This document shows, piece after piece, positions 1 to 64,000 of a DNA stretch of 64,000 nucleotides. Under the pieces are notes generated by a model. That model was given only the letters and a program-made list of their open reading frames with translations, had not been told where the DNA came from and made no database searches. How positions within the stretch are numbered: position 1 is the stretch's first letter; the number at the start of each line of letters is the position of its first letter. The DNA is from Phycisphaerae bacterium. GTDB lineage: Bacteria > Planctomycetota > Phycisphaerae > Phycisphaerales > SM1A02. The stretch is taken from contig PKCS01000028.1 of the NCBI GenBank assembly GCA_002862305.1, forward strand, positions 1 through 64,000. The letters run 5' to 3'. A program made the position numbers and the translations under genes.

Positions 1-545
1 TGAAGGTCGGGCTGGTGACCACCGACTCGTTCCGGATGGCCGCGGTGGACCAGCTGAAGAGCTACGCCGAGATCCTCTCGGTCCCGCTGGAGGTCGTGAT
101 CGACGTGGAGGACATGGCCCCTGCCCTGAAGCGGCTCGCCCACTGCGACGTGATCCTGCTCGACACCGCGGGTCGAAGCCGCCGGGACTCCGAGCGACTC
201 GAGGACCTCCGGGCGTTCCTCCGGGCCGCGGACCCCGACGAGACCCACCTGGTGCTCTCCACCACCACCGGCGAGCGGACCATGATGCGGGACGCCGACG
301 CCTTCGCCTCGCTGGGCGCGGACCGGGTCGTCCTCACCAAGCTCGACGAGGCGGGGGGCTTCGGGATCGTGCTCAACGTGATCCAGCGGCTGGGGGCCCG
401 CATCAGCTTCGTGACCACCGGCCAGGAGGTCCCCGACGACATCGAGCACGGGGGTGCCGAGCGCATCGCCAGGATGCTGCTGGCGGGCCTGGAGCCCGAG
501 GCCGCCTCGCCTCCCCCTTCGGTCCCCGGAAGAGAGCTGGTGTGA
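1..545 (+). CDS. flhF: Flagellar biosynthesis GTPase FlhF, C-terminal part (5' end outside window)
   Basis: This is the C-terminal part of the SRP-type GTPase FlhF. The reading frame is open from base 3 and the start lies upstream of the window. Visible are KVGLVTTDSFRMAA, the strand and loop after the P-loop of the SRP GTPase fold, then the G3 box DTAGRSRRD and the G4 box TKLDEAGGFG. The protein ends in a short proline-rich tail. In this family FlhF acts with FlhG to set the place and number of flagella, at the cytoplasmic face of the membrane near the export apparatus. The stop overlaps the start of flhG (TGATG), so the two are translationally coupled. The neighbouring flhG and fliA favour FlhF over Ffh or FtsY. 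The P-loop and N-terminal domain cannot be checked here. Confidence 0.9.
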   Translation, partial: KVGLVTTDSFRMAAVDQLKSYAEILSVPLEVVIDVEDMAPALKRLAHCDVILLDTAGRSRRDSERLEDLRAFLRAADPDETHLVLSTTTGERTMMRDADAFASLGADRVVLTKLDEAGGFGIVLNVIQRLGARISFVTTGQEVPDDIEHGGAERIARMLLAGLEPEAASPPPSVPGRELV

Positions 546-1543
546 TGGGTACCGACCAGGCCACTCGACTCCGCGAGCTTGCCGCGGGCATGGATGGACG
601 AGAGGACCACGTGGACCACGGTGCCCGCCGGCCCCGTGGCGACGCGACGCCCGCCTTCGGATCCGGGGGCGCGGGCGAGGTCCGCACCCTCGCCCATGCC
701 ACCGCGTTCGTCAGTGGGAAGGGGGGCGTGGGGAAGTCGAACCTCGCGCTCAACCTCGCCATCGCCCTGTCCTGCCGGGGCCGACGCGTGGTGCTCTTCG
801 ACGCCGACCTCGGCATGGCCAACCTCGACGTGCTGTGCGGACTTGCGCCCCACGCGACCCTCGAGGACGTGATTCGCGGTCGCGCGAGGATGCACGACGT
901 GCTGGTCACCGGCCCGGGGGGCTTCCAGCTGCTGCCGGGGGCCTCGGGCGTGGCCGCCATGGCCAACCTCGACGGACTCAGTCGTCGTCGGATCCTCTCC
1001 CAGCTCTCGCTGCTCGACGACGTGGCGGACCACCTCCTGATCGACATGGGCGCCGGGATCAGCTCCTCGGTGATCCCCATCGCCGCGGTGGCCGATCGAG
1101 TCGTCGTGGTGACCACCCCGGAGCCCACCGCGATGACGGATGCCTACGGGGTGATCAAGACCCTGGTCAATCGCGGCTTCGGATCACGCCTGGAGCTCGT
1201 GGTCAACATGGCGCAGTCCAACGAGGAGGGCCTGAGCGTCCACCGCCGGATCGCCCGCGTGGTGCACGAGTTCCTCGGGGCCACCCTCCGCCTCGCCGCG
1301 GTCCTGCCCCACGACCAGCTGCTCTCCCACGCGGTCCGGGTCCGCAAGCCGGTGCTCCTCGCCTACCCCCACGCCCCGATCACCCGGGGCATCGACCAGT
1401 ACGCCCGGACCCTGCTGGGACTTCCCGTGGCGGGCTCCGATGAGGCAATTTCCGCCGCCCCCGTCCCCGCCGGGGCCGGGGAACCGCCCTCCCGGAGTGG
1501 ATTCTTCAAGCGGCTCTCCCGCCTGCTCAAGCAGGGCGACTAG
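545..1543 (+). CDS. flhG: MinD/ParA-like ATPase FlhG (flagellar number regulator)
   Basis: This is a MinD-family ATPase of 332 residues. An N-terminal stretch of about 50 residues precedes the deviant Walker A motif FVSGKGGVGKSN. The switch and Walker B regions follow as LFDADLGMANLDVLCG and LLIDMGAGISSSV. FlhG in this family is the partner of FlhF and limits flagellar number by binding ATP and the membrane. The C-terminus (FFKRLSRLLKQ) is basic and amphipathic, like a membrane-targeting helix. The ATG overlaps the flhF stop by one base; a GTG one codon earlier (542) is the other possible start. Cotranscription with flhF is very likely. MinD itself is unlikely because no minC or minE lies nearby and the flagellar neighbours fit FlhG. 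Confidence 0.9.
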   Translation: MGTDQATRLRELAAGMDGREDHVDHGARRPRGDATPAFGSGGAGEVRTLAHATAFVSGKGGVGKSNLALNLAIALSCRGRRVVLFDADLGMANLDVLCGLAPHATLEDVIRGRARMHDVLVTGPGGFQLLPGASGVAAMANLDGLSRRRILSQLSLLDDVADHLLIDMGAGISSSVIPIAAVADRVVVVTTPEPTAMTDAYGVIKTLVNRGFGSRLELVVNMAQSNEEGLSVHRRIARVVHEFLGATLRLAAVLPHDQLLSHAVRVRKPVLLAYPHAPITRGIDQYARTLLGLPVAGSDEAISAAPVPAGAGEPPSRSGFFKRLSRLLKQGD

Positions 1544-1627
1544 GGCAGGCCGGCCTCGATCCCCGGGAAAACCGAATCAACGGGAAATCGTGGAAAGAAA
1601 CCGGGCATCCGGTCGATTTTACCTGCG

Positions 1628-1936
1628 ATGACCGTTCAACGAACCGCCCCCTTACTCGCTTCCATCACGGCGCTTGCGGGATTCCTGGTCGCCCTCGTCT
1701 CCGGGATGCTTGCCGGCAACCTCGCCGAGTCGATCATCGAACACTCGATTCTCGCACTCGGGATCTGCTTCGTGGGTGGGTTCCTCGTGGGTCGACTCAT
1801 CGAAGGCATCATCGATCGGCATGCGCAGGAATTGCGCGTCGACGAGGAAGCCCCGATGCCCGAGGAACTTGCCGAGGCAGGCGTGGGGGAGGATCAGATC
1901 GTTGACTCGTCGTCCGAGCTCGGCTCCGCGGCATGA
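1628..1936 (+). CDS. Small two-helix membrane protein in the flagellar regulator group
   Basis: This is a 102-residue protein that I do not recognise. Two hydrophobic segments (about residues 10-30 and 39-60) are separated by a short turn, forming a helical hairpin. An acidic tail of about 40 residues follows (DEEAPMPEELAEAGVGEDQ). It lies 84 bp after flhG and ahead of fliA on the same strand, so it probably belongs to the flagellar regulator transcript. No Shine-Dalgarno is evident before the ATG. The location suggests a role in flagellar assembly or placement, but that is inference from position only. Confidence 0.7.
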   Translation: MTVQRTAPLLASITALAGFLVALVSGMLAGNLAESIIEHSILALGICFVGGFLVGRLIEGIIDRHAQELRVDEEAPMPEELAEAGVGEDQIVDSSSELGSAA

Positions 1937-1959
1937 CCGGAGGTCATGGTCTTTCGCGC

Positions 1960-1989
1960 TTGTGGAACAAGCATGGTTTGACGTATACT
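1960..1989 (+). promoter_or_regulatory. Candidate sigma-70 promoter for fliA
   Basis: TTGTGG (1960-1965) and TATACT (1984-1989) are 18 bp apart. The -10 matches the consensus at five of six positions, the -35 at only three. Transcription from here would give a leader of about 300 nt before the fliA start at 2297. A TTGACG also overlaps the spacer (1978-1983) but has no -10 at the right distance. Confidence 0.45.
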
Positions 1990-2296
1990 GATCTTGTCTC
2001 TGGTCAAGGATCGACCGCAGACACGGGCAGGCGTTCGCGCCGGTCCACGCCATGCAGCCGGGACGTCCCGGTGACGAACGGACTCGAATTCATGCACCAC
2101 CCTGCATCACTCGAACCCTGGACGACCACGATCCCACGATCGTAGTTGGTCCCCTTCGAACCGATGCATGCACCCGGTGCATGACCATACCCTCCGCTCC
2201 TGCACGGACCGTGGATCAACCGGTGCTCCCTCGTCGGCCCCTTTCGAACGAACGGGTCATTCGATCCGTTCGCAGCCAGGTCAAGGAGCGGACCGA
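1990..2296 (+). promoter_or_regulatory. Long non-coding leader of fliA with two perfect palindromes
   Basis: The 360 bp between the membrane-protein gene and fliA hold no convincing gene. They contain two perfect palindromes: a 14-bp one at 2058-2071 (CCGGGACGTCCCGG) and a 17-bp one at 2167-2183 (8-bp arms CATGCACC/GGTGCATG around one C). Either could be a dimeric-regulator operator or a leader hairpin. An AAGGAG Shine-Dalgarno at 2283-2288 ends the region and fixes the fliA start. Confidence 0.45.
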
Positions 2297-3301
2297 ATGC
2301 CGAACGCAGCACAGAAGGCTCGAAAGAGCACGAAATCCGTGGCCGATAAGTCGCGGAAGACCACCCGAGCGAAGTCGAAGTCCGACGCGCCCGCCCCACC
2401 ACCCGAGGACGTCGAGGTCCTCGAGGACGCCCACGTCGATCCCGCGGTCGACGCCTCCACCGGCGAGGACGCCAAGCCGAGGCGTCGCACCCGGAGTGCC
2501 TGCTCGCGGGAGGTCACCAGCTCCTACACCCCGGACCAGCTGCGGGAGATGGAGATGGAGGAGGTCTGGGTCCTCTACCGCGAGTACAGCTGCGGGACGA
2601 TCCGGAACTTCCTCATCGAGAAGTACTACGACATCGTCCACTTCACCGCCGAGCGGATGCACATGCGGCTTCCCAACGAGGTCGAGGTCGAGGACCTCAA
2701 GTCCGCCGGCCTGTTCGGCCTCATGGATGCCATCGAGGCCTTCGACACCGAGCGCGGGGTGAAGTTCGAGACCTACTGCGGGACCAGGATCAGGGGCGCC
2801 ATCTTCGACGAGCTGCGCGCGATGGACTGGGTCCCCCGGCTCGTCCGGGCCCGGAGCTCCAAGGTGGACAACGCCCGCCGCAACATCGAGATGCGGACCG
2901 GCCGCAAGGCCTCCGACGAGGAGATCTCCTCCCACATGCAGCTGGACAGCTCGGAGTACAGGAAGGTCATCCGCGACTCCCAGCCGGTGGGGGTGGTGAG
3001 CCTGAACCGCAAGTGGTACGAGACCGACTCCAGCAAGGACGTCCGCGAGATCGACGTGATCAAGGACACCAAGCAGGAAGACCCGCTCCGCTCCGTGCAA
3101 CGGCAGGACCTGCAGGGGTTGATCACCAAGGGCCTGACCCGTGCCGAGCGGCTGATCGTCATCCTCTACTACTACGAGGAGATGACCATGAAGGAGATCG
3201 GCCTGACCCTGGACCTCTCCGAGAGCCGGGTCAGCCAGATGCATTCCTCGATCCTCGCCCGCCTGAAGGCCCAGATGCAGCATCGGGAGAAGGAGTTCTG
3301 A
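2297..3301 (+). CDS. fliA: RNA polymerase sigma-28 factor FliA/WhiG type
   Basis: This is a sigma factor of 334 residues. The start is the ATG at 2297, which has AAGGAG nine bases upstream; the frame is open further up (to 2168) but without such a site. The first ~75 residues are a charged low-complexity extension (Lys/Ser, then Asp/Glu/Pro). Region 2 follows (GLFGLMDAIEAFD, FETYCGTRIRGAIFDELR, MDWVPR), with the RGAIxDELRxxDWxPR signature of FliA/WhiG sigmas. Region 3 contains DEEIS. Region 4 ends in a helix-turn-helix (MKEIGLTLDLSESRVSQMHS). In this family it directs late flagellar and motility genes. The flhF-flhG neighbours support FliA rather than a sporulation WhiG. The N-terminal extension is longer than in E. 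coli FliA. Confidence 0.9.
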   Translation: MPNAAQKARKSTKSVADKSRKTTRAKSKSDAPAPPPEDVEVLEDAHVDPAVDASTGEDAKPRRRTRSACSREVTSSYTPDQLREMEMEEVWVLYREYSCGTIRNFLIEKYYDIVHFTAERMHMRLPNEVEVEDLKSAGLFGLMDAIEAFDTERGVKFETYCGTRIRGAIFDELRAMDWVPRLVRARSSKVDNARRNIEMRTGRKASDEEISSHMQLDSSEYRKVIRDSQPVGVVSLNRKWYETDSSKDVREIDVIKDTKQEDPLRSVQRQDLQGLITKGLTRAERLIVILYYYEEMTMKEIGLTLDLSESRVSQMHSSILARLKAQMQHREKEF

Positions 3302-3336
3302 CGCCGCCAGCCGCGCGTCGGCCCGTACGGACCACG

Positions 3337-3361
3337 AAGCCCCCCGCTCCAGGGGGCTTTC
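3337..3361 (+). terminator. Intrinsic terminator after fliA
   Basis: The inverted repeat AAGCCCCC / GGGGGCTT has a short GC-containing loop and is followed by TTTC. It lies 36 bp after the fliA stop and just ahead of the -10 element of the next gene. Confidence 0.8.
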
Positions 3362-3389
3362 TCATGGGGCTTCGCCGCATCGACTCTGG

Positions 3390-3395
3390 TACCAT
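3390..3395 (+). promoter_or_regulatory. -10 hexamer 6 nt before ATG (leaderless type)
   Basis: TACCAT is followed by exactly six bases and then the ATG at 3402. A start site seven bases after the hexamer would coincide with the start codon. No Shine-Dalgarno is present and no clear -35 was seen. Confidence 0.5.
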
Positions 3396-3401
3396 GCGTC
3401 C

Positions 3402-5186
3402 ATGTCCCTGACCGGTCGGCACCCCAGCTACGAGGATCTCTGCGATCGCGCCCGAGCGCGGATCCGGGAGATCGAACCCCGGGAACTCCTCGAGCTCGAC
3501 GGAGTCCTCATCCTGGACGTCCGCGAGCAGGTCGAGACCTCCTCGGGGGTACTCCCCGATTCGCGGCTGGTTCCCCGCGGGCAGCTCGAGCGACTGATCG
3601 GCACCATGGGCCTCGCCCCGGACCGGTCGATCGTGGTCTACTGCGAGAGCGGCAAGCGTTCCGCCCTGGCCTGCGAGACGCTCGCACTGATGGGCTTCGA
3701 GAACGTCCGCTCCCTCCGCGGCGGGATCGAGCAGTGGGTGCGACTCGGCCTGCCCCTGCTGCCGGGCAGCGGAGCCTCCGGTGACGCCCCCGAGGGGGCC
3801 GGATCCCGGGGAACCGCCTCGAAGGTGGACCTCTCGGACTGGGACTCGATCCGCAACGACTTCCCGATCACCACCACCCGCATCGAGTGCACCGACGGCG
3901 TCCATCGTGAACTGGTCTACCTCGACCACGCGGCCACCACCCATCCCCCCTCGACCGCCCTCGACGGCTACACCCGCTTCCTGGGTCGGGAGTACTCCAA
4001 CGTCCATCGGGCCACCCACTCCCTCGCCCGGTCCGCGACCGGCCGCTTCCAGCGTGCCTACGGGACCTGCGCCCGCTTCATCGGTGGCAACCTGGACGAC
4101 GGGTGCGTGGTCTTCACCGCGAACACCACCCATTCCTGCGACCTCGTCTCCCACGTGCTCTCCCACCGTCCGGGCAAGGTCCTGGTGACCGACCTGGAGC
4201 ACCACTCCAACGACCTGCCCCACCGAAACCGCGGGGAGGTGGTCCGGGTGGGACTCACCCCGGACCTCCGCCTCGACCTCGAGGAGCTGGAGCGGGTATT
4301 GAAGGGGGAACGCATCAAGCTGGTCGCGGTGTCGGGCGCCGCCAACGTGACCGGCTGGATGCCGCCGATCCATCGGATCGCCCGGCTCGCCCACCAGCAC
4401 GGGGCCCTGATCTGCGTGGACGGTGCCCAGCTGATGGCCCACCATCCCGTGGACGTGCGGCCGCACGGCCACCCCGAGCACATCGACTTCCTGACCGCCG
4501 CGGGGCACAAGATGTACGCCCCGTTCGGGATCGGGTTCCTGTACGGACCGCGAGCGCTCCTGGACGACGCACCGCCCTACCTGCCGGGCGGCGGGACCAC
4601 CTCCGTGGTCGGGCCGGACTCCGTCGAATGGCTGCCCTCGCCGGACCGGCACCAGGGCGGGACCCCGAACATCGCGGGGGTGATCGGCATGGAGACCGTG
4701 CTGCAGTTCCTCGCCGGGATCGGCATGGACCGGGTCCGGGAGCACGAGTTCGCCCTCATGAAGCGTGCCTGGGATGCCCTGGCCGCGATGGACGGCGTCA
4801 CCCTCTACGGTCCCGCCGCCCTCAAGGAGCGGGTGGGCATCCTCACCTTCAACGTGGACGGGGTCAGCGACCTGCTCTGCGCCGCGGTCCTCGGGGCGGA
4901 AGCGGGGATCGCGGTCCGGAACGGTCGGTTCTGCGCCCACGTGCACTCCGACCTGCTGCTCGACCAGCAGGGGGGCGTCACCGAGGAGGCCGAGGTCCGC
5001 CCCGGCGCGGTTCGGGTCTCCTTCGGGCTCTTCAACAACGAGCACGAGGTCGATCGATTCGTGGACGCGATCAGGATGGTGCGGGATCGCGAATGGCGCG
5101 GCAGCTACGAGGTCCGGGGCAGCCAGGTCAGCAGCGTGAGCGCGGGGCGCTGCTCCGACGCCTGGATGGAGTCGACCGGCGACTGA
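3402..5186 (+). CDS. Rhodanese-cysteine desulfurase fusion protein
   Basis: This is a 594-residue fusion of two sulfur-transfer domains. Residues ~20-125 are a rhodanese domain (LDVREQVETSSG) with the persulfide-forming Cys81 in the active loop CESGKRS. Residues ~165-590 are a class V aminotransferase-fold cysteine desulfurase. It shows YLDHAATTHPP, the PLP-binding Lys370 in AAGHKMYAPFG, and a candidate catalytic Cys511 in RNGRFCAHVH. The second domain should remove sulfur from cysteine as an enzyme persulfide, and the rhodanese domain could accept or pass on that sulfur. Single-domain SufS/CsdA enzymes have about 400 residues, so the N-terminal domain is an addition. No sufBCD, iscU or thiI lies nearby, so the acceptor pathway (Fe-S, thio-tRNA, molybdopterin) is unknown. 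It follows the fliA terminator and has its own -10 element. Confidence 0.85.
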   Translation: MSLTGRHPSYEDLCDRARARIREIEPRELLELDGVLILDVREQVETSSGVLPDSRLVPRGQLERLIGTMGLAPDRSIVVYCESGKRSALACETLALMGFENVRSLRGGIEQWVRLGLPLLPGSGASGDAPEGAGSRGTASKVDLSDWDSIRNDFPITTTRIECTDGVHRELVYLDHAATTHPPSTALDGYTRFLGREYSNVHRATHSLARSATGRFQRAYGTCARFIGGNLDDGCVVFTANTTHSCDLVSHVLSHRPGKVLVTDLEHHSNDLPHRNRGEVVRVGLTPDLRLDLEELERVLKGERIKLVAVSGAANVTGWMPPIHRIARLAHQHGALICVDGAQLMAHHPVDVRPHGHPEHIDFLTAAGHKMYAPFGIGFLYGPRALLDDAPPYLPGGGTTSVVGPDSVEWLPSPDRHQGGTPNIAGVIGMETVLQFLAGIGMDRVREHEFALMKRAWDALAAMDGVTLYGPAALKERVGILTFNVDGVSDLLCAAVLGAEAGIAVRNGRFCAHVHSDLLLDQQGGVTEEAEVRPGAVRVSFGLFNNEHEVDRFVDAIRMVRDREWRGSYEVRGSQVSSVSAGRCSDAWMESTGD

Positions 5187-5198
5187 GCGCCTCGGCCC

Positions 5199-6467
5199 TC
5201 ACGGCAGTTCGAGGACGAACAGGTTGGTGAACTCGATCGGCGAGTGGTGGCTCTGGAGGGCGATCGGTCCCGAGTCCGGCACCCCGGGCAACGGTGCGTC
5301 GCGGATCACGGTGGTGCCGTTCAGGTTCACGGTCAGTCGCTCGCCCCGGAGGGTGATCACGAAGCGGTTCCAGCGCCCGGTCTCGGCGTCCGCCCGGGTG
5401 GAGGGGGTCACCGCGGCCCGGACCTCCTCGGGCATCCCCGGGTCGGTCCGGTACCCGTACACCTCCCCGGACCCGACCGGCCATTCCCAGATGTTCACCT
5501 GGCTCTTGTCGCTGCCGCGGAGGTAGATGCCGCTGTCCCGTTCCTCGATCTCGACCGTCTCACCGGTCTCGGCCCCGTCCGGTCCGATGACCGGACGCTC
5601 CCGGACCCCCTGGGAGTCCCCGATCCAGCGCCAGTCCGCCACCAGCACGAAGTCCCCGAGGGCCTCGGTGGTCCACAGGTGTCCGGAGCTGCCGTCGTGG
5701 ACCAGTCGTCCACCGCGCACGGTCCAGGCGTCGGGCGCCCCCCCCTCGATCCGCCAGCCCTCGAGGTCGAGTCCGTTGAAGAGGCTTCGGAAGCCGACCG
5801 CGTCGTTGGCCACCATCGCGAGCGGCGAGTTGCTGGAGGGCAGTTCGTGGATCCGGAGGTTCCGGAAGTCGATGGGGGACCCCTCCGCCTCCAGGCAGAT
5901 GTACCCCACGCGTGGATTCACGTCGTAGCCCCCGGAAACCACCTTCCCGTTGACCGCCAGGGTGATCCGTCCGTCCCGGCATTCGATCCGGTAGTGGTTC
6001 CACAGCCCCGCGCCCCGGGTGCGGGCCTCGCTCGGCAGGCAGCGCTGGTAGCCCGAGGGATGCGGGCGGTCGGGCGTGAGCCGGGCCCCCCAGATCGCGA
6101 AGATGTCGCCCTCGCTGGTGTACTGCTCGGTCTCCGCGCCCAGCATCACCTGGACCTCGACCGCACGGGTGAAGGGGACGCCGGGCGCGGGCAGCGGGTC
6201 GCTCCACACGAAGACCCCCGCGTTGCCGCGCGGATCCTCGTGGCGCCATTCCAGCTCCAGCACGAAGTTCTCGTACATGCGGTCCGTCCGGAGCACGCAG
6301 GTGGGCAATCCGGTGCACCGGATCATCCCGTCCTCCGCGCGCCACGTGGACTCCGCGCCGTTGACGTTGACCCAGCCCTCGAGGTCGGTCCCGTTGAAGA
6401 GGGGGGTGAAGTCCTCGGCCGCCTGGAGGCAGCCGGTCAGGGCCAGGATCAGGACGGCGCTCTGCAT
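5199..6467 (-). CDS. Lipoprotein with two tandem DUF1080 (3-keto-disaccharide hydrolase-like) domains
   Basis: This is a 422-residue exported protein. The N-terminus MQSAVLILALTGCLQA has a lipobox-like LTGC (Cys13), so lipoprotein anchoring is likely; cleavage after CLQA is the alternative. Two copies of the concanavalin-like DUF1080 fold follow. Each begins with LFNGxDLEGW (LFNGTDLEGWVNVNG near residue 23; LFNGLDLEGWRIEGG near 230) and each contains the usual Phe-Val-Leu strands and a carbohydrate-type sandwich end (YICLEAEGSPIDFRNLRIHE, IALQSHHSPIEFTNLFVLEL). The family is abundant in Planctomycetota, and some members hydrolyse 3-keto-glycosides. It lies 21 bp downstream of the CoA-transferase gene on the same strand, so cotranscription is likely although no metabolic link is obvious. 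It ends 12 bp from the convergent desulfurase gene. Confidence 0.82.
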   Translation of the reverse strand: MQSAVLILALTGCLQAAEDFTPLFNGTDLEGWVNVNGAESTWRAEDGMIRCTGLPTCVLRTDRMYENFVLELEWRHEDPRGNAGVFVWSDPLPAPGVPFTRAVEVQVMLGAETEQYTSEGDIFAIWGARLTPDRPHPSGYQRCLPSEARTRGAGLWNHYRIECRDGRITLAVNGKVVSGGYDVNPRVGYICLEAEGSPIDFRNLRIHELPSSNSPLAMVANDAVGFRSLFNGLDLEGWRIEGGAPDAWTVRGGRLVHDGSSGHLWTTEALGDFVLVADWRWIGDSQGVRERPVIGPDGAETGETVEIEERDSGIYLRGSDKSQVNIWEWPVGSGEVYGYRTDPGMPEEVRAAVTPSTRADAETGRWNRFVITLRGERLTVNLNGTTVIRDAPLPGVPDSGPIALQSHHSPIEFTNLFVLELP

Positions 6468-6488
6468 CCGGGGCGTGCTCCAGGGAGG

Positions 6489-7151
6489 CTAGGCGGTGAT
6501 CTCCGCCGGCTGGTCGGCGAAGAGCAGCTCGGCGGTGGTCTTCTGCTCGATCTCCTCCCGGGTGACCCCGGGGGCGAGCTCCGTGACCCGGAACCGGCGG
6601 CGCTCGGGGTCCATCTCCATCACGCACAGGTCGGTGATGATCATGTCGATGCAGGCGAGCCCGGTCAGGGGCAGGGTGCATTCCGGGATGATCTTCGGTT
6701 CGCCCTTCCGGTTGCAGTGCTCCATGGTCACGATCACCTTGCGCACGCCCGCCACCAGGTCCATCGCGCCCCCCATGCCCTTGACCAGCTTGCCGGGGAT
6801 CATCCAGTTCGCGATGTCGCCCTGCTGGCTGACCTCCATCGCGCCGAGGATCGCGAGGTCGATGTGCCCGCCGCGGATCATCCCGAAGCTGTCCGCGGAG
6901 GAGAAGAACGAATGCCCGGTCACCCCGGTCACCGTCTGCTTGCCGGCATTGATGAGGTCCGCGTCGACCTCCTCCTCGCCGGGGAATGCTCCCATTCCCA
7001 GCAAGCCGTTCTCCGACTGCAGCCAGACCGTCATGTCCTCCGGGACGTGGTTGGCCACCAGGGTGGGCATCCCGATCCCGAGGTTGACGTAGTAGCCGTC
7101 CCTGAGTTCCCTCGCCGCGCGGGCGGTGATCTGGTTCCGGTCGAGTGCCAT
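6489..7151 (-). CDS. 3-oxoacid CoA-transferase subunit B
   Basis: This 220-residue protein matches the B subunit of succinyl-CoA:3-ketoacid (or acetate:acetoacetyl) CoA-transferase. It has NLGIGMPTLVAN near the N-terminus and the active-site motif SENGLLGMG, in which Glu47 would form the glutamyl-CoA thioester. It also has GAMEVSQQGDIANWMIPGK and the conserved C-terminal half (MEHCNRKGEPKI, TDLCVMEMD). The start is fixed by GAGGAGG ending six bases before the ATG at 7151; the frame stays open upstream but has no other good site. These enzymes need an A subunit (scoA/atoD) that is normally the adjacent gene. Here the upstream neighbour is a divergent aldehyde dehydrogenase and the downstream one a DUF1080 lipoprotein. 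Either subunit A is encoded elsewhere or this copy works differently. Confidence 0.9.
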   Translation of the reverse strand: MALDRNQITARAARELRDGYYVNLGIGMPTLVANHVPEDMTVWLQSENGLLGMGAFPGEEEVDADLINAGKQTVTGVTGHSFFSSADSFGMIRGGHIDLAILGAMEVSQQGDIANWMIPGKLVKGMGGAMDLVAGVRKVIVTMEHCNRKGEPKIIPECTLPLTGLACIDMIITDLCVMEMDPERRRFRVTELAPGVTREEIEQKTTAELLFADQPAEITA

Positions 7152-7168
7152 GGGGACCTCCTCGGGAT

Positions 7169-7174
7169 AGGGTA
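7169..7174 (-). promoter_or_regulatory. -10 hexamer for the CoA-transferase gene
   Basis: TACCCT on the minus strand lies 17 nt before the ATG at 7151. It would give a leader of about 10 nt that includes the GAGGAGG ribosome-binding site. It is back to back with the element of the divergent dehydrogenase gene. Confidence 0.35.
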
Positions 7175-7196
7175 GCGACCGCGCCGTCGGATGGGG

Positions 7197-7202
7197 TACC
7201 CT
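7197..7202 (+). promoter_or_regulatory. -10 hexamer 6 nt before ATG (leaderless type)
   Basis: TACCCT, then six bases, then ATG at 7209. No Shine-Dalgarno is present. Same geometry as at 3390, 15621 and 62141. Confidence 0.45.
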
Positions 7203-7208
7203 GCGGCG

Positions 7209-8765
7209 ATGAATGACACCATCCAGACCTCGGACCTCCTCCGATCCTGCGGCCTCGCCGACCACCCGCGCCTGAGTCCCCCCGGCACCGCCGGCACCTG
7301 CGACTCCCTCGACCCCGGGACCGGCCGGACCACCGCCGCGGTGCGCCTCGACGACGGGGACGGCTACGACCGTGCGGTCCTCGCCGCTCGCGCGGTCCAG
7401 GACGAATGGGCGATGCTCCCGGCCCCCAAGCGCGGGGAGCTGGTCCGACGCATCGGGAACGCCTTCCGGGAGCGCATCGAACCGCTCGGTGAACTGGTGT
7501 CCCTCGAGAGCGGGAAGATCCGCGCGGAGGGAATCGGTGAGCTGCAGGAATGCGTCGACATCGCCGACTTCGCGGTGGGCCTGTCCCGGCAGCTGCACGG
7601 GATGACCACCCATTCCGAGCGTCCCCTCCACCGCATGTACGAGCAGTGGCACCCCCTGGGCACCGTGGGCATCATCACCGCCTTCAACTTCCCGGCCGCG
7701 GTCTGGGCGTGGAACGCCATGCTGGCCGCGGTCTGCGGGGACACCATGCTGTGGAAGCCGTCCCTGATCGCCCCGCTCACCGCCGTCGCCATGAACGACG
7801 TGGCCCGGGAGGTGATGGCCGAACAGACCCTCTTCACCCCCTCCAACGGCGACCCCCGCGACGTCTTCGGTCTCGTGATCGGGACCGACGAGGAGGTCGG
7901 GGAGCGGATGATCGCCGATCCGCGGCTTCCCCTGATCTCGGCCACCGGTTCCTGCCGGATGGGCCGCCGGGTCGGGGCGGTGGTGGGGGGGCGGCTCGGC
8001 CGCGCCCTGCTGGAGCTCGGTGGCAACAACGCCATGATCATCATGCCCGACGCGGACATGGAACTGGTCCCCCGGGCGGTCCTCTTCGGTGCGGTGGGCA
8101 CCGCCGGCCAGCGGTGCACCTCCACCCGTCGGCTGATCTGCCATCGGGACTGCGTGGACTCGGTGGTCGAGGCGCTGCTCCCCGCCTATGGCTCCGTCCC
8201 GGTGGGGCACCAGCTGGAGGCGGGGACCCTCATGGGCCCGCTCATCAACCCGCTCGCCGTGGACGCGATGCGCCATGCCCTGGACGCAGCGGTCGAGGAG
8301 GGCTGCGAGGTGCTCTGCGGGGGGGTCGAGGGGATCGAGCGACTGGCGGGCCGTGATGGGAACTACGTCGAACCCACCATCGTCAGGGTGCCGGCCGGGG
8401 TGCACCCCCCGATCACCCGGGAGGAGACCTTCGCCCCGATCCTCTACGTCTTCACCGTCGACTCCCTCGCCGAGGCGATCGACCTCCAGAACGACTCCAG
8501 CCACGGCCTCTCCAGCGCGATCTTCACCGACTCCGTGCGCTCCGCCGAACGATTCCTCTCGCACCTCGGGAGCGACTGCGGGATCGCCAACGTCAACATC
8601 GGCACCAGTGGGGCGGAGATCGGGGGTGCGTTCGGGGGTGAGAAGGACACCGGCGGTGGACGGGAGTCCGGTTCCGATGCCTGGAAGCAGTACATGCGAC
8701 GACAGACCTGCACCCTCAACTGGGGCACCGACCTGCCCCTCGCCCAGGGGATCGAGTTCGGTTGA
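7209..8765 (+). CDS. ALDH7 family aldehyde dehydrogenase (alpha-aminoadipic semialdehyde dehydrogenase-like)
   Basis: This 518-residue NAD-dependent aldehyde dehydrogenase is of the antiquitin/AmaB group. It has the cofactor segment AFNFPAAVWAWN, the general-base Glu269 in LLELGGNNAM and the nucleophile Cys303 in GTAGQRCTSTRRL. The C-terminal signature GAEIGGAFGGEKDTGGGRES plus SDAWKQYMRR is highly characteristic of ALDH7A1-type enzymes. These oxidise alpha-aminoadipic semialdehyde to alpha-aminoadipate in lysine catabolism and can act on betaine aldehyde and lipid aldehydes. No lysine aminotransferase or saccharopine gene lies nearby, so the substrate is inferred from family. The ATG at 7209 is preferred over an in-frame start at 7191 because of the -10 element just before it. 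Confidence 0.9.
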   Translation: MNDTIQTSDLLRSCGLADHPRLSPPGTAGTCDSLDPGTGRTTAAVRLDDGDGYDRAVLAARAVQDEWAMLPAPKRGELVRRIGNAFRERIEPLGELVSLESGKIRAEGIGELQECVDIADFAVGLSRQLHGMTTHSERPLHRMYEQWHPLGTVGIITAFNFPAAVWAWNAMLAAVCGDTMLWKPSLIAPLTAVAMNDVAREVMAEQTLFTPSNGDPRDVFGLVIGTDEEVGERMIADPRLPLISATGSCRMGRRVGAVVGGRLGRALLELGGNNAMIIMPDADMELVPRAVLFGAVGTAGQRCTSTRRLICHRDCVDSVVEALLPAYGSVPVGHQLEAGTLMGPLINPLAVDAMRHALDAAVEEGCEVLCGGVEGIERLAGRDGNYVEPTIVRVPAGVHPPITREETFAPILYVFTVDSLAEAIDLQNDSSHGLSSAIFTDSVRSAERFLSHLGSDCGIANVNIGTSGAEIGGAFGGEKDTGGGRESGSDAWKQYMRRQTCTLNWGTDLPLAQGIEFG

Positions 8766-8811
8766 TGCGTGGTTCGCGGGGTCGGACGGGGAACCCAGGC
8801 GGTTCGTCGTT

Positions 8812-9669
8812 CTATCCCTCGCAGGTGCCCCAGTACGCCAGGACGATGCTCAGGTCCGGGCCGTCGACGAATCCGTTCCCGTCGAAGTCCTCGGGGCAGT
8901 CGTCCCCACAGGCGCCCCAGACCGCGAGCAACCGTGCGAGGTCCTCGCCATCGACCTCGCCGTTCCCATCGAGGTCGCCTGGACATTCGGGGCTCGAGCA
9001 GGCGGTGATACGGATGTTGTCGAGGCGGACGTCGAAGTCGGTGAAGCCGAAGACCCACCCGGGTTGGTAGGTGGTGAACGCGATCTCGTCCGCCCCGTCG
9101 AGCACGCTCGCGAAGGTCCGGTTGGCTGGAAGCGTCGGTTCATAGGTCGGGGGGGACTCGGCTCCGGTTCCACCCCACCCGGGTGGCAGTTCGCTCGAGG
9201 TGGTGTCGGTGATCGTGACCGTGAAGGTGCGCCAGTCGTCCTCGGCACCGACCAATTCGAAGAGGTACCAGACCGAGACCCAGGGGTAGCCCGCGGGTAC
9301 GTCGTCGTAGTCACGAACCTCGAGCACCCACGGTCGCGTGGCGGGGGTGCCGAAAAAGTCGATCTCCTCGACCTTGAGGTCGACCTCGATCGTCACCTCC
9401 TCGTGCGCAAGGAGGACCTGGAACTCATCGGCGTTCGCTACGTTCCAGTACTCGATCCCGAAGTCGGTGAAGATGGTGTGCAGGTGGTGATCAGGGTTCC
9501 CGCCGGTCTCCTCGAGCTGGGTGTCGCCGGTGGATCCGGTGGTCCCGATCCATCCCCGGGGCCCGTCACGGAAGGTCACCTCGTACTCGTCGCAGGATTG
9601 TGCGAAACACGTGGTCCCGCCGAGCGAGGTTGCGAGAACGATCATGGTGAGCTGTGGGATCGCAGTCAT
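8812..9669 (-). CDS. Secreted protein with C-terminal dockerin-like EF-hand pair
   Basis: This is a 285-residue exported protein of unknown function. The start is placed at the ATG 9669 because the longer frame (ATG 9687) would begin inside a strong promoter. The mature start then follows a good signal peptide (MTAIPQLTMIVLATSLG... CFAQS). Residues ~30-220 look like a beta-rich, jelly-roll-like domain (repeated acidic/aromatic strands, WVLEVRDYDD, FDVRLDNIRI). The last ~60 residues hold two EF-hand-like repeats, DLDGNGEVDGEDLARLLAVW and DFDGNGFVDGPDLSIVLAYW, with cysteine pairs between and after them. Such dockerin-like tails are very common on planctomycete extracellular proteins. No cohesin partner is visible in the window. 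Confidence 0.8.
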   Translation of the reverse strand: MTAIPQLTMIVLATSLGGTTCFAQSCDEYEVTFRDGPRGWIGTTGSTGDTQLEETGGNPDHHLHTIFTDFGIEYWNVANADEFQVLLAHEEVTIEVDLKVEEIDFFGTPATRPWVLEVRDYDDVPAGYPWVSVWYLFELVGAEDDWRTFTVTITDTTSSELPPGWGGTGAESPPTYEPTLPANRTFASVLDGADEIAFTTYQPGWVFGFTDFDVRLDNIRITACSSPECPGDLDGNGEVDGEDLARLLAVWGACGDDCPEDFDGNGFVDGPDLSIVLAYWGTCEG

Positions 9670-9675
9670 GAAGCG

Positions 9676-9703
9676 ATTATTCCGCATCCCAAGTGGATGT
9701 CAA
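9676..9703 (-). promoter_or_regulatory. Strong sigma-70-like promoter, leaderless geometry
   Basis: Minus strand: a perfect TTGACA (9703-9698), a 16-bp spacer, AATAAT (9681-9676, five of six consensus bases), six bases, then ATG at 9669. Transcription should start at or next to the start codon. This is the best-defined promoter in the window and supports the hexamer-plus-six-bases pattern seen elsewhere. Confidence 0.75.
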
Positions 9704-9757
9704 GGCACAACCGGGGAACCGGGTGGGCACCGTGACGGCGTCCGAGATTCGGTTCGC

Positions 9758-10474
9758 TCAGGAGCTGCCCTGCCGCATCCGGTCCACGCTCTCGGGGAAC
9801 GGGTAGGAGGCGAAGACGCCGGTTGGCGCGGAATCCCAGAGCTCGACCGGGGGATAGACGTCCCCCTCGAACCCCGCCTGGTGCATCGCCTCGAGGGTCG
9901 CCTCCAGGCTGGGTTCCTCGCCGTTGTGGTCCAGCAGCCGGTTGCTCCGGGCCCCGAGGAACGAGACCGATGCCGCGGGTTGCCGATCCCGGCGCCCCTC
10001 GAGCATCTTGGTGACGGTCTTGAACCCCCGGAAGAGGTCCTCGAGGGTGAAGTGGTCGCGTTCGGCCGGCCGCAGCAGGGCGAGGATGAGCAGTCGATCG
10101 AGGTCGAACTTCAGGATGTAGGGTTCCCGGTCCTCGCGCGCATGGATCGAGACCGCGTCCCGGAACATGCTCGCGAAGCTGGTCGCGCCCTCCAGGGTCC
10201 ACTGGCTGGTCGGGATCAGTCGCAGCAGCTCGCCCAGGATCCCGTTGAGGTTGTCCACCGAGTTGACCCCGCAGACCACCGTCCGGTACCGGCCGCTCAC
10301 CAGGTCGTCCAGGAGGTGCTGCCCCCACTGGATCCGGATCTTGCCCCGCGGGGTCGCCGATCTCGGGTCCCCCTGGGGCAGCAGCATCACGCAGGGGGCG
10401 TCCGTGGAGGCCTCGACCAGCAGGTCGGCGTCCCCCTTGTAGACGGGGATCGTGCGTTCGTTGGATTCCGACAT
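9758..10474 (-). CDS. Conserved-looking protein of unknown function
   Basis: This is a 238-residue soluble protein that I do not recognise. It has no signal peptide and no membrane segment. It begins with an acidic, strand-like region (VYKGDADLLVEASTDAPCVMLLPQG). The central part is rich in Leu and charged residues and could be an alpha/beta fold (TVVCGVNSVDNLNGILGELLRLIP, FDLDRLLILALLRP). No catalytic motif is evident. The start lies 3 bp after the stop of the upstream cyclophilin gene on the same strand, so it is almost certainly cotranscribed with it. That coupling is the only functional hint. Confidence 0.65.
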   Translation of the reverse strand: MSESNERTIPVYKGDADLLVEASTDAPCVMLLPQGDPRSATPRGKIRIQWGQHLLDDLVSGRYRTVVCGVNSVDNLNGILGELLRLIPTSQWTLEGATSFASMFRDAVSIHAREDREPYILKFDLDRLLILALLRPAERDHFTLEDLFRGFKTVTKMLEGRRDRQPAASVSFLGARSNRLLDHNGEEPSLEATLEAMHQAGFEGDVYPPVELWDSAPTGVFASYPFPESVDRMRQGSS

Positions 10475-10477
10475 CGG

Positions 10478-11209
10478 TCAGGACCCCTTCTCGGCGGGCT
10501 GTCCCGCGGGGGGGGTCTTCCCGGGCTGGTCCTTGGTGGCGTCGCCCTGCATCAGCCGGGCGGCCTCCTCCGGCGAGACCTCGACCGCCTTCTCGATGAC
10601 CACCGGCTGCACCGGGACGTTCTGGTAGCCCTGGACGCTTCCGGTCTTGACCGACTTGATCCGATTGACCACGTCCATGCCCATCACCACCCGTCCGAAC
10701 ACCGCGTAGCCCGCGCCACCGGAGATCGGGCGGTCCAGGTTCACGTTGTTGTTGACGTTGATGAAGAACTGGTTGGTGGCGGAGTTCGGGTTGCTGGTGC
10801 GGGCCATCGCGATGGTGCCGTTCTCGTTCTTGAGCCCGTTCATCCACTCGTTCTTGATCGGGGCCATCGCCGGCTTCTTGGTCATGTCCGGGGTGAATCC
10901 ACCACCCTGGATCATGAATCCGTTGATCACGCGGTGGAAGATCGTCCCGTCGTAGCCTCCGTCCTCGACGTACTTCATGAAGTTCCGGACCGAGATCGGG
11001 GCACGGGCACGATCCAGCTGCAGGAGGATGTTCCCCTGGCTGGTCTCGAGCATCGCGTACTCGTAGCGAGCCTCCGCCTGCTTGGGGGCGTCCGGGGCGG
11101 GCGTCGGGGTGGACGGGGTGGGGTCCTGGCCGAGGGCGGCGCCCGAGATCGCGAGGGCGAGGACCGGGAGGACGAGGGCACGGATGGAAGGGGGGGCGAG
11201 GAGGGTCAT
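10478..11209 (-). CDS. Exported cyclophilin-type peptidyl-prolyl isomerase
   Basis: This is a 243-residue cyclophilin. A signal peptide (about residues 1-27, ending ISGAALGQ) and a Pro/Thr-rich linker precede the isomerase domain at ~50-200. Core motifs are FHRVINGFMIQGGGF, NGTIAMARTSNPNSATNQFF and VFGRVVMGMDVV. The catalytic Arg lies in FHRV, and the usual FFI and GxAxG positions are present. The C-terminal ~40 residues form a charged Gln/Pro tail. It should speed proline isomerisation during folding of exported proteins, in the periplasm or outside. It is the first gene of a two-gene unit with the unknown gene downstream. Confidence 0.9.
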   Translation of the reverse strand: MTLLAPPSIRALVLPVLALAISGAALGQDPTPSTPTPAPDAPKQAEARYEYAMLETSQGNILLQLDRARAPISVRNFMKYVEDGGYDGTIFHRVINGFMIQGGGFTPDMTKKPAMAPIKNEWMNGLKNENGTIAMARTSNPNSATNQFFINVNNNVNLDRPISGGAGYAVFGRVVMGMDVVNRIKSVKTGSVQGYQNVPVQPVVIEKAVEVSPEEAARLMQGDATKDQPGKTPPAGQPAEKGS

Positions 11210-11254
11210 GGCTCTGGGATCTCCGGGGGGAATTCGGGGTGGATGTTTTGACTG

Positions 11255-11260
11255 ATCATA
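11255..11260 (-). promoter_or_regulatory. -10 hexamer for the cyclophilin gene
   Basis: TATGAT on the minus strand lies 45 nt before the ATG at 11209. It sits in the 114-bp region shared with the divergent resB gene. No clear -35 was seen. Confidence 0.35.
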
Positions 11261-11295
11261 GGAAATCGCGACCGATCCGGCCTAGTCGGGACCGC

Positions 11296-11301
11296 TATCA
11301 T
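11296..11301 (+). promoter_or_regulatory. -10 hexamer for resB
   Basis: TATCAT (five of six matches) lies 22 nt before the resB ATG, giving a predicted leader of about 15 nt. Confidence 0.4.
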
Positions 11302-11323
11302 TGGAACACCCCACCGAGATTCC

Positions 11324-13816
11324 ATGACCGTCTCCACCACCAACCCCGCCGCACAGAGCCAGGTGGCGTCCTCCCGACGTCGGCGGTCGCCGCTGCGTCT
11401 GGTGCTCACCCCGGTGCTGGACCTCTTCAGCAGCGTGCGTTTCGGGATCGTGCTGCTGGTCCTGCTCTTCCTCTACATGGCGGTCGGCTCCGCCGGCCTG
11501 GTCTACCCGGTCGCGCCCAACATCTTCTCCGCGGAGTCGTGGGTCCACGAGCAGGTCCGCCAGCGGCCCCTCCTCGAGATGACCGAGTTCGAGTGGTTCC
11601 ACTGGTGGCCCTTCGACGTACTGGTGGCCCTGATCGCCACCACCCTGATCGTGACCACCCTGAGGCGAATCCGCCTGAGCGTGATCAACCTCGGGGTCTG
11701 GATGATCCACACCGGCATCGTGGTCCTCATCGTGGGCAGCCTCATCTACTTCGCCACGAAGGTCGAGGGGGACACCCCCATCTCGAGGCGGATGCTCACG
11801 ATCTCGCTGCTCGACGAGGACGGGGCTCCCGTCGGCACCCCGCTCCGCCTCAATCCCTTCGCGGGCAACGAGGGCGTCCTGGCCGGGGAGGACGGCGAGC
11901 TGGTCCAGGTGTCGGTGCTCGGCACCGACCCGGAATGGGAGCTGCTCTCGGGCGACGACGCGGGGACCCGGGCCTTCAGCGTCAACCTCATGGTCGACGG
12001 GTTCGAGAAGCGATTCATCCGCCAGGTGATCGCCGGCTACCCGGAATTCACCGAGGACCTCGTCCAGACCGACGACCCGCAGCAGCCCGTGCAGCGCTCG
12101 GTCAAGGTCAACGGCACCCGGCTCATCGAGCCCGGCCTGCTGGTCGCCCTCGAGTACGCCCCGCAGGACGAGTTCTACCTGAGCGAGGCGCTCTCGAAGA
12201 ACTGGGCCCTCTACCTCCGGGAGAAGGGGACCCAGACCTGGATCGAGCGTCCCGTGGCCGCCGCCCGCCCGCTGGACCCGCGGAACGTGGGGGTCCCGCT
12301 CTACAACGACAAGATCGCCGATCCCTCGAGCGTCTTCGTCACCGGCGCGCAACCCCGCCCCGCCTCCCAGCCGCTCTCGGTGGTGGTCGACCCCGTCTCG
12401 CCGGAGGACCCGCTGCCCGACACCCCGATCCGGATCGATTCCTACCTCCGCTACGCCCAGCTCAGCAGCCGGATCGCCCCCGGGGGGCCGACCGCCCCGC
12501 TGAACCCGGTGATGGACGTGACCCTGTCCTCCGACCAGGGGGATCGGGAGACGCTGCAGTTCCGCGCGTTCGATCCCGAACGGTCCTCGGTCGAGGATGG
12601 CGTGATCGCCTTCCGCTTCGTCCGCGACGAGGCCGAGTTCGAATCGCTGCTCGAATCCTCGCTGCTGACCGTCGAGATCCCCGAGCTGGGGATCCGGGAG
12701 ACCCGGACCCTCGATTCCCTCGGGGACGGGCGGACCTGGGAGCTGGCCGACGGTGACTACCGGATCTCGATCGGCGGCGTGCAGGAGGACCTGGTGCTCA
12801 CGGAGGGCACGGTCTCGGTGGTCTTCGCCGACATCACCACCCCCAACGGCATCTTCCGCCGGTGGGTGTTCGACAACCCCGTCCTCACCCGCGACGTCGA
12901 TCCCGACAACCCGATGCCCGGCCCGCAGGACGAGCGATTCATCGAGGAGGGCATCCAGCTGACCTACACCCCGGGCCGCGGCGCGGCCCGGCTGCTGTTC
13001 GTCGCCGGCCCGGATCCCGACCGCCTCCGGGTGGTCGCGAACCTCGGCGCGGAGGGCCAGCGGGTCGAGGACCTCCCGATCGCCCAGCCGGTCACCATCC
13101 GCCAGGGCATCTCGCTGGTGGTGAACCGCTACATCCCCCGGGCGCTGGAACAGACCGCGCCCCTGATCGTGCCCCCCTCCCAGCGGGAACGCGAGATGGG
13201 GAACCTGTTCTCCTGGGTCAGGGCGCTGGTACCCGGTTCGAGCCCGACCTGGCTCCAGTTCCAGAAGTATCCCTTCAAGGGTCCGGAGGACCTCCTGGGT
13301 CGCTATCGGTCCCTGTACACCCCGACCACGATCCTCGCCCAGGATGCCTCGGGAACCCCCAGGCAGGTCGAGGTGGTCTTCTCGAGGCGCCGCATGAAGC
13401 TCCCGGAGCCGATCGCCCTGGAGACCTTCGAGCTGGACACCCACATCGGCGGCTTCTCGGGCGCCACCGCGTCCATCCGGGACTACCGAAGCATCCTCCG
13501 CTTCCTCTCCGACGGTGAATGGAGCGCCCCCGTCCCGGTCAGCGTCAACAAGCCCGCGGAGAACGGCGGACTCTGGTACTTCCAGGCCCAGTGGGACCCG
13601 CCCATCGAGGCCTCGATCAACGGGGGGCTCCGCTCCAGCGGTCTCGGCTACACCGTGCTGGGGGTCGGGAACCGCAACGGGGTCTTCATCCAGCTGCTGG
13701 GATGCGCGATTGCCGTGGCCGGGATGATCTACGCGTTCTACGTGAAGCCTATGATCAAGCGTCGTCGCCGGGAGAAGATGATCGCCAGCCACGCCGCCAG
13801 GGAAGCCACCACATGA
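11324..13816 (+). CDS. resB: ResB-like cytochrome c biogenesis protein
   Basis: This is an 830-residue ResB/Ccs1 family protein. Near the N-terminus lies FSSVRFGIVLLVLLFLYMAV, the conserved first membrane segment after the LxSxRxGI motif. Two more segments follow (around residues 100-118 and 125-148; GVWMIHTGIVVLIVGSLIYF), with the conserved His in the HTG motif. A large extracytoplasmic domain of ~600 residues comes next, and a last segment near residue 790 (VFIQLLGCAIAVAGMIYAFY) is followed by a basic tail. In system II cytochrome c maturation, ResB forms a complex with CcsA that carries haem across the membrane and attaches it to apocytochrome c. It overlaps the ccsA gene by 4 bp. The loop domain is longer than in Bacillus ResB (about 540 residues in total). 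Confidence 0.85.
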   Translation: MTVSTTNPAAQSQVASSRRRRSPLRLVLTPVLDLFSSVRFGIVLLVLLFLYMAVGSAGLVYPVAPNIFSAESWVHEQVRQRPLLEMTEFEWFHWWPFDVLVALIATTLIVTTLRRIRLSVINLGVWMIHTGIVVLIVGSLIYFATKVEGDTPISRRMLTISLLDEDGAPVGTPLRLNPFAGNEGVLAGEDGELVQVSVLGTDPEWELLSGDDAGTRAFSVNLMVDGFEKRFIRQVIAGYPEFTEDLVQTDDPQQPVQRSVKVNGTRLIEPGLLVALEYAPQDEFYLSEALSKNWALYLREKGTQTWIERPVAAARPLDPRNVGVPLYNDKIADPSSVFVTGAQPRPASQPLSVVVDPVSPEDPLPDTPIRIDSYLRYAQLSSRIAPGGPTAPLNPVMDVTLSSDQGDRETLQFRAFDPERSSVEDGVIAFRFVRDEAEFESLLESSLLTVEIPELGIRETRTLDSLGDGRTWELADGDYRISIGGVQEDLVLTEGTVSVVFADITTPNGIFRRWVFDNPVLTRDVDPDNPMPGPQDERFIEEGIQLTYTPGRGAARLLFVAGPDPDRLRVVANLGAEGQRVEDLPIAQPVTIRQGISLVVNRYIPRALEQTAPLIVPPSQREREMGNLFSWVRALVPGSSPTWLQFQKYPFKGPEDLLGRYRSLYTPTTILAQDASGTPRQVEVVFSRRRMKLPEPIALETFELDTHIGGFSGATASIRDYRSILRFLSDGEWSAPVPVSVNKPAENGGLWYFQAQWDPPIEASINGGLRSSGLGYTVLGVGNRNGVFIQLLGCAIAVAGMIYAFYVKPMIKRRRREKMIASHAAREATT

Positions 13817-15582
13817 GCCCGTCCAGTCCCATCACCCGCCTGTTCCTCCTGCTCGCGCTGTCCTGCGGCCTGACCTGCCTGCCATCGGGTGTGGAGGCGG
13901 AGGAATTCGTGGAAGGCGTGGACCTCGAGCCGCTCTCCTCGCTCGCGGTCCACACCGGAGGTCGACTCAACAGCCTCGGGTCCCACGCCAACGCCCACAT
14001 GCAGCAGGTCTCCGGTCCCCGGAGCATCGGGGGCCGCTCCCCGTTGTTCAGCTACCTCGACATGATGTTCCGCCCCGACGTGTACGAGGACGCGGACGTG
14101 ATCTACGTCAAGAACAAGCTGGTCCGCCGCGCGATCATCGAGGCGCTCAACCGGGACCCCAACGCGGCACTCCGGATCGAGAACTACCAGCCTCGAATGG
14201 CCGCCTTCGAGAAGACCGGCCTGACCTCCGCCAAGGTCCTGGTGGATCCCGCCCTCGGGGAGGTGATGGCGAGGCTGAAGGCGGACCTGGTCCGAACCAA
14301 CAAGGAGGTGGTGAAGCTCGAGAACGCCACCGTCGCGATGAAGCCCGCGGTCCTGCTGGACCGGCTGCGGCTGCTGCCCCCGGCGGGCGACTCCCTGGAT
14401 TCGCCGTGGTTCACCATGAGCAACGTCATGCTGCTGCCCGGGAACTCCGCCGAGGCGGGACTGGTGCCCCAGCCGACCCTGCCGAGCCTCGATGGCGACT
14501 CGCAGGCCGAGCTGGCGGGGCAATGGCAGTCCCTCTACGAATCCTGGACCACCGGCGACGTCTCGGGGGTCAACAAGGCGGTGCTCACCCTGAGCTCCAT
14601 GGTCCCCGACATCAATCCCGAGATCTACCCGTCGCAGAGCCGCCTGTCCTGGGAGTCCTGGTACTTCCGGAACCACCAGCTCACGCGGGTCTGGCTGATC
14701 TACATGCTCTCGGTGATCCTGCTCCTGCTGGGCCTGGTCTACCAGTGGAAATGGGCACGGTGGTCGGGCATGGCGGTCTTCCTGGTCGCGCTGGGGCTGC
14801 AGACCTTCGGGGTCGGCCTGCGCTGGTACATCTCCGGCCGCTGGCCCAACGCGAACATGTACGAGGCGGTCACCACCGCCGCGTGGTTCGGGGCGGCGAT
14901 GGCGGTGGTCTTCGAGCTCCTGGTCCGCCGTACCGGCATGCGCACCATCTTCGCGCTCGCCGCCGGTACCGCGTCGATGTTCGCCCTGATGGCCGCCTAC
15001 TACCTCCCGGCGTACCTGAACCCGAACATCGAGAACATGATGCCGGTGCTCCACGACATCTGGCTCTACATCCACACCAACGTGATCATCTTCAGCTACT
15101 GCCTGATCTTCATGGCGGCGGTCTCCTCGGGCCTCTACATCATGAATCGCATGCTGGGCGGGGCGCCCGCCTACGCCCGGGTCGGCGGCGCGGCCAGCAT
15201 CATGCTGGGGCGCGGGGCCGGCGCGGCCAGCGGGGCGGAGTCCTCAGGCCAGCAGGCGGTCCATCGCCGGGCCCGGCTCGGCGAGGTCCTCGACGGCGTG
15301 ACCATGCTCCTCATGGAACTCTCCTTCGTCCTCCTCTGGGCGGGAATCGTGATGGGCGCGATCTGGGCCGACCATTCCTGGGGACGCCCCTGGGGCTGGG
15401 ACCCCAAGGAGGTCTTCGCCCTCGAGACGTTCATCGTCTTCGCGGTGCTGGTCCACGTGCGCCTGAAGGTCCACGACAAGGGCCTCTGGACCGCGTGGCT
15501 GGCGGTGCTGGGGGCGGCGGTGATGCTCTTCAACTGGATCGTGATCAACTTCGTGATCAGCGGCCTGCACTCCTACGCCTGA
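13813..15582 (+). CDS. ccsA: CcsA/ResC-type cytochrome c haem-transfer protein with N-terminal domain
   Basis: This 589-residue protein has two parts. Residues 1-~290 are an exported region with a signal peptide (LFLLLALSCGLTCLPSGVEA) and a soluble domain that includes FVEGVDLEPLSSLAVHTGGR. Residues ~295-589 are the multi-membrane-span CcsA domain with ANMYEAVTTAAWFG and the tryptophan-rich haem-binding signature WADHSWGRPWGWDPKE. Conserved histidines occur in HTNVIIFSY and VHVRLK, and the end is FVISGLHSYA. With ResB it would export and ligate haem to c-type cytochromes. The ATG overlaps the resB stop (ATGA), so the pair is translationally coupled. The N-terminal domain resembles the extra domain seen when ccsA is fused to other envelope parts; its role is unclear. 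Confidence 0.88.
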   Translation: MSPSSPITRLFLLLALSCGLTCLPSGVEAEEFVEGVDLEPLSSLAVHTGGRLNSLGSHANAHMQQVSGPRSIGGRSPLFSYLDMMFRPDVYEDADVIYVKNKLVRRAIIEALNRDPNAALRIENYQPRMAAFEKTGLTSAKVLVDPALGEVMARLKADLVRTNKEVVKLENATVAMKPAVLLDRLRLLPPAGDSLDSPWFTMSNVMLLPGNSAEAGLVPQPTLPSLDGDSQAELAGQWQSLYESWTTGDVSGVNKAVLTLSSMVPDINPEIYPSQSRLSWESWYFRNHQLTRVWLIYMLSVILLLLGLVYQWKWARWSGMAVFLVALGLQTFGVGLRWYISGRWPNANMYEAVTTAAWFGAAMAVVFELLVRRTGMRTIFALAAGTASMFALMAAYYLPAYLNPNIENMMPVLHDIWLYIHTNVIIFSYCLIFMAAVSSGLYIMNRMLGGAPAYARVGGAASIMLGRGAGAASGAESSGQQAVHRRARLGEVLDGVTMLLMELSFVLLWAGIVMGAIWADHSWGRPWGWDPKEVFALETFIVFAVLVHVRLKVHDKGLWTAWLAVLGAAVMLFNWIVINFVISGLHSYA

Positions 15583-15620
15583 TCCGACGGATCCCGCGTG
15601 CTCCCGATCCCCCGCTCGAC

Positions 15621-15626
15621 TACCAT
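15621..15626 (+). promoter_or_regulatory. -10 hexamer 6 nt before ATG (leaderless type)
   Basis: TACCAT, six bases, then ATG at 15633. There is no -35 match and no canonical Shine-Dalgarno. Confidence 0.5.
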
Positions 15627-15632
15627 CGAGGC

Positions 15633-17003
15633 ATGACCACACTCAACACCCCATCGGCGGTGGCCCCCTCCGGGGAGCTCACCATGGACCAGATCGCCGC
15701 GTTCCGTTCGGGATTCGACGGGGACCGGTCCGCGCGCATCGCCCAGAACGCGGTGACCGCGAACGACGTCAACTCCGTGGCCATGGCCCGGGAGGTCGTC
15801 ACCGGATCCGATGCCAGCTTCTCCACGCGCCTCGACGACTGGTCGGTGACGAACCAGAAGCGTTCCGGCCGCTGCTGGCTCTTCGCCGCCCTCAACCTCT
15901 TCCGGGTCGGCGCGATGCGCAAGATGAACCTCTCCAAGTTCGAGTTCAGCCAGAACTACATGTTCTTCTGGGACAAGTTCGAGCGGGCCAACTACTTCCT
16001 CTGCCAGATCATCGACACCGCGGACCGGGATCCCGACGACCGTACCGTCTCGTTCCTCCTCGATGGCCCCATCGACGACGGCGGGCAGTGGAACATGTTC
16101 ATGAACCTCGTCCGCAAGCACGGGGTGGTCCCGCAGGCCTGCATGCCCGAGACCCACTCCTCCTCCAACTCGGGGCGGATGAACTCGATCCTGCGACACA
16201 AGCTGCGGGAGGGCGCGATGCGCCTCCGCGCCTCCCTCGCCGCGGGGGCCTCCGCCGAGGCCGTCGCCGCCGAGCGGAACGCGATCCTCGCCGTCATCTG
16301 GCGGATCCTCTGCGTCCACCTCGGGACGCCCCCCGAGCGTTTCGACTGGCAGTGGATGGACAAGGACAAGGCCTTCCACCGGGACGGGGAGATGACCCCG
16401 CTGCAGTTCGCCGAGAAGTACATCGAGGTCCCCGCCAACGACTTCGTGTGCCTGGTCCACGACCCGCGGCCCACCAGCCCCTTCGGGCGCACCTTCACCG
16501 TGGATCGACTCGGGAACGTGATGGACGGGGAGCCGGTCGTCTACCTCAACGTGGAGATGGACCTGCTCAAGCGCATCACCCGCGAGGTGCTGGAATCCGG
16601 GGAACCGGTCTGGTTCGGGTGCGACGTCGGGCCCCAGATGGATCGCCAGCTGGGACTCTGGGACAAGGACCTCTTCCGCTACGAGGACGTCTACGGCGAA
16701 CCGTTCACCATGGACAAGGCCCAGCGGCTCATCCACCACCAGACCCTCATGACCCACGCGATGCTCTTCACCGGGGTCGACGTGGTCGACGGCGCGCCCC
16801 GCCGCTGGCGGGTCGAGAACTCCTGGGGGGCCGACAAGAGCGGGCGCGACGGGTACTACACGATGAACGACTCGTGGTTCGACGAGTACATGTTCGAGAT
16901 CGCCGCCCGGAAGTCCGCCCTGCCCGAGGCGCTGCAGGGGGCCTTCGAACAGGATCCCATCGTCCTGCCCGCCTGGGACCCGATGGGCTCCCTGGCCCGC
17001 TGA
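15633..17003 (+). CDS. pepC: Aminopeptidase C / bleomycin hydrolase (peptidase C1B)
   Basis: This is a 456-residue papain-fold peptidase of the bleomycin hydrolase family, close to the family's usual ~450 residues. All catalytic parts are visible: the oxyanion Gln in TNQKRSGRCW, the nucleophile Cys81 in the same motif, His375 in MTHAMLFTGV and Asn396 in VENSWG. The family forms a hexameric barrel in the cytoplasm and trims peptides from the N-terminus. There is no signal peptide, consistent with a cytoplasmic enzyme. The last residues (LAR) extend beyond the usual active-site-guarding C-terminal arm by only a little. It follows ccsA by 50 bp but has its own -10 element and a terminator. Confidence 0.92.
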   Translation: MTTLNTPSAVAPSGELTMDQIAAFRSGFDGDRSARIAQNAVTANDVNSVAMAREVVTGSDASFSTRLDDWSVTNQKRSGRCWLFAALNLFRVGAMRKMNLSKFEFSQNYMFFWDKFERANYFLCQIIDTADRDPDDRTVSFLLDGPIDDGGQWNMFMNLVRKHGVVPQACMPETHSSSNSGRMNSILRHKLREGAMRLRASLAAGASAEAVAAERNAILAVIWRILCVHLGTPPERFDWQWMDKDKAFHRDGEMTPLQFAEKYIEVPANDFVCLVHDPRPTSPFGRTFTVDRLGNVMDGEPVVYLNVEMDLLKRITREVLESGEPVWFGCDVGPQMDRQLGLWDKDLFRYEDVYGEPFTMDKAQRLIHHQTLMTHAMLFTGVDVVDGAPRRWRVENSWGADKSGRDGYYTMNDSWFDEYMFEIAARKSALPEALQGAFEQDPIVLPAWDPMGSLAR

Positions 17004-17029
17004 CCGGCGATCGAACCCCGTTCCCGACC

Positions 17030-17052
17030 ACCCCCGTCACCGGGGGTTTTTT
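17030..17052 (+). terminator. Intrinsic terminator after pepC
   Basis: ACCCCCG and CGGGGGT form a 7-bp stem with a 4-nt loop, followed directly by a run of T residues. It is the clearest intrinsic terminator in the window. Confidence 0.88.
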
Positions 17053-17141
17053 CATGGATTTCCGGTCCGGGCTGCGAGATCCGCCTCCCTCGCCCGGAAT
17101 CTCGGTGACCAGGGACCATCACCACCCCAGGAGACACCACC

Positions 17142-18014
17142 ATGCGCACCGCTTCCGCCTCTCTACCGCTCGCCTCCACCGGACTGCTGCTCCTCGCGAA
17201 CCCCGCCCTGCCGATGGGCGACGCGGGCGAGGCCTCCTACACCGTCGCCGCCTACCAGGCGGGCTATGCCGGGAGCATCTCCAGCGGTGGGAGTGCGGAT
17301 GAGATCGTGGACAGCTACGAGATTCCCGCCGACGGGCCCGGTCTCACCTGGGTCACCGACTGGGATGACTACGTCGGCTTCAACCAGTGGATCACCGACG
17401 ACCAGGCCTACTGCAGCATGCAGTGCTTGCTGGTCAACACCGTCGCTCCGGACCTGCTCACGATCCACGGGCAGACGGACTTCTTCCTCGGTGCGGGCGA
17501 GGGGGAGGGTGCCGCCTACGCGGATGCCTACGCGCAGGTCACCGGGGAATTCCACCTCCAGATCGACCAGCCCCAGCACGTCGATTTCGAGCTCTGCACC
17601 ACCTACCACGGCCCTGGAGCCAATGCCAGCCTGCACCTTCGCAAGCTCGTCGGCGGGAACTTCCAGCCGCTGGTCTCGACCCACGTGGTGTCCGGCCAGT
17701 GGCCGACCGCGGAATGCGTGGAGGGCCAGCTGCTGCTGGAGCCCGGCTACTACCAGGTCTACTTCTCGGCCTATTCGCACAGCTCGATCGACCAGTCCCA
17801 GTGGATCTCCCATGACGGCGAGGCGGGATTCGACGCGAACCTCGCCTTCACCCCCCATCTCGTCGCGGACATCACCGGCGACGGGGTGGTCGATGGGTAC
17901 GACCTCGGTCGCCTGATGGGTTCCTGGGGCACCTCCGCGACCGGTGCGGACATCAACGGCGACGGGGCCGTGGACGGCTCGGATCTCGCGATCCTCCTCG
18001 CCGCCTGGAGCTGA
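17142..18014 (+). CDS. Secreted protein with C-terminal dockerin-like repeats
   Basis: This is a 290-residue exported protein of unknown function. A signal peptide spans about residues 1-27 (LPLASTGLLLLANPALPMGD). The mature region up to ~235 is beta-rich, with many Tyr/Trp/Asp residues, for example the segment HLQIDQPQHVDFELCTTYHG. Residues ~240-290 are two EF-hand-like repeats, DITGDGVVDGYDLGRLMGSW and DINGDGAVDGSDLAILLAAW. AGGAGA lies seven bases before the ATG. It is the first of a block of three adjacent dockerin-type genes, the last on the opposite strand. A surface or extracellular-complex role is likely by analogy only. Confidence 0.8.
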   Translation: MRTASASLPLASTGLLLLANPALPMGDAGEASYTVAAYQAGYAGSISSGGSADEIVDSYEIPADGPGLTWVTDWDDYVGFNQWITDDQAYCSMQCLLVNTVAPDLLTIHGQTDFFLGAGEGEGAAYADAYAQVTGEFHLQIDQPQHVDFELCTTYHGPGANASLHLRKLVGGNFQPLVSTHVVSGQWPTAECVEGQLLLEPGYYQVYFSAYSHSSIDQSQWISHDGEAGFDANLAFTPHLVADITGDGVVDGYDLGRLMGSWGTSATGADINGDGAVDGSDLAILLAAWS

Positions 18015-18054
18015 AACGGGCCTCGCTTCCCCGCCGATCCACAGCACCTCCCCG

Positions 18055-18082
18055 GCGACCCCGCGATTGTCCGCGGGGTCGC
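18055..18082 (+). terminator. Strong hairpin after the dockerin-type gene
   Basis: GCGACCCCGCG and CGCGGGGTCGC form a perfect 11-bp stem with a 6-nt loop, 40 bp after the stop. No T-run follows, so it may terminate with help from Rho or protect the transcript end. Confidence 0.6.
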
Positions 18083-18223
18083 GGTGCATGGTGGGGATCG
18101 AAGCCCGTGCAGGTTTTCGAGATTCCGCTGAGAGGTTCCCGGCTCGCGCACGGAAATGGTCCGGACACGCTCACCCTTCCGCCGGGAGGGGGCCAACGCA
18201 ACCCTCGACTACAGGAGATCGCC

Positions 18224-19924
18224 ATGACCCACCAGACCACCAGCACCGGACCCCGCCTCCTCATCGCCAGCCTCGGCCTGCTGCTCGCGCCGATGGCGAC
18301 CGCGGACTTCCCGGGATTCGACGACCTCGCCACCGGCAGCACCTACGCGGTCGGCGACCACGACACCTCGGACGGGGTCGACTTCGCGTTCACCCCCATG
18401 CCCTGGCTCGGGGGGGGCAGCGGTTCGGGCCGCGCCGACGTCCTGCCTCCCGATCGCTGCCAGGCGTTCAACCGGCTGGACCTCAACAACATCACCGCCA
18501 ACTTCGACTTCGCGGGCACCATCGGTCCCCAGACCGACCTGGTCTTCCAGACCCGCCACCTCGGTGGCCAGATCAACCTCACCGTCAACGGTTCGGCGAT
18601 CGCCTACGCCGGGGACTGGATGGCCTACCACAACAGCATGCTCGGGGGGGTCCGGATCGAGGTCCTTTCCGGTGGCTACAGCGGCGACTGCACCACGATC
18701 CGCCTGCGCGGACGGACCGACACCATGTCCGTCGCCCTGCAGGAGGGCTGGGTGGACGCCTCCTGGTCCTGCGAGGAACCGACCTTCGACGACCTGGCCA
18801 TGGGTGACCTGTACATGGATGGCGACGGGTTCTCGACCCAGGGCATCACCTGCAAGGTGATTCCCTACATGGACCCGATGGGGATCCCCTTCGCCGGGAG
18901 CACCCGGATCGACGCCTCCGACCTCGCCTGCGGTGACGGCCACGAGGCGCGCCAGTACACCAGTGCCATCCAGTTCGACTTCTCGGCGTTCGGCGGTGTG
19001 AACGACCTCCGGATGCTGGTCGGCGACTACGCCAACGGCGTCAACCTCTCCATCAACGGGATGTTCCGCTGGGCCGCGGACTGGCGGGACCTCGACGGGA
19101 TGACCATCGGCGGCTGCCTGGTCACCGTCCCCGTCGGCGGTGCCAACAACGAATGCGCCGAGATCCGCATCGCCGGCCACGTCGACCTGATGGCGGTGGG
19201 TGGCGAGGAGTCCGCCATCGACTGCATCGCCTGGGCCACGGAGGGCACCGGCAGCTCCAACGAGCCGGAACCCGGCCGTTGCGCCACCTACGACGACATG
19301 GTTCCCGGCAGCATGGTGATCCACGGGGTCGGCGACTCCTTCGCCACCACCGGGATCGCCTGCACGGTGGTTCCCTACCACACCGCCCCCATGTCCAGCT
19401 ACCTCGACGGTGCGGCCCTCGCCACCCCCTCGATGCTGGCCTGTGGATCCGGACAGGAACTGTCGATCTACGCCGCCGGGGTCAACCACGACTTCCTCGG
19501 CAGCGGGTCCCCGATGAGCGGGGTCTCCATCACCGCGGCCGACCATGGCGGGGTCCTCAACCTCGGCATCAACGGCGACCTGCGGATCTTCAACACCTTC
19601 GCCGACATCGACGGCGCGATCGTGGGCGGGGTCGAGGTCCGGGTCCTCAGCGGCGGCGGGACCAACGAGTGCACCGAACTCGAGTTCGACGGGGTGCTCG
19701 ACAACCTGCGCCTTGGTGGCGGTCAGCTGTTCCTCGACTGCCTGGAGGGCACCGCGAAGACGTCCGCCGATCCCTCCGACTTCAACCAGGACGGGGTGAT
19801 CGACGGCCAGGACCTGGCCCGGCTCCTGGCGAGCTGGTCCTTCGATGCGGGTGGTGATGCCGACGGTGATGGTGACACCGACGGCCAGGATCTGGCGATC
19901 CTCCTTGGTCGGTGGGCGCCCTGA
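18224..19924 (+). CDS. Secreted protein with three tandem beta domains and dockerin-like tail
   Basis: This is a 566-residue exported protein of unknown function. The start is the ATG at 18224 behind an AGGAG site; it directs a signal peptide ending near MATADF. Three homologous domains of about 155-175 residues follow, each opening with a [FY]DD[LM] motif: FDDLATGSTYAVGD (~26), FDDLAMGDLYMDGD (~189) and YDDMVPGSMVIHGV (~356). Each contains LNxxINGxxRxxxxxxxxDG-like or LTVNGSA strands and a conserved cysteine with NEC. The last ~55 residues hold two EF-hand-like repeats, DFNQDGVIDGQDLARLLASW and DADGDGDTDGQDLAILLGRW. The domain arrangement suggests a modular binding or structural surface protein. 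It is adjacent to two other dockerin-type genes. Confidence 0.8.
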   Translation: MTHQTTSTGPRLLIASLGLLLAPMATADFPGFDDLATGSTYAVGDHDTSDGVDFAFTPMPWLGGGSGSGRADVLPPDRCQAFNRLDLNNITANFDFAGTIGPQTDLVFQTRHLGGQINLTVNGSAIAYAGDWMAYHNSMLGGVRIEVLSGGYSGDCTTIRLRGRTDTMSVALQEGWVDASWSCEEPTFDDLAMGDLYMDGDGFSTQGITCKVIPYMDPMGIPFAGSTRIDASDLACGDGHEARQYTSAIQFDFSAFGGVNDLRMLVGDYANGVNLSINGMFRWAADWRDLDGMTIGGCLVTVPVGGANNECAEIRIAGHVDLMAVGGEESAIDCIAWATEGTGSSNEPEPGRCATYDDMVPGSMVIHGVGDSFATTGIACTVVPYHTAPMSSYLDGAALATPSMLACGSGQELSIYAAGVNHDFLGSGSPMSGVSITAADHGGVLNLGINGDLRIFNTFADIDGAIVGGVEVRVLSGGGTNECTELEFDGVLDNLRLGGGQLFLDCLEGTAKTSADPSDFNQDGVIDGQDLARLLASWSFDAGGDADGDGDTDGQDLAILLGRWAP

Positions 19925-19956
19925 GTCCCGGCGAACCCGCCACCTCGTCCCCGATC

Positions 19957-19989
19957 CACCCCTCCTCGCCGATCCGGCGGGGGGGGGTG
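19957..19989. terminator. GC-rich hairpin between convergent genes
   Basis: CACCCC...CGCCG and CGGCG...GGGGTG pair around a 3-nt loop, with one imperfect stretch. It lies in the 76 bp between the convergent dockerin and CC-repeat genes and could terminate both. Confidence 0.45.
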
Positions 19990-20000
19990 TGTCCTTGGGG

Positions 20001-23000
20001 TCAGCCGGCGGGCACCGGGGCGAGGGTCCCGGGCTTCTGCTCGGCGCCGACCTTGGCATCCACCGGCTTCAGGTAGAGTCCGGCCGCCTGGGGCTTCAGC
20101 TTGGTGCTGGGGAAGCTGCTGGCCGGCAGGGGCTTGGTGGGAGGGGGGGTGAAGAGCCCGCCGTCGGACCCGTCACAGAGCTCCGTGCAGTAGAAGTCCG
20201 CCCAGATCACGCAGTCCTCGCTCCAGAAGATCGTGCAGCAGGTCGGATCGATGGTGCAGACCGTGTTGCAGCAGCTGCTGTCCGAGCAGTACGGGGTGTC
20301 GCCGGCCTGGCAGCAACTGCCCGCCGCCGGGTCACCGCACTGGGTCCCTCCCGAGCAGTCACAGGACGGACTGGAGACGGCGATGGACACGCAGGCCTGG
20401 TCCCACTCCACGTTGACGCAGTAGGAGTCGATCAGGCCCACCGCATCGCAGCACTGCTCGTCCTCGCAGAGCGGGGTCCCGTGGGGCAGGCAGCAGTCGC
20501 CGAGTCCCGGGTCGCCGCACTTGGGGGCGGGGCAGGCGTCGAGGGCGGGGTTGGTGCCGTTCTCGCCGTTGTAGTTGCAGGTCGCCCGGGCCTGCTGGGC
20601 ACAGAAGACGTCCCACTGGCTGTCGCAGCAGAAGGAGTCGAGCTGGCACACCGCATCGCAGCAGGCGGCGTCGTCGCAGGCCGGGGTGCCGTTCGCGCTG
20701 CAGCATTCGCCGGCGCAGGGGCTCCCGCATTCGGCGCTGCAGGACGGGCACGCGGTCTCGTTCTCTCGCGCGAGGAACACGCAGAACTCGTCCCAGGCCC
20801 CCTCGCAGCAGAAGGGATCCTCGTTGCAGACCGCATTGCAGCAGGTCGCGTCCCGGCAGGACGGACTGCCGTTGATCAGGCAGCAGTCGCCGGTCGCGTA
20901 GTCCCCGCAATCGGGGAGTTCGCAGTTCTCGCTGGCCATGTTCGCGCAGGTGGTGTCCCAGGCGACCTGGCAGCAGTAGGTGTCGAGCTCGCAGACCGTG
21001 GTGCAGCAATCGGGGTCATCGCAGCCGGTGCCCAGCTTGCCGATGAAGCAGGATCCGGAGGTGGGGATCCCGCAGCCGCTGGTGCATCGTTCGGCCGCGG
21101 TCGCCACGCAGCCGGAGTCCCAGCGGGTCTCGCAGCAGTAGGGGTCGATGGTGCAGACCGCGGCGCAGCATGCGGGGTCGTCGCAGTTCGGGGTCTCCGA
21201 GGGCACGAGGCAGCTCCCCGCGCAGAAGTCCCCGCAGAAGATCCCGCGGCAGCAGTACTGCTCGGCGAGCGCCACGCAGGAGGCGTCCCAGATCCCGTCC
21301 TCCGCACAGCACTGCGGGTCGAGCTCGCAGACCGCCGCGCAGCAGGAGGCGTCCTCGCAACCGGGTTGCGGGGCATCGGGGTCGTTGATGTCGATCGGGC
21401 GCGGCTCGAAGCAGCTTCCCGCGCAGGGGCAGAACGGCTTGTTCGCGGCATTGCAGTACTGGTTCGCGAGGCCGACGCAGGTGCTGTCCCACTCCCCGGC
21501 GCAGCAGATCGGATCGAGCTCGCAGACCGCCGCGCAGCAGAAGGGGTCCTCGCAGCCGACCCCGCCGTGTTGCTGATTGCAGGGGCCCTCGCCGGGGCAG
21601 ACCAGCAGGTCGTAGCAGAGGACTTCCGCGAGGTCCACGCAGGTCTGGTCCCAGAGGACCTCGCAGCAATCCGCGGCGATGGCGCTGGGCAGCGCGCAGA
21701 CCGCGGCGGCGCATGCGGGGACGTTGCATCCCTTGCCGCCGTGCACCTCGAGGCAGGGCCCGAAGGAGTTGAAGTTGTTCCCGCTGATGCAGCTGGGGAC
21801 GCTGAGGGCGGTGGTGGAGCAGATCGCGTCCCAGGCCACCTCGCAGCAGTAGGGATCGAACGTCTCGCACACCTCGGTGCAGCAGGAGACGTCCCTGCAC
21901 CCTCCAACGTTGTTGGACACGAAGCATCCCCGGGTGTTCGATTCGCCACACACCGAGGTCAGCGGTTCGCAGACGGACTGTGCCAGCGACACGCACTGCT
22001 GGTCCCACAGCACCAGCAGGCAGTACTCGTCGATCGCACCGACCTCGTCGCAGCACTCCTGGTTGTTGCAGGCGGGGCTGTTGTTGGTGAGGTCGAAGCA
22101 CCCGCCGGCGCTGCTTTCGCCGCAGTTGGTGCAGAGGTTCCTCGCCGTCTCGCGGCAGGATTCGTCCCATTCGACCTCGCAGCAGCTGGGGTCCGAGCTG
22201 CAGATCAGGTTGCAGCAGCTGACGTCGGTGCATCCGCCGGGGATCACGGGGGGGGCTGCTCCCTTTTCGGGGGCCTGGACGCAGCTGCCGGTCCCGATCT
22301 CGCCGCAGTTGGCGGAGCGCGCGCAGACCTCGAGGGCGTCGTTCGCGCAGTTCTGGTCCCACGCGATCAGGCAGCAGTAGGGGTCGAACTGGCAGACGGT
22401 GCTGCAGCAGTCGAAGTCCTGGCAACCGCGGGCGGGGCTGAGCACGTCGAGGGTCGGGGCGAAGCAGTTGGGATTGTCGCTCGCTCCCCCGCAGGTCGAG
22501 GAGGCGCTGGCACAGGTCAGGGAGGCCGCCTTCGCGCAGCTGGTGTCCCAGCTGATTTCGCAGCAGGATGGATCCGCCTGGCAGACCAGCGCGCAGCAGG
22601 TGGGGTCCGAGCAGCCGCCGGTGCTGTGGGGCAGCGAGCAGGAACCGAGCGTCTGGTTGTCACTGCCGCAGACCGAGACCGCGCAGGTGATCGCCTGGTT
22701 CTCCTGGCAGAGGATGTCGAGGCACAGCAGCCCCGCGAGGTCGGCGCAGGCCTGGTCCCAGGCGAGCACGCAGCAGAGCGGGTCCTCGGCGCAGACCAGT
22801 GCCTCGCAGCTGCTGGAGAGGCAGCCGGCGTCCGACCGCGGGAGGAGGCAGTTGCCGCCCGTCGAGCCGCAGGCAGTGTCGGCAAGCTGCGCACACTGGA
22901 AATCCCAGCCCGTGCCGCCGAAGTCGCAGCAGAGCTCGTCGATGCTGCAGACCAGCGAGCAGCATTCCGGATCGGTGCAGCCCGGGGTGCCGTCGATGAC

Positions 23001-23471
23001 GGGCGTGGTGCAGTCGTTGGTGCCCGGCGAATTGCGGCAGACCGCCTCGCAGGGACCGAACAGCCGCTCCATGAGGACCAGGTCCCCGCAATACTCCACC
23101 CCGCCGATGGTCGTGGGTTCGAGGTTGATGGTGCCGCTGTTGTCGAGGTCCGCGCAGGGGTCGTATCCGCCCTGGTAGAAGATCTCGATGAGGCGCACCA
23201 CGTCGAACTGGTCGATCATCCCGTCGGCCTTGGGCGCCCCCAGCGCGTTGACCCGGCCGGCGAGGTCCCCGCCGTTGACCACGATCGGTTGCGTGCTCGG
23301 GGAGCCATCGCAGTTGGTCGAGAGCACGTTCTCGCACCTGCAGTTGACCGGGGCCTGCGCGGTGGCCTCGGCCGTCCAGGGGGCGTGGGCAGCCGCGCCC
23401 AGCGCCATCACGGCCATGGCCAGCGTCCACCTCGAGCCTGGTTCCTGGCGCTGATCTTCCTTGACTGCCAA
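20001..23471 (-). CDS. Large secreted cysteine-rich protein with 16 tandem CC repeats
   Basis: This is a 1156-residue exported protein. The start is a TTG at 23471 with AGGAG six bases upstream, giving a signal peptide with a charged front (KEDQRQEPGSRW) and a hydrophobic core (TLAMAVMALGAAAHA). Residues ~45-135 are a dockerin-like pair (DGMIDQFDVVRLIEIF and DLDNSGTINLE...GDLVLMERLFG) with an enlarged second loop. Residues ~140-1110 comprise 16 tandem repeats of about 50-70 residues with the pattern C...GCxDxxCCxxVCxxDxxCCxxxWDxxCxxxAxxxC, typically ~8-10 cysteines each. The tail is short and proline-rich. An even cysteine pattern and export suggest a disulfide-stabilised rod or binding protein, or a metal-binding one. 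I do not recognise the repeat as a named domain. Confidence 0.82.
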   Translation of the reverse strand: MAVKEDQRQEPGSRWTLAMAVMALGAAAHAPWTAEATAQAPVNCRCENVLSTNCDGSPSTQPIVVNGGDLAGRVNALGAPKADGMIDQFDVVRLIEIFYQGGYDPCADLDNSGTINLEPTTIGGVEYCGDLVLMERLFGPCEAVCRNSPGTNDCTTPVIDGTPGCTDPECCSLVCSIDELCCDFGGTGWDFQCAQLADTACGSTGGNCLLPRSDAGCLSSSCEALVCAEDPLCCVLAWDQACADLAGLLCLDILCQENQAITCAVSVCGSDNQTLGSCSLPHSTGGCSDPTCCALVCQADPSCCEISWDTSCAKAASLTCASASSTCGGASDNPNCFAPTLDVLSPARGCQDFDCCSTVCQFDPYCCLIAWDQNCANDALEVCARSANCGEIGTGSCVQAPEKGAAPPVIPGGCTDVSCCNLICSSDPSCCEVEWDESCRETARNLCTNCGESSAGGCFDLTNNSPACNNQECCDEVGAIDEYCLLVLWDQQCVSLAQSVCEPLTSVCGESNTRGCFVSNNVGGCRDVSCCTEVCETFDPYCCEVAWDAICSTTALSVPSCISGNNFNSFGPCLEVHGGKGCNVPACAAAVCALPSAIAADCCEVLWDQTCVDLAEVLCYDLLVCPGEGPCNQQHGGVGCEDPFCCAAVCELDPICCAGEWDSTCVGLANQYCNAANKPFCPCAGSCFEPRPIDINDPDAPQPGCEDASCCAAVCELDPQCCAEDGIWDASCVALAEQYCCRGIFCGDFCAGSCLVPSETPNCDDPACCAAVCTIDPYCCETRWDSGCVATAAERCTSGCGIPTSGSCFIGKLGTGCDDPDCCTTVCELDTYCCQVAWDTTCANMASENCELPDCGDYATGDCCLINGSPSCRDATCCNAVCNEDPFCCEGAWDEFCVFLARENETACPSCSAECGSPCAGECCSANGTPACDDAACCDAVCQLDSFCCDSQWDVFCAQQARATCNYNGENGTNPALDACPAPKCGDPGLGDCCLPHGTPLCEDEQCCDAVGLIDSYCVNVEWDQACVSIAVSSPSCDCSGGTQCGDPAAGSCCQAGDTPYCSDSSCCNTVCTIDPTCCTIFWSEDCVIWADFYCTELCDGSDGGLFTPPPTKPLPASSFPSTKLKPQAAGLYLKPVDAKVGAEQKPGTLAPVPAG

Positions 23472-23582
23472 CGAACTCTCCTTGCATGGCCGACCCGAGG
23501 GGGGCGGGCAGGGTGTTCTCCGTCCGGCGATCCGGGGCGGTTCCATCCGTGTCTGGACCTCCGTCATTCTACCGATTCGGGC

Positions 23583-23611
23583 GGGCGCCCCGACGGGGTG
23601 CGGGGCGTCCC
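23583..23611 (-). terminator. Hairpin after uppS
   Basis: GGGCGCCCC and GGGGCGTCCC pair with one bulged base around a 10-nt loop, in the 222 bp between the CC-repeat gene and the end of uppS. Read on the minus strand it lies just after uppS. No T-run. The rest of this 222-bp gap shows no gene. Confidence 0.35.
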
Positions 23612-23693
23612 TTCTCCACTCTAGGGCATTCCGTCCCAGAGACTTCGGAACTTCGGGGAATCCGGACGGAAAACCCGTGGTCGGTGGTCGTTT

Positions 23694-24512
23694 TCACCGG
23701 TTTCCATCCCGTTCACCAACCCCCGGCGGGACGTCCCCGTCGGGGGCCTCGCCCGGGGGGACCCCACCGAACCGCCGGGTGCGTTCCGCGAAGTCCTCGA
23801 TGGCGGCATTGAGCGAGTGCTCGTCGAATTCCGGCCAGGTCCGGTCGAGCACCAGGAACTCCGCGTAGGAGACCTGCCACAGCAGGTAGTTCGAGATCCG
23901 GTGTTCCCCCGCGGTCCTGATGAGCAGGTCGGGATCCGGGAGGCCCCGGGTGTAGAGCGCCGAGTCGATCGCGGACTCGTCGATCTCGTCGGGCGCCAGG
24001 CTTCCGGCCGCGCACCGGCCGGCGAGGGTCCGGAAGGCGTCGACCAGCTCCTGGCGCGCCCCGTAGTTGATCGCCAGCACCAGGGTCATGCCCGAGCAGC
24101 CGGCGGTGGCCTCCTCGGTCCGGCGGATCTCCTCCAGCACCGACGCCGGCATCCCCTCGTCGCGTCCGATGCGTCGCAACCTGATGTCGTTGGCCAGCAG
24201 CCGGGGTCGCTCGGAGACGAGGTGCTGGCGGCAGAGTTCCATCAGCGCTTCCACCTCCTCCTTCGGCCGCTTCCAGTTCTCGTTGGAGAACGAGTACAGG
24301 GTCAGCACCTCCAGCCCGATCCGACGCGCGTGCTCCACGATCCTCCGGACGGTTCGTGCCCCCTCGCGGTGGCCGTGGAGTCGCGGTCGTCCCTGCTCGT
24401 TCGCCCAGCGTCCATTGCCGTCCATGATGATCGCGACGTGGCGGGGCCGCTTCTCCGGCGGGCATTCCGGCAGGGGGTGGGGGGGAGCTGGTTCTCGTTC
24501 GCCTTGGGTCAC
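23694..24512 (-). CDS. uppS: Isoprenyl transferase (undecaprenyl diphosphate synthase)
   Basis: This is a 272-residue cis-prenyltransferase. It has VAIIMDGNGRWA with the catalytic Asp31, LTLYSFSNENWKRPKEEV, the substrate-binding region RTAGEHRISNYLLWQVSYAE (with the RxSNxLLWQ signature) and the C-terminal Trp/Glu motif. It condenses isopentenyl diphosphate onto farnesyl diphosphate to form undecaprenyl diphosphate, the lipid carrier for cell-wall and surface polysaccharides. The start is GTG with AGGAAC upstream. It is 23 bp downstream of purA and probably cotranscribed. The N-terminal ~22 residues are a proline/glutamate extension beyond the family core. Confidence 0.93.
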   Translation of the reverse strand: MTQGEREPAPPHPLPECPPEKRPRHVAIIMDGNGRWANEQGRPRLHGHREGARTVRRIVEHARRIGLEVLTLYSFSNENWKRPKEEVEALMELCRQHLVSERPRLLANDIRLRRIGRDEGMPASVLEEIRRTEEATAGCSGMTLVLAINYGARQELVDAFRTLAGRCAAGSLAPDEIDESAIDSALYTRGLPDPDLLIRTAGEHRISNYLLWQVSYAEFLVLDRTWPEFDEHSLNAAIEDFAERTRRFGGVPPGEAPDGDVPPGVGERDGNR

Positions 24513-24535
24513 GGCTGGGTTCCTGTCCCGGTTCC

Positions 24536-25849
24536 TCAGACGAGGTGTTCGGCCACCATGGTCTGGGTCCGTTCCGGGCCGATGCTGACGAGGCCGATGG
24601 GGAGTTCGAGGTACTCCTCGATGAATCCGAGGTATCCCTGCGCGGCGGCAGGCAGCTCCTCCCGGGCGCAGTCGCCCTCCAGCGGGCCGTCCCAGCCCGG
24701 CAGGGTCTCGTAGACCGGCTCAACCCCGGCCAGGAGGTCGCTGTCGGGGAGGAACCGGTCGGTGGTGCTGCCGTCCGGCAGTCGGTAGCTGGTGCAGACC
24801 TTCACCTCCTCGAGCCCCCACAGGACGTCCAGCAGCATGCAGGCGACCGAGTCGACCCCGCAGAGCATCGTGGCGTATCGCACCGCGACCAGGTCCAGCC
24901 AGCCGCAGCGCCTCGGTCGTCCCGTGGTGGTGCCGTACTCGCGTCCTCGTTCGCGGATGCGCTCACCGACCGCATCATCGAGTTCGGTCGGGAAGGCGCC
25001 TGCCCCGACGCGGGTCCCGTAGGCCTTCATGATCCCGATCACGGTGTCCACGGTCCGTCCGGGCAGACCGGTCCCCGCGGGAATGCCGAGCGTCGAGCAG
25101 TTGGAGCTGGTGACGAAGGGGAAGGTCCCGTGGTCGATGTCGAGCAGGCAGGCGTTGGCGCCCTCGAAGAGCAGTCGCTTCCCCTCACGCACCGCTCCAT
25201 GGAGGTGGTAGGTGGTGTCGATGATGCGGTCCCCGAGCCGATCCGCCCAGGTCCGGCAGGACTCGAGGATCGCCCGGGGGTCCGGACGTTCCGTGCTGCC
25301 CAGCGAGCCCAGCTGCTGGGCGTGCAGTTCGCAGGCAAGTTCGATCTTCTCCTGCAGGGCGGCGCCCCCACGGCGGATGTCGCCCATGCGGACCGCCGGG
25401 GTCCGCGTGACCTTGTCGGCGTAGGCGGGGCCGATCCCCCGTCGGGTGGTCCCGATCGACCGATTGTCCTCGGGGTCCGATCGTCCGGTCAGGAACTCCT
25501 CGAGCGCCCCGTCCATCATCTTGTGGTACTCGAGCACCGCGTGCGCCCGGTCGGAGACGAAGAGGCGTTCGGAGCCGTTGATCCCCCGGGCCTCCAGCGA
25601 GTCGAGCTCCTCGATGAGCTTGCCGGGGTCCACCACCACCCCGTTGCCCACCACGCACTCGATGTCCGGATAGAGGATCCCCGATGGTATGAGGTGCAGG
25701 GCGTAGGTGTCCTCGCCCACCACCACGGTGTGCCCCGCGTTGGCGCCGCCGTTGTAGCGGACCACCACGTCGTGCCGGGCGGTGAGGAGGTCCACGACCT
25801 TGCCCTTCCCCTCGTCCCCCCATTGAAGTCCCACTACGGCGGTGTGCAT
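24536..25849 (-). CDS. purA: Adenylosuccinate synthase
   Basis: This is a 437-residue PurA, close to the usual ~430. The GTP/IMP site is clear: GLQWGDEGKGKVVD with catalytic Asp12, and YNGGANAGHTVV with His40. Later motifs are GTTRRGIGPAY, the GANACLLDIDHGTFPFVTSS loop and TTTGRPRRCGWLD. It catalyses IMP + aspartate + GTP to adenylosuccinate, the first committed AMP step. It is cotranscribed with uppS, an unrelated pathway. No clear Shine-Dalgarno precedes the ATG. Confidence 0.95.
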   Translation of the reverse strand: MHTAVVGLQWGDEGKGKVVDLLTARHDVVVRYNGGANAGHTVVVGEDTYALHLIPSGILYPDIECVVGNGVVVDPGKLIEELDSLEARGINGSERLFVSDRAHAVLEYHKMMDGALEEFLTGRSDPEDNRSIGTTRRGIGPAYADKVTRTPAVRMGDIRRGGAALQEKIELACELHAQQLGSLGSTERPDPRAILESCRTWADRLGDRIIDTTYHLHGAVREGKRLLFEGANACLLDIDHGTFPFVTSSNCSTLGIPAGTGLPGRTVDTVIGIMKAYGTRVGAGAFPTELDDAVGERIRERGREYGTTTGRPRRCGWLDLVAVRYATMLCGVDSVACMLLDVLWGLEEVKVCTSYRLPDGSTTDRFLPDSDLLAGVEPVYETLPGWDGPLEGDCAREELPAAAQGYLGFIEEYLELPIGLVSIGPERTQTMVAEHLV

Positions 25850-26007
25850 CGGATGTCCGGTCTGGATTGGGTGCCGACCCGGACCACGGTCCGGTCGCGC
25901 ACGGTGCTGGATGGCGTCCACGAGGCATTGTATCGGGCCTTGGAGAATCCGTCGCCGTGCGGGGCCTCGAGGCTCAAGACGCGCCGACAACGGGTCGATG
26001 TCCCGAT

Positions 26008-26025
26008 GGCCCCCGGTGGGGGGCC
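26008..26025 (+). other. GC hairpin upstream of the zinc-ribbon gene
   Basis: GGCCCCC and GGGGGCC form a perfect 7-bp stem with a 4-nt loop, 27 bp before the zinc-ribbon start. It may be a small terminator or an RNA structure that limits translation. The rest of the 200-bp gap after purA shows nothing definite. Confidence 0.35.
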
Positions 26026-26051
26026 AGGGAATGAACGACACGGAGCGAACC

Positions 26052-26249
26052 ATGCCAGAGTCCACCAACAACGTCGTCAAGGTCATGTGCCCGAACCTCG
26101 GATGCCAGAGGATCCTCGCGGTCCCGGCCCGGGCACGCGGGGAGGTGGTCCGCTGTGGTGGATGCAACACCAACATCCGGATCCCCGAGCCCAGAACCGG
26201 CGAGACCCGGCCCCGGCGAGGTGGTTCCAGGCCCCCCTGGGCGGCCTGA
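26052..26249 (+). CDS. Zinc-ribbon microprotein
   Basis: This is a 65-residue protein. It holds a two-CxxC-like zinc ribbon, CPNLGCQRIL (C-x4-C) and VRCGGCNTNIRIPE (C-x2-C), similar to the MJ0042-type finger that sits at the N-terminus of many bacterial proteins. A basic Arg/Gly/Pro-rich tail follows. GGAG lies six bases before the ATG, which favours 26052 over an in-frame ATG at 26031. It stands alone, so it may bind nucleic acid or a larger partner. Function unknown. Confidence 0.65.
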   Translation: MPESTNNVVKVMCPNLGCQRILAVPARARGEVVRCGGCNTNIRIPEPRTGETRPRRGGSRPPWAA

Positions 26250-26304
26250 GCGGCTCCTTGCGCGCGATCTTCCGCGAGGTACCCCCGGCCACCCCGCGGC
26301 GACC

Positions 26305-26310
26305 TAGAGT
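26305..26310 (+). promoter_or_regulatory. Candidate -10 hexamer for hemW
   Basis: TAGAGT (three to four consensus matches) lies 35 nt before the hemW ATG. No -35 was seen. Weak on its own but of the same TAnnnT form as other elements here. Confidence 0.25.
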
Positions 26311-26345
26311 GAGTCCAGCGAACACCTCGGGACGGACGCACCGAC

Positions 26346-27557
26346 ATGGGTCTCACACTCAGGCAATTCGACGGGGACCCCGCGTCGCCCGAGCCTCCCC
26401 CGACGCTGTCCTCCATCATCGGGACGGGGGCCCATCGCTTCGACGCGGCCTACCTCCACGTCCCGTTCTGCTTCCACAAGTGCCACTACTGCGACTTCTA
26501 CTCGGTCGTGGATGCAGACGACCAGCAGGAATCGTTCATCGAGCGGCTGGTGGGGGAGGTCGAACTCCAGGCGCGGCACGTCTCCGGCCCGCTCGACTCC
26601 GTCTTCATGGGCGGTGGGACCCCGACCCTCCTGCGCCCCGAGCTCCTCTCGAGGCTGCTGGAGGCGATCTCCACGCACCTCCCGCTTTCCGATGGATGCG
26701 AGTGGACCGTGGAGGCCAATCCCGAGACCGTGACCCCCGAGATCGCCGAGGTCCTCGCGGCGGGGGGGGTGAACCGCGCGAGCATCGGGTGCCAGAGCTT
26801 CTCGCCCCGACTGCTTCGTGCCCTGGAGCGCCGCCATGATCCCGCCAGCGTTCCCCGGGCCGTCGAATCGCTCCGTCGGGCGGGGATCGGTTCCTGCAGC
26901 CTCGACCTGATCATGGGCATCCCGGGTTCATCGATGGCCGACTGGCGCTCCGACCTCGAGCAGGCGATCGCCCTGGAACCCGACCACCTCTCCTGCTACG
27001 GCCTCCAGTACGAGCCGAACACCCCGCTCGCGGCGAAGCTCGCGCGAGGCCGGGTCGAAGCCGTCGCCCAGGAGGTCGAGGCCGGGATGTACGAGTGGAC
27101 CTGCGAACGACTCCGGACCGCCGGCTGGGAGCAGTACGAGATCAGCAACTGGGCCCGACCGGGACGCTGCTGTCGCCACAACCTCGTCTACTGGACCGGC
27201 GGCAGCTGGCTGGCCATGGGCCCGAGCGCGGCCGGGCACCTGGACGGCGTGCGATGGCGCAACGTGCCGCGTCACGCCTCCTGGCAGGCGGGGGACGGAT
27301 GGCCGCTGCTGGAGGACCTCGAGCGTCTCGACGACTCCACCCGCCATGGGGAGCAGCTGATGCTCGAACTGAGGTTGAATCGAGGCATCGAACTCGACCG
27401 CCTCGACTGCATGGTGCAGGGAGACGGCTGCGAGCAACGTCGCGTCGCCATCGAGACCGGTCGCCGGGACGGGCTCCTGGAGCTCGAATCCGGTCGCCTG
27501 CGCCTGACTGCCCGGGGGCGGTTGCTCGCCGATTCCCTGCTTTGCCAACTTGTCTAG
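26346..27557 (+). CDS. hemW: HemW-like radical SAM haem chaperone
   Basis: This is a 403-residue radical SAM protein of the HemW/HemN-like family. The [4Fe-4S] motif is YLHVPFCFHKCHYCDFYS (Cys42, Cys46, Cys49). Further motifs are GGGTPTLL and VNRASIGCQSFSP, and a C-terminal HemW domain is present. HemW binds haem and inserts it into proteins; it is often misnamed coproporphyrinogen oxidase. The CxxxCxxC spacing without the extra HemN N-terminal motif favours HemW. Start ATG at 26346. The next gene, a UbiA-family prenyltransferase, follows 59 bp later. Confidence 0.87.
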   Translation: MGLTLRQFDGDPASPEPPPTLSSIIGTGAHRFDAAYLHVPFCFHKCHYCDFYSVVDADDQQESFIERLVGEVELQARHVSGPLDSVFMGGGTPTLLRPELLSRLLEAISTHLPLSDGCEWTVEANPETVTPEIAEVLAAGGVNRASIGCQSFSPRLLRALERRHDPASVPRAVESLRRAGIGSCSLDLIMGIPGSSMADWRSDLEQAIALEPDHLSCYGLQYEPNTPLAAKLARGRVEAVAQEVEAGMYEWTCERLRTAGWEQYEISNWARPGRCCRHNLVYWTGGSWLAMGPSAAGHLDGVRWRNVPRHASWQAGDGWPLLEDLERLDDSTRHGEQLMLELRLNRGIELDRLDCMVQGDGCEQRRVAIETGRRDGLLELESGRLRLTARGRLLADSLLCQLV

Positions 27558-27588
27558 AGGCGGTCCCGGCGGGCAGCCGATAGTCCTC

Positions 27589-27594
27589 TAGTCT
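27589..27594 (+). promoter_or_regulatory. Candidate -10 hexamer for the UbiA-family gene
   Basis: TAGTCT lies 22 nt before the GTG at 27617, which also has a good GGAGG site at 27606-27610. Weak match; could be chance. Confidence 0.25.
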
Positions 27595-27616
27595 TCCACC
27601 CCTTCGGAGGCGTACC

Positions 27617-28576
27617 GTGCACTACCTCAGCCTGATGCGCCCGAAGGACTGGATCAAGAACGCCTTCGTGCTGATCCCGGTCCTCTTCTGGGTCAACAGC
27701 CCCGAGAACCTCGGGCTCACCGCAGCGTCCGAGGTCGCCTTCGACACCCTGGTCACCCTCCTGGGCTTCTGCATCCTCGCCTCCGGGGTCTACGCGATCA
27801 ACGACGCCCTCGACGCGGCCCGCGACCGGACGCACCCGGTCAAGCGCACCCGACCGGTGGCCAGCGGCGCGATTTCCCCGCGCAACGCGATCATCTTCGG
27901 GATGGTCCTGCTCCTGGCGTCGTTCGGCTGCTCCCTGGCGGTCGGTCCCAACGTCCTCCTGGTCTTCCTCCTCTACCTGGTGCTCCAGGCGTTCTACAAC
28001 CTCCTCGCGAAGCGGCTGGTCCTCGTGGACGCGGTGATCATCGCGCTGGGGTTCGTCCTGCGGGCGGCGGCGGGGGCGTTCGCCATCGACATCCAGCTCT
28101 CGGTCTGGCTGGTGCTCTGCGTGTTCTTCCTCTGCCTCTACCTCGCCTTCGTGAAGCGTCTCTGCGACTACTCATCCTCGCGTGCCGCGCAGGACTCAGG
28201 GTGGCGTTCACCGGCGGGCTACGACGATCCGCTCGAGCTCAACTGGCTGCTGGGCGTCAGCGGGGTGATGTCCCTGATGATGTACCTCTCCTACTCCCTC
28301 AGCGTCCACGCCTTCACGGTCTTCGGGCCGCGGGCGATCGGGTTCGCCCTGCTCTCCCCGCTGGTCCTGATCGTGATCCACCGCTTCTACCGGCTCGCCA
28401 ACGAGGGTCGCTCGGACAGCCCGTTCGCCACGATCACCAGCGACCTGACCATGCAGCTCGGCGCGGTGCTCTTCCTGGTGGGGATCGGGTTGTGTCTCTA
28501 CGTCCCGGCCGTGGAGGGGGTCCTGTCGGACCTGCTGATCCAGTTCGGTCCCGCCGGCGCGGCGCCGGCTCCCTGA
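27617..28576 (+). CDS. UbiA-family prenyltransferase, DPPR synthase-like
   Basis: This is a 319-residue membrane protein with about eight or nine predicted membrane helices. The first Asp-rich motif is YAINDALDAARDRTHPVKRTRP (Asn62, Asp66, Asp70), and a second appears around residues 190-200 (DYSSSRAAQDSG). The start is GTG with GGAGG six bases upstream. The LMRPKDWIKN opening and the HPxKRxRPxASG motif match decaprenyl-phosphate 5-phosphoribosyltransferase, which joins polyprenyl phosphate to phosphoribosyl diphosphate. That subfamily is known mainly from arabinan-making Actinobacteria. UbiA-type quinone or haem prenyltransferase is the alternative; nothing nearby decides. Confidence 0.78.
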   Translation: MHYLSLMRPKDWIKNAFVLIPVLFWVNSPENLGLTAASEVAFDTLVTLLGFCILASGVYAINDALDAARDRTHPVKRTRPVASGAISPRNAIIFGMVLLLASFGCSLAVGPNVLLVFLLYLVLQAFYNLLAKRLVLVDAVIIALGFVLRAAAGAFAIDIQLSVWLVLCVFFLCLYLAFVKRLCDYSSSRAAQDSGWRSPAGYDDPLELNWLLGVSGVMSLMMYLSYSLSVHAFTVFGPRAIGFALLSPLVLIVIHRFYRLANEGRSDSPFATITSDLTMQLGAVLFLVGIGLCLYVPAVEGVLSDLLIQFGPAGAAPAP

Positions 28577-28588
28577 CCCGTCGCCCGG

Positions 28589-29400
28589 TCAGGTGGCGTG
28601 CATGTCCCCGCGGCGGTCCCCGCCGGAGATGGTCGCCTTGATGTAATCGGCGTTCATGCGTCCGATGTACTTGATGGAGATCTCCTTGGGACAGGAGGCC
28701 TGGCATTCCGCGTAGTTGCGGCAGCTGCCGAATCCCTCCTCGTCCATCGCCTCCACCATCTTCCGCACCCGGTCTTCGCGTTCCGGCTGCCCCTGGGGGA
28801 GGAGTCCGAGGTGCCCGATCTTCGCGGAGGTGAACAGGGAGGAGGATCCATTCGGGCAGGCGGCGACGCAGGCCCCGCACCCGATGCAGGCCGAGGCGTC
28901 GAGCGCGTCCTCGACCACGTCATGCTCGATGGGGATCGAGTTGGGGTCGGGCTTGGGACCGGAGTGCACGGTGACGTAGCCGCCGGCCTGGATGATGCGG
29001 TCGAGTGCCGAACGGTCGACCATCAGGTCCTTGATCACCGGGAAGGCCCCGGTGGCGAAGGGCTCGATGGTGATGGTGGCGCCGTCCTCGAAGTCGCGGA
29101 TCTGCAGCTGGCAGGTGGTGCAGTGGCCCGGCCCGTGGGGAAGGCCGTCCACCACGATCCCGCAGGTCCCGCAGATGCCCTCCCGGCAGTCGCTTTCGAA
29201 GGCGATGGGATCACGACCCCGGCTGACGAGATCCTCGTTGAGGATGTCGAGCATCTCGAGGAACGAGGCATCCACCGGGACGTTGCCGACCTCGTAGACC
29301 TCGAAATGGCCGTGGTCCTCGCCGCGAGCCTGCCGCCAGGCCCTGATGGTGAGGGACACGGTGTCCGGGGTCGGCTGCCCGTTGTCTGGCTCCTGCTTGA

Positions 29401-29404
<4 letters not shown>
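28589..29404 (-). CDS. sdhB: Succinate dehydrogenase / fumarate reductase iron-sulfur subunit
   Basis: This 271-residue subunit carries three Fe-S clusters: [2Fe-2S] at Cys73, Cys78, Cys81 and Cys95; [4Fe-4S] at Cys173-Cys183 ([12 protein letters not shown]); and [3Fe-4S] at Cys228, Cys234 and Cys238 ([14 protein letters not shown]). It passes electrons from SdhA to the membrane haems. The start is a GTG overlapping the sdhA stop by 4 bp (GTGA), so the two are translationally coupled. The 3' end faces the UbiA gene, 12 bp away. Confidence 0.93.
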
Positions 29405-31304
<1,900 letters not shown>

Positions 31305-31317
<13 letters not shown>

Positions 31318-32090
31318 CCGGCCTCTCCTTCGGCGACCACGACCGATTCCTGCCCGGTCGGCTGCATGGCCTCGGCCGCCTCGACGTCGTCGGGGGGCGG
31401 CCCGATCGCGTTGGTCAGCATGGCCAACGGGACCGAACAGAAGCCGATGAACAATAGGACCGCCACCGCGGCCGCGCCACCACGAATGGCCTTATTGCGG
31501 GAGGGGGCGTCCAGTCCCAGGGTCTGGCACATGCTCCAGGCCCCGTGGTAGACGTGCATGCAGACCATGGCCATCATCGCCACGTAGAAGAGCGCCACCC
31601 ACCAGACGTTGAAGGCCCCCCAGATGTTGCTGTAGACCGCTCCGTACTCGTACCCCTCGGTGCCGCTGGCGTGGATGTCGATCCACCCGAAGGTGAACTG
31701 GGCGAGGTGGATCACGATGAAGACCAGGATGAGGGTCCCGCTGATCGCCATCCAGGTGGCCGCGAGGGTGGAGGCGTTCCGGCGGCGGATCGCTCGCCGG
31801 GGCCGGGAGGCCCGGTTCCGGGCCGAGAGCTGGATGATGGTCACCACGTGGGCGATCACCGCCCCGATCAGGACCACACGGGCGATCCAGAGGAAGGTGG
31901 TGTTCCCGAGGAACGAAGCGCCGATCTCCCGGAGCATCTCCGCGTACTGGTCGAGCGCGGTCGCCCCGCCGAAGGCCTTGAGGTTGCCGAGCATGTGCCC
32001 GATGATGAACCCGTACATGACCAGACCGGTGACCGCCACGACAAGCTTCTTGCCTATCGACGTGTCGTAGAATGCCATGACGCGCTTCAT
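31305..32090 (-). CDS. sdhC: Succinate dehydrogenase cytochrome b subunit (five-helix type)
   Basis: This 261-residue membrane protein matches the type B, di-haem cytochrome b558 subunit. Five hydrophobic segments are visible. The first carries [20 protein letters not shown], then [17 protein letters not shown] with His32. Later histidines ([35 protein letters not shown]) fit the other haem and quinone positions. There is no SdhD, as expected of this class. It is the first gene of sdhCAB. The DUF1844 gene lies 38 bp upstream on the same strand, so readthrough is possible. Confidence 0.88.
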
Positions 32091-32128
32091 CGTTCAGTGT
32101 CCGTTTCGAGTTCCGCCACCGCCGGGAA

Positions 32129-32596
32129 CTAGGGGGTCTCGATCACGCCCTTCCCCGTACCCTTGGTCGGGTCCAGCGGCCCCGCGGCCGCAGTATTTGC
32201 CTGTTGTTTGGCGACCGCGTCGGCCACCTGGACGAACCGGGACCTGAGTTCGGTCAGGATCTGCCCCAGTTCGGTGGTCTCGGCCTCGTCGAGGTTGCCC
32301 TTGGTCTTCTCCTCGATGACCGCGAGGAGGTCGATGGCGAACTTGCTGCCCACGAGGTCGATCACCACCCCTCCCGACTTGGGATCCGTGTAGGCCCCGA
32401 GCCCCATGATCGCCTGGGAGGCCAGCAGGCCGATGAGCCCCTTGAAATCGGCGGGGGGGAGTTCACCGGGTGCTTCGTTCCCGCCCTGCTCCTCGCGCTC
32501 GGCCTCCTGCCTGGCGAGGCGCTCCTTCTCGGCCTGGGCTTCCGCCTTCCAGTCGGTGTCGACCTGGATCTTCGGGGTCTGTTCGTCGGAGGTCAT
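32129..32596 (-). CDS. DUF1844 domain protein
   Basis: This is a 155-residue cytoplasmic protein. The first ~55 residues are charged and coiled-coil-like (WKAEAQAEKERLARQEAERE). Residues ~60-135 match the DUF1844 domain, with FKGLIGLLASQAIMGLGAYT, VDLVGSKFAIDLLAVIEEK and TTELGQILTELRSRFV. DUF1844 function is unknown; it is common in Planctomycetota and Deltaproteobacteria. The start is the ATG at 32596, which has GGAGC about 8 bp upstream; the frame runs further but without support. It is upstream of sdhCAB and may be cotranscribed. Confidence 0.8.
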   Translation of the reverse strand: MTSDEQTPKIQVDTDWKAEAQAEKERLARQEAEREEQGGNEAPGELPPADFKGLIGLLASQAIMGLGAYTDPKSGGVVIDLVGSKFAIDLLAVIEEKTKGNLDEAETTELGQILTELRSRFVQVADAVAKQQANTAAAGPLDPTKGTGKGVIETP

Positions 32597-32653
32597 TCTT
32601 GCTCCAAATGTGCGGGGTTGCGATGGAAGGGCACGTCCGAGGGCGAATGTCTG

Positions 32654-32659
32654 AGTATA
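32654..32659 (-). promoter_or_regulatory. -10 hexamer for the DUF1844 gene
   Basis: TATACT on the minus strand (five of six consensus bases) lies 57 nt before the ATG at 32596, in the 110-bp region shared with the divergent lipoprotein gene. Confidence 0.4.
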
Positions 32660-32706
32660 GTCTCCCTGAGGCCCGAAATCCCCGTTTGCCGGCGTCCGAG
32701 AACCGA

Positions 32707-34005
32707 ATGTACCCAAGAGCCCTCCCCGTGCTGGTCACCGCCCTCTCCCCGCTGATGCTGCAGGGGTGCCTGTTCACGGTGACCGAGTCGGTCCCCTCCG
32801 GTTCGCGCCCGGTCCAGCTGGCCGATTTCTCAGACGCCTCCGACACCCCGCCGAGCATCGTCCAGCAGGTGCCACGCGAGGTCATCGCCCCGCCGGAGGT
32901 GGTCACCACCACCCGGGAGACCCGGATCGGGGACACCGAGGTGAGCGAGACCAGGCGGGAGGTCATCGTGAATCAGCCCGGTATCGGCCCCGAGGGTGCG
33001 GAGCTGGGTTCGATCGACTTCAACGAGACGGTCAAGACCGGCGTGCGCTGGCCGGTGGACGGCCTGGTGGGCCAGATCAACGGACGCCCGGTCTTCGCCG
33101 CGGAGTTCTTCCTCCCGATCGAGGATCGCCTGATCCGTCTCGCGGCGGACTCGAATCCCGCGGAATCCCAGCGCGCGATCATCTCCCTCGTCCACGATCG
33201 ATGGATGAGCTTCGTGAACAGCGAGCTGGTGGTCGCGGAAGCCGAGTCCGGGCTCAACCTCCAGATGCAGCAGGGCCTCTTCGCGTGGCTCGGGGAGCTC
33301 GAGAACGAGGTCACCGCCCAGCGCGGCGGGACCCGCTTCGGGGCCGAGAAGAGCCTGATGGACGAGACCGGGATGACCATGGAGGAGTTCCTCGACCAGC
33401 AGCGGAAGCTCGGACTCGCCGGTCAGTTGATCCGGAAGAGGGTCCAGCCGAGGGCGATCGTCTCCTGGCGTGACATCGAACAGAGCTACCGCGCCGACAT
33501 CGATGTCTACATGCCACCCGGACAGGTGGTCATCGGCCGGATCCTGCTGCTGAACCGCCGCGACGCCGACAAGATCGCACGCGTCCGACAGGCCTTCGCC
33601 GAGGGGCGCTCCCTGCAGGACGTGGCGGTCGAGCTGGGCATCAAGGACGACGGGGAATGGCGGACCTTCACCCTCGACAACCGCGACGTGAGCGACCTCT
33701 CCGACCTGAAGCAGGAAGTGCGCGACGGGCTCAAGGGGCTCGAGGTGGGGATGCCCACCGCCGCGATCGAGGGCAGGACCTCCACCAGCTGGTACTGCGT
33801 GCTGCGATACATCGTGCCCCCCGCTCGGAGCATCTTCGATACCGGGGTCCAGCTCGGCATCCGGAACCGGCTCGAGGGCATACGCTACGACCTCGAGGAG
33901 CAGAAGTACCTCGAATCGCTCCGCAGGCGGTGGGTCAACGACGAGATCTCCAAGATGGAGCTTCGCCTGATCGACATCGCGTTGCGGCGCTACTGGCAAC
34001 CCTAG
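32707..34005 (+). CDS. SurA/PrsA-like peptidyl-prolyl isomerase lipoprotein
   Basis: This is a 432-residue exported protein. The N-terminus MYPRALPVLVTALSPLMLQG leads to a lipobox LQGC (Cys21), so it is probably a lipoprotein. After an acidic linker, residues ~115-265 resemble the SurA N-terminal helical domain (VDGLVGQINGRPVFAAEFFL, then long helices with ESQRAII). Residues ~290-390 fit a parvulin-like fold (GQVVIGRILLLNRRDADKIA, then a short repeat of G-rich turns), which ends near VLRYIVPP. The catalytic parvulin residues are not clear, so a chaperone role is safer than an isomerase one. It probably helps outer-membrane or secreted protein folding. The start is chosen to give the signal peptide. 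The 3' end overlaps the convergent yraN by 4 bp. Confidence 0.68.
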   Translation: MYPRALPVLVTALSPLMLQGCLFTVTESVPSGSRPVQLADFSDASDTPPSIVQQVPREVIAPPEVVTTTRETRIGDTEVSETRREVIVNQPGIGPEGAELGSIDFNETVKTGVRWPVDGLVGQINGRPVFAAEFFLPIEDRLIRLAADSNPAESQRAIISLVHDRWMSFVNSELVVAEAESGLNLQMQQGLFAWLGELENEVTAQRGGTRFGAEKSLMDETGMTMEEFLDQQRKLGLAGQLIRKRVQPRAIVSWRDIEQSYRADIDVYMPPGQVVIGRILLLNRRDADKIARVRQAFAEGRSLQDVAVELGIKDDGEWRTFTLDNRDVSDLSDLKQEVRDGLKGLEVGMPTAAIEGRTSTSWYCVLRYIVPPARSIFDTGVQLGIRNRLEGIRYDLEEQKYLESLRRRWVNDEISKMELRLIDIALRRYWQP

Positions 34006-34406
34006 CGCCCGCCGATCGCCCCGGGCCGCCCCCCTTGCCCGCGATGGAGGACCCGGAACCCCTCGAGCGCGGTGACCGAGGACCCTCCCCCCGAACAGTC
34101 CACGAGGATCCCGTCCACCCGCAGTCCGTGGCCGGCGAGCAGGCCGGCTCGCTCGAGGGCCCGGGCCGCGGCCGCGATCCGATGGCGCTTGCGTCGGTCC
34201 AGGGCGGCACCCGCGGCACGCACGCCCGACGCGCTCGCCTTCACCTCCACGATCACCACGTCCACGCCGTCCGGGCTCAGCAGGAGCAGGTCCACCTCGC
34301 TGCGGCCGAGTCGCAGGTTCCTCGCAAGGATCCGGTATCCCCTTCGCCGGTAGTGGCGTGCCGCCACCCGTTCCCCGCGCCGTCCCAGTGCCTGCGTCGC
34401 CGACAT
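34002..34406 (-). CDS. yraN: YraN family (UPF0102) endonuclease-like protein
   Basis: This 134-residue protein matches the UPF0102/YraN family. Motifs are GRRGERVAARHYRRRGYRI, LRLGRSEVDLLLLSPDGVDV and VIVEVKA. The PD-(D/E)xK-type catalytic residues would be Glu37, Asp39, Glu54 and Lys56. YraN-type proteins are RecB-like nuclease folds of uncertain role. The C-terminus is Gly/Arg-rich. The gene ends inside the 3' end of the convergent lipoprotein gene. Upstream on the same strand are a GGAGG site and TAGGGT (34430-34435). Confidence 0.85.
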   Translation of the reverse strand: MSATQALGRRGERVAARHYRRRGYRILARNLRLGRSEVDLLLLSPDGVDVVIVEVKASASGVRAAGAALDRRKRHRIAAAARALERAGLLAGHGLRVDGILVDCSGGGSSVTALEGFRVLHRGQGGRPGAIGGR

Positions 34407-34491
34407 GCCGCCACCTCCCCGTCACCCGGACCCTAGCCCCCCTGGTCATGAAATCCCGTCGAACTGCACAAACGCCTCGCCCGGGACCCGC

Positions 34492-34497
34492 TAGGCT
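34492..34497 (+). promoter_or_regulatory. -10 hexamer 6 nt before ATG (leaderless type)
   Basis: TAGGCT, six bases, then ATG at 34504. No Shine-Dalgarno and no evident -35. Confidence 0.45.
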
Positions 34498-34503
34498 GAG
34501 CCC

Positions 34504-35169
34504 ATGAGCGCTTCCTCCCCCAGTCCCGACCACGACGCTCGCGACTCGAGTGATCCCCTGGCGGCCTATCGATCCGCGGTCCGCAGTCTCGGTCCCGGCT
34601 TCGGCGCGACCCTCTGGGCCTCGCCCGCCACCCAGATCCTGCGCTTCGACGTGCTGATCGACCTCCTCGGCCCGCATCGCCTGCGGGACCGGGTGGTGCT
34701 GGACCTCGGGTGCGGGGACGCGGCACTCGGACAGCGTCTCCTCGATCGGGGCATCAAGGTCGGGCGGTACGTGGGGATCGACGGGGTCCTCGAACAGGTG
34801 GAGTCGGCCCGGGGCCGCGGCCTGGCGGATGCCACCCTCGTCTGCGAGGACCTGCTCGCCTCCCCAGGGAGCCTGGGGCGGTTCGGGGGGGAGGTCGCCC
34901 TGATCTCCGGTACCCTCAACACCATGAGCGAGGAGCAGGCCCGGACCCTGGTCGCGGAGGCGTTCTCGTCGGTCTCCATCGGGGTGGGCTTCAATTTCCT
35001 CTCCGATCGTCCTGCCTCCCATCGCCGGGACTCGGATCTGGGTCCGGCCCGTCGGCACGACGTCCTGGGCTGGATCGACTTCGCCCTGTCCCTCTCCCCC
35101 CTGGTCAGCTTCCGGCAGGACCACCTCGAGGGCCACGACGCCGCGATCCTCGTCACCCACCACACTTGA
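34504..35169 (+). CDS. Class I SAM-dependent methyltransferase-like protein
   Basis: This is a 221-residue protein with a Rossmann-type methyltransferase fold. Motif I is VVLDLGCGDAALGQ near residue 65. A following acidic strand end, YVGIDGVLEQVESARGRG, fits SAM ribose binding. The rest is less conserved and gives no substrate hint; GFNFLSDRPAS fits the later strands. It has its own -10 element and is followed 34 bp later by a glutamine amidotransferase. Substrate unknown. Confidence 0.75.
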   Translation: MSASSPSPDHDARDSSDPLAAYRSAVRSLGPGFGATLWASPATQILRFDVLIDLLGPHRLRDRVVLDLGCGDAALGQRLLDRGIKVGRYVGIDGVLEQVESARGRGLADATLVCEDLLASPGSLGRFGGEVALISGTLNTMSEEQARTLVAEAFSSVSIGVGFNFLSDRPASHRRDSDLGPARRHDVLGWIDFALSLSPLVSFRQDHLEGHDAAILVTHHT

Positions 35170-35195
35170 GCTGGGGGGGGCGCAGCGTCTAAGCT
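35166..35195 (+). promoter_or_regulatory. Promoter for the amidotransferase gene, near-leaderless
   Basis: TTGAGC (35166-35171) and TAAGCT (35190-35195) are 18 bp apart, and the ATG at 35204 lies eight bases after the -10. The -35 overlaps the stop codon of the upstream methyltransferase gene. Confidence 0.5.
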
Positions 35196-35203
35196 GGCAG
35201 GTC

Positions 35204-35950
35204 ATGCCTACCCTCATCATCCAGAACGGTGCCTTGAGTCCACCCGGAACCGCCCTCGAGGTCCTCAGGAACCACGGACACTCGATCCGCCTCGTCGAGG
35301 TCTTCAACGGCCATCCACTGCCCGGCGACCTGGACGACGTGGACTCGATCATCTGCTGCGGCGGCGAGCAATCCGCTCGCAGCGACCTCGACGACCCGCT
35401 GATCGTCGCGGAGTGCGAGTTGCTGGCGGCGGCGCACGAGCAGGGGATCCCCGTGCTGGGCCTGTGCCTGGGGGCCCAGCTGCTCGCCCGCGCCCTGGGG
35501 GGGACGGTCGCCCGGATGGATCCCGGCCCCGAGGTGGGCTTCGTCGAGCTGGCCCTGACCCCCGCGGGTCGGGAGGACGCCCTCTACAAGGGCATTCCGT
35601 GGTGGTCACGGCAGTTCTGCTGGCACGAGGACGAGATCACGACCCTGCCGCCCGGCGGACGACTGCTGGCCACCGGCAAGGACGTGACCAACCAGGCCTT
35701 CGTGGTGGGCACCACCAGCTACGGGCTGCAGTACCACCCCGAGTTCGGGGAGTCGGCCCTGCGCGAGCATTGCGAGCGCACGGATTCCTTCGCGGAGTCT
35801 GGAGGTGGGTCCGAGGCCCTGATGCGTGACCTCCAGGCGCACGGCCCCGACTTTCTGCGCCACGCCCAGCGGTTCTTCGAGTCGGTCGCCCTCTTCCTCA
35901 TGCCCGTCGATCGCATCAACGCGGGCATTCCCAAGGACATCTCGCACTGA
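35204..35950 (+). CDS. Class I glutamine amidotransferase domain protein
   Basis: This 248-residue protein has the GATase1 fold. The nucleophile is Cys88 in LGLCLGAQLLA, and the partners are His178 and Glu180 in LQYHPEFGE. It most resembles GMP-synthase-like GATases or gamma-glutamyl hydrolases that lack the synthetase part. The first residues LIIQNGALSPPGTA match the family's opening strand. The nitrogen acceptor or substrate is unknown. No synthetase gene is adjacent. Confidence 0.82.
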   Translation: MPTLIIQNGALSPPGTALEVLRNHGHSIRLVEVFNGHPLPGDLDDVDSIICCGGEQSARSDLDDPLIVAECELLAAAHEQGIPVLGLCLGAQLLARALGGTVARMDPGPEVGFVELALTPAGREDALYKGIPWWSRQFCWHEDEITTLPPGGRLLATGKDVTNQAFVVGTTSYGLQYHPEFGESALREHCERTDSFAESGGGSEALMRDLQAHGPDFLRHAQRFFESVALFLMPVDRINAGIPKDISH

Positions 35951-36013
35951 CGACGTGCCGGGTCCCGGGTCAGTGCCGCTCGCGGGGCGTACCGGTGGGG
36001 CAGGGGCGCTGGG

Positions 36014-38026
36014 TCAGACGTTGGCCTTGGCGGGCCTGGGCTGCTCGGCCGGGGCACCCTCGACATCGCAGACCACGCGGATGGTGCGGGAGATGCCGTT
36101 GGCATCGATTCCGACCTCCTCGAGCTGCTCGGCCCTCGAGCCCTGTCGAATCCACCGCTCGGGCATCCCCAGGCGGGTGACGCGACTGGCGTCAAGCCCC
36201 ATCTCGCTGCAGGCAAGGAGCACCTGCGCCCCGAAGCCGCCCGGCAGCCCGTGGTCCTCGACCGTGATGATCGGTACCCCGGCCTCGCAGAGGCGGCGGA
36301 TCAGCTGTGCGTCGACCGGCTTCGCGAAGCGAGCGTCGTAGACCTCGACCGAGTAGTCCCCGGCGAGCTGGTCGGAGGCGATGATCGCGTCGATGACGGT
36401 GGTGCCGTAGGCCAGCACCGCGACGTCCGGCTGGTCGTGCCGGACCAGGTCCCGGGCCTTGCCGTGCTCGAAGGGGGGCGCGGCCCCGAAACGCTCCTCC
36501 ACCAGCATGCTGACGTTGTCGCGCGGATAGCGGATCGCACTGATCCCCTCCTCGTAGTCCCTCATGTAGGCCAGGCCCTGCCGGAGGCTCGACTCGTCGC
36601 ACGGTGCGAGCAGTGCCGCCTGCGGGAGCACCGAGAGCAGGGCGATGTCGCAGAAGCCCTGGTGGACGGCGCCGTCGCCACCCACGCAGCCCGCCCGGTC
36701 CAGGCAGAGCCGGACCGCGTGTCCCTGCAGGGCGACCTCCTGGAAGGCCTGGTCGAAGGCACGCTGCAGGAAGGTCGAGTAGACGGCGAAGAACGGCTTG
36801 AACCCGGTCTTCGCCAGCCCTGCCATCATGTCCATGGCGTGGCTCTCGCAGATGCCGGTGTCCCAGCTGCGTTCCGGCCAGCGCTCCATGATCGAGGTGA
36901 GTCCGGTCCCGTCCGGCATCGCCGCGGTGCAGGTCACCGCGCGGTCGTCGGACTCCATGACCTCCGCGAGGGCGGAGGAGAAGGCGGCGGTGTAGGACCG
37001 GCCCGACTTCCTGAGCTCGACCCGGCAGCTGCTGGTGATCCGGTCCCGGTCCGCCCCCTGCTCGCCGTCCGCGCCGTCGGTCACGTCGAAGGCGGGGGGG
37101 GAGTGGAAGGTGGTCGCGTTGCCTTCGGCGAAGGCGAAGCCCTTGCCCTTCACGGTCTTGACGTGGAGCACCATGGGGCGCTCGAATCGCTTGGCCTCGT
37201 TGAGGAACTCGATCAGGGTGGGAAGATCGTGCCCGTCGATCGGACCGACGGTGACCAGCCCGAACTTCTCGAACCAGGCGTCCTCCGCGAGCATCGCCTT
37301 GCTCGCCTCGCCCATGCGGTGGTAGAGGTCGGCCGCGAGCTCGCCGCCGGGCAGTCGCCTGGCCAGCTCCTTGGCCGCCTTGCGGAAGCCGCCGTAGGTG
37401 TCGCTCAGCCGCACCCGGTCGAAGTACTGGGCCACCGCGCCCTGGGGCTTGGCGATGGACATCCCGTTGTCGTTGAGGATCACCAGGAACTGCCGCTTGA
37501 GGGTGCCCGCGTTGTTGAGCCCCTCCATGGCGAGTCCGTTCACGATCGAGGCGTCGCCGATCAGGCTGACCACTCGGCGCCCGTCGGGATTCTCGTCGGA
37601 GAAGGATTCGCCATTGAGCTGGTCGCCGCGGGCCATGCCCACCGCGGTCGAGATCGCGGTGCCCGCATGCCCGACCGAGAAGAGGTCGAAGGCGCTCTCC
37701 ATCGGCTCCGGGAATCCCGCCATGCCCCCTCGCTTGCGCAGGCGGTCCAGCAGGTCCTGCCGGCCGGTGAGCAGCTTGTGCGGGTAGCACTGGTGGCCGA
37801 CGTCGAAGAGCAGCCGGTCGCTCTCGAAGTCGAAGACGTAGTGCAGGGCGATGGTCAGCTCCACCACCCCGAGGTTCGGGGCGAGGTGTCCACCGCTCTT
37901 GGAGACCTGCTCGCAGATCGCGAACCTGATCTCGGCCGCCAGCGACTCGAGCTCGGCGATCGACAGGGACTTCAGGTCCCTGGGGGACTGTATGCGGGGC
38001 AGCTGGGTGAATTCCAAACCGGTCAC
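36014..38026 (-). CDS. dxs: 1-deoxy-D-xylulose-5-phosphate synthase
   Basis: This is a 670-residue thiamine-dependent enzyme that condenses pyruvate and glyceraldehyde 3-phosphate, the first step of the MEP isoprenoid pathway. It has FDVGHQCYPHKLLTGR and the TPP/metal region IGDASIVNGLAMEGLNNAG, which reads GDA where many Dxs have GDG. It also has ESHAMDMMAGLAKTGFKPFF, QRAFDQ and the C-terminal GGFGAQVLL. The start is GTG at 38026 behind AGGAAGGG, which resembles a ribosome-binding site. Upstream on the same strand lies the ispA-like gene, 61 bp away, so the two isoprenoid genes are likely cotranscribed. Confidence 0.93.
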   Translation of the reverse strand: MTGLEFTQLPRIQSPRDLKSLSIAELESLAAEIRFAICEQVSKSGGHLAPNLGVVELTIALHYVFDFESDRLLFDVGHQCYPHKLLTGRQDLLDRLRKRGGMAGFPEPMESAFDLFSVGHAGTAISTAVGMARGDQLNGESFSDENPDGRRVVSLIGDASIVNGLAMEGLNNAGTLKRQFLVILNDNGMSIAKPQGAVAQYFDRVRLSDTYGGFRKAAKELARRLPGGELAADLYHRMGEASKAMLAEDAWFEKFGLVTVGPIDGHDLPTLIEFLNEAKRFERPMVLHVKTVKGKGFAFAEGNATTFHSPPAFDVTDGADGEQGADRDRITSSCRVELRKSGRSYTAAFSSALAEVMESDDRAVTCTAAMPDGTGLTSIMERWPERSWDTGICESHAMDMMAGLAKTGFKPFFAVYSTFLQRAFDQAFQEVALQGHAVRLCLDRAGCVGGDGAVHQGFCDIALLSVLPQAALLAPCDESSLRQGLAYMRDYEEGISAIRYPRDNVSMLVEERFGAAPPFEHGKARDLVRHDQPDVAVLAYGTTVIDAIIASDQLAGDYSVEVYDARFAKPVDAQLIRRLCEAGVPIITVEDHGLPGGFGAQVLLACSEMGLDASRVTRLGMPERWIRQGSRAEQLEEVGIDANGISRTIRVVCDVEGAPAEQPRPAKANV

Positions 38027-38087
38027 ATCCCTTCCTGGGGGAGGGCCACAGTGGGCCGAACCGTCACATCATAGTCAGGATCCGCGC

Positions 38088-38975
38088 TCAGCGGGTCCTT
38101 CGTGCGAGACTTGCGGTCAACTCGCGAAGGGGGCTGCTGCCTGCTCCACACGCCTCGAGGGCCGATTCCGCGGCCTGCTCGAGGGATTCGATGGTTCGTT
38201 TCGTCCCCTCGATGCCATGGACCGCGGGGTAGGTCCGCTTCCCCTGGTCCCGGTCCTTGCCCGCGGTCTTCCCGAGGTGCTGGGTGGACTGGGTCTCGTC
38301 GAGGAGGTCGTCGACCACCTGGAACATGAGCCCCACCGCCTCGCCCCAGCGTCCCATGGCGTCCACCACCGCCGGGGGGGCGTCGGCGGCGAGCGCCCCG
38401 CAGCGTGCGGAGCCCCGGATCAGCGCCGCGGTCTTGTTGCGGTGGATCAGCTCCAGCATCCCGGGCTCGTCCAGGTCCTCCGGGGTTCCCCCGAGGGTGT
38501 CCCAGGACTGCCCCTCGATCATGGCGATGGTCGCCTCGCCGACCTCCCGCGCGATCTGGTCCGCTCGATGGTCGCTCTCCGAGGCGACGACCATCGCCAT
38601 CGACTGCAGCACGTCGCCGGCCAGGATCGCGGTGCACTCGCCGAACTGCCGGTGGACCGTGGGCCGTCCCCGACGGAGGTCGTCGTCGTCGAGGGCCGGC
38701 AGGTCGTCGTGGATCAGGCTGAACGCATGGATCAGCTCGAACGCGCAGGCCGCGGGGATGGCCTGGCTGCCGGGGGCGCCGGCCAGCTCGCAGGCCCGGC
38801 AGGCGATCAGTGGCCGGACGCGCTTGCCCCCGCCGAGCACCGCGTATTCGGCGGCCTCCCGAAGTCCGACGTGGCGGATCCGCTGCAGGTAGGTCTCGAG
38901 GGCGCGGTCGATCCGCTCGCGGATCGCATCGTCCCCCTCGGCGGGAACGGGTGCTGGGTGTCCGGTCTGGTTCAT
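38088..38975 (-). CDS. ispA: Polyprenyl diphosphate synthase (IspA-like)
   Basis: This 295-residue trans-prenyltransferase has the bacterial FPPS-type first Asp-rich motif DDLPALDDDDLRRGRPTVH (residues 90-~108), with four extra residues as in IspA. The second is VDDLLDETQSTQHLGKTAGKD. It also has GGGKRVRPL near residue 48. It builds farnesyl or geranylgeranyl diphosphate; chain length cannot be set by eye. It lies directly upstream of dxs. The ATG at 38975 follows a TAAGAT hexamer by seven bases. Confidence 0.9.
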   Translation of the reverse strand: MNQTGHPAPVPAEGDDAIRERIDRALETYLQRIRHVGLREAAEYAVLGGGKRVRPLIACRACELAGAPGSQAIPAACAFELIHAFSLIHDDLPALDDDDLRRGRPTVHRQFGECTAILAGDVLQSMAMVVASESDHRADQIAREVGEATIAMIEGQSWDTLGGTPEDLDEPGMLELIHRNKTAALIRGSARCGALAADAPPAVVDAMGRWGEAVGLMFQVVDDLLDETQSTQHLGKTAGKDRDQGKRTYPAVHGIEGTKRTIESLEQAAESALEACGAGSSPLRELTASLARRTR

Positions 38976-38982
38976 GAGGATG

Positions 38983-38988
38983 ATCTTA
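38983..38988 (-). promoter_or_regulatory. -10 hexamer 7 nt before ATG (leaderless type)
   Basis: TAAGAT on the minus strand is followed by seven bases and then ATG at 38975. It drives ispA-like and probably dxs. Confidence 0.45.
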
Positions 38989-39037
38989 ATCGCCGGGCAA
39001 CCCTCGGTGGGGGGCCACGGCCCAGTATGGAAAACCT

Positions 39038-39043
39038 TATGAT
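39038..39043 (+). promoter_or_regulatory. -10 hexamer 6 nt before ATG (leaderless type)
   Basis: TATGAT (five of six consensus bases), six bases, then ATG at 39050. It lies within 60 bp of the divergent ispA-like element. Confidence 0.5.
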
Positions 39044-39049
39044 GAGGCC

Positions 39050-39673
39050 ATGGGAGACCTGCTGCAGAGACTCGGTGAACTGATGGACCAGGGCGGCTTC
39101 GTGATGTGGCCGCTGCTGTTCATGAGCATCTTCACCATCGCGCTTTCCTTCGAGCGGCTGGTGTTCTGGCTGCGGGTCAACAGCTCCGCCAAGCTCCGCT
39201 TCGGCAAGTTCATGTCCGCCCTCCACGTCGGCAGCACCGCCCGGGTGCGCGACATCGCCGCCAAGGACGACTCGCCCTACGGCGAACTCGCCGATCGCCT
39301 GGCCCAGGGGGAGGGGGACGCGGACTCCATCAGCGTCGAGGTCGTGGAGTACCAGCGACCACGCATCGAGCGGTACATGCTGGTGTTCTCGACCATCGTG
39401 ACCGCGGCCCCCATGCTCGGGATCCTCGGCACCGTGCTCGGCATCATCCGGAGCTTCGAGCTGCTCGGGGCGCAGGAGACGATCACCGACCCCCGGGAGA
39501 TCTCCGCCGGGATCGCCGAGGCGCTGCTGACCACCGCCTTCGGCCTGGTGGTGGCCCTCATCGCACTCGTGCCCTACATGGCCTGCCGGGGGCAGATCGA
39601 GCGGGCGATCTGCCGCTTCGAGGCCATGACCGCCGCCGCGCGAGGCAAATTCGTCGACCCCTCATCGGACTGA
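39050..39673 (+). CDS. MotA/TolQ/ExbB family proton channel subunit
   Basis: This 207-residue inner-membrane protein has the ExbB/TolQ pattern: one N-terminal helix (FVMWPLLFMSIFTIALSFER), a cytoplasmic loop, and two later helices (residues ~112-135 and ~158-180). The conserved channel region reads APMLGILGTVLGIIRSFELL and GIAEALLTTAFGLVVALIAL. These complexes use the proton gradient to power outer-membrane transport or motility. An ExbD/TolR/MotB partner is expected but is absent; the next gene is a phosphatase. It could still pair with a stator protein encoded elsewhere. Confidence 0.87.
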   Translation: MGDLLQRLGELMDQGGFVMWPLLFMSIFTIALSFERLVFWLRVNSSAKLRFGKFMSALHVGSTARVRDIAAKDDSPYGELADRLAQGEGDADSISVEVVEYQRPRIERYMLVFSTIVTAAPMLGILGTVLGIIRSFELLGAQETITDPREISAGIAEALLTTAFGLVVALIALVPYMACRGQIERAICRFEAMTAAARGKFVDPSSD

Positions 39674-39737
39674 GGCGCGTCCCCCCCCCGGCCCGGACCC
39701 TCGCGCGATTTCCACCCAGGAGCAGGACCACCACCCC

Positions 39738-41405
39738 ATGAACGACGACGCCACCAGCAGCAGCGACACCGACGGACGCGAGCCCCTGGAACTCTCGATC
39801 ACCGGCCCGGGCATGTCGGAGAACCTCTCGCTGACCAACCCCGAGTGCATGGTCGGACGTGCGCTCGAATCGGACCTCCAGCTGCCCGATGCCGCGGTCT
39901 CCCGTCGCCACGCCCGATTCGTGCACGACGGCACCAGCTGGTGCGTCGAGGACCTGGGCTCCCGCCACGGCACCGAGATCGGGGGGGCGAGGATCCCCTC
40001 GGAGCGTCCGGTCCCCGTCTCCCCCGGCGAGCGCATCGTGATCCGCCCCTACGTGATCAGGGTCACCGGCGACGCGCAGGAACGAACCACCATCTTCGCC
40101 AAGGACGACAGCGACACCTTGCTCTCGGACTCCGTGGCCGCGGTCCCCGAATCCGAGCTTGAGGTCCTGGCCTCGCGTCGCCTCGGGCTCCTCATGGATT
40201 CCGCGGCCTCGATCCAGCAGGCGATCGACGTGGGGCTCATGGGCTCCGCCGCGATCGACGCGATCCTCGCGGGCACCGAGTTCGGGCGGGCGTTCGTGCT
40301 GGCGCCGGTGGGGGGGTCGGTCGAGCAGATCGAGATCATCAGCTCACGGGCGCGGATCGGCGCCTCCGAGGACACCGAGCAGGATCCCATCAGCCGGACC
40401 CTGCTCCGGGCCGCGGAATCCGGGCGCGTGGTCCGGCTCCGCGACGAGCCGGACATCCAGGCGGCGGTCTCCATCGTCGGGGCGGGCGTCAAGGAGGCCC
40501 TCTGCGTCCCGATCCGGGTGGGCGAGGGGATCGAGGCCTACCTGTACCTGGACGCCAGCGCCTCGAGCGGGAGCGACGGCTCCGACACCGCGGCGTTCTG
40601 TTCGGCGATCGGGCGGCTGTGCGGGCTCGCGATGGCGAACATCGAACGCATCGACCTCCAGACCAAGCAGGCGCGACTGGTCCAGGAGCTGCAGGCCGCC
40701 CAGATGGTCCAGAAACGGATGGCGCCACCGGAGTCCGGTGCGATGTGCGGGGTCAAGTGGGAGCTCCGGGTGGTCCCCGGAACCATCGTGGCGGGCGACC
40801 TCGTCGGCGCCTGCTCGACCCCCGACGACACCCCGATCGTCTTCCTCGGGGACGTCGCGGGCAAGGGAGCGGCCGCCGGGCTCCTCATGGCGGCCCTCGA
40901 GGCACGGCTCATCGCCGAGAGCGAGCGCGGCACCGACGTGGGGCAGATGATCTGCAACGCCAACAACGCCATCATGCGGGTCACCGACGCCGCGGAGTTC
41001 ATCACCCTCTGGACCGTGAGCTTCGACCGCGCGGCCGGGACCGCCACCTGCGTCGATTCCGGCCACGGCTACTGCGCGATCGTGCGGGCCGACGGGGGGA
41101 TCGAGCAGGTGCAGATCGACGGCGGGCCTCCGGTCGGGGTCGTCCCGAACTTCCCCTACGAGGGCGTGACCGTCCCCTTCCACCCCGGCGACCGGATGGT
41201 GATCTTCAGCGACGGGCTCGCGGAGCAGCAGGGGCCCGACAAGGAGATGTTCAACTTCGAGCGGGTGATCGACTCGCTCGGGAAGTCCACCGGCGAGCAG
41301 GACGACGTCAACCGGCTCTACGACGCGCTGGAGGCGTTCGCGGGCCCGCGTCCCTGGCAGGACGACGTCACGATCATGAGCGTCAGCTTCGACGAGGGCG
41401 CCTGA
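39738..41405 (+). CDS. FHA-GAF-PP2C (SpoIIE-type) phosphatase
   Basis: This is a 555-residue cytoplasmic signalling protein with three domains. Residues ~15-105 are an FHA domain (CMVGRALESDLQLPDAAVSR, RRHARF, LGSRHGTEIGG) that should bind phosphothreonine. Residues ~140-310 are a GAF-like sensor domain. Residues ~325-555 are a SpoIIE/RsbU-type PP2C phosphatase, with metal-binding Asp in FLGDVAGKGAAAGLLMAALE and FSDGLAEQQG, and a C-terminal DDVTIM. The combination fits a partner-switching or Ser/Thr-kinase pathway. It is 64 bp after the channel gene, so cotranscription is plausible. No kinase, anti-sigma or STAS gene lies in the window. Confidence 0.88.
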   Translation: MNDDATSSSDTDGREPLELSITGPGMSENLSLTNPECMVGRALESDLQLPDAAVSRRHARFVHDGTSWCVEDLGSRHGTEIGGARIPSERPVPVSPGERIVIRPYVIRVTGDAQERTTIFAKDDSDTLLSDSVAAVPESELEVLASRRLGLLMDSAASIQQAIDVGLMGSAAIDAILAGTEFGRAFVLAPVGGSVEQIEIISSRARIGASEDTEQDPISRTLLRAAESGRVVRLRDEPDIQAAVSIVGAGVKEALCVPIRVGEGIEAYLYLDASASSGSDGSDTAAFCSAIGRLCGLAMANIERIDLQTKQARLVQELQAAQMVQKRMAPPESGAMCGVKWELRVVPGTIVAGDLVGACSTPDDTPIVFLGDVAGKGAAAGLLMAALEARLIAESERGTDVGQMICNANNAIMRVTDAAEFITLWTVSFDRAAGTATCVDSGHGYCAIVRADGGIEQVQIDGGPPVGVVPNFPYEGVTVPFHPGDRMVIFSDGLAEQQGPDKEMFNFERVIDSLGKSTGEQDDVNRLYDALEAFAGPRPWQDDVTIMSVSFDEGA

Positions 41406-41424
41406 CCCGGCCGGGCCCGGTGGT

Positions 41425-42465
41425 TCAGCCGCCCGGTTCGACCTCGTTCATCACCGGATCGCATTCATGCTGGAAGCGGGTGGGATCCCCTCCCACGGTG
41501 TTCAGCGCGGCCGCGGTCCAGCGGGACATGTCCAGCAGGTCGGGAAGGCCGAGCTGGACCGTGGCCCCATCGGCATTGACGCAGGGGATGGTGATGCCGT
41601 GTCGCCTGATCGGCACCGCCTCCGCGGAGAAGACCTCCAGTCCCTGGCCCTGGGCCCCGTCCTGGACGATCGCCGCCAGCGAGGCGGTCCCCATGTTCCG
41701 CTGGGCCCCCTGGTAGTCCGCCCAGATCTGGTCCGAGCAGAGTCTCTGCGGGACCACCCAGGCCGCGCCGTCGGGGATCCGGTCGTCCTTCACGTAGACC
41801 CCCGGCTCGCGGAAGCTGGCGGTGCAGAAGGTCATCATCCGGTCGGGCTGGCGGATGCTGCCGAGGTTGGTGGCGACGAGCCGCCCGCGCACCTGCCGGG
41901 TGTCCTGGCCCACCTGCACCTCCGCCGGCGTATCCCCGAAGATCAGGTGGGCACGGGTCCCGCTCATCTTCCACCAGCCCCCGACGTAGTAGGCGTTGTA
42001 GCCGAACTCCGGGGTGCTGGACATGATCGAGAGCGCGGCGTCGTGCTCCACCTCGTTGTTGACGTTGGCGTAGTCGTTCTCCAGGGCGTCGACGTCCGCC
42101 CGGTAGCCGAACATCGGGTCCACGTCGTTGTCCAGGTAGGGCATCAGCCGCCAGGGGAACGTCTCAGTGAAGGTCGGGTCCAGGGTCTCCTGCTGCGAGG
42201 GGCAGGGGTAGTTCACCCGCCACTTCTCCTGGACCCCCTCCGAGAGGTAGCCGGGAAGCAGCTTGTCCGCGTAGCTGTTGGAGTAGGCGGTCCAGGCGAT
42301 GAAGATCTGCCGGCCCCGGTTCATGGACTGCAGGTTCTTCGATGTCCGGGTGGCGCTCTGGAGACCGACGAGCATGATGCCGAGCAGGATGGCGATGATC
42401 GAGATGACCACCAGCAGCTCGACGATGGTGAATCCTCGATGGGGGGTGGTTCCGGTGCGCTTCAT
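41425..42465 (-). CDS. Prepilin-type N-terminal methylation domain protein
   Basis: This 346-residue protein has a type IV pilin-like signal, HRGFTIVELLVVISIIAILL, with cleavage after Gly11 and Glu16 at position +5. One hydrophobic helix follows, then a large globular domain (MNRGRQIFIAWTAYSNSYAD, HRGF-type planctomycete arrangement). It should be processed by a prepilin peptidase and used in a type II secretion or pilus-like assembly. Large C-terminal domains of this kind are expanded in Planctomycetota. No other secretion gene is adjacent. It converges on the phosphatase gene with a 19-bp gap. Confidence 0.82.
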   Translation of the reverse strand: MKRTGTTPHRGFTIVELLVVISIIAILLGIMLVGLQSATRTSKNLQSMNRGRQIFIAWTAYSNSYADKLLPGYLSEGVQEKWRVNYPCPSQQETLDPTFTETFPWRLMPYLDNDVDPMFGYRADVDALENDYANVNNEVEHDAALSIMSSTPEFGYNAYYVGGWWKMSGTRAHLIFGDTPAEVQVGQDTRQVRGRLVATNLGSIRQPDRMMTFCTASFREPGVYVKDDRIPDGAAWVVPQRLCSDQIWADYQGAQRNMGTASLAAIVQDGAQGQGLEVFSAEAVPIRRHGITIPCVNADGATVQLGLPDLLDMSRWTAAALNTVGGDPTRFQHECDPVMNEVEPGG

Positions 42466-42594
42466 GGGGGGCTCCAGTGGGGGCTCGACGGGTGTCTCCT
42501 GCTCACCTACGCATCGTCCTCGCGAAGTGGTGCACTCGACCTGGGAAACGGTGGTACAAGTCTAGCGATGCCCGCGGCCCCGCGGGAACCCCGG

Positions 42595-43848
42595 TCAGGT
42601 CTCGCCGATGGTGATCTGCTCCACGTCCCCGGCCGCGATCTTGTCCGCCCCGGAACCGAGCTCCCCGATGGGGTCCGGCGGGATGATCTCGACGTTCTTC
42701 TGGCCCAGCTTCGACTCGCCCCGGTTGATCCGGGCCTCGAGCGACGAGCACTCCTCGAGCAGGCGGTCGAGGATCTCCTCCTCGGGGACGTTCGCCACCC
42801 GCTCGCCCTGCACGTAGATGATGCCGCGCTTGTTCCCGGCGAAGACCGCCACGTCGGCGCCCTCCGCCTCGCCCGGACCGTTGACCACGCATCCCATCAC
42901 CGCCACCTTGATGGGCAGGGTGATCGCCTTCTCGAGCTTCTTCCGGACCTCCTCGACCAGGGTGAAGAGGTCGACCTGGATCCGCCCGCAGGTCGGGCAG
43001 GCGATGAGTTCGATCCCGCGCCGGACCCGCTTGTCGAGCGAGCACAGCAGCTCCACGCCGTCCTCGACCTCGTACACCGGATCGCTCGCGTAGGAGATCC
43101 TGATGGTGTCGCCGATGCCGTTGGCGAGCAGGGTGCCCAGTGCCGCGATCGACCTGATCGACCCGGTCTCCCGGGTCCCCGCGTGGGTCACCCCGAGGTG
43201 GAGCGGGTATTCGAACCGCCTCGCGACCTCGGTGTAGGCGTCGATGACCAGGGTCGCGTCCATCGACTTGGCGCTGATCACCACGTCATGGAAATCCCGT
43301 TCGTGGAAGATGTCGAGGTACTCCTCGAGCTTCGCGATCATGATCGCGAGCAGGTGGCCGGATCGGTGACCCTCGAAGTACTTCCCGAGTTCCTCCATGC
43401 GCTTCTGCTTGTCCTTGCGCTCGATGATGGAGCCTTCGTTCACCCCGATGCGGATCGGGATCCCCGCCTCCTTGCAGGCATCGATGACCTGGTTGACCTG
43501 CTCCCGGTCGCTGATGTTGCCCGGGTTGAGCCGGATCTTGTGGATCCCCGAGGCCACCGCCTCCAGGGCCCGCTTGTAGTGGAAGTGGACGTCGGCCACG
43601 ATCGGCACCGGGGTGTGCTTCATGATCTCGACCAGCGCCTCGGTGTCCTTGCGCTCCGGGACCGCCACCCGGACCACGTCCGCCCCGGCCTCCGCGAGCT
43701 TCTCGATCTCGGCGAGGCAGGCCTCCACGTCGTGGGTGTAGACGGAGCACATCGACTGGACGCTCACCGGGGCGTCCCCGCCGATGGAGAGCCTCCCGAC
43801 GCGGTCGTCGCCAATCGTTACCTGCCTGCACGATCGTCGTTCCTGCAT
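42595..43848 (-). CDS. ispG: 4-hydroxy-3-methylbut-2-enyl-diphosphate synthase
   Basis: This is a 417-residue IspG (GcpE), the [4Fe-4S] enzyme of the penultimate MEP-pathway step. It opens with SIGGDAPVSVQSMCSVYTHD. The TIM-barrel part contains IRLNPGNISD and IPIRIGVNEGS. The cluster ligands are Cys284, Cys287 (IACPTCGR) and Cys320 (MGCVVNGPGEAEGAD), with Glu327 near. The start is the ATG at 43848, seven bases after TACAAT; an in-frame ATG at 43857 lies inside that hexamer and is therefore unlikely. It makes the third MEP-pathway-related locus here, apart from dxs and ispA. Confidence 0.93.
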   Translation of the reverse strand: MQERRSCRQVTIGDDRVGRLSIGGDAPVSVQSMCSVYTHDVEACLAEIEKLAEAGADVVRVAVPERKDTEALVEIMKHTPVPIVADVHFHYKRALEAVASGIHKIRLNPGNISDREQVNQVIDACKEAGIPIRIGVNEGSIIERKDKQKRMEELGKYFEGHRSGHLLAIMIAKLEEYLDIFHERDFHDVVISAKSMDATLVIDAYTEVARRFEYPLHLGVTHAGTRETGSIRSIAALGTLLANGIGDTIRISYASDPVYEVEDGVELLCSLDKRVRRGIELIACPTCGRIQVDLFTLVEEVRKKLEKAITLPIKVAVMGCVVNGPGEAEGADVAVFAGNKRGIIYVQGERVANVPEEEILDRLLEECSSLEARINRGESKLGQKNVEIIPPDPIGELGSGADKIAAGDVEQITIGET

Positions 43849-43855
43849 GGACCGC

Positions 43856-43861
43856 ATTGTA
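43856..43861 (-). promoter_or_regulatory. -10 hexamer 7 nt before ATG (leaderless type)
   Basis: TACAAT (five of six consensus bases) on the minus strand, seven bases, then ATG at 43848. It helps choose the ispG start. Confidence 0.55.
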
Positions 43862-43896
43862 GACGCTGGTCCCCGGCGAAGAAGAGCCGGACTGGT

Positions 43897-43902
43897 TAGG
43901 AT
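43897..43902 (+). promoter_or_regulatory. Candidate -10 hexamer for the MFS gene
   Basis: TAGGAT lies 43 nt before the ATG at 43946, back to back with the ispG element. No clear -35. Confidence 0.3.
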
Positions 43903-43945
43903 CTGAGTGCTTTTTGGCCATTTGACCCCGCGGAGCCCGACCTCG

Positions 43946-45262
43946 ATGCCCGAGAACTCCACTGCGCTACTGATCAAGCCCCGTCTCTCGCTGATGATGT
44001 TCCTCCAGTACGCGATCTGGGGAGCGTGGCTGCCGATCCTGTACCCCTTCCTGATGGGGCACCGCGGCTTCGACCTGGAGCAGACCGGGGCCTGCCTCGC
44101 CGCGGGCGCGGTGGGGGCGATCTTCGGCCCGTTCCTGGTGGGCCAGCTCGCGGACCGCACCTTCTCGACCGAGCGGCTGCTCTTCGTCAGCCACCTGGTG
44201 GGAGCGGTGCTGGTGTGGCTGCTCGCGGAGGTCGAGAGCTTCAACCTCTTCCTGGCCCTCTCGCTGGTCTACGGATTCGTCTACGCACCGACGATCTCCC
44301 TCACCAACTCCATCACCCTCGCCAACATCCGGGACCGGGACCGGGACTTCGGACCCATCCGGTTGTGGGGGACCCTGGGCTGGATCGCCGCGGGGATCCT
44401 GGTCGGGCAGTACCTGCTGCGCTTCGCGATGCCGGAGGGGCTGGGCCCCGAGGAGACCGCCGCCAGCCTCGACGCCGGCCGTGCGATGGCCTTCAAGATG
44501 AGCGCGGTGCTCGGGGTGGTGATGGCCTTCTACTGCCTCAGCCTGCCGCACACCCCGCCCGCGCGCGAGGCCCGCGACCGCTTCGCCTGGGCCGAGGCCC
44601 TCGGCGAGATCCGCCTGCAGCCCCTGCTCACGCTCTTCCTCGTCGCGGTGCCGGTCAGCATGATCCACCAGTTCTACTTCGTCTACACCGCGGAGTTCGT
44701 CAGCGGGATCCAGACCGCCGCCAACAGCGAGGGGGCGAACAAGTTCGCCAACGCGGTCAACCAGGTCCTGGGCGTCGGCGGCGGCGGGCTGATGACCATC
44801 GGCCAGATGAGCGAGATCATCGTCCTGGCCCTGATGCCCCTGCTCACAAGGGTCTTCAACCGCAAGGCCCTGCTCTGCATCGGGCTGCTGGCCTACGGGC
44901 TCCGAATGGCGGTCTTCGCCTACCTGCCCGGCCTGGTGCCGGTGCTCTTCGGGGTCGCGTTGCACGGCTTCTGCTTCGGCTGCTTCATCTTCGTGGCCTA
45001 CATGGTCGTCGACGAGCACACCAGCAAGGACGTGCGCGCCACCGCCCAGAACCTGTTCAACCTCGTGATCATCGGGATCGGCATCATCGTGGGCAGCTAC
45101 TTCGCCACCGGGGTGATCGGCCAGTGGGCCACCGTGGACGGCGAGATCGACTTCGTGCGCCTCTTCAGCTTCCCGATGTGGATGGCGATCGGCAGCCTGC
45201 TGGTCATGCTGGTGGCCTACCCCAACCGGGCCACCCCCCTGGAGGCCGCCGCTCGGTCGTGA
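43946..45262 (+). CDS. MFS transporter, nucleoside:H+ symporter-like
   Basis: This is a 438-residue membrane protein with about twelve hydrophobic segments. The opening KPRLSLMMFLQYAIWGAWLP and YGFVYAPTISLTNSITLANI, followed by RDFGPIRLWGTLGWIAAG, are typical of the NupG/XapB nucleoside:H+ symporter family. It would import nucleosides or related sugars with protons. The frame opens earlier (43907), but the ATG at 43946 gives the usual N-terminus. It is monocistronic and ends 12 bp from convergent topA. Substrate is inferred from family. Confidence 0.82.
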   Translation: MPENSTALLIKPRLSLMMFLQYAIWGAWLPILYPFLMGHRGFDLEQTGACLAAGAVGAIFGPFLVGQLADRTFSTERLLFVSHLVGAVLVWLLAEVESFNLFLALSLVYGFVYAPTISLTNSITLANIRDRDRDFGPIRLWGTLGWIAAGILVGQYLLRFAMPEGLGPEETAASLDAGRAMAFKMSAVLGVVMAFYCLSLPHTPPAREARDRFAWAEALGEIRLQPLLTLFLVAVPVSMIHQFYFVYTAEFVSGIQTAANSEGANKFANAVNQVLGVGGGGLMTIGQMSEIIVLALMPLLTRVFNRKALLCIGLLAYGLRMAVFAYLPGLVPVLFGVALHGFCFGCFIFVAYMVVDEHTSKDVRATAQNLFNLVIIGIGIIVGSYFATGVIGQWATVDGEIDFVRLFSFPMWMAIGSLLVMLVAYPNRATPLEAAARS

Positions 45263-45274
45263 GGCCCCTGCGGT

Positions 45275-48007
45275 TCAGCCGGCGCTGGCCGCGGCGTCCT
45301 CGTCTCGGCCCGCATCGGGATGAAGCGCGAGTTCCGCCACGCCGCCGGGGACCAGGAGGTCGTTGATGGGGGTCCCGGCCTCGATCTCCGTCCCGTCCAT
45401 CCGGGTGATCACCGGCATGGGATGCTGCTTGAGGTGGTTCTTGAGCGCCAGCTCCAGCGTCTTGCGCTCGTCCTCCTCCAGCTTCTGCCAGCCCAGGCGG
45501 CCCCGGCACTTGGGGAACCCGCTGCAGCCCAGCCAGGGGCCGCGGGCACCCTCCCGCAGGTACAGCGGCCGCTCCTCGCACTTCGGGCAGATGAGCTCCG
45601 TCTCGAGGGGGGGCGGGGCCGGCAGCTTCAGTCCGCCCTTCTTGTCGATGTTGAGCACGAACTTGGTGTCGGGGTAGTTGGGGCTCGCGATGAAGGGCCC
45701 GAACCGACCGGTCCGCTTGATCATCTGGGCCTGGTCCTCGGGGCAGCGGACGTCGACCTGCTCGGGCAGGAGGGGGCGACCCTCGCGGTCCACCGGTGCC
45801 GCGTAGTCGCACTCCGGGTACGTGCTGCAGGAGAGGAACCGACCGTTCTTGCCGAACCGGTAGCTGGTGGTCGCACCGCATACCGGGCAGGCGTACGGCG
45901 CGGGACGGGTCACCGCGCGGGCGTGCATGAGGTGCTCGTGGGCGTGCTCGAGCGAGTTCGAGAACTTGCCGTAGAAGTCCCCCAGCATCTCCCGCCAGTC
46001 ACGGTGGTCGGTCTCGATGAGGTCCAGTCGCTCCTCGAGGTCCTTGGTGTAGGAGACCTGCATCAGCACCGGGAACGCCTCGATCAGCATGTCCGTCACC
46101 ACCTCGCCCATCGCGGTGGCGTGGAACCTCCGATCGACCTGCTCCACGTAGCCACGATCCTGGATCACCCGGATGATCGACGCGTAGGTGGACGGTCGTC
46201 CGATCCCCTCCTCCTCGAGCTTCTTGACCAGGGAGCCCTCGTTGTAACGTGGCGGAGGGTTGCTGAACCGCTGCCGGGGATCGATGGCGAACGGGGCTCC
46301 CTCGTCACCCCGAGCGAGCACGGGCAGCGTCTGCTCGTCGCTGGCGGTGGGGATGCCGGCCACCCGCATGAACCCGTCGAAGGCGAGGACCCGGCCGTTG
46401 GCCTTGAGCACCGCGCCGGTGGGCCGGTCAGACCGGTTGAAGAGCACGGTGGTCGCGTCGAACTTCGCCGGGGTCATCTGGGACGACACGAATCGCTCCC
46501 AGATGAGCTTGTACAGCTTGTACTGGTCCTCCTTGAGGGCGCTCCTCAGGGAGTCGGGGGTCCGGGCGGCATCGGTGGGGCGGATCGCCTCGTGGGCCTC
46601 CTGGGCGGACTTGTTGGTGGAGCCGAAGAAGTTCGGCTTCTCCGGCAGGTAGTCGTTCCCGTAGGTCTTCTTCACGTACTCACGGGCCATGTTGATCGCC
46701 TCCCCCGAGAGGTGGGTGGAGTCGGTACGCATGTAGGTGATCAGCCCGACCTGCCCCTCCCCCCGGAGCTCGATGCCCTCGTAGAGGCCCTGCGCGAGCC
46801 GCATGGTGCGATCGGTGGCGAACCCGAGCCGGTTGGCCGCGTTCTGCTGCAGGGTGGAGGTGATGAAGGGCGCGTAGGGACGCGAGCTGGTCCGCTTGGT
46901 CTCGATCGAGGCCACCTCGTACCGGGTGGACGCCTCGATGGTCCCGCTCAGCGTCCTGAGGAACCTCGCCGGACCCTTGCCCTTGGGGTTCTCCTCCGTG
47001 GCCACCTCGACGTGCTCGAGCCCGACCGCCTCGGCGACCTCCCGGATCGCGGGGCCGAGGTCCCGGGGGTCCTCGGCGCCGCAGCCGAGCGAGAACTTCT
47101 TCCCGGCGAGCTCGACGAGTTCGGTCTTCAGACCACCGTGCTCCGCCATCCACGCATTCTGCATCTTGAGCGTGGGGCCCTTGCCCTTGTCGTCGGTCCG
47201 GTCGAGGAAGCTCGCCCAGCCCTCCGACAGCTCCTGCCGCCGGGCGGGGTCGAGGGCGAGGCGGACGTCGACCGACCAGGACTCGTCGGGCACGAAGACG
47301 TCGATCTCCCGTTCCCGCTCGACCACCAGCCGGACCGCCACGGACTGGACCCGACCCGCACTGAGGCCGCGTGCGACCTTCTTCCAGAGCAGCGGTGACG
47401 CCTGGTAGCCCACGATCCGGTCGAGGATCCGTCGGGCCTGCTGTGCATTGACCTTGTACTCGTCGATGGGGTGGGGGGTCTCGAACGCCCGCTGGATCTC
47501 CTTGCGGGTGATCGCGTTGAAGATCACCCGCTTCGCCTTGGCGGGTTCCACGCCCACGATGTGGGCCAGGTGCCAGGCGATCGCCTCGCCCTCGCGGTCG
47601 AGGTCGGTCGCGAACCAGACGGTCTCGGCCTGCTTGGCGAGCCGCTTCAGCTCGTTCACCGTCTTCTGCTTGTCGGTGAGGATCTCGTAGCTCGGCTCGA
47701 AGTTCTTCTCGAGGTCCACGCCCGGGACCGGCTGCTTGACTCCCTTGGGCGCTCGCTTGGGGAGGTCGCGGACGTGGCCGACCGAGGCGCTGACGACGTA
47801 TTCGGGGCCCAGGTACTTGTTGATGGTCTTGGCCTTGGCCGGACTCTCCACGATGACCAGCTGCTTCCCGCTGGCGCTCCCGGCCCGGCGGCCGGTCTTC
47901 GCGGACGCCTTCTTGCCGGCCTTCTTGCCGGTCTTCTTGCCGGCCTTCTTGGCGACCTTCTTGGCGGTCTTCCTGGTGGTCTTCTTGGTCGTCTTCTTGG
48001 TGGCCAT
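45275..48007 (-). CDS. topA: DNA topoisomerase I with lysine-rich N-terminal tail
   Basis: This is a 910-residue type IA topoisomerase. The first 49 residues form a histone-like tail with 17 Lys (KKTTKKTT, AKKAGKKTGKKAGKKA). The Toprim domain starts at ~50 (QLVIVESPAKAKTINKYLG). The catalytic Tyr425 lies in ITYMRTDSTHLS. The C-terminus has three zinc-ribbon-type segments: the first (CPVCG...CSTYPEC) and the third (CPKC...CSGFPKC) keep four cysteines, while the middle one (CPEDQAQ...SPNYPDTK) has lost three. It relaxes negative supercoils. The start ATG is fixed by the downstream tail and the promoter upstream at 48067-48097. Confidence 0.93.
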   Translation of the reverse strand: MATKKTTKKTTRKTAKKVAKKAGKKTGKKAGKKASAKTGRRAGSASGKQLVIVESPAKAKTINKYLGPEYVVSASVGHVRDLPKRAPKGVKQPVPGVDLEKNFEPSYEILTDKQKTVNELKRLAKQAETVWFATDLDREGEAIAWHLAHIVGVEPAKAKRVIFNAITRKEIQRAFETPHPIDEYKVNAQQARRILDRIVGYQASPLLWKKVARGLSAGRVQSVAVRLVVEREREIDVFVPDESWSVDVRLALDPARRQELSEGWASFLDRTDDKGKGPTLKMQNAWMAEHGGLKTELVELAGKKFSLGCGAEDPRDLGPAIREVAEAVGLEHVEVATEENPKGKGPARFLRTLSGTIEASTRYEVASIETKRTSSRPYAPFITSTLQQNAANRLGFATDRTMRLAQGLYEGIELRGEGQVGLITYMRTDSTHLSGEAINMAREYVKKTYGNDYLPEKPNFFGSTNKSAQEAHEAIRPTDAARTPDSLRSALKEDQYKLYKLIWERFVSSQMTPAKFDATTVLFNRSDRPTGAVLKANGRVLAFDGFMRVAGIPTASDEQTLPVLARGDEGAPFAIDPRQRFSNPPPRYNEGSLVKKLEEEGIGRPSTYASIIRVIQDRGYVEQVDRRFHATAMGEVVTDMLIEAFPVLMQVSYTKDLEERLDLIETDHRDWREMLGDFYGKFSNSLEHAHEHLMHARAVTRPAPYACPVCGATTSYRFGKNGRFLSCSTYPECDYAAPVDREGRPLLPEQVDVRCPEDQAQMIKRTGRFGPFIASPNYPDTKFVLNIDKKGGLKLPAPPPLETELICPKCEERPLYLREGARGPWLGCSGFPKCRGRLGWQKLEEDERKTLELALKNHLKQHPMPVITRMDGTEIEAGTPINDLLVPGGVAELALHPDAGRDEDAAASAG

Positions 48008-48066
48008 GGGTGACTTCGGGTGGTGGAGTGGCCGCTGTGGGCCCGGAATGGGGTGCTCGGCGGGGA

Positions 48067-48097
48067 AATATAGAGAGGTCCCCCGGGGTCTCGTCAA
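48067..48097 (-). promoter_or_regulatory. Candidate topA promoter
   Basis: Minus strand: TTGACG (48097-48092) and TATATT (48072-48067), 19 bp apart. Both hexamers match five of six consensus bases but the spacer is long. Leader of about 55 nt to the ATG. Confidence 0.5.
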
Positions 48098-48120
48098 GTG
48101 CAAAGTCTCTTCTCGTCCCG

Positions 48121-48136
48121 ATGAGCGTCAGCTCAT
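48121..48136. other. Palindrome between miaA and topA
   Basis: ATGAGC and GCTCAT form a perfect 6-bp inverted repeat around GTCA. It lies upstream of the topA -35 and downstream of miaA, so it may be a topA operator or the miaA transcript end. Confidence 0.35.
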
Positions 48137-48189
48137 GACTGGTTTATGCGTGATCCTGCAGTGACTTATCGGAACTGCCCAGAATCCGC

Positions 48190-49167
48190 TCACCCCGCCC
48201 CGGTCACCAGCCGCTGGAGGATCGGTTCCAGGGCCTCCGTCGGTGGGTGCTCCTCGCTGCATTCGACCCGCAGCACCCCCTCGACCGCATGGAACCGCCG
48301 CATCCAGGTGCGCTGCTGCTTCCCGTACCGGCGACTGCGGATCTTGATCCGCTCGACCGCCTCCGCCAGGCTGCACCGCCCCGCGAGGTGGTCGGCGAGT
48401 TCCTGATAGCCGACGGCTTCGGCGGCCTGTCGACCCAGCGGTCCCTGCTCCTGCAGCCGAGCCACCTCCTCGAGGAATCCCGACTCCATCATCCGACCCA
48501 CTCGCCGGTTGATCCGGCGGTTCAGTGCCTCCGGAGCCCAGTCCAGGCACACGACCAGGGCGTCCTCGCGGGGGGCGATCCGCCGTTCACCCCACTGGGT
48601 CTGCTGGCGGGAGATGGGGGTCCCGGTGGTCTCCCAGACCTCCAGGGCCCGCACGATCCGTCGGCGGTCGTTGCGATGGATCCGCTCGGCCGCCGTGGGA
48701 TCCACCTGCTGGAGCCTCGCGTAGAGGGACTCGAGCCCTTCCGACTCCAGTCGCTCCCTCGTCTCCGGGGGCACCGGGGGACCCGGAAACACGCCCTCCA
48801 GGAGCGCCCGGACGTAGAGGTTGGTCCCGCCCACCACGATCGGGAGTCGGCCCCGGGCCCGGCATCCCTCGATCGCCGCCTCGGCCAGGGCCAGCCAGTC
48901 GTGCACCGTGAAGCCGGATTCATGGGGATCGGCGACGTCGAGGAGATGGTGGGGGATCGACCCCCGCTCCGCCCGGTCCGGGGTGGCGGTCCCCACGTCC
49001 ATGCCGCGGTAGACCTGCATCGAGTCCGCCCCGATGCATTCCCCGCCCCCGGGCACCCGTCGAGCCAGTTCGAGCGAGAGCGCGGTCTTCCCCGATGCGG
49101 TGGGACCCACCAGGGTGAGCAATGGCTTCGTGGGGTTCCTCAATCCGGTGCCTTTCCGCCCGTTCAT
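48190..49167 (-). CDS. miaA: tRNA dimethylallyltransferase
   Basis: This is a MiaA of 325 residues from the chosen start. It has the P-loop TLVGPTASGKTALSLELARR, ADSMQVYRGMDVGTATP, HHLLDVADPHESGFTVHDW and VVGGTNLYVRALLEGVF. It adds a dimethylallyl group to A37 of tRNAs reading UNN codons, using an isoprenoid precursor from the MEP pathway found in this window. The start could also be nine codons earlier (49194); no ribosome-binding site decides. It diverges from pgk. Confidence 0.92.
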   Translation of the reverse strand: MNGRKGTGLRNPTKPLLTLVGPTASGKTALSLELARRVPGGGECIGADSMQVYRGMDVGTATPDRAERGSIPHHLLDVADPHESGFTVHDWLALAEAAIEGCRARGRLPIVVGGTNLYVRALLEGVFPGPPVPPETRERLESEGLESLYARLQQVDPTAAERIHRNDRRRIVRALEVWETTGTPISRQQTQWGERRIAPREDALVVCLDWAPEALNRRINRRVGRMMESGFLEEVARLQEQGPLGRQAAEAVGYQELADHLAGRCSLAEAVERIKIRSRRYGKQQRTWMRRFHAVEGVLRVECSEEHPPTEALEPILQRLVTGAG

Positions 49168-49185
49168 GGGGGTGCTGCTGGCGTG

Positions 49186-49191
49186 TATCAT
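49186..49191 (+). promoter_or_regulatory. Candidate -10 hexamer for pgk
   Basis: TATCAT (five of six matches) lies 75 nt before the pgk ATG at 49267, overlapping the 5' end of the divergent miaA region. No clear -35. Confidence 0.35.
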
Positions 49192-49266
49192 CACGTCTCG
49201 GTCCCGGTCGTGCGGATCGTCGCGATGATCGAACCACCCACCGCCCCGGAGGATTCAGGAACCAAG

Positions 49267-50484
49267 ATGGCACTCAAGACTATTGAAGATATCGACGTCA
49301 AGGGCAAGTGCGTGCTGATGCGCACCGACTTCAACGTCCCCATGACCCCCGACAACCGGGTCGCCAACAACTTCCGGATCACCCAGGCGATCCCCTCCAT
49401 ACGCTCCGTCATCGAGCGCGGGGGGCGGCTGGTGCTGATGTCGCACCTCGGCCGACCGGACGGCAGCGGCTTCGTCGAGCGCCACTCGCTCAAGCCGGTG
49501 GCCGAGGAGCTCGGGTCCCTGCTCGGCGACCTCGCCCCCGACGGGGTCTTCTTCCCCTCCAACGACTGCGTCGACGAGCGGACCCGCGAATCCGTGGCCG
49601 CCCTCAAGGACGGCCAGGTCCTGATGCTCGAGAACCTCCGGTTCCACGTCGGGGAGATGGAGGACGACGCGAACTTCGCCGCCAAGCTCGCGGGCTACGG
49701 CGAGATCTACTGCAACAACGCCTTCGGCTGCTGCCATCGCGCCCACGCCTCGATCTACGCGACCCCGATGCACATGATGGACCATCCCCGGGTGGCGGGG
49801 CTCCTGGTCGCGGAGGAGGTCCGCTACCTCCGTGAACTGCTCGCCAGCCCCGAGCACCCCTTCGTCTCGATCCTGGGCGGCGCCAAGGTCTCGGACAAGA
49901 TCGGTGCCCTCAAGAACATGATCGGCAAGGTCGACTCGCTGCTCATCGGGGGGGCCATGGCCTACACCATCATGAAGGTGATGGGACGGGAGGTCGGCTC
50001 CAGCCTGATCGAGGACGACAAGCTCGGCCAGGCGGAGGAGATCATCCACCTCGTCGACTCCAGCTCCACCGACCTGGTGCTTCCCGTCGACCACGTCTGC
50101 GGTCGCGAGCTCTCCCACGAGAGCCCGGTCATGGTCTCCCACCCCGACATCCCCTCCGGCTGGATGGGGCTGGACATCGGTCCCAGCACCACCGCCCGGT
50201 TCACCGAAGTGGTCCGGAACGCGAAGACGGTGGTCTGGAACGGTCCGCTGGGCGCCTTCGAGACCACCCCGTTCGACGTGGGCACCCGCCAGATCTCCGT
50301 GGCGATGGCCTCCTGCACCGAGTCCGGCGGCATCACCGTGGTCGGCGGGGGGGACACCGTCTCCGCGGTCGGCCTCTCGGGCATGACCGCTCGGATGAGC
50401 CACGTCTCCACCGGCGGGGGTGCCAGTCTCAAGCTTCTCGAGGGTGATGACCTTATCGGCCTCCAGCCACTGGAACAGGCGTGA
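49267..50484 (+). CDS. pgk: Phosphoglycerate kinase
   Basis: This is a 405-residue PGK. It opens with VKGKCVLMRTDFNVPMT; the substrate-binding Arg-rich region is visible in LMSHLGRPDG and MLENLRFHVGE. The hinge and nucleotide region include VSILGGAKVSDKIGALKNMI and GGGDTVSAVG, with the typical end STGGGASLKLLEGDDL. It transfers phosphate from 1,3-bisphosphoglycerate to ADP in glycolysis. Start ATG 49267, with AGGAA eight bases upstream; an earlier in-frame ATG at 49228 is possible. It is followed by an 84-bp gap and its own downstream promoter. Confidence 0.95.
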   Translation: MALKTIEDIDVKGKCVLMRTDFNVPMTPDNRVANNFRITQAIPSIRSVIERGGRLVLMSHLGRPDGSGFVERHSLKPVAEELGSLLGDLAPDGVFFPSNDCVDERTRESVAALKDGQVLMLENLRFHVGEMEDDANFAAKLAGYGEIYCNNAFGCCHRAHASIYATPMHMMDHPRVAGLLVAEEVRYLRELLASPEHPFVSILGGAKVSDKIGALKNMIGKVDSLLIGGAMAYTIMKVMGREVGSSLIEDDKLGQAEEIIHLVDSSSTDLVLPVDHVCGRELSHESPVMVSHPDIPSGWMGLDIGPSTTARFTEVVRNAKTVVWNGPLGAFETTPFDVGTRQISVAMASCTESGGITVVGGGDTVSAVGLSGMTARMSHVSTGGGASLKLLEGDDLIGLQPLEQA

Positions 50485-50503
50485 TTCACCCCGTGCCTGC
50501 GGC

Positions 50504-50509
50504 TATAGT
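50504..50509 (+). promoter_or_regulatory. -10 hexamer for the TlpA-like gene
   Basis: TATAGT (five of six) lies 59 nt before the ATG at 50569. A GGGCGG...CCGCCC hairpin is possible within the leader (about 50523-50545). Confidence 0.4.
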
Positions 50510-50568
50510 CAGGCATCACCCGGGCGGCTGACGCCACGTCCGCCCACCTCCAAGACGAAGGGTCCACC

Positions 50569-51666
50569 ATGATGATTCCAGCGCTTCCCCGGATCGCGAG
50601 CAGCCCCCTCCTGGCCCTGGTCCTCGCCGTCACCCTGATGACCTCCGGCGTGCACGCCCAGAAGGACACTCTCAAGCAGGGCGACAAGGCCCCGGTCCCC
50701 AACCTCGGCTCGGACATCCAGGTGATCTCGGGTCCGATGCCCGGGCCCTTCAAGGAGGGCGACACCTACGTCATCGAGTTCTGGGCGACCTGGTGCGCCC
50801 CCTGCCGGGCCTCGATCCCCCACATCAACAAGCTGTACAAGACCTTCAAGACCGAAGGGCTGCACGTGTGGGGCGTGAGCAACGAGGAGCCCTCCAAGAT
50901 CCGCAACTACGTCGCGCGCAAGGGCGACGGCATGAGCTACACGGTCATCAGCGACCAGTCCGGCGAGATCGAGAAGGCCTACATGTCCGCGGCCGGGCAG
51001 AAGGGCATCCCGACCGCGTTCGTGGTCGGCCCCAGCGGCCGCGTGGTCTACATCGGCCACCCCATGGCCCCCGGCTTCGATCGCGCGATCAAGCTCTGCA
51101 CCTCCGGGAAGTACGACCCGGTCATGGAGGAGCGGGCCAAGCCCTTCGTGGAGAACCTGGAGAAGGCCACCAACGCCAACGACTGGCGCATGGCCCACCG
51201 GCAGCTCGACGGCCTGCTGGCCCTGGATCCGTGGATCTTCTCCGACGAGATCTTCACCAAGTACCAGATCTACCTTCAGGGACAGAACGATCCCGAGACC
51301 GCCAACGAGTTCATGATGACCCAGATCACCGAGACCTACTCCGCCAAGCCGGACGTGCTCGAGGACATCATCTACAACCTGCTCACCGATCCCGACATGC
51401 AGGCGGCGGATCCCCGCCTCAAGGTCAAGGCGATCGAGGTCCTCGGGGAGTCGATGGGCACGGAGAACCCCCGGTACCTCTCCCTGCTGGCCCTCAACAG
51501 CCACAAGGAAGGCGATCTTCGCGCCGCGGTGGACCTGCAGTACCAGGCGTACATGGCGGCGGCCGGCCCTGATCGCGAGCGGATGCGCTCGGTGCTCGAC
51601 GCCTACAAGGCCGAGCAGAGTCGTCGCCAGGGGACCTCCTCCCGCGGCGGACGCCAGAGGCGCTGA
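50569..51666 (+). CDS. Exported thioredoxin-fold (TlpA/ResA-like) protein
   Basis: This is a 365-residue exported protein. A signal peptide spans ~1-30 (LLALVLAVTLMTSGVHA). The thioredoxin fold at ~35-170 has the redox motif FWATWCAPCRASIPHINKL (Cys76, Cys79) and the cis-Pro region QKGIPTAFVVG. The remaining ~190 residues form a helical, TPR-like region that is not part of TlpA. It should reduce or oxidise disulfides outside the cytoplasm, perhaps for cytochrome c maturation with resB-ccsA, which lies 37 kb away. The partner is unknown. Stands between pgk and rpe. Confidence 0.85.
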   Translation: MMIPALPRIASSPLLALVLAVTLMTSGVHAQKDTLKQGDKAPVPNLGSDIQVISGPMPGPFKEGDTYVIEFWATWCAPCRASIPHINKLYKTFKTEGLHVWGVSNEEPSKIRNYVARKGDGMSYTVISDQSGEIEKAYMSAAGQKGIPTAFVVGPSGRVVYIGHPMAPGFDRAIKLCTSGKYDPVMEERAKPFVENLEKATNANDWRMAHRQLDGLLALDPWIFSDEIFTKYQIYLQGQNDPETANEFMMTQITETYSAKPDVLEDIIYNLLTDPDMQAADPRLKVKAIEVLGESMGTENPRYLSLLALNSHKEGDLRAAVDLQYQAYMAAAGPDRERMRSVLDAYKAEQSRRQGTSSRGGRQRR

Positions 51667-51691
51667 GCCCCGCGTCCCACCATCCGGCTGG

Positions 51692-51697
51692 TATCGT
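51692..51697 (+). promoter_or_regulatory. Candidate -10 hexamer for rpe
   Basis: TATCGT (four of six) lies 72 nt before the rpe ATG. Weak evidence; included because of the common TAnnnT form. Confidence 0.25.
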
Positions 51698-51769
51698 GTG
51701 GCCCGACGAGGACGCCCCGCGTCCGTCCGCCCCCTCGGGGCGTGCGTCGACCAGCCACGGGAGCCCACC

Positions 51770-52462
51770 ATGACCGCGCCAGTCACCGATCGCAGCCTCC
51801 TCTTCCGGCAACCGCCCGGCCGGGTGCTCGTCGCCCCGTCGATCCTGTCCGCGGACTTCGGCCGCCTCGCCGAGGAATGCGCCTCGGTGATCGCGGGGGG
51901 AGCGGACCTCCTGCACGTCGACGTGATGGACGGTCACTTCGTCCCGAACCTCTCGATGGGCCCGGCGGTCTGCGCCGCGGTCCGACGCCACTGCCCGGAC
52001 ACCCCGATCGACGTGCACCTGATGGTGACCGACCCCGATCGGTTCATCGAGCCGTTCGTCGAGGCCGGGGCGGACCACCTCACGATCCACGTCGAGACCG
52101 CCTCGGATCCCGCGGCGACCGCGCGGCGCATCCGCGAACTCGGGCGTTCCCCGGGCCTCGCGCTCAACCCGGAGACCGACCTCGAGGTCCTGCTGCCGCA
52201 CATCGAGCACTTCGACCTCGCCCTGGTGATGAGCGTCCATCCCGGGTACTCCGGGCAGTCCTTCATTCCCGGCGTGCTCGAGAAGGTGCGTGGGCTCCGG
52301 CAGCGTTTCGGCGAGTCGATCAGGATCGAGGCCGACGGAGGAGTCTCCCCCGAGACCGCACCCGCCTGTCGGGAGGCGGGCTACGACGTGCTGGTCTCGG
52401 CGAGCAGCATCTTCGGCTCGGAGGACCGGGCCGCGGACATCCGGGCCATTCGCGGGGCGTGA
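51770..52462 (+). CDS. rpe: Ribulose-phosphate 3-epimerase
   Basis: This is a 230-residue TIM-barrel epimerase. It has VAPSILSADFGRLAEE, LLHVDVMDGHFVPNLSMGP (metal/catalytic Asp and His), LMVTDPDRFIEPF and LVMSVHPGYSGQSFIP, with EADGGVSPETAP near the phosphate site. It interconverts ribulose 5-phosphate and xylulose 5-phosphate in the pentose phosphate pathway. The ATG at 51770 follows GGGAG by seven bases. The first ~15 residues extend beyond the family core. Confidence 0.94.
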   Translation: MTAPVTDRSLLFRQPPGRVLVAPSILSADFGRLAEECASVIAGGADLLHVDVMDGHFVPNLSMGPAVCAAVRRHCPDTPIDVHLMVTDPDRFIEPFVEAGADHLTIHVETASDPAATARRIRELGRSPGLALNPETDLEVLLPHIEHFDLALVMSVHPGYSGQSFIPGVLEKVRGLRQRFGESIRIEADGGVSPETAPACREAGYDVLVSASSIFGSEDRAADIRAIRGA

Positions 52463-52522
52463 GCCCGCCCCCCGCATCCGCCGATTCGGCCGTTTGACGC
52501 TGGTCGACCGCCCGCGAACTGC

Positions 52523-52528
52523 TATGCT
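52523..52528 (+). promoter_or_regulatory. Candidate -10 hexamer for accD
   Basis: TATGCT lies 42 nt before the accD GTG. A TTGACG sits at 52494-52499, but the 23-bp spacing is too long, so the -35 is uncertain. Confidence 0.3.
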
Positions 52529-52570
52529 CGGCGCGGGTCCACGCCCGCGGAGATCGCAAGGAGGTGCCCC

Positions 52571-53422
52571 GTGCCCGAGAAGACCATGCCGAGAACCTGG
52601 GACGACGTCCAGACGGTCTCCCAGAGCAAGAAGGGGGTTCCCGAAGGGCTCTGGATGAAGTGCCCGGTCTGCGAGGAGACCATCTTCCGCAAGGCGGTGG
52701 AAGCCAACCTCTGGGTCTGCCCGAAGTGCGAGCACCACCTCCGGGTGAGCGGGCCGATCCGGATCGACCAGCTGCTCGATCCCGGCACCTTCGAGCCGAT
52801 GAACGAGGAGATGGCACCCCGGGATCCCCTGGAGTTCACCGACCTCAAGCCGTACGTCAAGCGGATCGAGCAGGCCCAGGGCAAGAGTGGCCAGAACGAC
52901 GGCCTGCAGACCGGGGCGGGCTTCATCAAGGGTCGAAAGCTCGTCGTCGCCGCGATGGACTTCAACTTCCTCGGCGGCTCCATGGGCTCCGTGGTGGGGG
53001 AGAAGCTTGCCTGCGCGATCGAGGAGGCCACCGACCGCGACCTTCCGCTGGTGGTGGTGAGCTGTTCCGGCGGGGCCCGCATGCAGGAATCGGGCTATTC
53101 CCTCATGCAGATGGCCAAGACCTCCGCCGCGCTCGCCCGGTTCGACGACGAGGGAGGGCTCTTCATCTCCGTGCTCAGCGACCCCACCTTCGGGGGGGTG
53201 ACCGCGAGCTTCGCGATGCTGGGCGACGTGATCATCGCCGAGCCCCGGGCGTTGATCGGCTTCGCCGGTCCCCGGGTGATCAAGCAGACCATCCGGCAGG
53301 ACCTCCCCGAGGGGTTCCAGACCTCGGAGTTCCTGCTGGAGTCCGGGTTCATCGACCGCATCGTCCACCGGCACGAACTGCGAAACGAGATCGGTCGCAT
53401 CATCGACTACGCCGGGAAGTGA
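52571..53422 (+). CDS. accD: Acetyl-CoA carboxylase carboxyltransferase beta subunit
   Basis: This is a 283-residue AccD. The zinc ribbon is at the start: Cys31, Cys34, Cys50 and Cys53 (CPVCEETIFR, CPKCEHHLRV). The carboxyltransferase core follows (LGGSMGSVVGEKLACAIEEA, SGGARMQESGYSLMQMAKTS, LSDPTFGGVTASFAMLGDVI, GPRVIKQTIRQ). It forms the alpha2beta2 unit that makes malonyl-CoA. The start is a GTG with AAGGAGGT six bases upstream. accA is not in the window. The lnt gene follows 48 bp later. Confidence 0.95.
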   Translation: MPEKTMPRTWDDVQTVSQSKKGVPEGLWMKCPVCEETIFRKAVEANLWVCPKCEHHLRVSGPIRIDQLLDPGTFEPMNEEMAPRDPLEFTDLKPYVKRIEQAQGKSGQNDGLQTGAGFIKGRKLVVAAMDFNFLGGSMGSVVGEKLACAIEEATDRDLPLVVVSCSGGARMQESGYSLMQMAKTSAALARFDDEGGLFISVLSDPTFGGVTASFAMLGDVIIAEPRALIGFAGPRVIKQTIRQDLPEGFQTSEFLLESGFIDRIVHRHELRNEIGRIIDYAGK

Positions 53423-53470
53423 TCAGGCGCCCGTCGCTCGGCGGCATCCCTCGTGGAGACGGCACCGCGC

Positions 53471-55147
53471 ATGACCGAGTCCCCGACAGCTGAACCGGCT
53501 CCCTCGCCCCGGGGCGTGCTCCGGGGCTGGGCGCTCGCCGGGGCGTTCGCCCTGCTCTTCGCGCTGAGCTTCCCTCCGTTCGGGGTCTGGCCCCTGATCC
53601 TGCTCGCGCCGGTCCCCCTCGCGATCCTGGCGACCCACGCCACCCGGCGACGGGAGTGGATCCCCCCGGTCTTCGCGTGGTCCACGATCCTCTGGGCCTG
53701 GTTCCACTGGTGGATCATCGAGGTCAGCGTGGCGGGCCTGCTCCCGCTGTCGCTCTACCTCGCCTGCTTCACCACGCTCTCGGTCTGGATGCTTCGCGTC
53801 CTCTCGACCGGCGTCCCGCGCGTCCCGCTCTGGGTCGCCCTCCCCCTGGTCCTGACCGGGATCGACTTCCTCCGGGCCACGCTCGTCCTCGACGGCTACC
53901 CCTGGTACCTCTTCCATCAACCCTGGATCGACGCGCCCCCCGTCGCCTCGCTCGCGTGGTGGGGGGGCGGCTGGCTGGTCGGGGTCTGGGCGGGTGCCTG
54001 CTCCGGCCTCCTCGCGGAGTGGTGCTGCACCCCGTCGGCCACCCCCGCGCGCCATCGGTGGCTGGGGGTGGCCCTCCCCGCCGTGGCGCTGGCGGGGTTG
54101 CTGCCCTGGTGGACGTCCTCCCCCGGTCGCCCGGACGGGACCCTCAACCTGCTCGCCATCCAGACCAACCTCCCCACCGACAACAAGATCGGATGGACGA
54201 TGGAGCGAAAGCTCGAGGACGTGCCGGCGTTCATCGACCAGACGGTCGCCGCCCTCGAACGCGCACGCGCCGACGGGATCGAGGTGGACCTCGTGGCCTG
54301 GCCCGAGACCATGCTGCCCTCGGTGGGCTTCGAGTTCGGTGACCAGTTCTCCGAGGCGATCGAGGGGGTGGTCCGCCGGATCGGGGTTCCGATGCTGGTG
54401 GGCTCCCCGTGCTACCTGGGAATCCGCGCGGATGCCGAGCGCGGCTGGACCTGGGACCGGCACTTCAACAGCGCCTACCTGGTCACTCCCGGGGGACCGC
54501 CCTACGCGCGCGTGGACAAGGTCTTCCTGACCCCCTTCGGTGAGACCATGCCCGTGATCTCCAACTGGGAATGGCTCGAACGGCAGCTGCTCGCGATCGG
54601 CGCGTCGGGAATGAGCTTCGACCTCGACGCCGGGGAGGAGATCGTCCGCCTCGAGGTCCCCGGTCGAGGCGCCGGCGGCTCGTCCCGGTCGGTGCGCCTG
54701 GCGGTCCCGATCTGCTTCGAGGACACCGTTCCCGGGGTGGTGCGTCGCATGGTCTGGCAGGACGATCGACGGCTCGTCGACCTGCTGGTGAACCTCAGCA
54801 ACGACGGGTGGTTCGCCAACGACGACGCAGGGCGGTCGATGCATGAACTGTGCGCCCGCTGGAACGCGCTGGCCAACCGGACGCCCATGGTCCGGGTCGC
54901 CAACACGGGTCGGAGCTCGCTCATCGGTGCGGATGGTCGACTGGATGCCGCCCGCGGCGGGGCGCGCACCGTCTGGAGCCACGTCTTCGAGGTCCCGCTT
55001 CCCGGCGGACCCGCCCCGCTCTACGCCCGGCTGGGCGACTCGGTCGGCTGGTCCACCCTCCTGGGGCTGGTGCTCTGCCTGACCGTCAAATGGTGGTACA
55101 CTCGCCGCATGTGTCGGACGGCAGGGACGTCGTCCGCCAGGGACTGA
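53471..55147 (+). CDS. lnt: Apolipoprotein N-acyltransferase
   Basis: This is a 558-residue membrane enzyme. About five to six N-terminal membrane segments (from LAGAFALLFALSFPPFG to ~residue 215) precede a nitrilase-like domain. Its catalytic triad is complete: Glu279 (VAWPETMLPS), Lys350 (VDKVFLTPFGE) and Cys415 (VPICFEDTVP). A C-terminal helix (residues ~525-545) follows. It adds the third acyl chain to lipoproteins and implies a Lol-type outer membrane. Several lipobox proteins occur in this window. It is 20 bp upstream of the HEAT lipoprotein gene. Confidence 0.9.
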   Translation: MTESPTAEPAPSPRGVLRGWALAGAFALLFALSFPPFGVWPLILLAPVPLAILATHATRRREWIPPVFAWSTILWAWFHWWIIEVSVAGLLPLSLYLACFTTLSVWMLRVLSTGVPRVPLWVALPLVLTGIDFLRATLVLDGYPWYLFHQPWIDAPPVASLAWWGGGWLVGVWAGACSGLLAEWCCTPSATPARHRWLGVALPAVALAGLLPWWTSSPGRPDGTLNLLAIQTNLPTDNKIGWTMERKLEDVPAFIDQTVAALERARADGIEVDLVAWPETMLPSVGFEFGDQFSEAIEGVVRRIGVPMLVGSPCYLGIRADAERGWTWDRHFNSAYLVTPGGPPYARVDKVFLTPFGETMPVISNWEWLERQLLAIGASGMSFDLDAGEEIVRLEVPGRGAGGSSRSVRLAVPICFEDTVPGVVRRMVWQDDRRLVDLLVNLSNDGWFANDDAGRSMHELCARWNALANRTPMVRVANTGRSSLIGADGRLDAARGGARTVWSHVFEVPLPGGPAPLYARLGDSVGWSTLLGLVLCLTVKWWYTRRMCRTAGTSSARD

Positions 55148-55166
55148 CCAGGCACAGGAGGTGCTC

Positions 55167-56738
55167 ATGAACGTCGCCCGACCCGGATTCAACGCCATCC
55201 TTCCGGCCGTCGCCCTCGGCGTCACGCTGACCGGATCAACCGCCCTGCTTCCCGGATGCTCGCTCGCCTCCAACCAGGTCCGCTCGACCCGGGGGCAACC
55301 CGCCCCGCCCTCGGTCCTGGTCGAGGCCTCACCGACCCCATCCAATCCGTCCCCGGCGACGTCCGAACCCCTCCCCGATCCACGTGCCGACCACGCCTCG
55401 ACGGAGGTCGTCGTGCTGGCCACCGCCGACTCGGTACCGCCTCCCCCGCCACCCCCGCCGGGCCCCAAGCCGGGCCCCAAGCCAGGCCCCAAGCCGGGCC
55501 CCAAGCCGGGTCCCCCGCCAGGCCCCGCTCCGGGACCACCCCCCGGTCCGGCGCCGGGTCCCGCACCCGGTCCCGCACCCGGTCCCGCGCCCGGTCCCGC
55601 ACCCGGTCCTGCGCCCGGTCCCGCACCCGGTCCTGCTCCCGGTCCTGCACCCGGCCCCGGTCCCGCTGCCGGCGATCCGGCTCCGGTCGAGGTGGTGGCC
55701 GCGGTCTTCGAGGATGAAGCCCCGGCACCGCTGGTCACCGAACCTCCGATCCGTGGGTGGCCGATGGTCGAGGTCCCCCCCGGAACCACCCGCGAGCTCG
55801 CGTTGCAGATCCTGCTCGATTCGATGCGCAGTGAGTGGCCGCAGATGCGTGCCAACGCACTGGAGGCGTTGATCCCGGATCCCAAGCGCCTGCGCGGCGA
55901 GGTGGTGGCCGGATTCCTCGACGAGAATCGCGGTGTCCGCTTCGTGGCGCTGATGGCGATGTACGAAGCGGGGCTCTGCGAACTGCAGCCCATGGCCAGG
56001 GAGCTCCTCGAGGATCCATCCGATTCGGTGCGTGCCGCCGCGATCCTGGCCCTGCGTCGGTGTGGGGCGACCATCGATCCGACCCCCCTCGCGGTCATGG
56101 CGACCAGCGACGACCCCGAGGTCCGGGCGAATGCCTTCATGGTCCTCGGCCTGCTCGGGAATCCCAGCGCGGACCAGCTGATCCGCGACGCCCTGGGGCA
56201 CTCGATGGGCCTCGTGAATCCGAACCGCGCCCGCATCGTGGAACTGCAGGGAGCCACCGCCCTCGTGCGGCTCGGCGACGCGGGCGAGATCCAGCCGATC
56301 CGGGCCGCCCTCTTCACCCCGTCCGAGCAGGGCGAGCTGGTCCTCCTCGCGATCCAGTCCCTGTCGGAGCTCCGGGACGAAGGCGCCAAGGGAATGCTGG
56401 TCCGGCTGGTGGAGGCGGAGGGTGAGCAGTCGCGCCGGCCCCCCGAGATCCGCCTCGCCGCCGCCACCGCGCTCGCCCGACTGAGCTACCAGGGGGCGGG
56501 ACCCTACCTCCGGCTGGCCCTCGAGTTCCGTACCGACCCCGATCCCGCGATCCGTGCGCAGGTCGCCGCGATGCTCGGCTACGTCCCGAGCGAGCGGGGG
56601 GAGGTGCTCCTCACCGACCTGCTCGAGGATCCCAGCGGAGCGGTCCGCCTCGCCGCGGCGGGAAGCGTGCTCAGGCTGACGGCCGGGGGGCTGGGCGGGG
56701 CCTCGGTCGAGGCCGCCGCGATGGTTGGGGGTCCGTGA
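55167..56738 (+). CDS. HEAT-repeat lipoprotein with a 17-unit GPxP linker
   Basis: This is a 523-residue exported protein. A signal with lipobox TALLPGCSLAS suggests a lipid-anchored protein. After an acidic stretch, residues 91-98 are polyproline and residues 99-166 form 17 GPxP units (GPKP x4, then GPPP, GPAP, GPPP, nine GPAP and GPGP). Residues ~205-520 are HEAT repeats (MRANALEALIPD, VRAAAILALRRC, VRANAFMVLGLLGN, IRAQVAAMLGYVP), each about 35 residues. HEAT arrays bind proteins; the GPxP region could span a wall or periplasm as an extended rod. The start is the ATG behind AGGAGG; a GTG two codons earlier is possible. It follows lnt closely, which may be fortuitous. Confidence 0.8.
   Translation: MNVARPGFNAILPAVALGVTLTGSTALLPGCSLASNQVRSTRGQPAPPSVLVEASPTPSNPSPATSEPLPDPRADHASTEVVVLATADSVPPPPPPPPGPKPGPKPGPKPGPKPGPPPGPAPGPPPGPAPGPAPGPAPGPAPGPAPGPAPGPAPGPAPGPAPGPGPAAGDPAPVEVVAAVFEDEAPAPLVTEPPIRGWPMVEVPPGTTRELALQILLDSMRSEWPQMRANALEALIPDPKRLRGEVVAGFLDENRGVRFVALMAMYEAGLCELQPMARELLEDPSDSVRAAAILALRRCGATIDPTPLAVMATSDDPEVRANAFMVLGLLGNPSADQLIRDALGHSMGLVNPNRARIVELQGATALVRLGDAGEIQPIRAALFTPSEQGELVLLAIQSLSELRDEGAKGMLVRLVEAEGEQSRRPPEIRLAAATALARLSYQGAGPYLRLALEFRTDPDPAIRAQVAAMLGYVPSERGEVLLTDLLEDPSGAVRLAAAGSVLRLTAGGLGGASVEAAAMVGGP
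55461..55664 (+). repeat. Seventeen imperfect 12-bp repeats encoding GPxP
   Basis: The unit is GGTCCCGCACCC with third-base variants. The array is in frame and runs without interruption. Third-position variation among units argues against a very recent expansion. Length variation between strains would be expected. Confidence 0.9.
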
Positions 56739-56749
56739 ACGCATCCTCA

Positions 56750-56779
56750 TTGACATTCAGTGGGTATTTTGGGTACAAG
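56750..56779 (+). promoter_or_regulatory. Candidate promoter for the coiled-coil gene
   Basis: A perfect TTGACA (56750-56755) and TACAAG (56774-56779) are 18 bp apart. Transcription from it would give a leader of about 175 nt before the GTG at 56961. That leader has GC-rich inverted segments but no riboswitch that I recognise. Confidence 0.55.
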
Positions 56780-56960
56780 TTGTCTCGTGGGGACGCTGTT
56801 CCAAGGGATGGTGGAATCATCCCGGCGGGCCCCGCCTCAAAGTCGGCGAGTCGCAAGACAAGGATTCGTCGCCGCACAACCCATGGTCCCCGGAGCCGAG
56901 CCCGTGTCCACCACCGGCCCGTCCCCGAGGCCTGCAGATGAACACAGAACGGAAGAAACA

Positions 56961-57860
56961 GTGAACGTCGTCACCAAGATCTTCATCGTCCTCGTCGCAC
57001 TCCTTGCGGTCCTGCTGGTCCCCCTGGTCGCGGTCAACGCCACCAACGCCACCACCCTCCGCAAGCGCATCCTGACCATGGAATCCGAGCTCTCCGCGGC
57101 GGAGGCCAACATGGCCTCGCAGGCCGCCGCTCGACAGAACGCCGAAGCGGTGCTGATGCTCCGCAACCGCGAACTCCAGCAGCAGATCATCGAGCTCGAG
57201 CAGGCCCGGACCTCCGACCAGCGGATGCTCGCCCAGATGGAAGGCCAGCTCGCCGGACGCAACGAGGTGCTGGCCAGCCTCCAGGCCTCGATCGACGTCT
57301 TCGCGCAGACCGACCGCTCCAAGGCCCAGCTGACCGACGCCCTCGTCGGCGAGCTCCGCGACGTGCGCATCCGCGCGATCGCCTCCGAGCGCCAGTCGAT
57401 CCAGCTCGACCAGCGGCTCAGCGAGGTCCAGAACCAGTTGGACGTCGCGGACGCCGCCCGCCGGAAGCTGCAGGAGGAAGTCGTGCAGCTGACCGACGAC
57501 AAGGATCGCGCGCTGGGCACCGTCGCCAAGTACGTCGCCTACGTGGGCGACCTTCCCGAGGCCAGGGCCGGTGCCACCGGCTCGGGCGCCCGGGTGCCTG
57601 CCGATCGGAACCTCTCCGCGACCGTGATCGCGGTCCGGCGCTCCGCGGACGGCACGCTCGCCGAGGTCAACGCCGGCTCCCGCGACGGCATCGCGGACGG
57701 CTGGGTGCTCTCGATCACCGACGGGTCGCGCTTCATCGGCAACCTCCGGATCATCGAGACCGACGTCAACCGCTCCACCGGCGTCATCGAGCTCGAGGAC
57801 GCCCAGGCCCGCGGCGAGGTCAAGCCCGGCATGAGCGCGATCGCCCGCAAGGGTGAGTGA
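56961..57860 (+). CDS. Membrane-anchored coiled-coil protein
   Basis: This is a 299-residue protein that I do not recognise as a named family. The start is taken as the GTG at 56961, giving an N-terminal membrane helix (IFIVLVALLAVLLVPLVAVN). A long coiled coil follows (residues ~35-180), rich in Gln, Glu, Arg and Leu. The C-terminal ~110 residues look like a small beta domain (VNAGSRDGIADGWVLSITDG, then FIGNLRIIE) ending in MSAIARKGE. The plan of helix, coiled coil and beta domain resembles MreC, and mreBC follow close by, but there is no MreC signature. It is next to a one-helix microprotein. It likely belongs to envelope morphogenesis. Confidence 0.7.
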   Translation: MNVVTKIFIVLVALLAVLLVPLVAVNATNATTLRKRILTMESELSAAEANMASQAAARQNAEAVLMLRNRELQQQIIELEQARTSDQRMLAQMEGQLAGRNEVLASLQASIDVFAQTDRSKAQLTDALVGELRDVRIRAIASERQSIQLDQRLSEVQNQLDVADAARRKLQEEVVQLTDDKDRALGTVAKYVAYVGDLPEARAGATGSGARVPADRNLSATVIAVRRSADGTLAEVNAGSRDGIADGWVLSITDGSRFIGNLRIIETDVNRSTGVIELEDAQARGEVKPGMSAIARKGE

Positions 57861-57902
57861 TCGACCCACCACCTCCCAGGCCCCGAACAAGGGACGCATC
57901 CC

Positions 57903-58124
57903 ATGACCCAGTCACCTCTTGGACAATTCGGCACCGGCTCCACCGTCAAGCGCGAGGCGCCCATGGACGTCTACACCGGTCTCCTGCTGGCGGCCTTCGT
58001 GGTCCTGCTGGTGGGATTCATCGCGATCGCGATGGCCAACATGACCCTCGTGGAAGGGGAACAGGGGCAGGGGGGACTCATGGATTCCCTGCCGGGCTTC
58101 ATGTCCATCAAGTCCGATTCCTGA
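57903..58124 (+). CDS. Single-helix membrane microprotein
   Basis: This is a 73-residue protein with one hydrophobic helix (VYTGLLLAAFVVLLVGFIAI, residues ~23-44). A start at 57903 gives ~20 polar residues before it; the internal ATG at 57963 would leave 53 residues and is the start many such proteins use. The C-terminus is short and polar. It is 42 bp downstream of the coiled-coil gene and is probably cotranscribed. Function unknown. Confidence 0.6.
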   Translation: MTQSPLGQFGTGSTVKREAPMDVYTGLLLAAFVVLLVGFIAIAMANMTLVEGEQGQGGLMDSLPGFMSIKSDS

Positions 58125-58156
58125 CCGCATCGGTCGGTACCTACAAGATCTCCACC

Positions 58157-58190
58157 AAGCCGACCGGCGCCCCACGGGTCCGGTCGGCTT
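58157..58190 (+). terminator. Strong hairpin between the microprotein gene and mreB
   Basis: AAGCCGACCGG and CCGGTCGGCTT form a perfect 11-bp stem with a 12-nt loop, and pairing extends further with one bulge. It is followed by TTGTGG rather than a T-run. It separates the coiled-coil unit from mreBCD. Confidence 0.65.
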
Positions 58191-58194
58191 GTGG

Positions 58195-58200
58195 TACGGT
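58195..58200 (+). promoter_or_regulatory. Candidate -10 hexamer for mreB
   Basis: TACGGT lies directly after the hairpin and 83 nt before the mreB GTG. Only moderate consensus match. Confidence 0.3.
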
Positions 58201-58283
58201 TGGACCTCGGTCTCACCCGCCCGGATTCGCCACGGCGGCACTGGAGTGTCCCGGATCCGGATCCCCGAAGAAGGAGCAGTCTC

Positions 58284-59336
58284 GTGATCTTGGATGCAGT
58301 CTTGGGGTGGTTCAGCGTCGACATGGGCATCGATCTGGGTACCTGCAACACGCTGGTCTGCGTCCGTGGTGAGGGCATCGTCCTCAACGAGCCCTCCGTG
58401 GTGGCGGTGCGGAAGGGGACCAACAAGGTCATCCGCAACGGGACCGCCGTGGGGTGGGCGGCGAAGGAGATGCTGGGGAAGACCCCCGGCGCGATCTCCG
58501 CGATCAGGCCCCTGAAGGATGGGGTGATCAGCGACTTCGAGATCACCGAGGCGATGCTCAGCTACTTCATCCGGAAGGTCAACGGCAAGTCCCGGATCAT
58601 GCGTCCCCGGGTCGTCATCGCGATTCCCTCCGGCATCACCGCGGTGGAGAAGCGTGCGGTGCTCGACTCCGCCGAGAACGCGGGTGCGCGTCGGGTCTAC
58701 CTCGTGGAGGAGCCCATGGCCGCGGGCATCGGCGCCGGCCTGCCCATCGTCGAGCCCACCGCGAGCATGATCGTGGACATCGGGGGCGGCACCACCGAGG
58801 TCGCGATCATGTCGCTCGGGGACATCGCCACCTGCGAGAGCGCCCGCGTGGCGGGTGACGACTTCGACGAGGCGATCATCAACTACATGAAGAAGAACTA
58901 TTCCCTGACGATCGGGGAGCAGACCGCCGAACGCATCAAGATCGAGATCGGTTCCGCCGCCGAGCTGGAGGAGGAGAAGCGACTGGAGGTCCGCGGCCGG
59001 GACATGGTCTCCGGCATGCCCCGGAAGACCGTGGTCACCAGCGAGGAGATCCGGGAGGCGCTCAGCGAACCCATCGACGCGATCATCGAGACGGTGATGA
59101 AGACCCTCGAGCAGGCGAAGCCCGAACTCGCCGGGGACCTCGTCGACAACGGCATCACCCTGGCCGGCGGGGGGGCGCTGCTGCGGGGCATGGACGTGGT
59201 CCTGTCGAAGGCGACCGGCCTGGACGTCCGGCTGGCGGAGGACCCGCTCACCTGCGTGGCGCGTGGCACCAGCATCTACCTCGAGAACCTCGAGGACCTC
59301 AAGTCGACCCTGGAGTCGGACATCGACGAGCTCTGA
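58284..59336 (+). CDS. mreB: Rod-shape actin homologue MreB
   Basis: This is a 350-residue MreB. It has the phosphate-1 motif SVDMGIDLGTCNTLVCVRGE, RPLKDGVISDFE, the connecting region MRPRVVIAIPSGITAVEKRA and phosphate-2 MIVDIGGGTTEVAIMSLG. The adenosine motif is ITLAGGGALLRGMD. It polymerises under the inner membrane and guides cell-wall synthesis, with MreC and MreD encoded next. The start is GTG with AAGGAG seven bases upstream. The presence of mreB fits a Phycisphaerae-type planctomycete with peptidoglycan; many Planctomycetes lack FtsZ. Confidence 0.95.
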   Translation: MILDAVLGWFSVDMGIDLGTCNTLVCVRGEGIVLNEPSVVAVRKGTNKVIRNGTAVGWAAKEMLGKTPGAISAIRPLKDGVISDFEITEAMLSYFIRKVNGKSRIMRPRVVIAIPSGITAVEKRAVLDSAENAGARRVYLVEEPMAAGIGAGLPIVEPTASMIVDIGGGTTEVAIMSLGDIATCESARVAGDDFDEAIINYMKKNYSLTIGEQTAERIKIEIGSAAELEEEKRLEVRGRDMVSGMPRKTVVTSEEIREALSEPIDAIIETVMKTLEQAKPELAGDLVDNGITLAGGGALLRGMDVVLSKATGLDVRLAEDPLTCVARGTSIYLENLEDLKSTLESDIDEL

Positions 59337-59393
59337 TCCGGTCCGGCCCGACCGGACCCGACGCGGTTCACGGCCCGGTACACGGTGGTTCCC

Positions 59394-60320
59394 ATGGCGC
59401 GATTCATCCAGCCCGAACGCGGAATAGTCCTCGCGAGCCTCCTGGTGCTGGGGCTGGCGCTCCTGCCCACCCGCTGGCTGACCGGCTGGACCTCGGACCT
59501 CGGCTCGATCATCGCGCTTCCCCTGACCCCGCTCCGACACGCCGCCGCGGGTGCGGTCGAATGGGTGCGCCCCACCCGGGACCAGGGGGTGGTCCTCGAC
59601 CCCTCGTCGGTCGAGCTGCTGCAGCGGGAACGGGACACCTACCGGGGGCGGTGGCATTCCTCTCGACTCCGCGTGGAGCAGCTGGAGCGCGAGCTGGCCC
59701 AGCTCCAGCAGGCCCGGGACCTCGGTCTCGGGGACTACTGGACGCCGCGCTCCGCCCAGGTCGTCCGCCACAATCCCGCCCGCTCCGGCGGCGTGCTCAC
59801 CCTCAACGTCGGCTCGCGGAACGGGGTACGCGGCGGCACCGTCGCGGTGGTGGACGGTGATCGACTGGTCGGACACGTGGCCCCCGACGTCCCTCGCCTC
59901 ACCAGCCGACTGATCCCCCTCGGGACCGTCGGGGACCAGGCCTCGGAGACCCTCGACGCCCGGGTGCTCGACGCGGAGCCCGGGGAGCCCGCCGCCTCCG
60001 ATCCCGGAGCCGGTCGGCCGATCCACCTGGAGGTGGTCGGTTCGAGCGGTCTCTACCGCGGGGTCCTCGAGCGGGGAAGCGGCGTCCGTCCGGGACAGGC
60101 GGTCCGGCTCGGCACCGACCCCGCCTGGCACTCCACCGCGTGGGGGATGCTCGTGGGATACGTCGATCGGGTGGAACCCTCGGTGGAGCAACCCCTCCGC
60201 GAGGTGATCACGGTCCGGCGGGCGATCCGACCGGAGCGACTCTCCACCGTCACCCTCAAGATCGTCGACGACCGATCCGAGGATCCCGTCGCGGACCGGG
60301 CCCCGGGGGGCGAGCGATGA
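59394..60320 (+). CDS. mreC: Rod shape-determining protein MreC
   Basis: This is a 308-residue MreC. One N-terminal membrane helix (ERGIVLASLLVLGLALLP) precedes a coiled coil (residues ~75-110, LRVEQLERELAQLQQ). The beta-barrel pair follows, with motifs VVRHNPARSGGVLTLNVGSR, NGVRGGTVAVVDGDRLVGHV and RLIPLGTVGDQASE. It links MreB to the wall enzymes in the periplasm. The start could also be a GTG three codons earlier. It overlaps mreD by 4 bp (ATGA). Confidence 0.88.
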   Translation: MARFIQPERGIVLASLLVLGLALLPTRWLTGWTSDLGSIIALPLTPLRHAAAGAVEWVRPTRDQGVVLDPSSVELLQRERDTYRGRWHSSRLRVEQLERELAQLQQARDLGLGDYWTPRSAQVVRHNPARSGGVLTLNVGSRNGVRGGTVAVVDGDRLVGHVAPDVPRLTSRLIPLGTVGDQASETLDARVLDAEPGEPAASDPGAGRPIHLEVVGSSGLYRGVLERGSGVRPGQAVRLGTDPAWHSTAWGMLVGYVDRVEPSVEQPLREVITVRRAIRPERLSTVTLKIVDDRSEDPVADRAPGGER

Positions 60321-60874
60321 GGCTGACCGTGTTCATCGTGTTCCTGGTGCTCGCGGTGGTCCTCGACACCCGGTTCATGGAGGCCTTCAGGATCGGCCCG
60401 ATCCTGCCGAGCATCTCCGGGACCCTCGCGGTCTTCGTGGTGCTCTGTGCGCCGGCCCAGGTGGCCCTGTGGGCGTGCTTCACGATCGGGCTCCTCCTGG
60501 ACTTCTCGGATTTCGCGATCTACCAGGGCACGACGACCTACTGCCTGGTGGGCCCCTACACCCTCGGGTTCGTCTTCGGTGCGAACCTGGTGCTTCCGCT
60601 CCGCTCGATGGTCTTCAGTCGCAACCCCCTGACCTTCGGGATCCTCACGGTGCTCTTCCTGCTGGCGGTCAGCGTGCTCTACATCGCCCTCTGGCAGTTC
60701 CGCGGGCTCTATCCGGGCAGCCCGCCCCCCTGGGTGGAACCGACGGTGCTCGGGGAGCTGGGCCGACGCCTGCTGTGCGCGCTCTACTCCGGAGCCCTCG
60801 CCATCCCCGTGGGCTGGGTGCTGGTGCTCAGCCGACCGGTCTGGGGCTTCGGCGGGGCGGCCACCCGTCGATGA
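60317..60874 (+). CDS. mreD: Rod shape-determining protein MreD
   Basis: This 185-residue membrane protein has about five hydrophobic segments and follows mreC with a 4-bp overlap. The pattern MRLTVFIVFLVLAVVLDTRF and TIGLLLDFSDFAIYQGTTTY resembles MreD, although sequence conservation in this family is low. The identification rests mainly on context. It should complete the MreBCD elongation machinery. Confidence 0.8.
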   Translation: MRLTVFIVFLVLAVVLDTRFMEAFRIGPILPSISGTLAVFVVLCAPAQVALWACFTIGLLLDFSDFAIYQGTTTYCLVGPYTLGFVFGANLVLPLRSMVFSRNPLTFGILTVLFLLAVSVLYIALWQFRGLYPGSPPPWVEPTVLGELGRRLLCALYSGALAIPVGWVLVLSRPVWGFGGAATRR

Positions 60875-60900
60875 GCCGAGCCCGCGCCGGGCTCTCGGGG

Positions 60901-60906
60901 TACCCT
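60901..60906 (+). promoter_or_regulatory. -10 hexamer 7 nt before ATG (leaderless type)
   Basis: TACCCT, seven bases, then ATG at 60914. It lies only 26 bp after the mreD stop, so readthrough is also possible. Confidence 0.4.
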
Positions 60907-60913
60907 GTGGGCC

Positions 60914-62104
60914 ATGAAACGCCTCATCCTCTTCGACGACGGCGGCTCGGACCTCGGACCGCTCGGGGACCTGCGACGTTCGTTCCAGCAACGGACCGGG
61001 GTGTACACCGGGATGGGACGCGCCGAACGGAGCCTCGGGCGCACCGCGGAGCTTCACGCCTTCCGCGGTGACCTCGATCTCTGCCGCGAACAGACCCGAC
61101 GCGCGGTCACCGACCCCTCCGATCCCTCGGAGGCGACGCTGGTGAACGGCCGGCTGCTGCTCGGGGGGCGCCTTCCGGTGCCCTCGTGCGGGAGCGCGCT
61201 GGTGACCGAGGACGATTCGGTCGCGATCGCCACCCTCTCCGACGAACCCCTGCTCGAGTTCCTCGAGTCGGGGCGTCTTCCCTCGGGCATCGCGACCGAG
61301 CTCGCGCCGGGGTCCTGCTTCACCCGGCCGTGGCACATCCTCGACGGACTCTCCGAACGGATCACCGCCGACGTGGAACTGGCGGAGCCGGTGGCCGGGG
61401 TCCCGCAGCACGTCCTGCTCGTGGGTGACCACCCCTGCGTGCTCGAGTCCGGGGTCCGGATCGGTCCCGGCACCGTCCTGGACACCACCCTGGGACCGAT
61501 CCTGCTCTCCACCAGCTGCACGGTCCAGGCCAATGCGGTGCTGCGTGGCCCCTGTTCGATCGGCATGGACTGCCTGGTCGCCGACCGGGCGGTGATCAAG
61601 CCCGGGACCAGCCTGGGGCCGGGTTGCAAGGTGGGGGGGGAGCTTGGGAACACCGTCATGCAGGCCCACTCGAACAAGGTGCACGATGGGCACCTCGGCG
61701 ATGCCCTGGTCGGGGAGTGGGTGAACTTCGGGGCGGGCACCGAGAGTTCCAACCTGCTGAACACCTACGGCGAGGTCTCGATGCGGATGTCGCCCGACCA
61801 GTCCCTGGAACGGACCGGCCGCCAGTTCATGGGGTGCATCGTCGGGGACCACTCGAAGCTCGCGATCGGGACCAGGATCATGACCGGCACCACCATCGGG
61901 ACCGGATCGATGATCGCCGCCTCGACCCCGCCGCCCGCCACCACCCCGCGCTTCGCCTGGATCACCGACGCCGGCACGCGTACCTACGGCCTGCGGAAGT
62001 TCCTCGAGGTGGTGCGCACGGTGCTCGCCCGACGGGCACTCGAGCCGGGTGCGGCCCTGCTCGCCCGCCTGGAGGAACTCCACCCCGAGGGTGGGCGGGA
62101 CTGA
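60914..62104 (+). CDS. GlmU-like beta-helix protein (putative sugar nucleotidyltransferase)
   Basis: This is a 396-residue protein. The N-terminal ~170 residues open with RLILFDDGGSDLGPLGDLRR, like the GlmU-related proteins annotated as putative sugar nucleotidyltransferase, but the classical LxAGxGTRM motif is absent. Residues ~185-340 show hexapeptide repeats of a left-handed beta helix (VRIGPGTVLDTTLGPILLST, CSIGMDCLVADRAVIKPGTS). These folds often acetylate sugars or bind UDP-sugars. The C-terminus is a helical tail. Catalytic activity is unproven. It lies between mreD and polA. Confidence 0.75.
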   Translation: MKRLILFDDGGSDLGPLGDLRRSFQQRTGVYTGMGRAERSLGRTAELHAFRGDLDLCREQTRRAVTDPSDPSEATLVNGRLLLGGRLPVPSCGSALVTEDDSVAIATLSDEPLLEFLESGRLPSGIATELAPGSCFTRPWHILDGLSERITADVELAEPVAGVPQHVLLVGDHPCVLESGVRIGPGTVLDTTLGPILLSTSCTVQANAVLRGPCSIGMDCLVADRAVIKPGTSLGPGCKVGGELGNTVMQAHSNKVHDGHLGDALVGEWVNFGAGTESSNLLNTYGEVSMRMSPDQSLERTGRQFMGCIVGDHSKLAIGTRIMTGTTIGTGSMIAASTPPPATTPRFAWITDAGTRTYGLRKFLEVVRTVLARRALEPGAALLARLEELHPEGGRD

Positions 62105-62140
62105 CCCCCCGGGGCGGCACTCCGCCGCATCCGATCGCGC

Positions 62141-62146
62141 TACCAT
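62141..62146 (+). promoter_or_regulatory. -10 hexamer 6 nt before ATG (leaderless type)
   Basis: TACCAT, six bases, then ATG at 62153. No Shine-Dalgarno. Confidence 0.5.
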
Positions 62147-62152
62147 GGATCC

Positions 62153-64000
62153 ATGGCGACGGACGGTCCCGGCGGGACGCTGTACATCATCGACGGCTAC
62201 GCGCAGTTCTTCCGTGCGTACCACGCGATCCGCACCCCGATGTCGAGCCCGTTCACCAACGAGCCGACCCACATGACCTACGGCTACGTCGGGATGCTGC
62301 TCAAGCTGCTTCGCGACTACGGACCCGACCACCTCGCGGTGGCCATGGACGTCTCGGGTGATCGCGGCACCTTCCGGACCGAGCTGTACCCCGAGTACAA
62401 GGCCAACCGCGACGCCCCGCCCAGCGACCTCAAGCCCCAGGTGGACCGGTGCCTGGAGCTCATGCGTTCGATGCGGATCCCGATCTACGGCGTCGAGGGC
62501 TACGAGGCCGACGACGTCATCGCGACCATCGTCCGCACGGTCCGCCGCGACCATCCCGAGCTCGAGATCCGGATCGTCTCCAAGGACAAGGACCTCCAGC
62601 AGCTGCTCGACGAGCGCACTGCGCTGGTCGACGTCCACAAGGACACCGTCAACGACGTGGCATCCCTCGAGCGTACCGCGGGCATCCGGCCCGACCAGGT
62701 CGTCGACATGCTGACCCTGATGGGGGACACCGCGGACAACGTCCCCGGGGTCACCGGCATCGGCCCCAAGACCGCCGGCCAGCTGATCGCGGCCTACGGG
62801 TCCATCGAGGGGATCTACGAGCAGATCGAGGCCCAGTCGGACCTCCCGAAGTCGAAGCAGCCGATCAAGGGCAAGCGGCTCGAGAACCTCCTGGCCGCCC
62901 GGGAGACGATCCCGCTGGGCCGGGACCTGATCACCCTTCGCGACGACTGTGCGATCGACTTCGACCTGGCGGCGACCGAGGTGGTGAGGGATCGCATGGA
63001 CGCGGAGGGGTTGCTCGAGTCCCTGCGGCAGCTTGGTTTCAATCGGTTGCGGGACGAGCTGGGATCACTGCTGGGCCACGAGGGAGCCGCCCCCGGGGCT
63101 TCCGGCGGTGAGCTCGAGCCGCCCGAGGCGGACTCGAGCGCGCTGGGTGGCCTGTTCTCCTCCGTGGAGTCCCGGGATCCCAGCCGGCCGGTGAGCGGGC
63201 GGTACTCGATCCTGAGGACCCGGGACGAGCTCGACGCGCTCGTGGAGGGAATCCGTGAGGCAGGACTGGTCGCGATCGACACCGAGACCGATGGCCTGTG
63301 TGCCCCGGTGGTCGCCCTCGCGGGGATCTCGATCGCCACCGAGCCCGGGGCGGGGGTCTACATCCCCACCCGATCCCCGGAGCAGGCGGACCACCTCGAC
63401 GAGGCGACGGTCATCGAGCGCCTCGCGCCGGTGCTGGCCGATCCCTCGATTCGCAAGGTGGGGCACAACCTCAAGTTCGACCTCAACGTGCTCCGGGCCC
63501 ACGGCGCCCCCGTCTCCGGGGTCCACGGGGACACCATGATCGAGAGCTACGTCATCGACGCGACCCGCGCGAGCCATCGGATGGATGCGCTCGCGGAGAG
63601 CGAGCTGGGGCGTCGATGCGTCTCGATCCTCGAGATCATCGGCAAGGGCCGGAACCAGATCCCGTTCAGCGAGGCGGAGCTCGCGACCGCGGGCCCCTAC
63701 GCCGCGGAGGACGCCGACGTCACGTTGCAGCTGGAAGGGGTGCTCCGTCCCCAGGTGGACGCCCTCGGGCTCAGCGGGCTCTACGAGGAGACCGAGCTCC
63801 CGCTGGTCGAGGTCCTCGCGGAACTGGAGTTCAACGGCATCACCGTCGACCCCGACGAGCTCGACCGGCAGCGCGAGCGGCTCCAGGTCCGGATCGACGA
63901 GCTGCGCCGGGCGGTGGTCGAGGCAGCCCCGCATCCCTTCAACCCCGATTCCCCGAAGCAGCTGGCCGCGGTCCTCTTCAATGCCCCCGACGTCGATCCC
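62153..64000 (+). CDS. polA: DNA polymerase I, N-terminal part (3' end outside window)
   Basis: The first 616 codons of PolA are present; the frame is still open at the window edge. Residues ~1-300 are the 5'-3' exonuclease, with YIIDGYAQFFRAYHA, YPEYKANRDAPP, YEADDVIATI, SKDKDLQQLLDE and LMGDTADNVPGVTGIGPKTA. Residues ~345-530 are the 3'-5' exonuclease domain, and it keeps the acidic pair in VAIDTETDGLCA, then HNLKFDLNVL and AAEDADVTLQLEGVL, so proofreading is probably active. The polymerase domain begins around residue 540 (LPLVEVLAELEFNGITVDPD) and is cut off. It repairs DNA and removes primers. The start is 6 bases after the -10 element. Confidence 0.93.
   Translation, partial: MATDGPGGTLYIIDGYAQFFRAYHAIRTPMSSPFTNEPTHMTYGYVGMLLKLLRDYGPDHLAVAMDVSGDRGTFRTELYPEYKANRDAPPSDLKPQVDRCLELMRSMRIPIYGVEGYEADDVIATIVRTVRRDHPELEIRIVSKDKDLQQLLDERTALVDVHKDTVNDVASLERTAGIRPDQVVDMLTLMGDTADNVPGVTGIGPKTAGQLIAAYGSIEGIYEQIEAQSDLPKSKQPIKGKRLENLLAARETIPLGRDLITLRDDCAIDFDLAATEVVRDRMDAEGLLESLRQLGFNRLRDELGSLLGHEGAAPGASGGELEPPEADSSALGGLFSSVESRDPSRPVSGRYSILRTRDELDALVEGIREAGLVAIDTETDGLCAPVVALAGISIATEPGAGVYIPTRSPEQADHLDEATVIERLAPVLADPSIRKVGHNLKFDLNVLRAHGAPVSGVHGDTMIESYVIDATRASHRMDALAESELGRRCVSILEIIGKGRNQIPFSEAELATAGPYAAEDADVTLQLEGVLRPQVDALGLSGLYEETELPLVEVLAELEFNGITVDPDELDRQRERLQVRIDELRRAVVEAAPHPFNPDSPKQLAAVLFNAPDVDP

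Follow-up and report, generated by a model that had tools for sequence, protein, structure and literature searches.

The window (the whole 64,000-nucleotide stretch of DNA that was analysed) carries on its reverse strand an ORF for a protein built of 16 cysteine-rich units in tandem, which are preceded by a putative signal sequence and a dockerin-like segment and followed by a Pro/Lys-containing tail, with uppS and an ORF holding purA upstream (Table 1). A good ribosome-binding site (AAGGAG) lies just 5' of the TTG start at 23471, the same-genus orthologue aligns with the array protein over nearly its full length, and conservation of the frame in orthologues excludes chance or a frame artefact as the origin of the ORF. 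A 1259-aa open frame antisense to the array (19845-23624, forward strand) is taken as a shadow of the GC-rich coding strand.

Table 1. Features of the array gene, its neighbors and related loci (positions are those of the window except where another locus is named)
Feature	Position	Strand	Remarks
Array protein ORF, 1156 aa	20001..23471	-	TTG start, AAGGAG upstream; ATG at 23567 would give 1188 aa
N-terminal signal sequence	23352..23471	-	by eye: a hydrophobic stretch followed by ATAQA/PVNC
Dockerin-like (EF-hand-like) segment, enlarged loops	23055..23276 (limits approximate)	-	by eye; orthologue segments score as Dockerin_1
Unit 1	22860..23021	-	corresponds to unit 2 of 17-unit orthologues
Unit 2	22650..22859	-	
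Unit 3	22476..22649	-	
Unit 4	22293..22475	-	
Unit 5	22110..22292	-	
Unit 6	21936..22109	-	lacks both C23 and C30
Unit 7	21765..21935	-	
Unit 8	21591..21764	-	
Unit 9	21423..21590	-	
Unit 10	21222..21422	-	
Unit 11	21060..21221	-	modelled alone by AlphaFold
Unit 12	20895..21059	-	
Unit 13	20715..20894	-	
Unit 14	20505..20714	-	
Unit 15	20325..20504	-	lacks both C23 and C30
Unit 16	20160..20324	-	WS replaces WD
C-terminal Pro/Lys-containing tail	20004..20159	-	no cysteine, net charge +4
uppS (undecaprenyl diphosphate synthase)	23694..24512	-	Pfam PF01255, E=2.9e-79; conserved upstream neighbor, same strand
ORF holding purA (adenylosuccinate synthetase)	24536..26419	-	name from sequence; start position uncertain; homologues adjoin uppS elsewhere
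Reprolysin-like/FG-GAP protein	L190 10440-13355	-	
Reprolysin-like/FG-GAP protein	L081 4064-6913	-	peptidase region weak
Reprolysin-like/FG-GAP protein	L200 3344-6178	+	

Export of the array protein, already part of the original prediction, is likely, judging from the signal-like N-terminus. A dockerin-like segment with an enlarged second loop had also been proposed there, and this stands in part: the protein resembles type I dockerins in its EF-hand-like pair near the N-terminus, and the corresponding segments of two orthologues match Dockerin_1 weakly (E=2e-4 in L188, 0.02 in L187), but Pfam does not detect a dockerin in the window protein (no Dockerin_1 match at E<=1 in window 23016-23471), and both loops look enlarged. 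Orthologue N-termini vary, some having a dockerin-like pair and, after it, a ~250-residue domain; the latter resembles a lamin-tail domain by eye, an identification that Pfam does not confirm and that was dropped. Another protein of the window's genome (L183 2342-5572, forward strand) combines one unit with several copies of an INEIR...YxELKG domain; by eye, this domain is related to the one at the N-terminus of some array orthologues. At the opposite end, tails are more basic in some orthologues (+13 in L186, +9 in L187). The high acidity of the array (net -118 over 954 aa) was considered as a special trait and set aside as uninformative, because exported neighbor proteins are almost equally acidic (-9 to -11 per 100 residues).

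The units follow the pattern C-x(n)-GC-x-D-xx-CC-xx-VC-xx-D-xx-CC-xxx-WD-xx-C-xxx-A-xxx-C, and the protein contains exactly 16 unambiguous W[D/S]xxC cores at a spacing of 49-70 aa, in agreement with the predicted number of tandem repeats and their shared motif. Invariant in the 16-unit alignment (unit 1 numbering) are C4, C15, C20, C31, W39, C43, A47 and C51; the WD and AxxxC anchors are thus nearly invariant, as had been noted, with WD in 15 of the 16 units and WS in the remaining one. The remark that cysteines per repeat are mostly even depends on where the units are cut: it is true of W-to-W intervals (12/15 even) and less so for cuts before the first cysteine (9/16 even). At the DNA level, a degenerate pattern for D-x-[FY]-CC-xxx-WD-xxC-[AV] matched five times in the window, vs. 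none in 100 shuffles.

Iterated HMM searches of the retrieved loci yielded 595 non-redundant units from 178 loci, sharing the profile match and the Cys/WD pattern, with a 55-residue consensus: one family. Pfam-A gave no match at E<=10 to the 16 window units, and no Pfam family matched the whole protein; among 120 diverse units the best Pfam-A E was 0.12, each family appearing in one unit only, and the best NCBIfam E was 0.16, in one unit. NCBIfam, PHROGs and PDB sequence searches returned nothing of note for protein or units, and a PDB profile search with the unit gave a short chance match at best (E=0.63). Kinship with phospholipase A2, suggested by one unit at E=0.13, was rejected as chance level. 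Foldseek against the PDB found no match for a three-unit model and an unconvincing one (E=6.7) for a single unit; a second-look structure aligner found none for either model. Literature searches on the repeat found no description of it. The profile HMM of the repeats, proposed as a check, thus recovered a family without strong match to any described one, and the earlier statement that the repeat is no recognized named domain holds across Pfam, NCBIfam and PDB; identification of the unit as an undescribed exported domain of ~55 residues, representing an unnamed family, is well supported.

Fold prediction by AlphaFold, another suggested check, gave a confident helical model, with mean pLDDT of 89.9 for units 11-13 and 84.4 for unit 11 alone (both with an alignment of relatives) and three short helices predicted per unit, at positions 16-25, 28-31 and 36-45; at a pTM of 0.64, unit-to-unit geometry is not fixed by the model. 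A new fold is possible, a claim held at that level because small disulfide-rich domains are hard for fold searches. The conserved Asp residues (15, 26, 35) immediately precede the predicted helices and, because of this placement, are read as probable helix caps, not metal ligands.

Planctomycete units usually carry cysteines at C4, C13, C18, C19, C23, C29, C30, C38, C46 and C51; C29 and C38 are invariant. Counted over ~480 units, C23 and C30 of planctomycete units are lost jointly seven times (twice in the window protein, units 6 and 15) and singly twice (p=1e-13), C18 and C46 jointly nine times and singly nine times (p=2e-12), and C4 and C13 jointly six times (p=2e-9), these being Fisher values that ignore relatedness and are too optimistic because the units share ancestry. 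The paired losses support disulfides C23-C30, C18-C46 and C4-C13, and by elimination only, C29-C38 and C19-C51 would make up the remaining pairs; the original idea of a disulfide-rich module is strengthened accordingly. Myxobacterial units keep ten cysteines, with C5 and C21 usually replacing C18 and C19, and their covariation (C5-C46, p=0.01; C21-C51, p=0.001) is consistent with a change of disulfide partner, making the two layouts a test case for disulfide relocation within one fold. Another possibility is that the units, for which metal binding had also been raised in the original prediction, are metal-binding or metallothionein-like and sequester thiophilic metals: cysteine makes up ~19-20% of the unit, and one of the 120 units scores to Metallothio_Cad (E=0.12). 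With 120 queries, however, such a score is expected by chance, and the cysteines disappear in pairs, as disulfides do, in proteins that are exported and whose Asp anchors can be explained as helix caps; metal binding is thus unsupported, and we consider it very unlikely.

The order of the units is conserved. Exactly 17 are found in nine proteins from other planctomycete genomes, and in pairwise comparison of these nine, the best partner of a unit lies at the same index in 401 of 612 cases, vs. 36 expected, with a diagonal z >4 in every pair. The window protein fits all nine (9/9) at an offset of +1 only (z 5.0-7.1), and for this reason is considered a 17-unit array minus unit 1; all 16 of its units correspond to those of the same-genus protein (L186). 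Copy number in relatives, the third check proposed, is therefore 17 in nine orthologues and 15 to 20 across large arrays. This range is what might be expected if the array were a neutral, fast-changing repeat without specific function, but such drift is contradicted by the persistence of unit order between genera and by TRF, which found no DNA-level tandem array in the window, so that the unit duplications must be old; we regard it as most improbable, and the same two observations exclude a recent tandem expansion. The array is thus, with good support from sequence comparison, an old, positionally fixed protein; it is not a repeat in recent expansion. In some lineages it may have been rebuilt, since the 18-20-unit arrays (L189, L193, L194, L132, L172) do not fall clearly into register with that of the window. 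The new point here is an array whose unit order persists between genera: in such a natural long tandem protein, with unit identity retained, unit swaps could be used to probe the fixed order.

Outside arrays, the unit usually occurs in 1-4 copies, often C-terminal, on exported peptidases, Kelch or lectin proteins. Companion domains in 46 myxobacterial unit proteins include Kelch, MopE, M43, trypsin, reprolysin and Kunitz domains; in 59 others, they include dockerin (16 of the 59 scanned), galactose-binding-like, C-type lectin, P-domain, subtilase and FG-GAP. Seven more ORFs with units occur in the window's genome, including one for a metallopeptidase-like protein that has four units and, at one end, a dockerin-like segment.

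The unit has two modes of use, as 1-4 copies on exported enzymes or binding proteins and as a single old array of 17 units (here 16). It would comprise three short helices stapled by some five disulfides, with an invariant Trp and an Asp before each helix. Once exported, oxidized and extended, the array protein could stand at the cell surface as a modular rod or scaffold that resists proteases, anchored in part through the EF-hand-like segment at its N-terminus and its Pro/Lys tail, and individual units would offer specific surfaces to partners; on this proposal, unit order is not scrambled because those surfaces are position-specific. We infer the rod shape, extension, surface location, scaffold role and partners from these features, and the "rod" and "adhesive" readings in the original prediction have a similarly provisional character; the chances that an extracellular, disulfide-stapled rod or scaffold is the correct function seem to us about even. 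A more specific version, in which the unit has a new disulfide-rich fold and each unit of a fixed-order extracellular scaffold docks a different partner, possibly among the numerous unit-bearing exported proteins encoded by its genome, is rather a long shot.

In the main rival reading, the unit would be an accessory module that binds a substrate or surface, with a role like that of a carbohydrate-binding module, and the array would be a multivalent binder, not a rod. This reading would fit the frequent C-terminal attachment of units to metallopeptidases, trypsin, subtilase, Kelch/galactose-oxidase-like and C-type lectin proteins, and the finding that, in three loci, uppS and the array are separated by a secreted reprolysin-like/FG-GAP protein of ~950 aa; a stabilizing or linker role, however, accounts for the same architectures, and we hold the binder to be possible but somewhat unlikely.

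Of the 121 genomes of the window's family, 99 matched the window protein used as query, and in 47 there was a long match to the array (E<=1e-70); the 22 without any match show that the family can do without the array. A profile of the window units matched 34 of 37 genomes of this family and none of 24 from the order's other families, and in a sample spread evenly over the phylum, 8 of 392 genomes matched, all of the window's family (0/383 sampled planctomycetes outside it). Myxococcota are the other main holders (51 of 188 sampled genomes); in a Flavobacteriales sample, two of 199 genomes matched strongly and 14 weakly, the weak ones being perhaps compositional. When genome contigs were scanned with a DNA pattern, the matches listed included MAGs of Phycisphaerae and other planctomycetes, two MAGs of Flavobacteriales and many Myxococcota (Sorangium, Corallococcus, Myxococcus, Minicystis, Polyangium, Enhygromyxa, Paraliomyxa, Nannocystis). 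This exported domain, abundant in planctomycetes and myxobacteria, is without a model in the libraries searched, and proteins that bear it go unannotated for that reason. Phage or plasmid origin was rejected, phage and plasmid records having no match. Two putatively viral IMG/VR contigs (L060 5283-5909, L061 3335-3961) share a secreted protein of 209 aa with a single unit at its C-terminus, and a MAG labelled Limnohabitans (L153, contig JASGCF010000016.1) has 28 units and is probably mislabelled or contaminated by a planctomycete.

Several known systems offer partial parallels. TraA of myxobacteria is an exported surface protein that, like the array protein, has tandem Cys-rich repeats; these are hypothesized to form a stalk (PMC6372800), which speaks for the rod reading, but its repeats are of ~20 residues, and the TraA model (NCBIfam NF033759) matched none of the units scanned alone. 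The Cys-rich YTV cell-wall proteins are envelope proteins from the same phylum, reported as restricted to Planctomycetales (PMC8567305); their motif is unlike that of the unit, and Pfam gave no meaningful match in window protein or units, the presence of a YTV model in that library not being confirmed. The Cys-rich repeats myxo_disulf_rpt (TIGR02232) and DUF4215 are present in some of the same proteins as the unit, but neither model matches the unit itself.

Taken as a whole, the original prediction was sound as observation and partly so as interpretation (supported as to an unnamed, disulfide-rich and exported domain, but not as to metal binding); positional orthology, wide presence in Myxococcota and the uppS neighborhood were absent from it. 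Of 13 loci with flanking sequence, 12 (the window, L081, L122, L186, L187, L188, L189, L190, L192, L193, L196 and L200) have the array downstream of uppS and on its strand, and in L194 the array is convergent. Also nearby are purA and hemN-like genes, an inversion being present in some genomes, and in eight family genomes lacking the array at this locus, purA is still close to uppS; the uppS linkage may be inherited gene order alone. On its other side, the window array adjoins a forward-strand ORF (18212-19924) for a secreted protein with three ~170-residue repeats (F/Y-D-D-[LM]...G) and a weak C-terminal dockerin, a homologue of which also adjoins the array in two congeners (L186, L192). Beyond it is a Peptidase C1-like ORF of the bleomycin-hydrolase type (15573-17003, forward strand; Pfam E=1e-170), homologues of which are likewise found near the array in two congeners.
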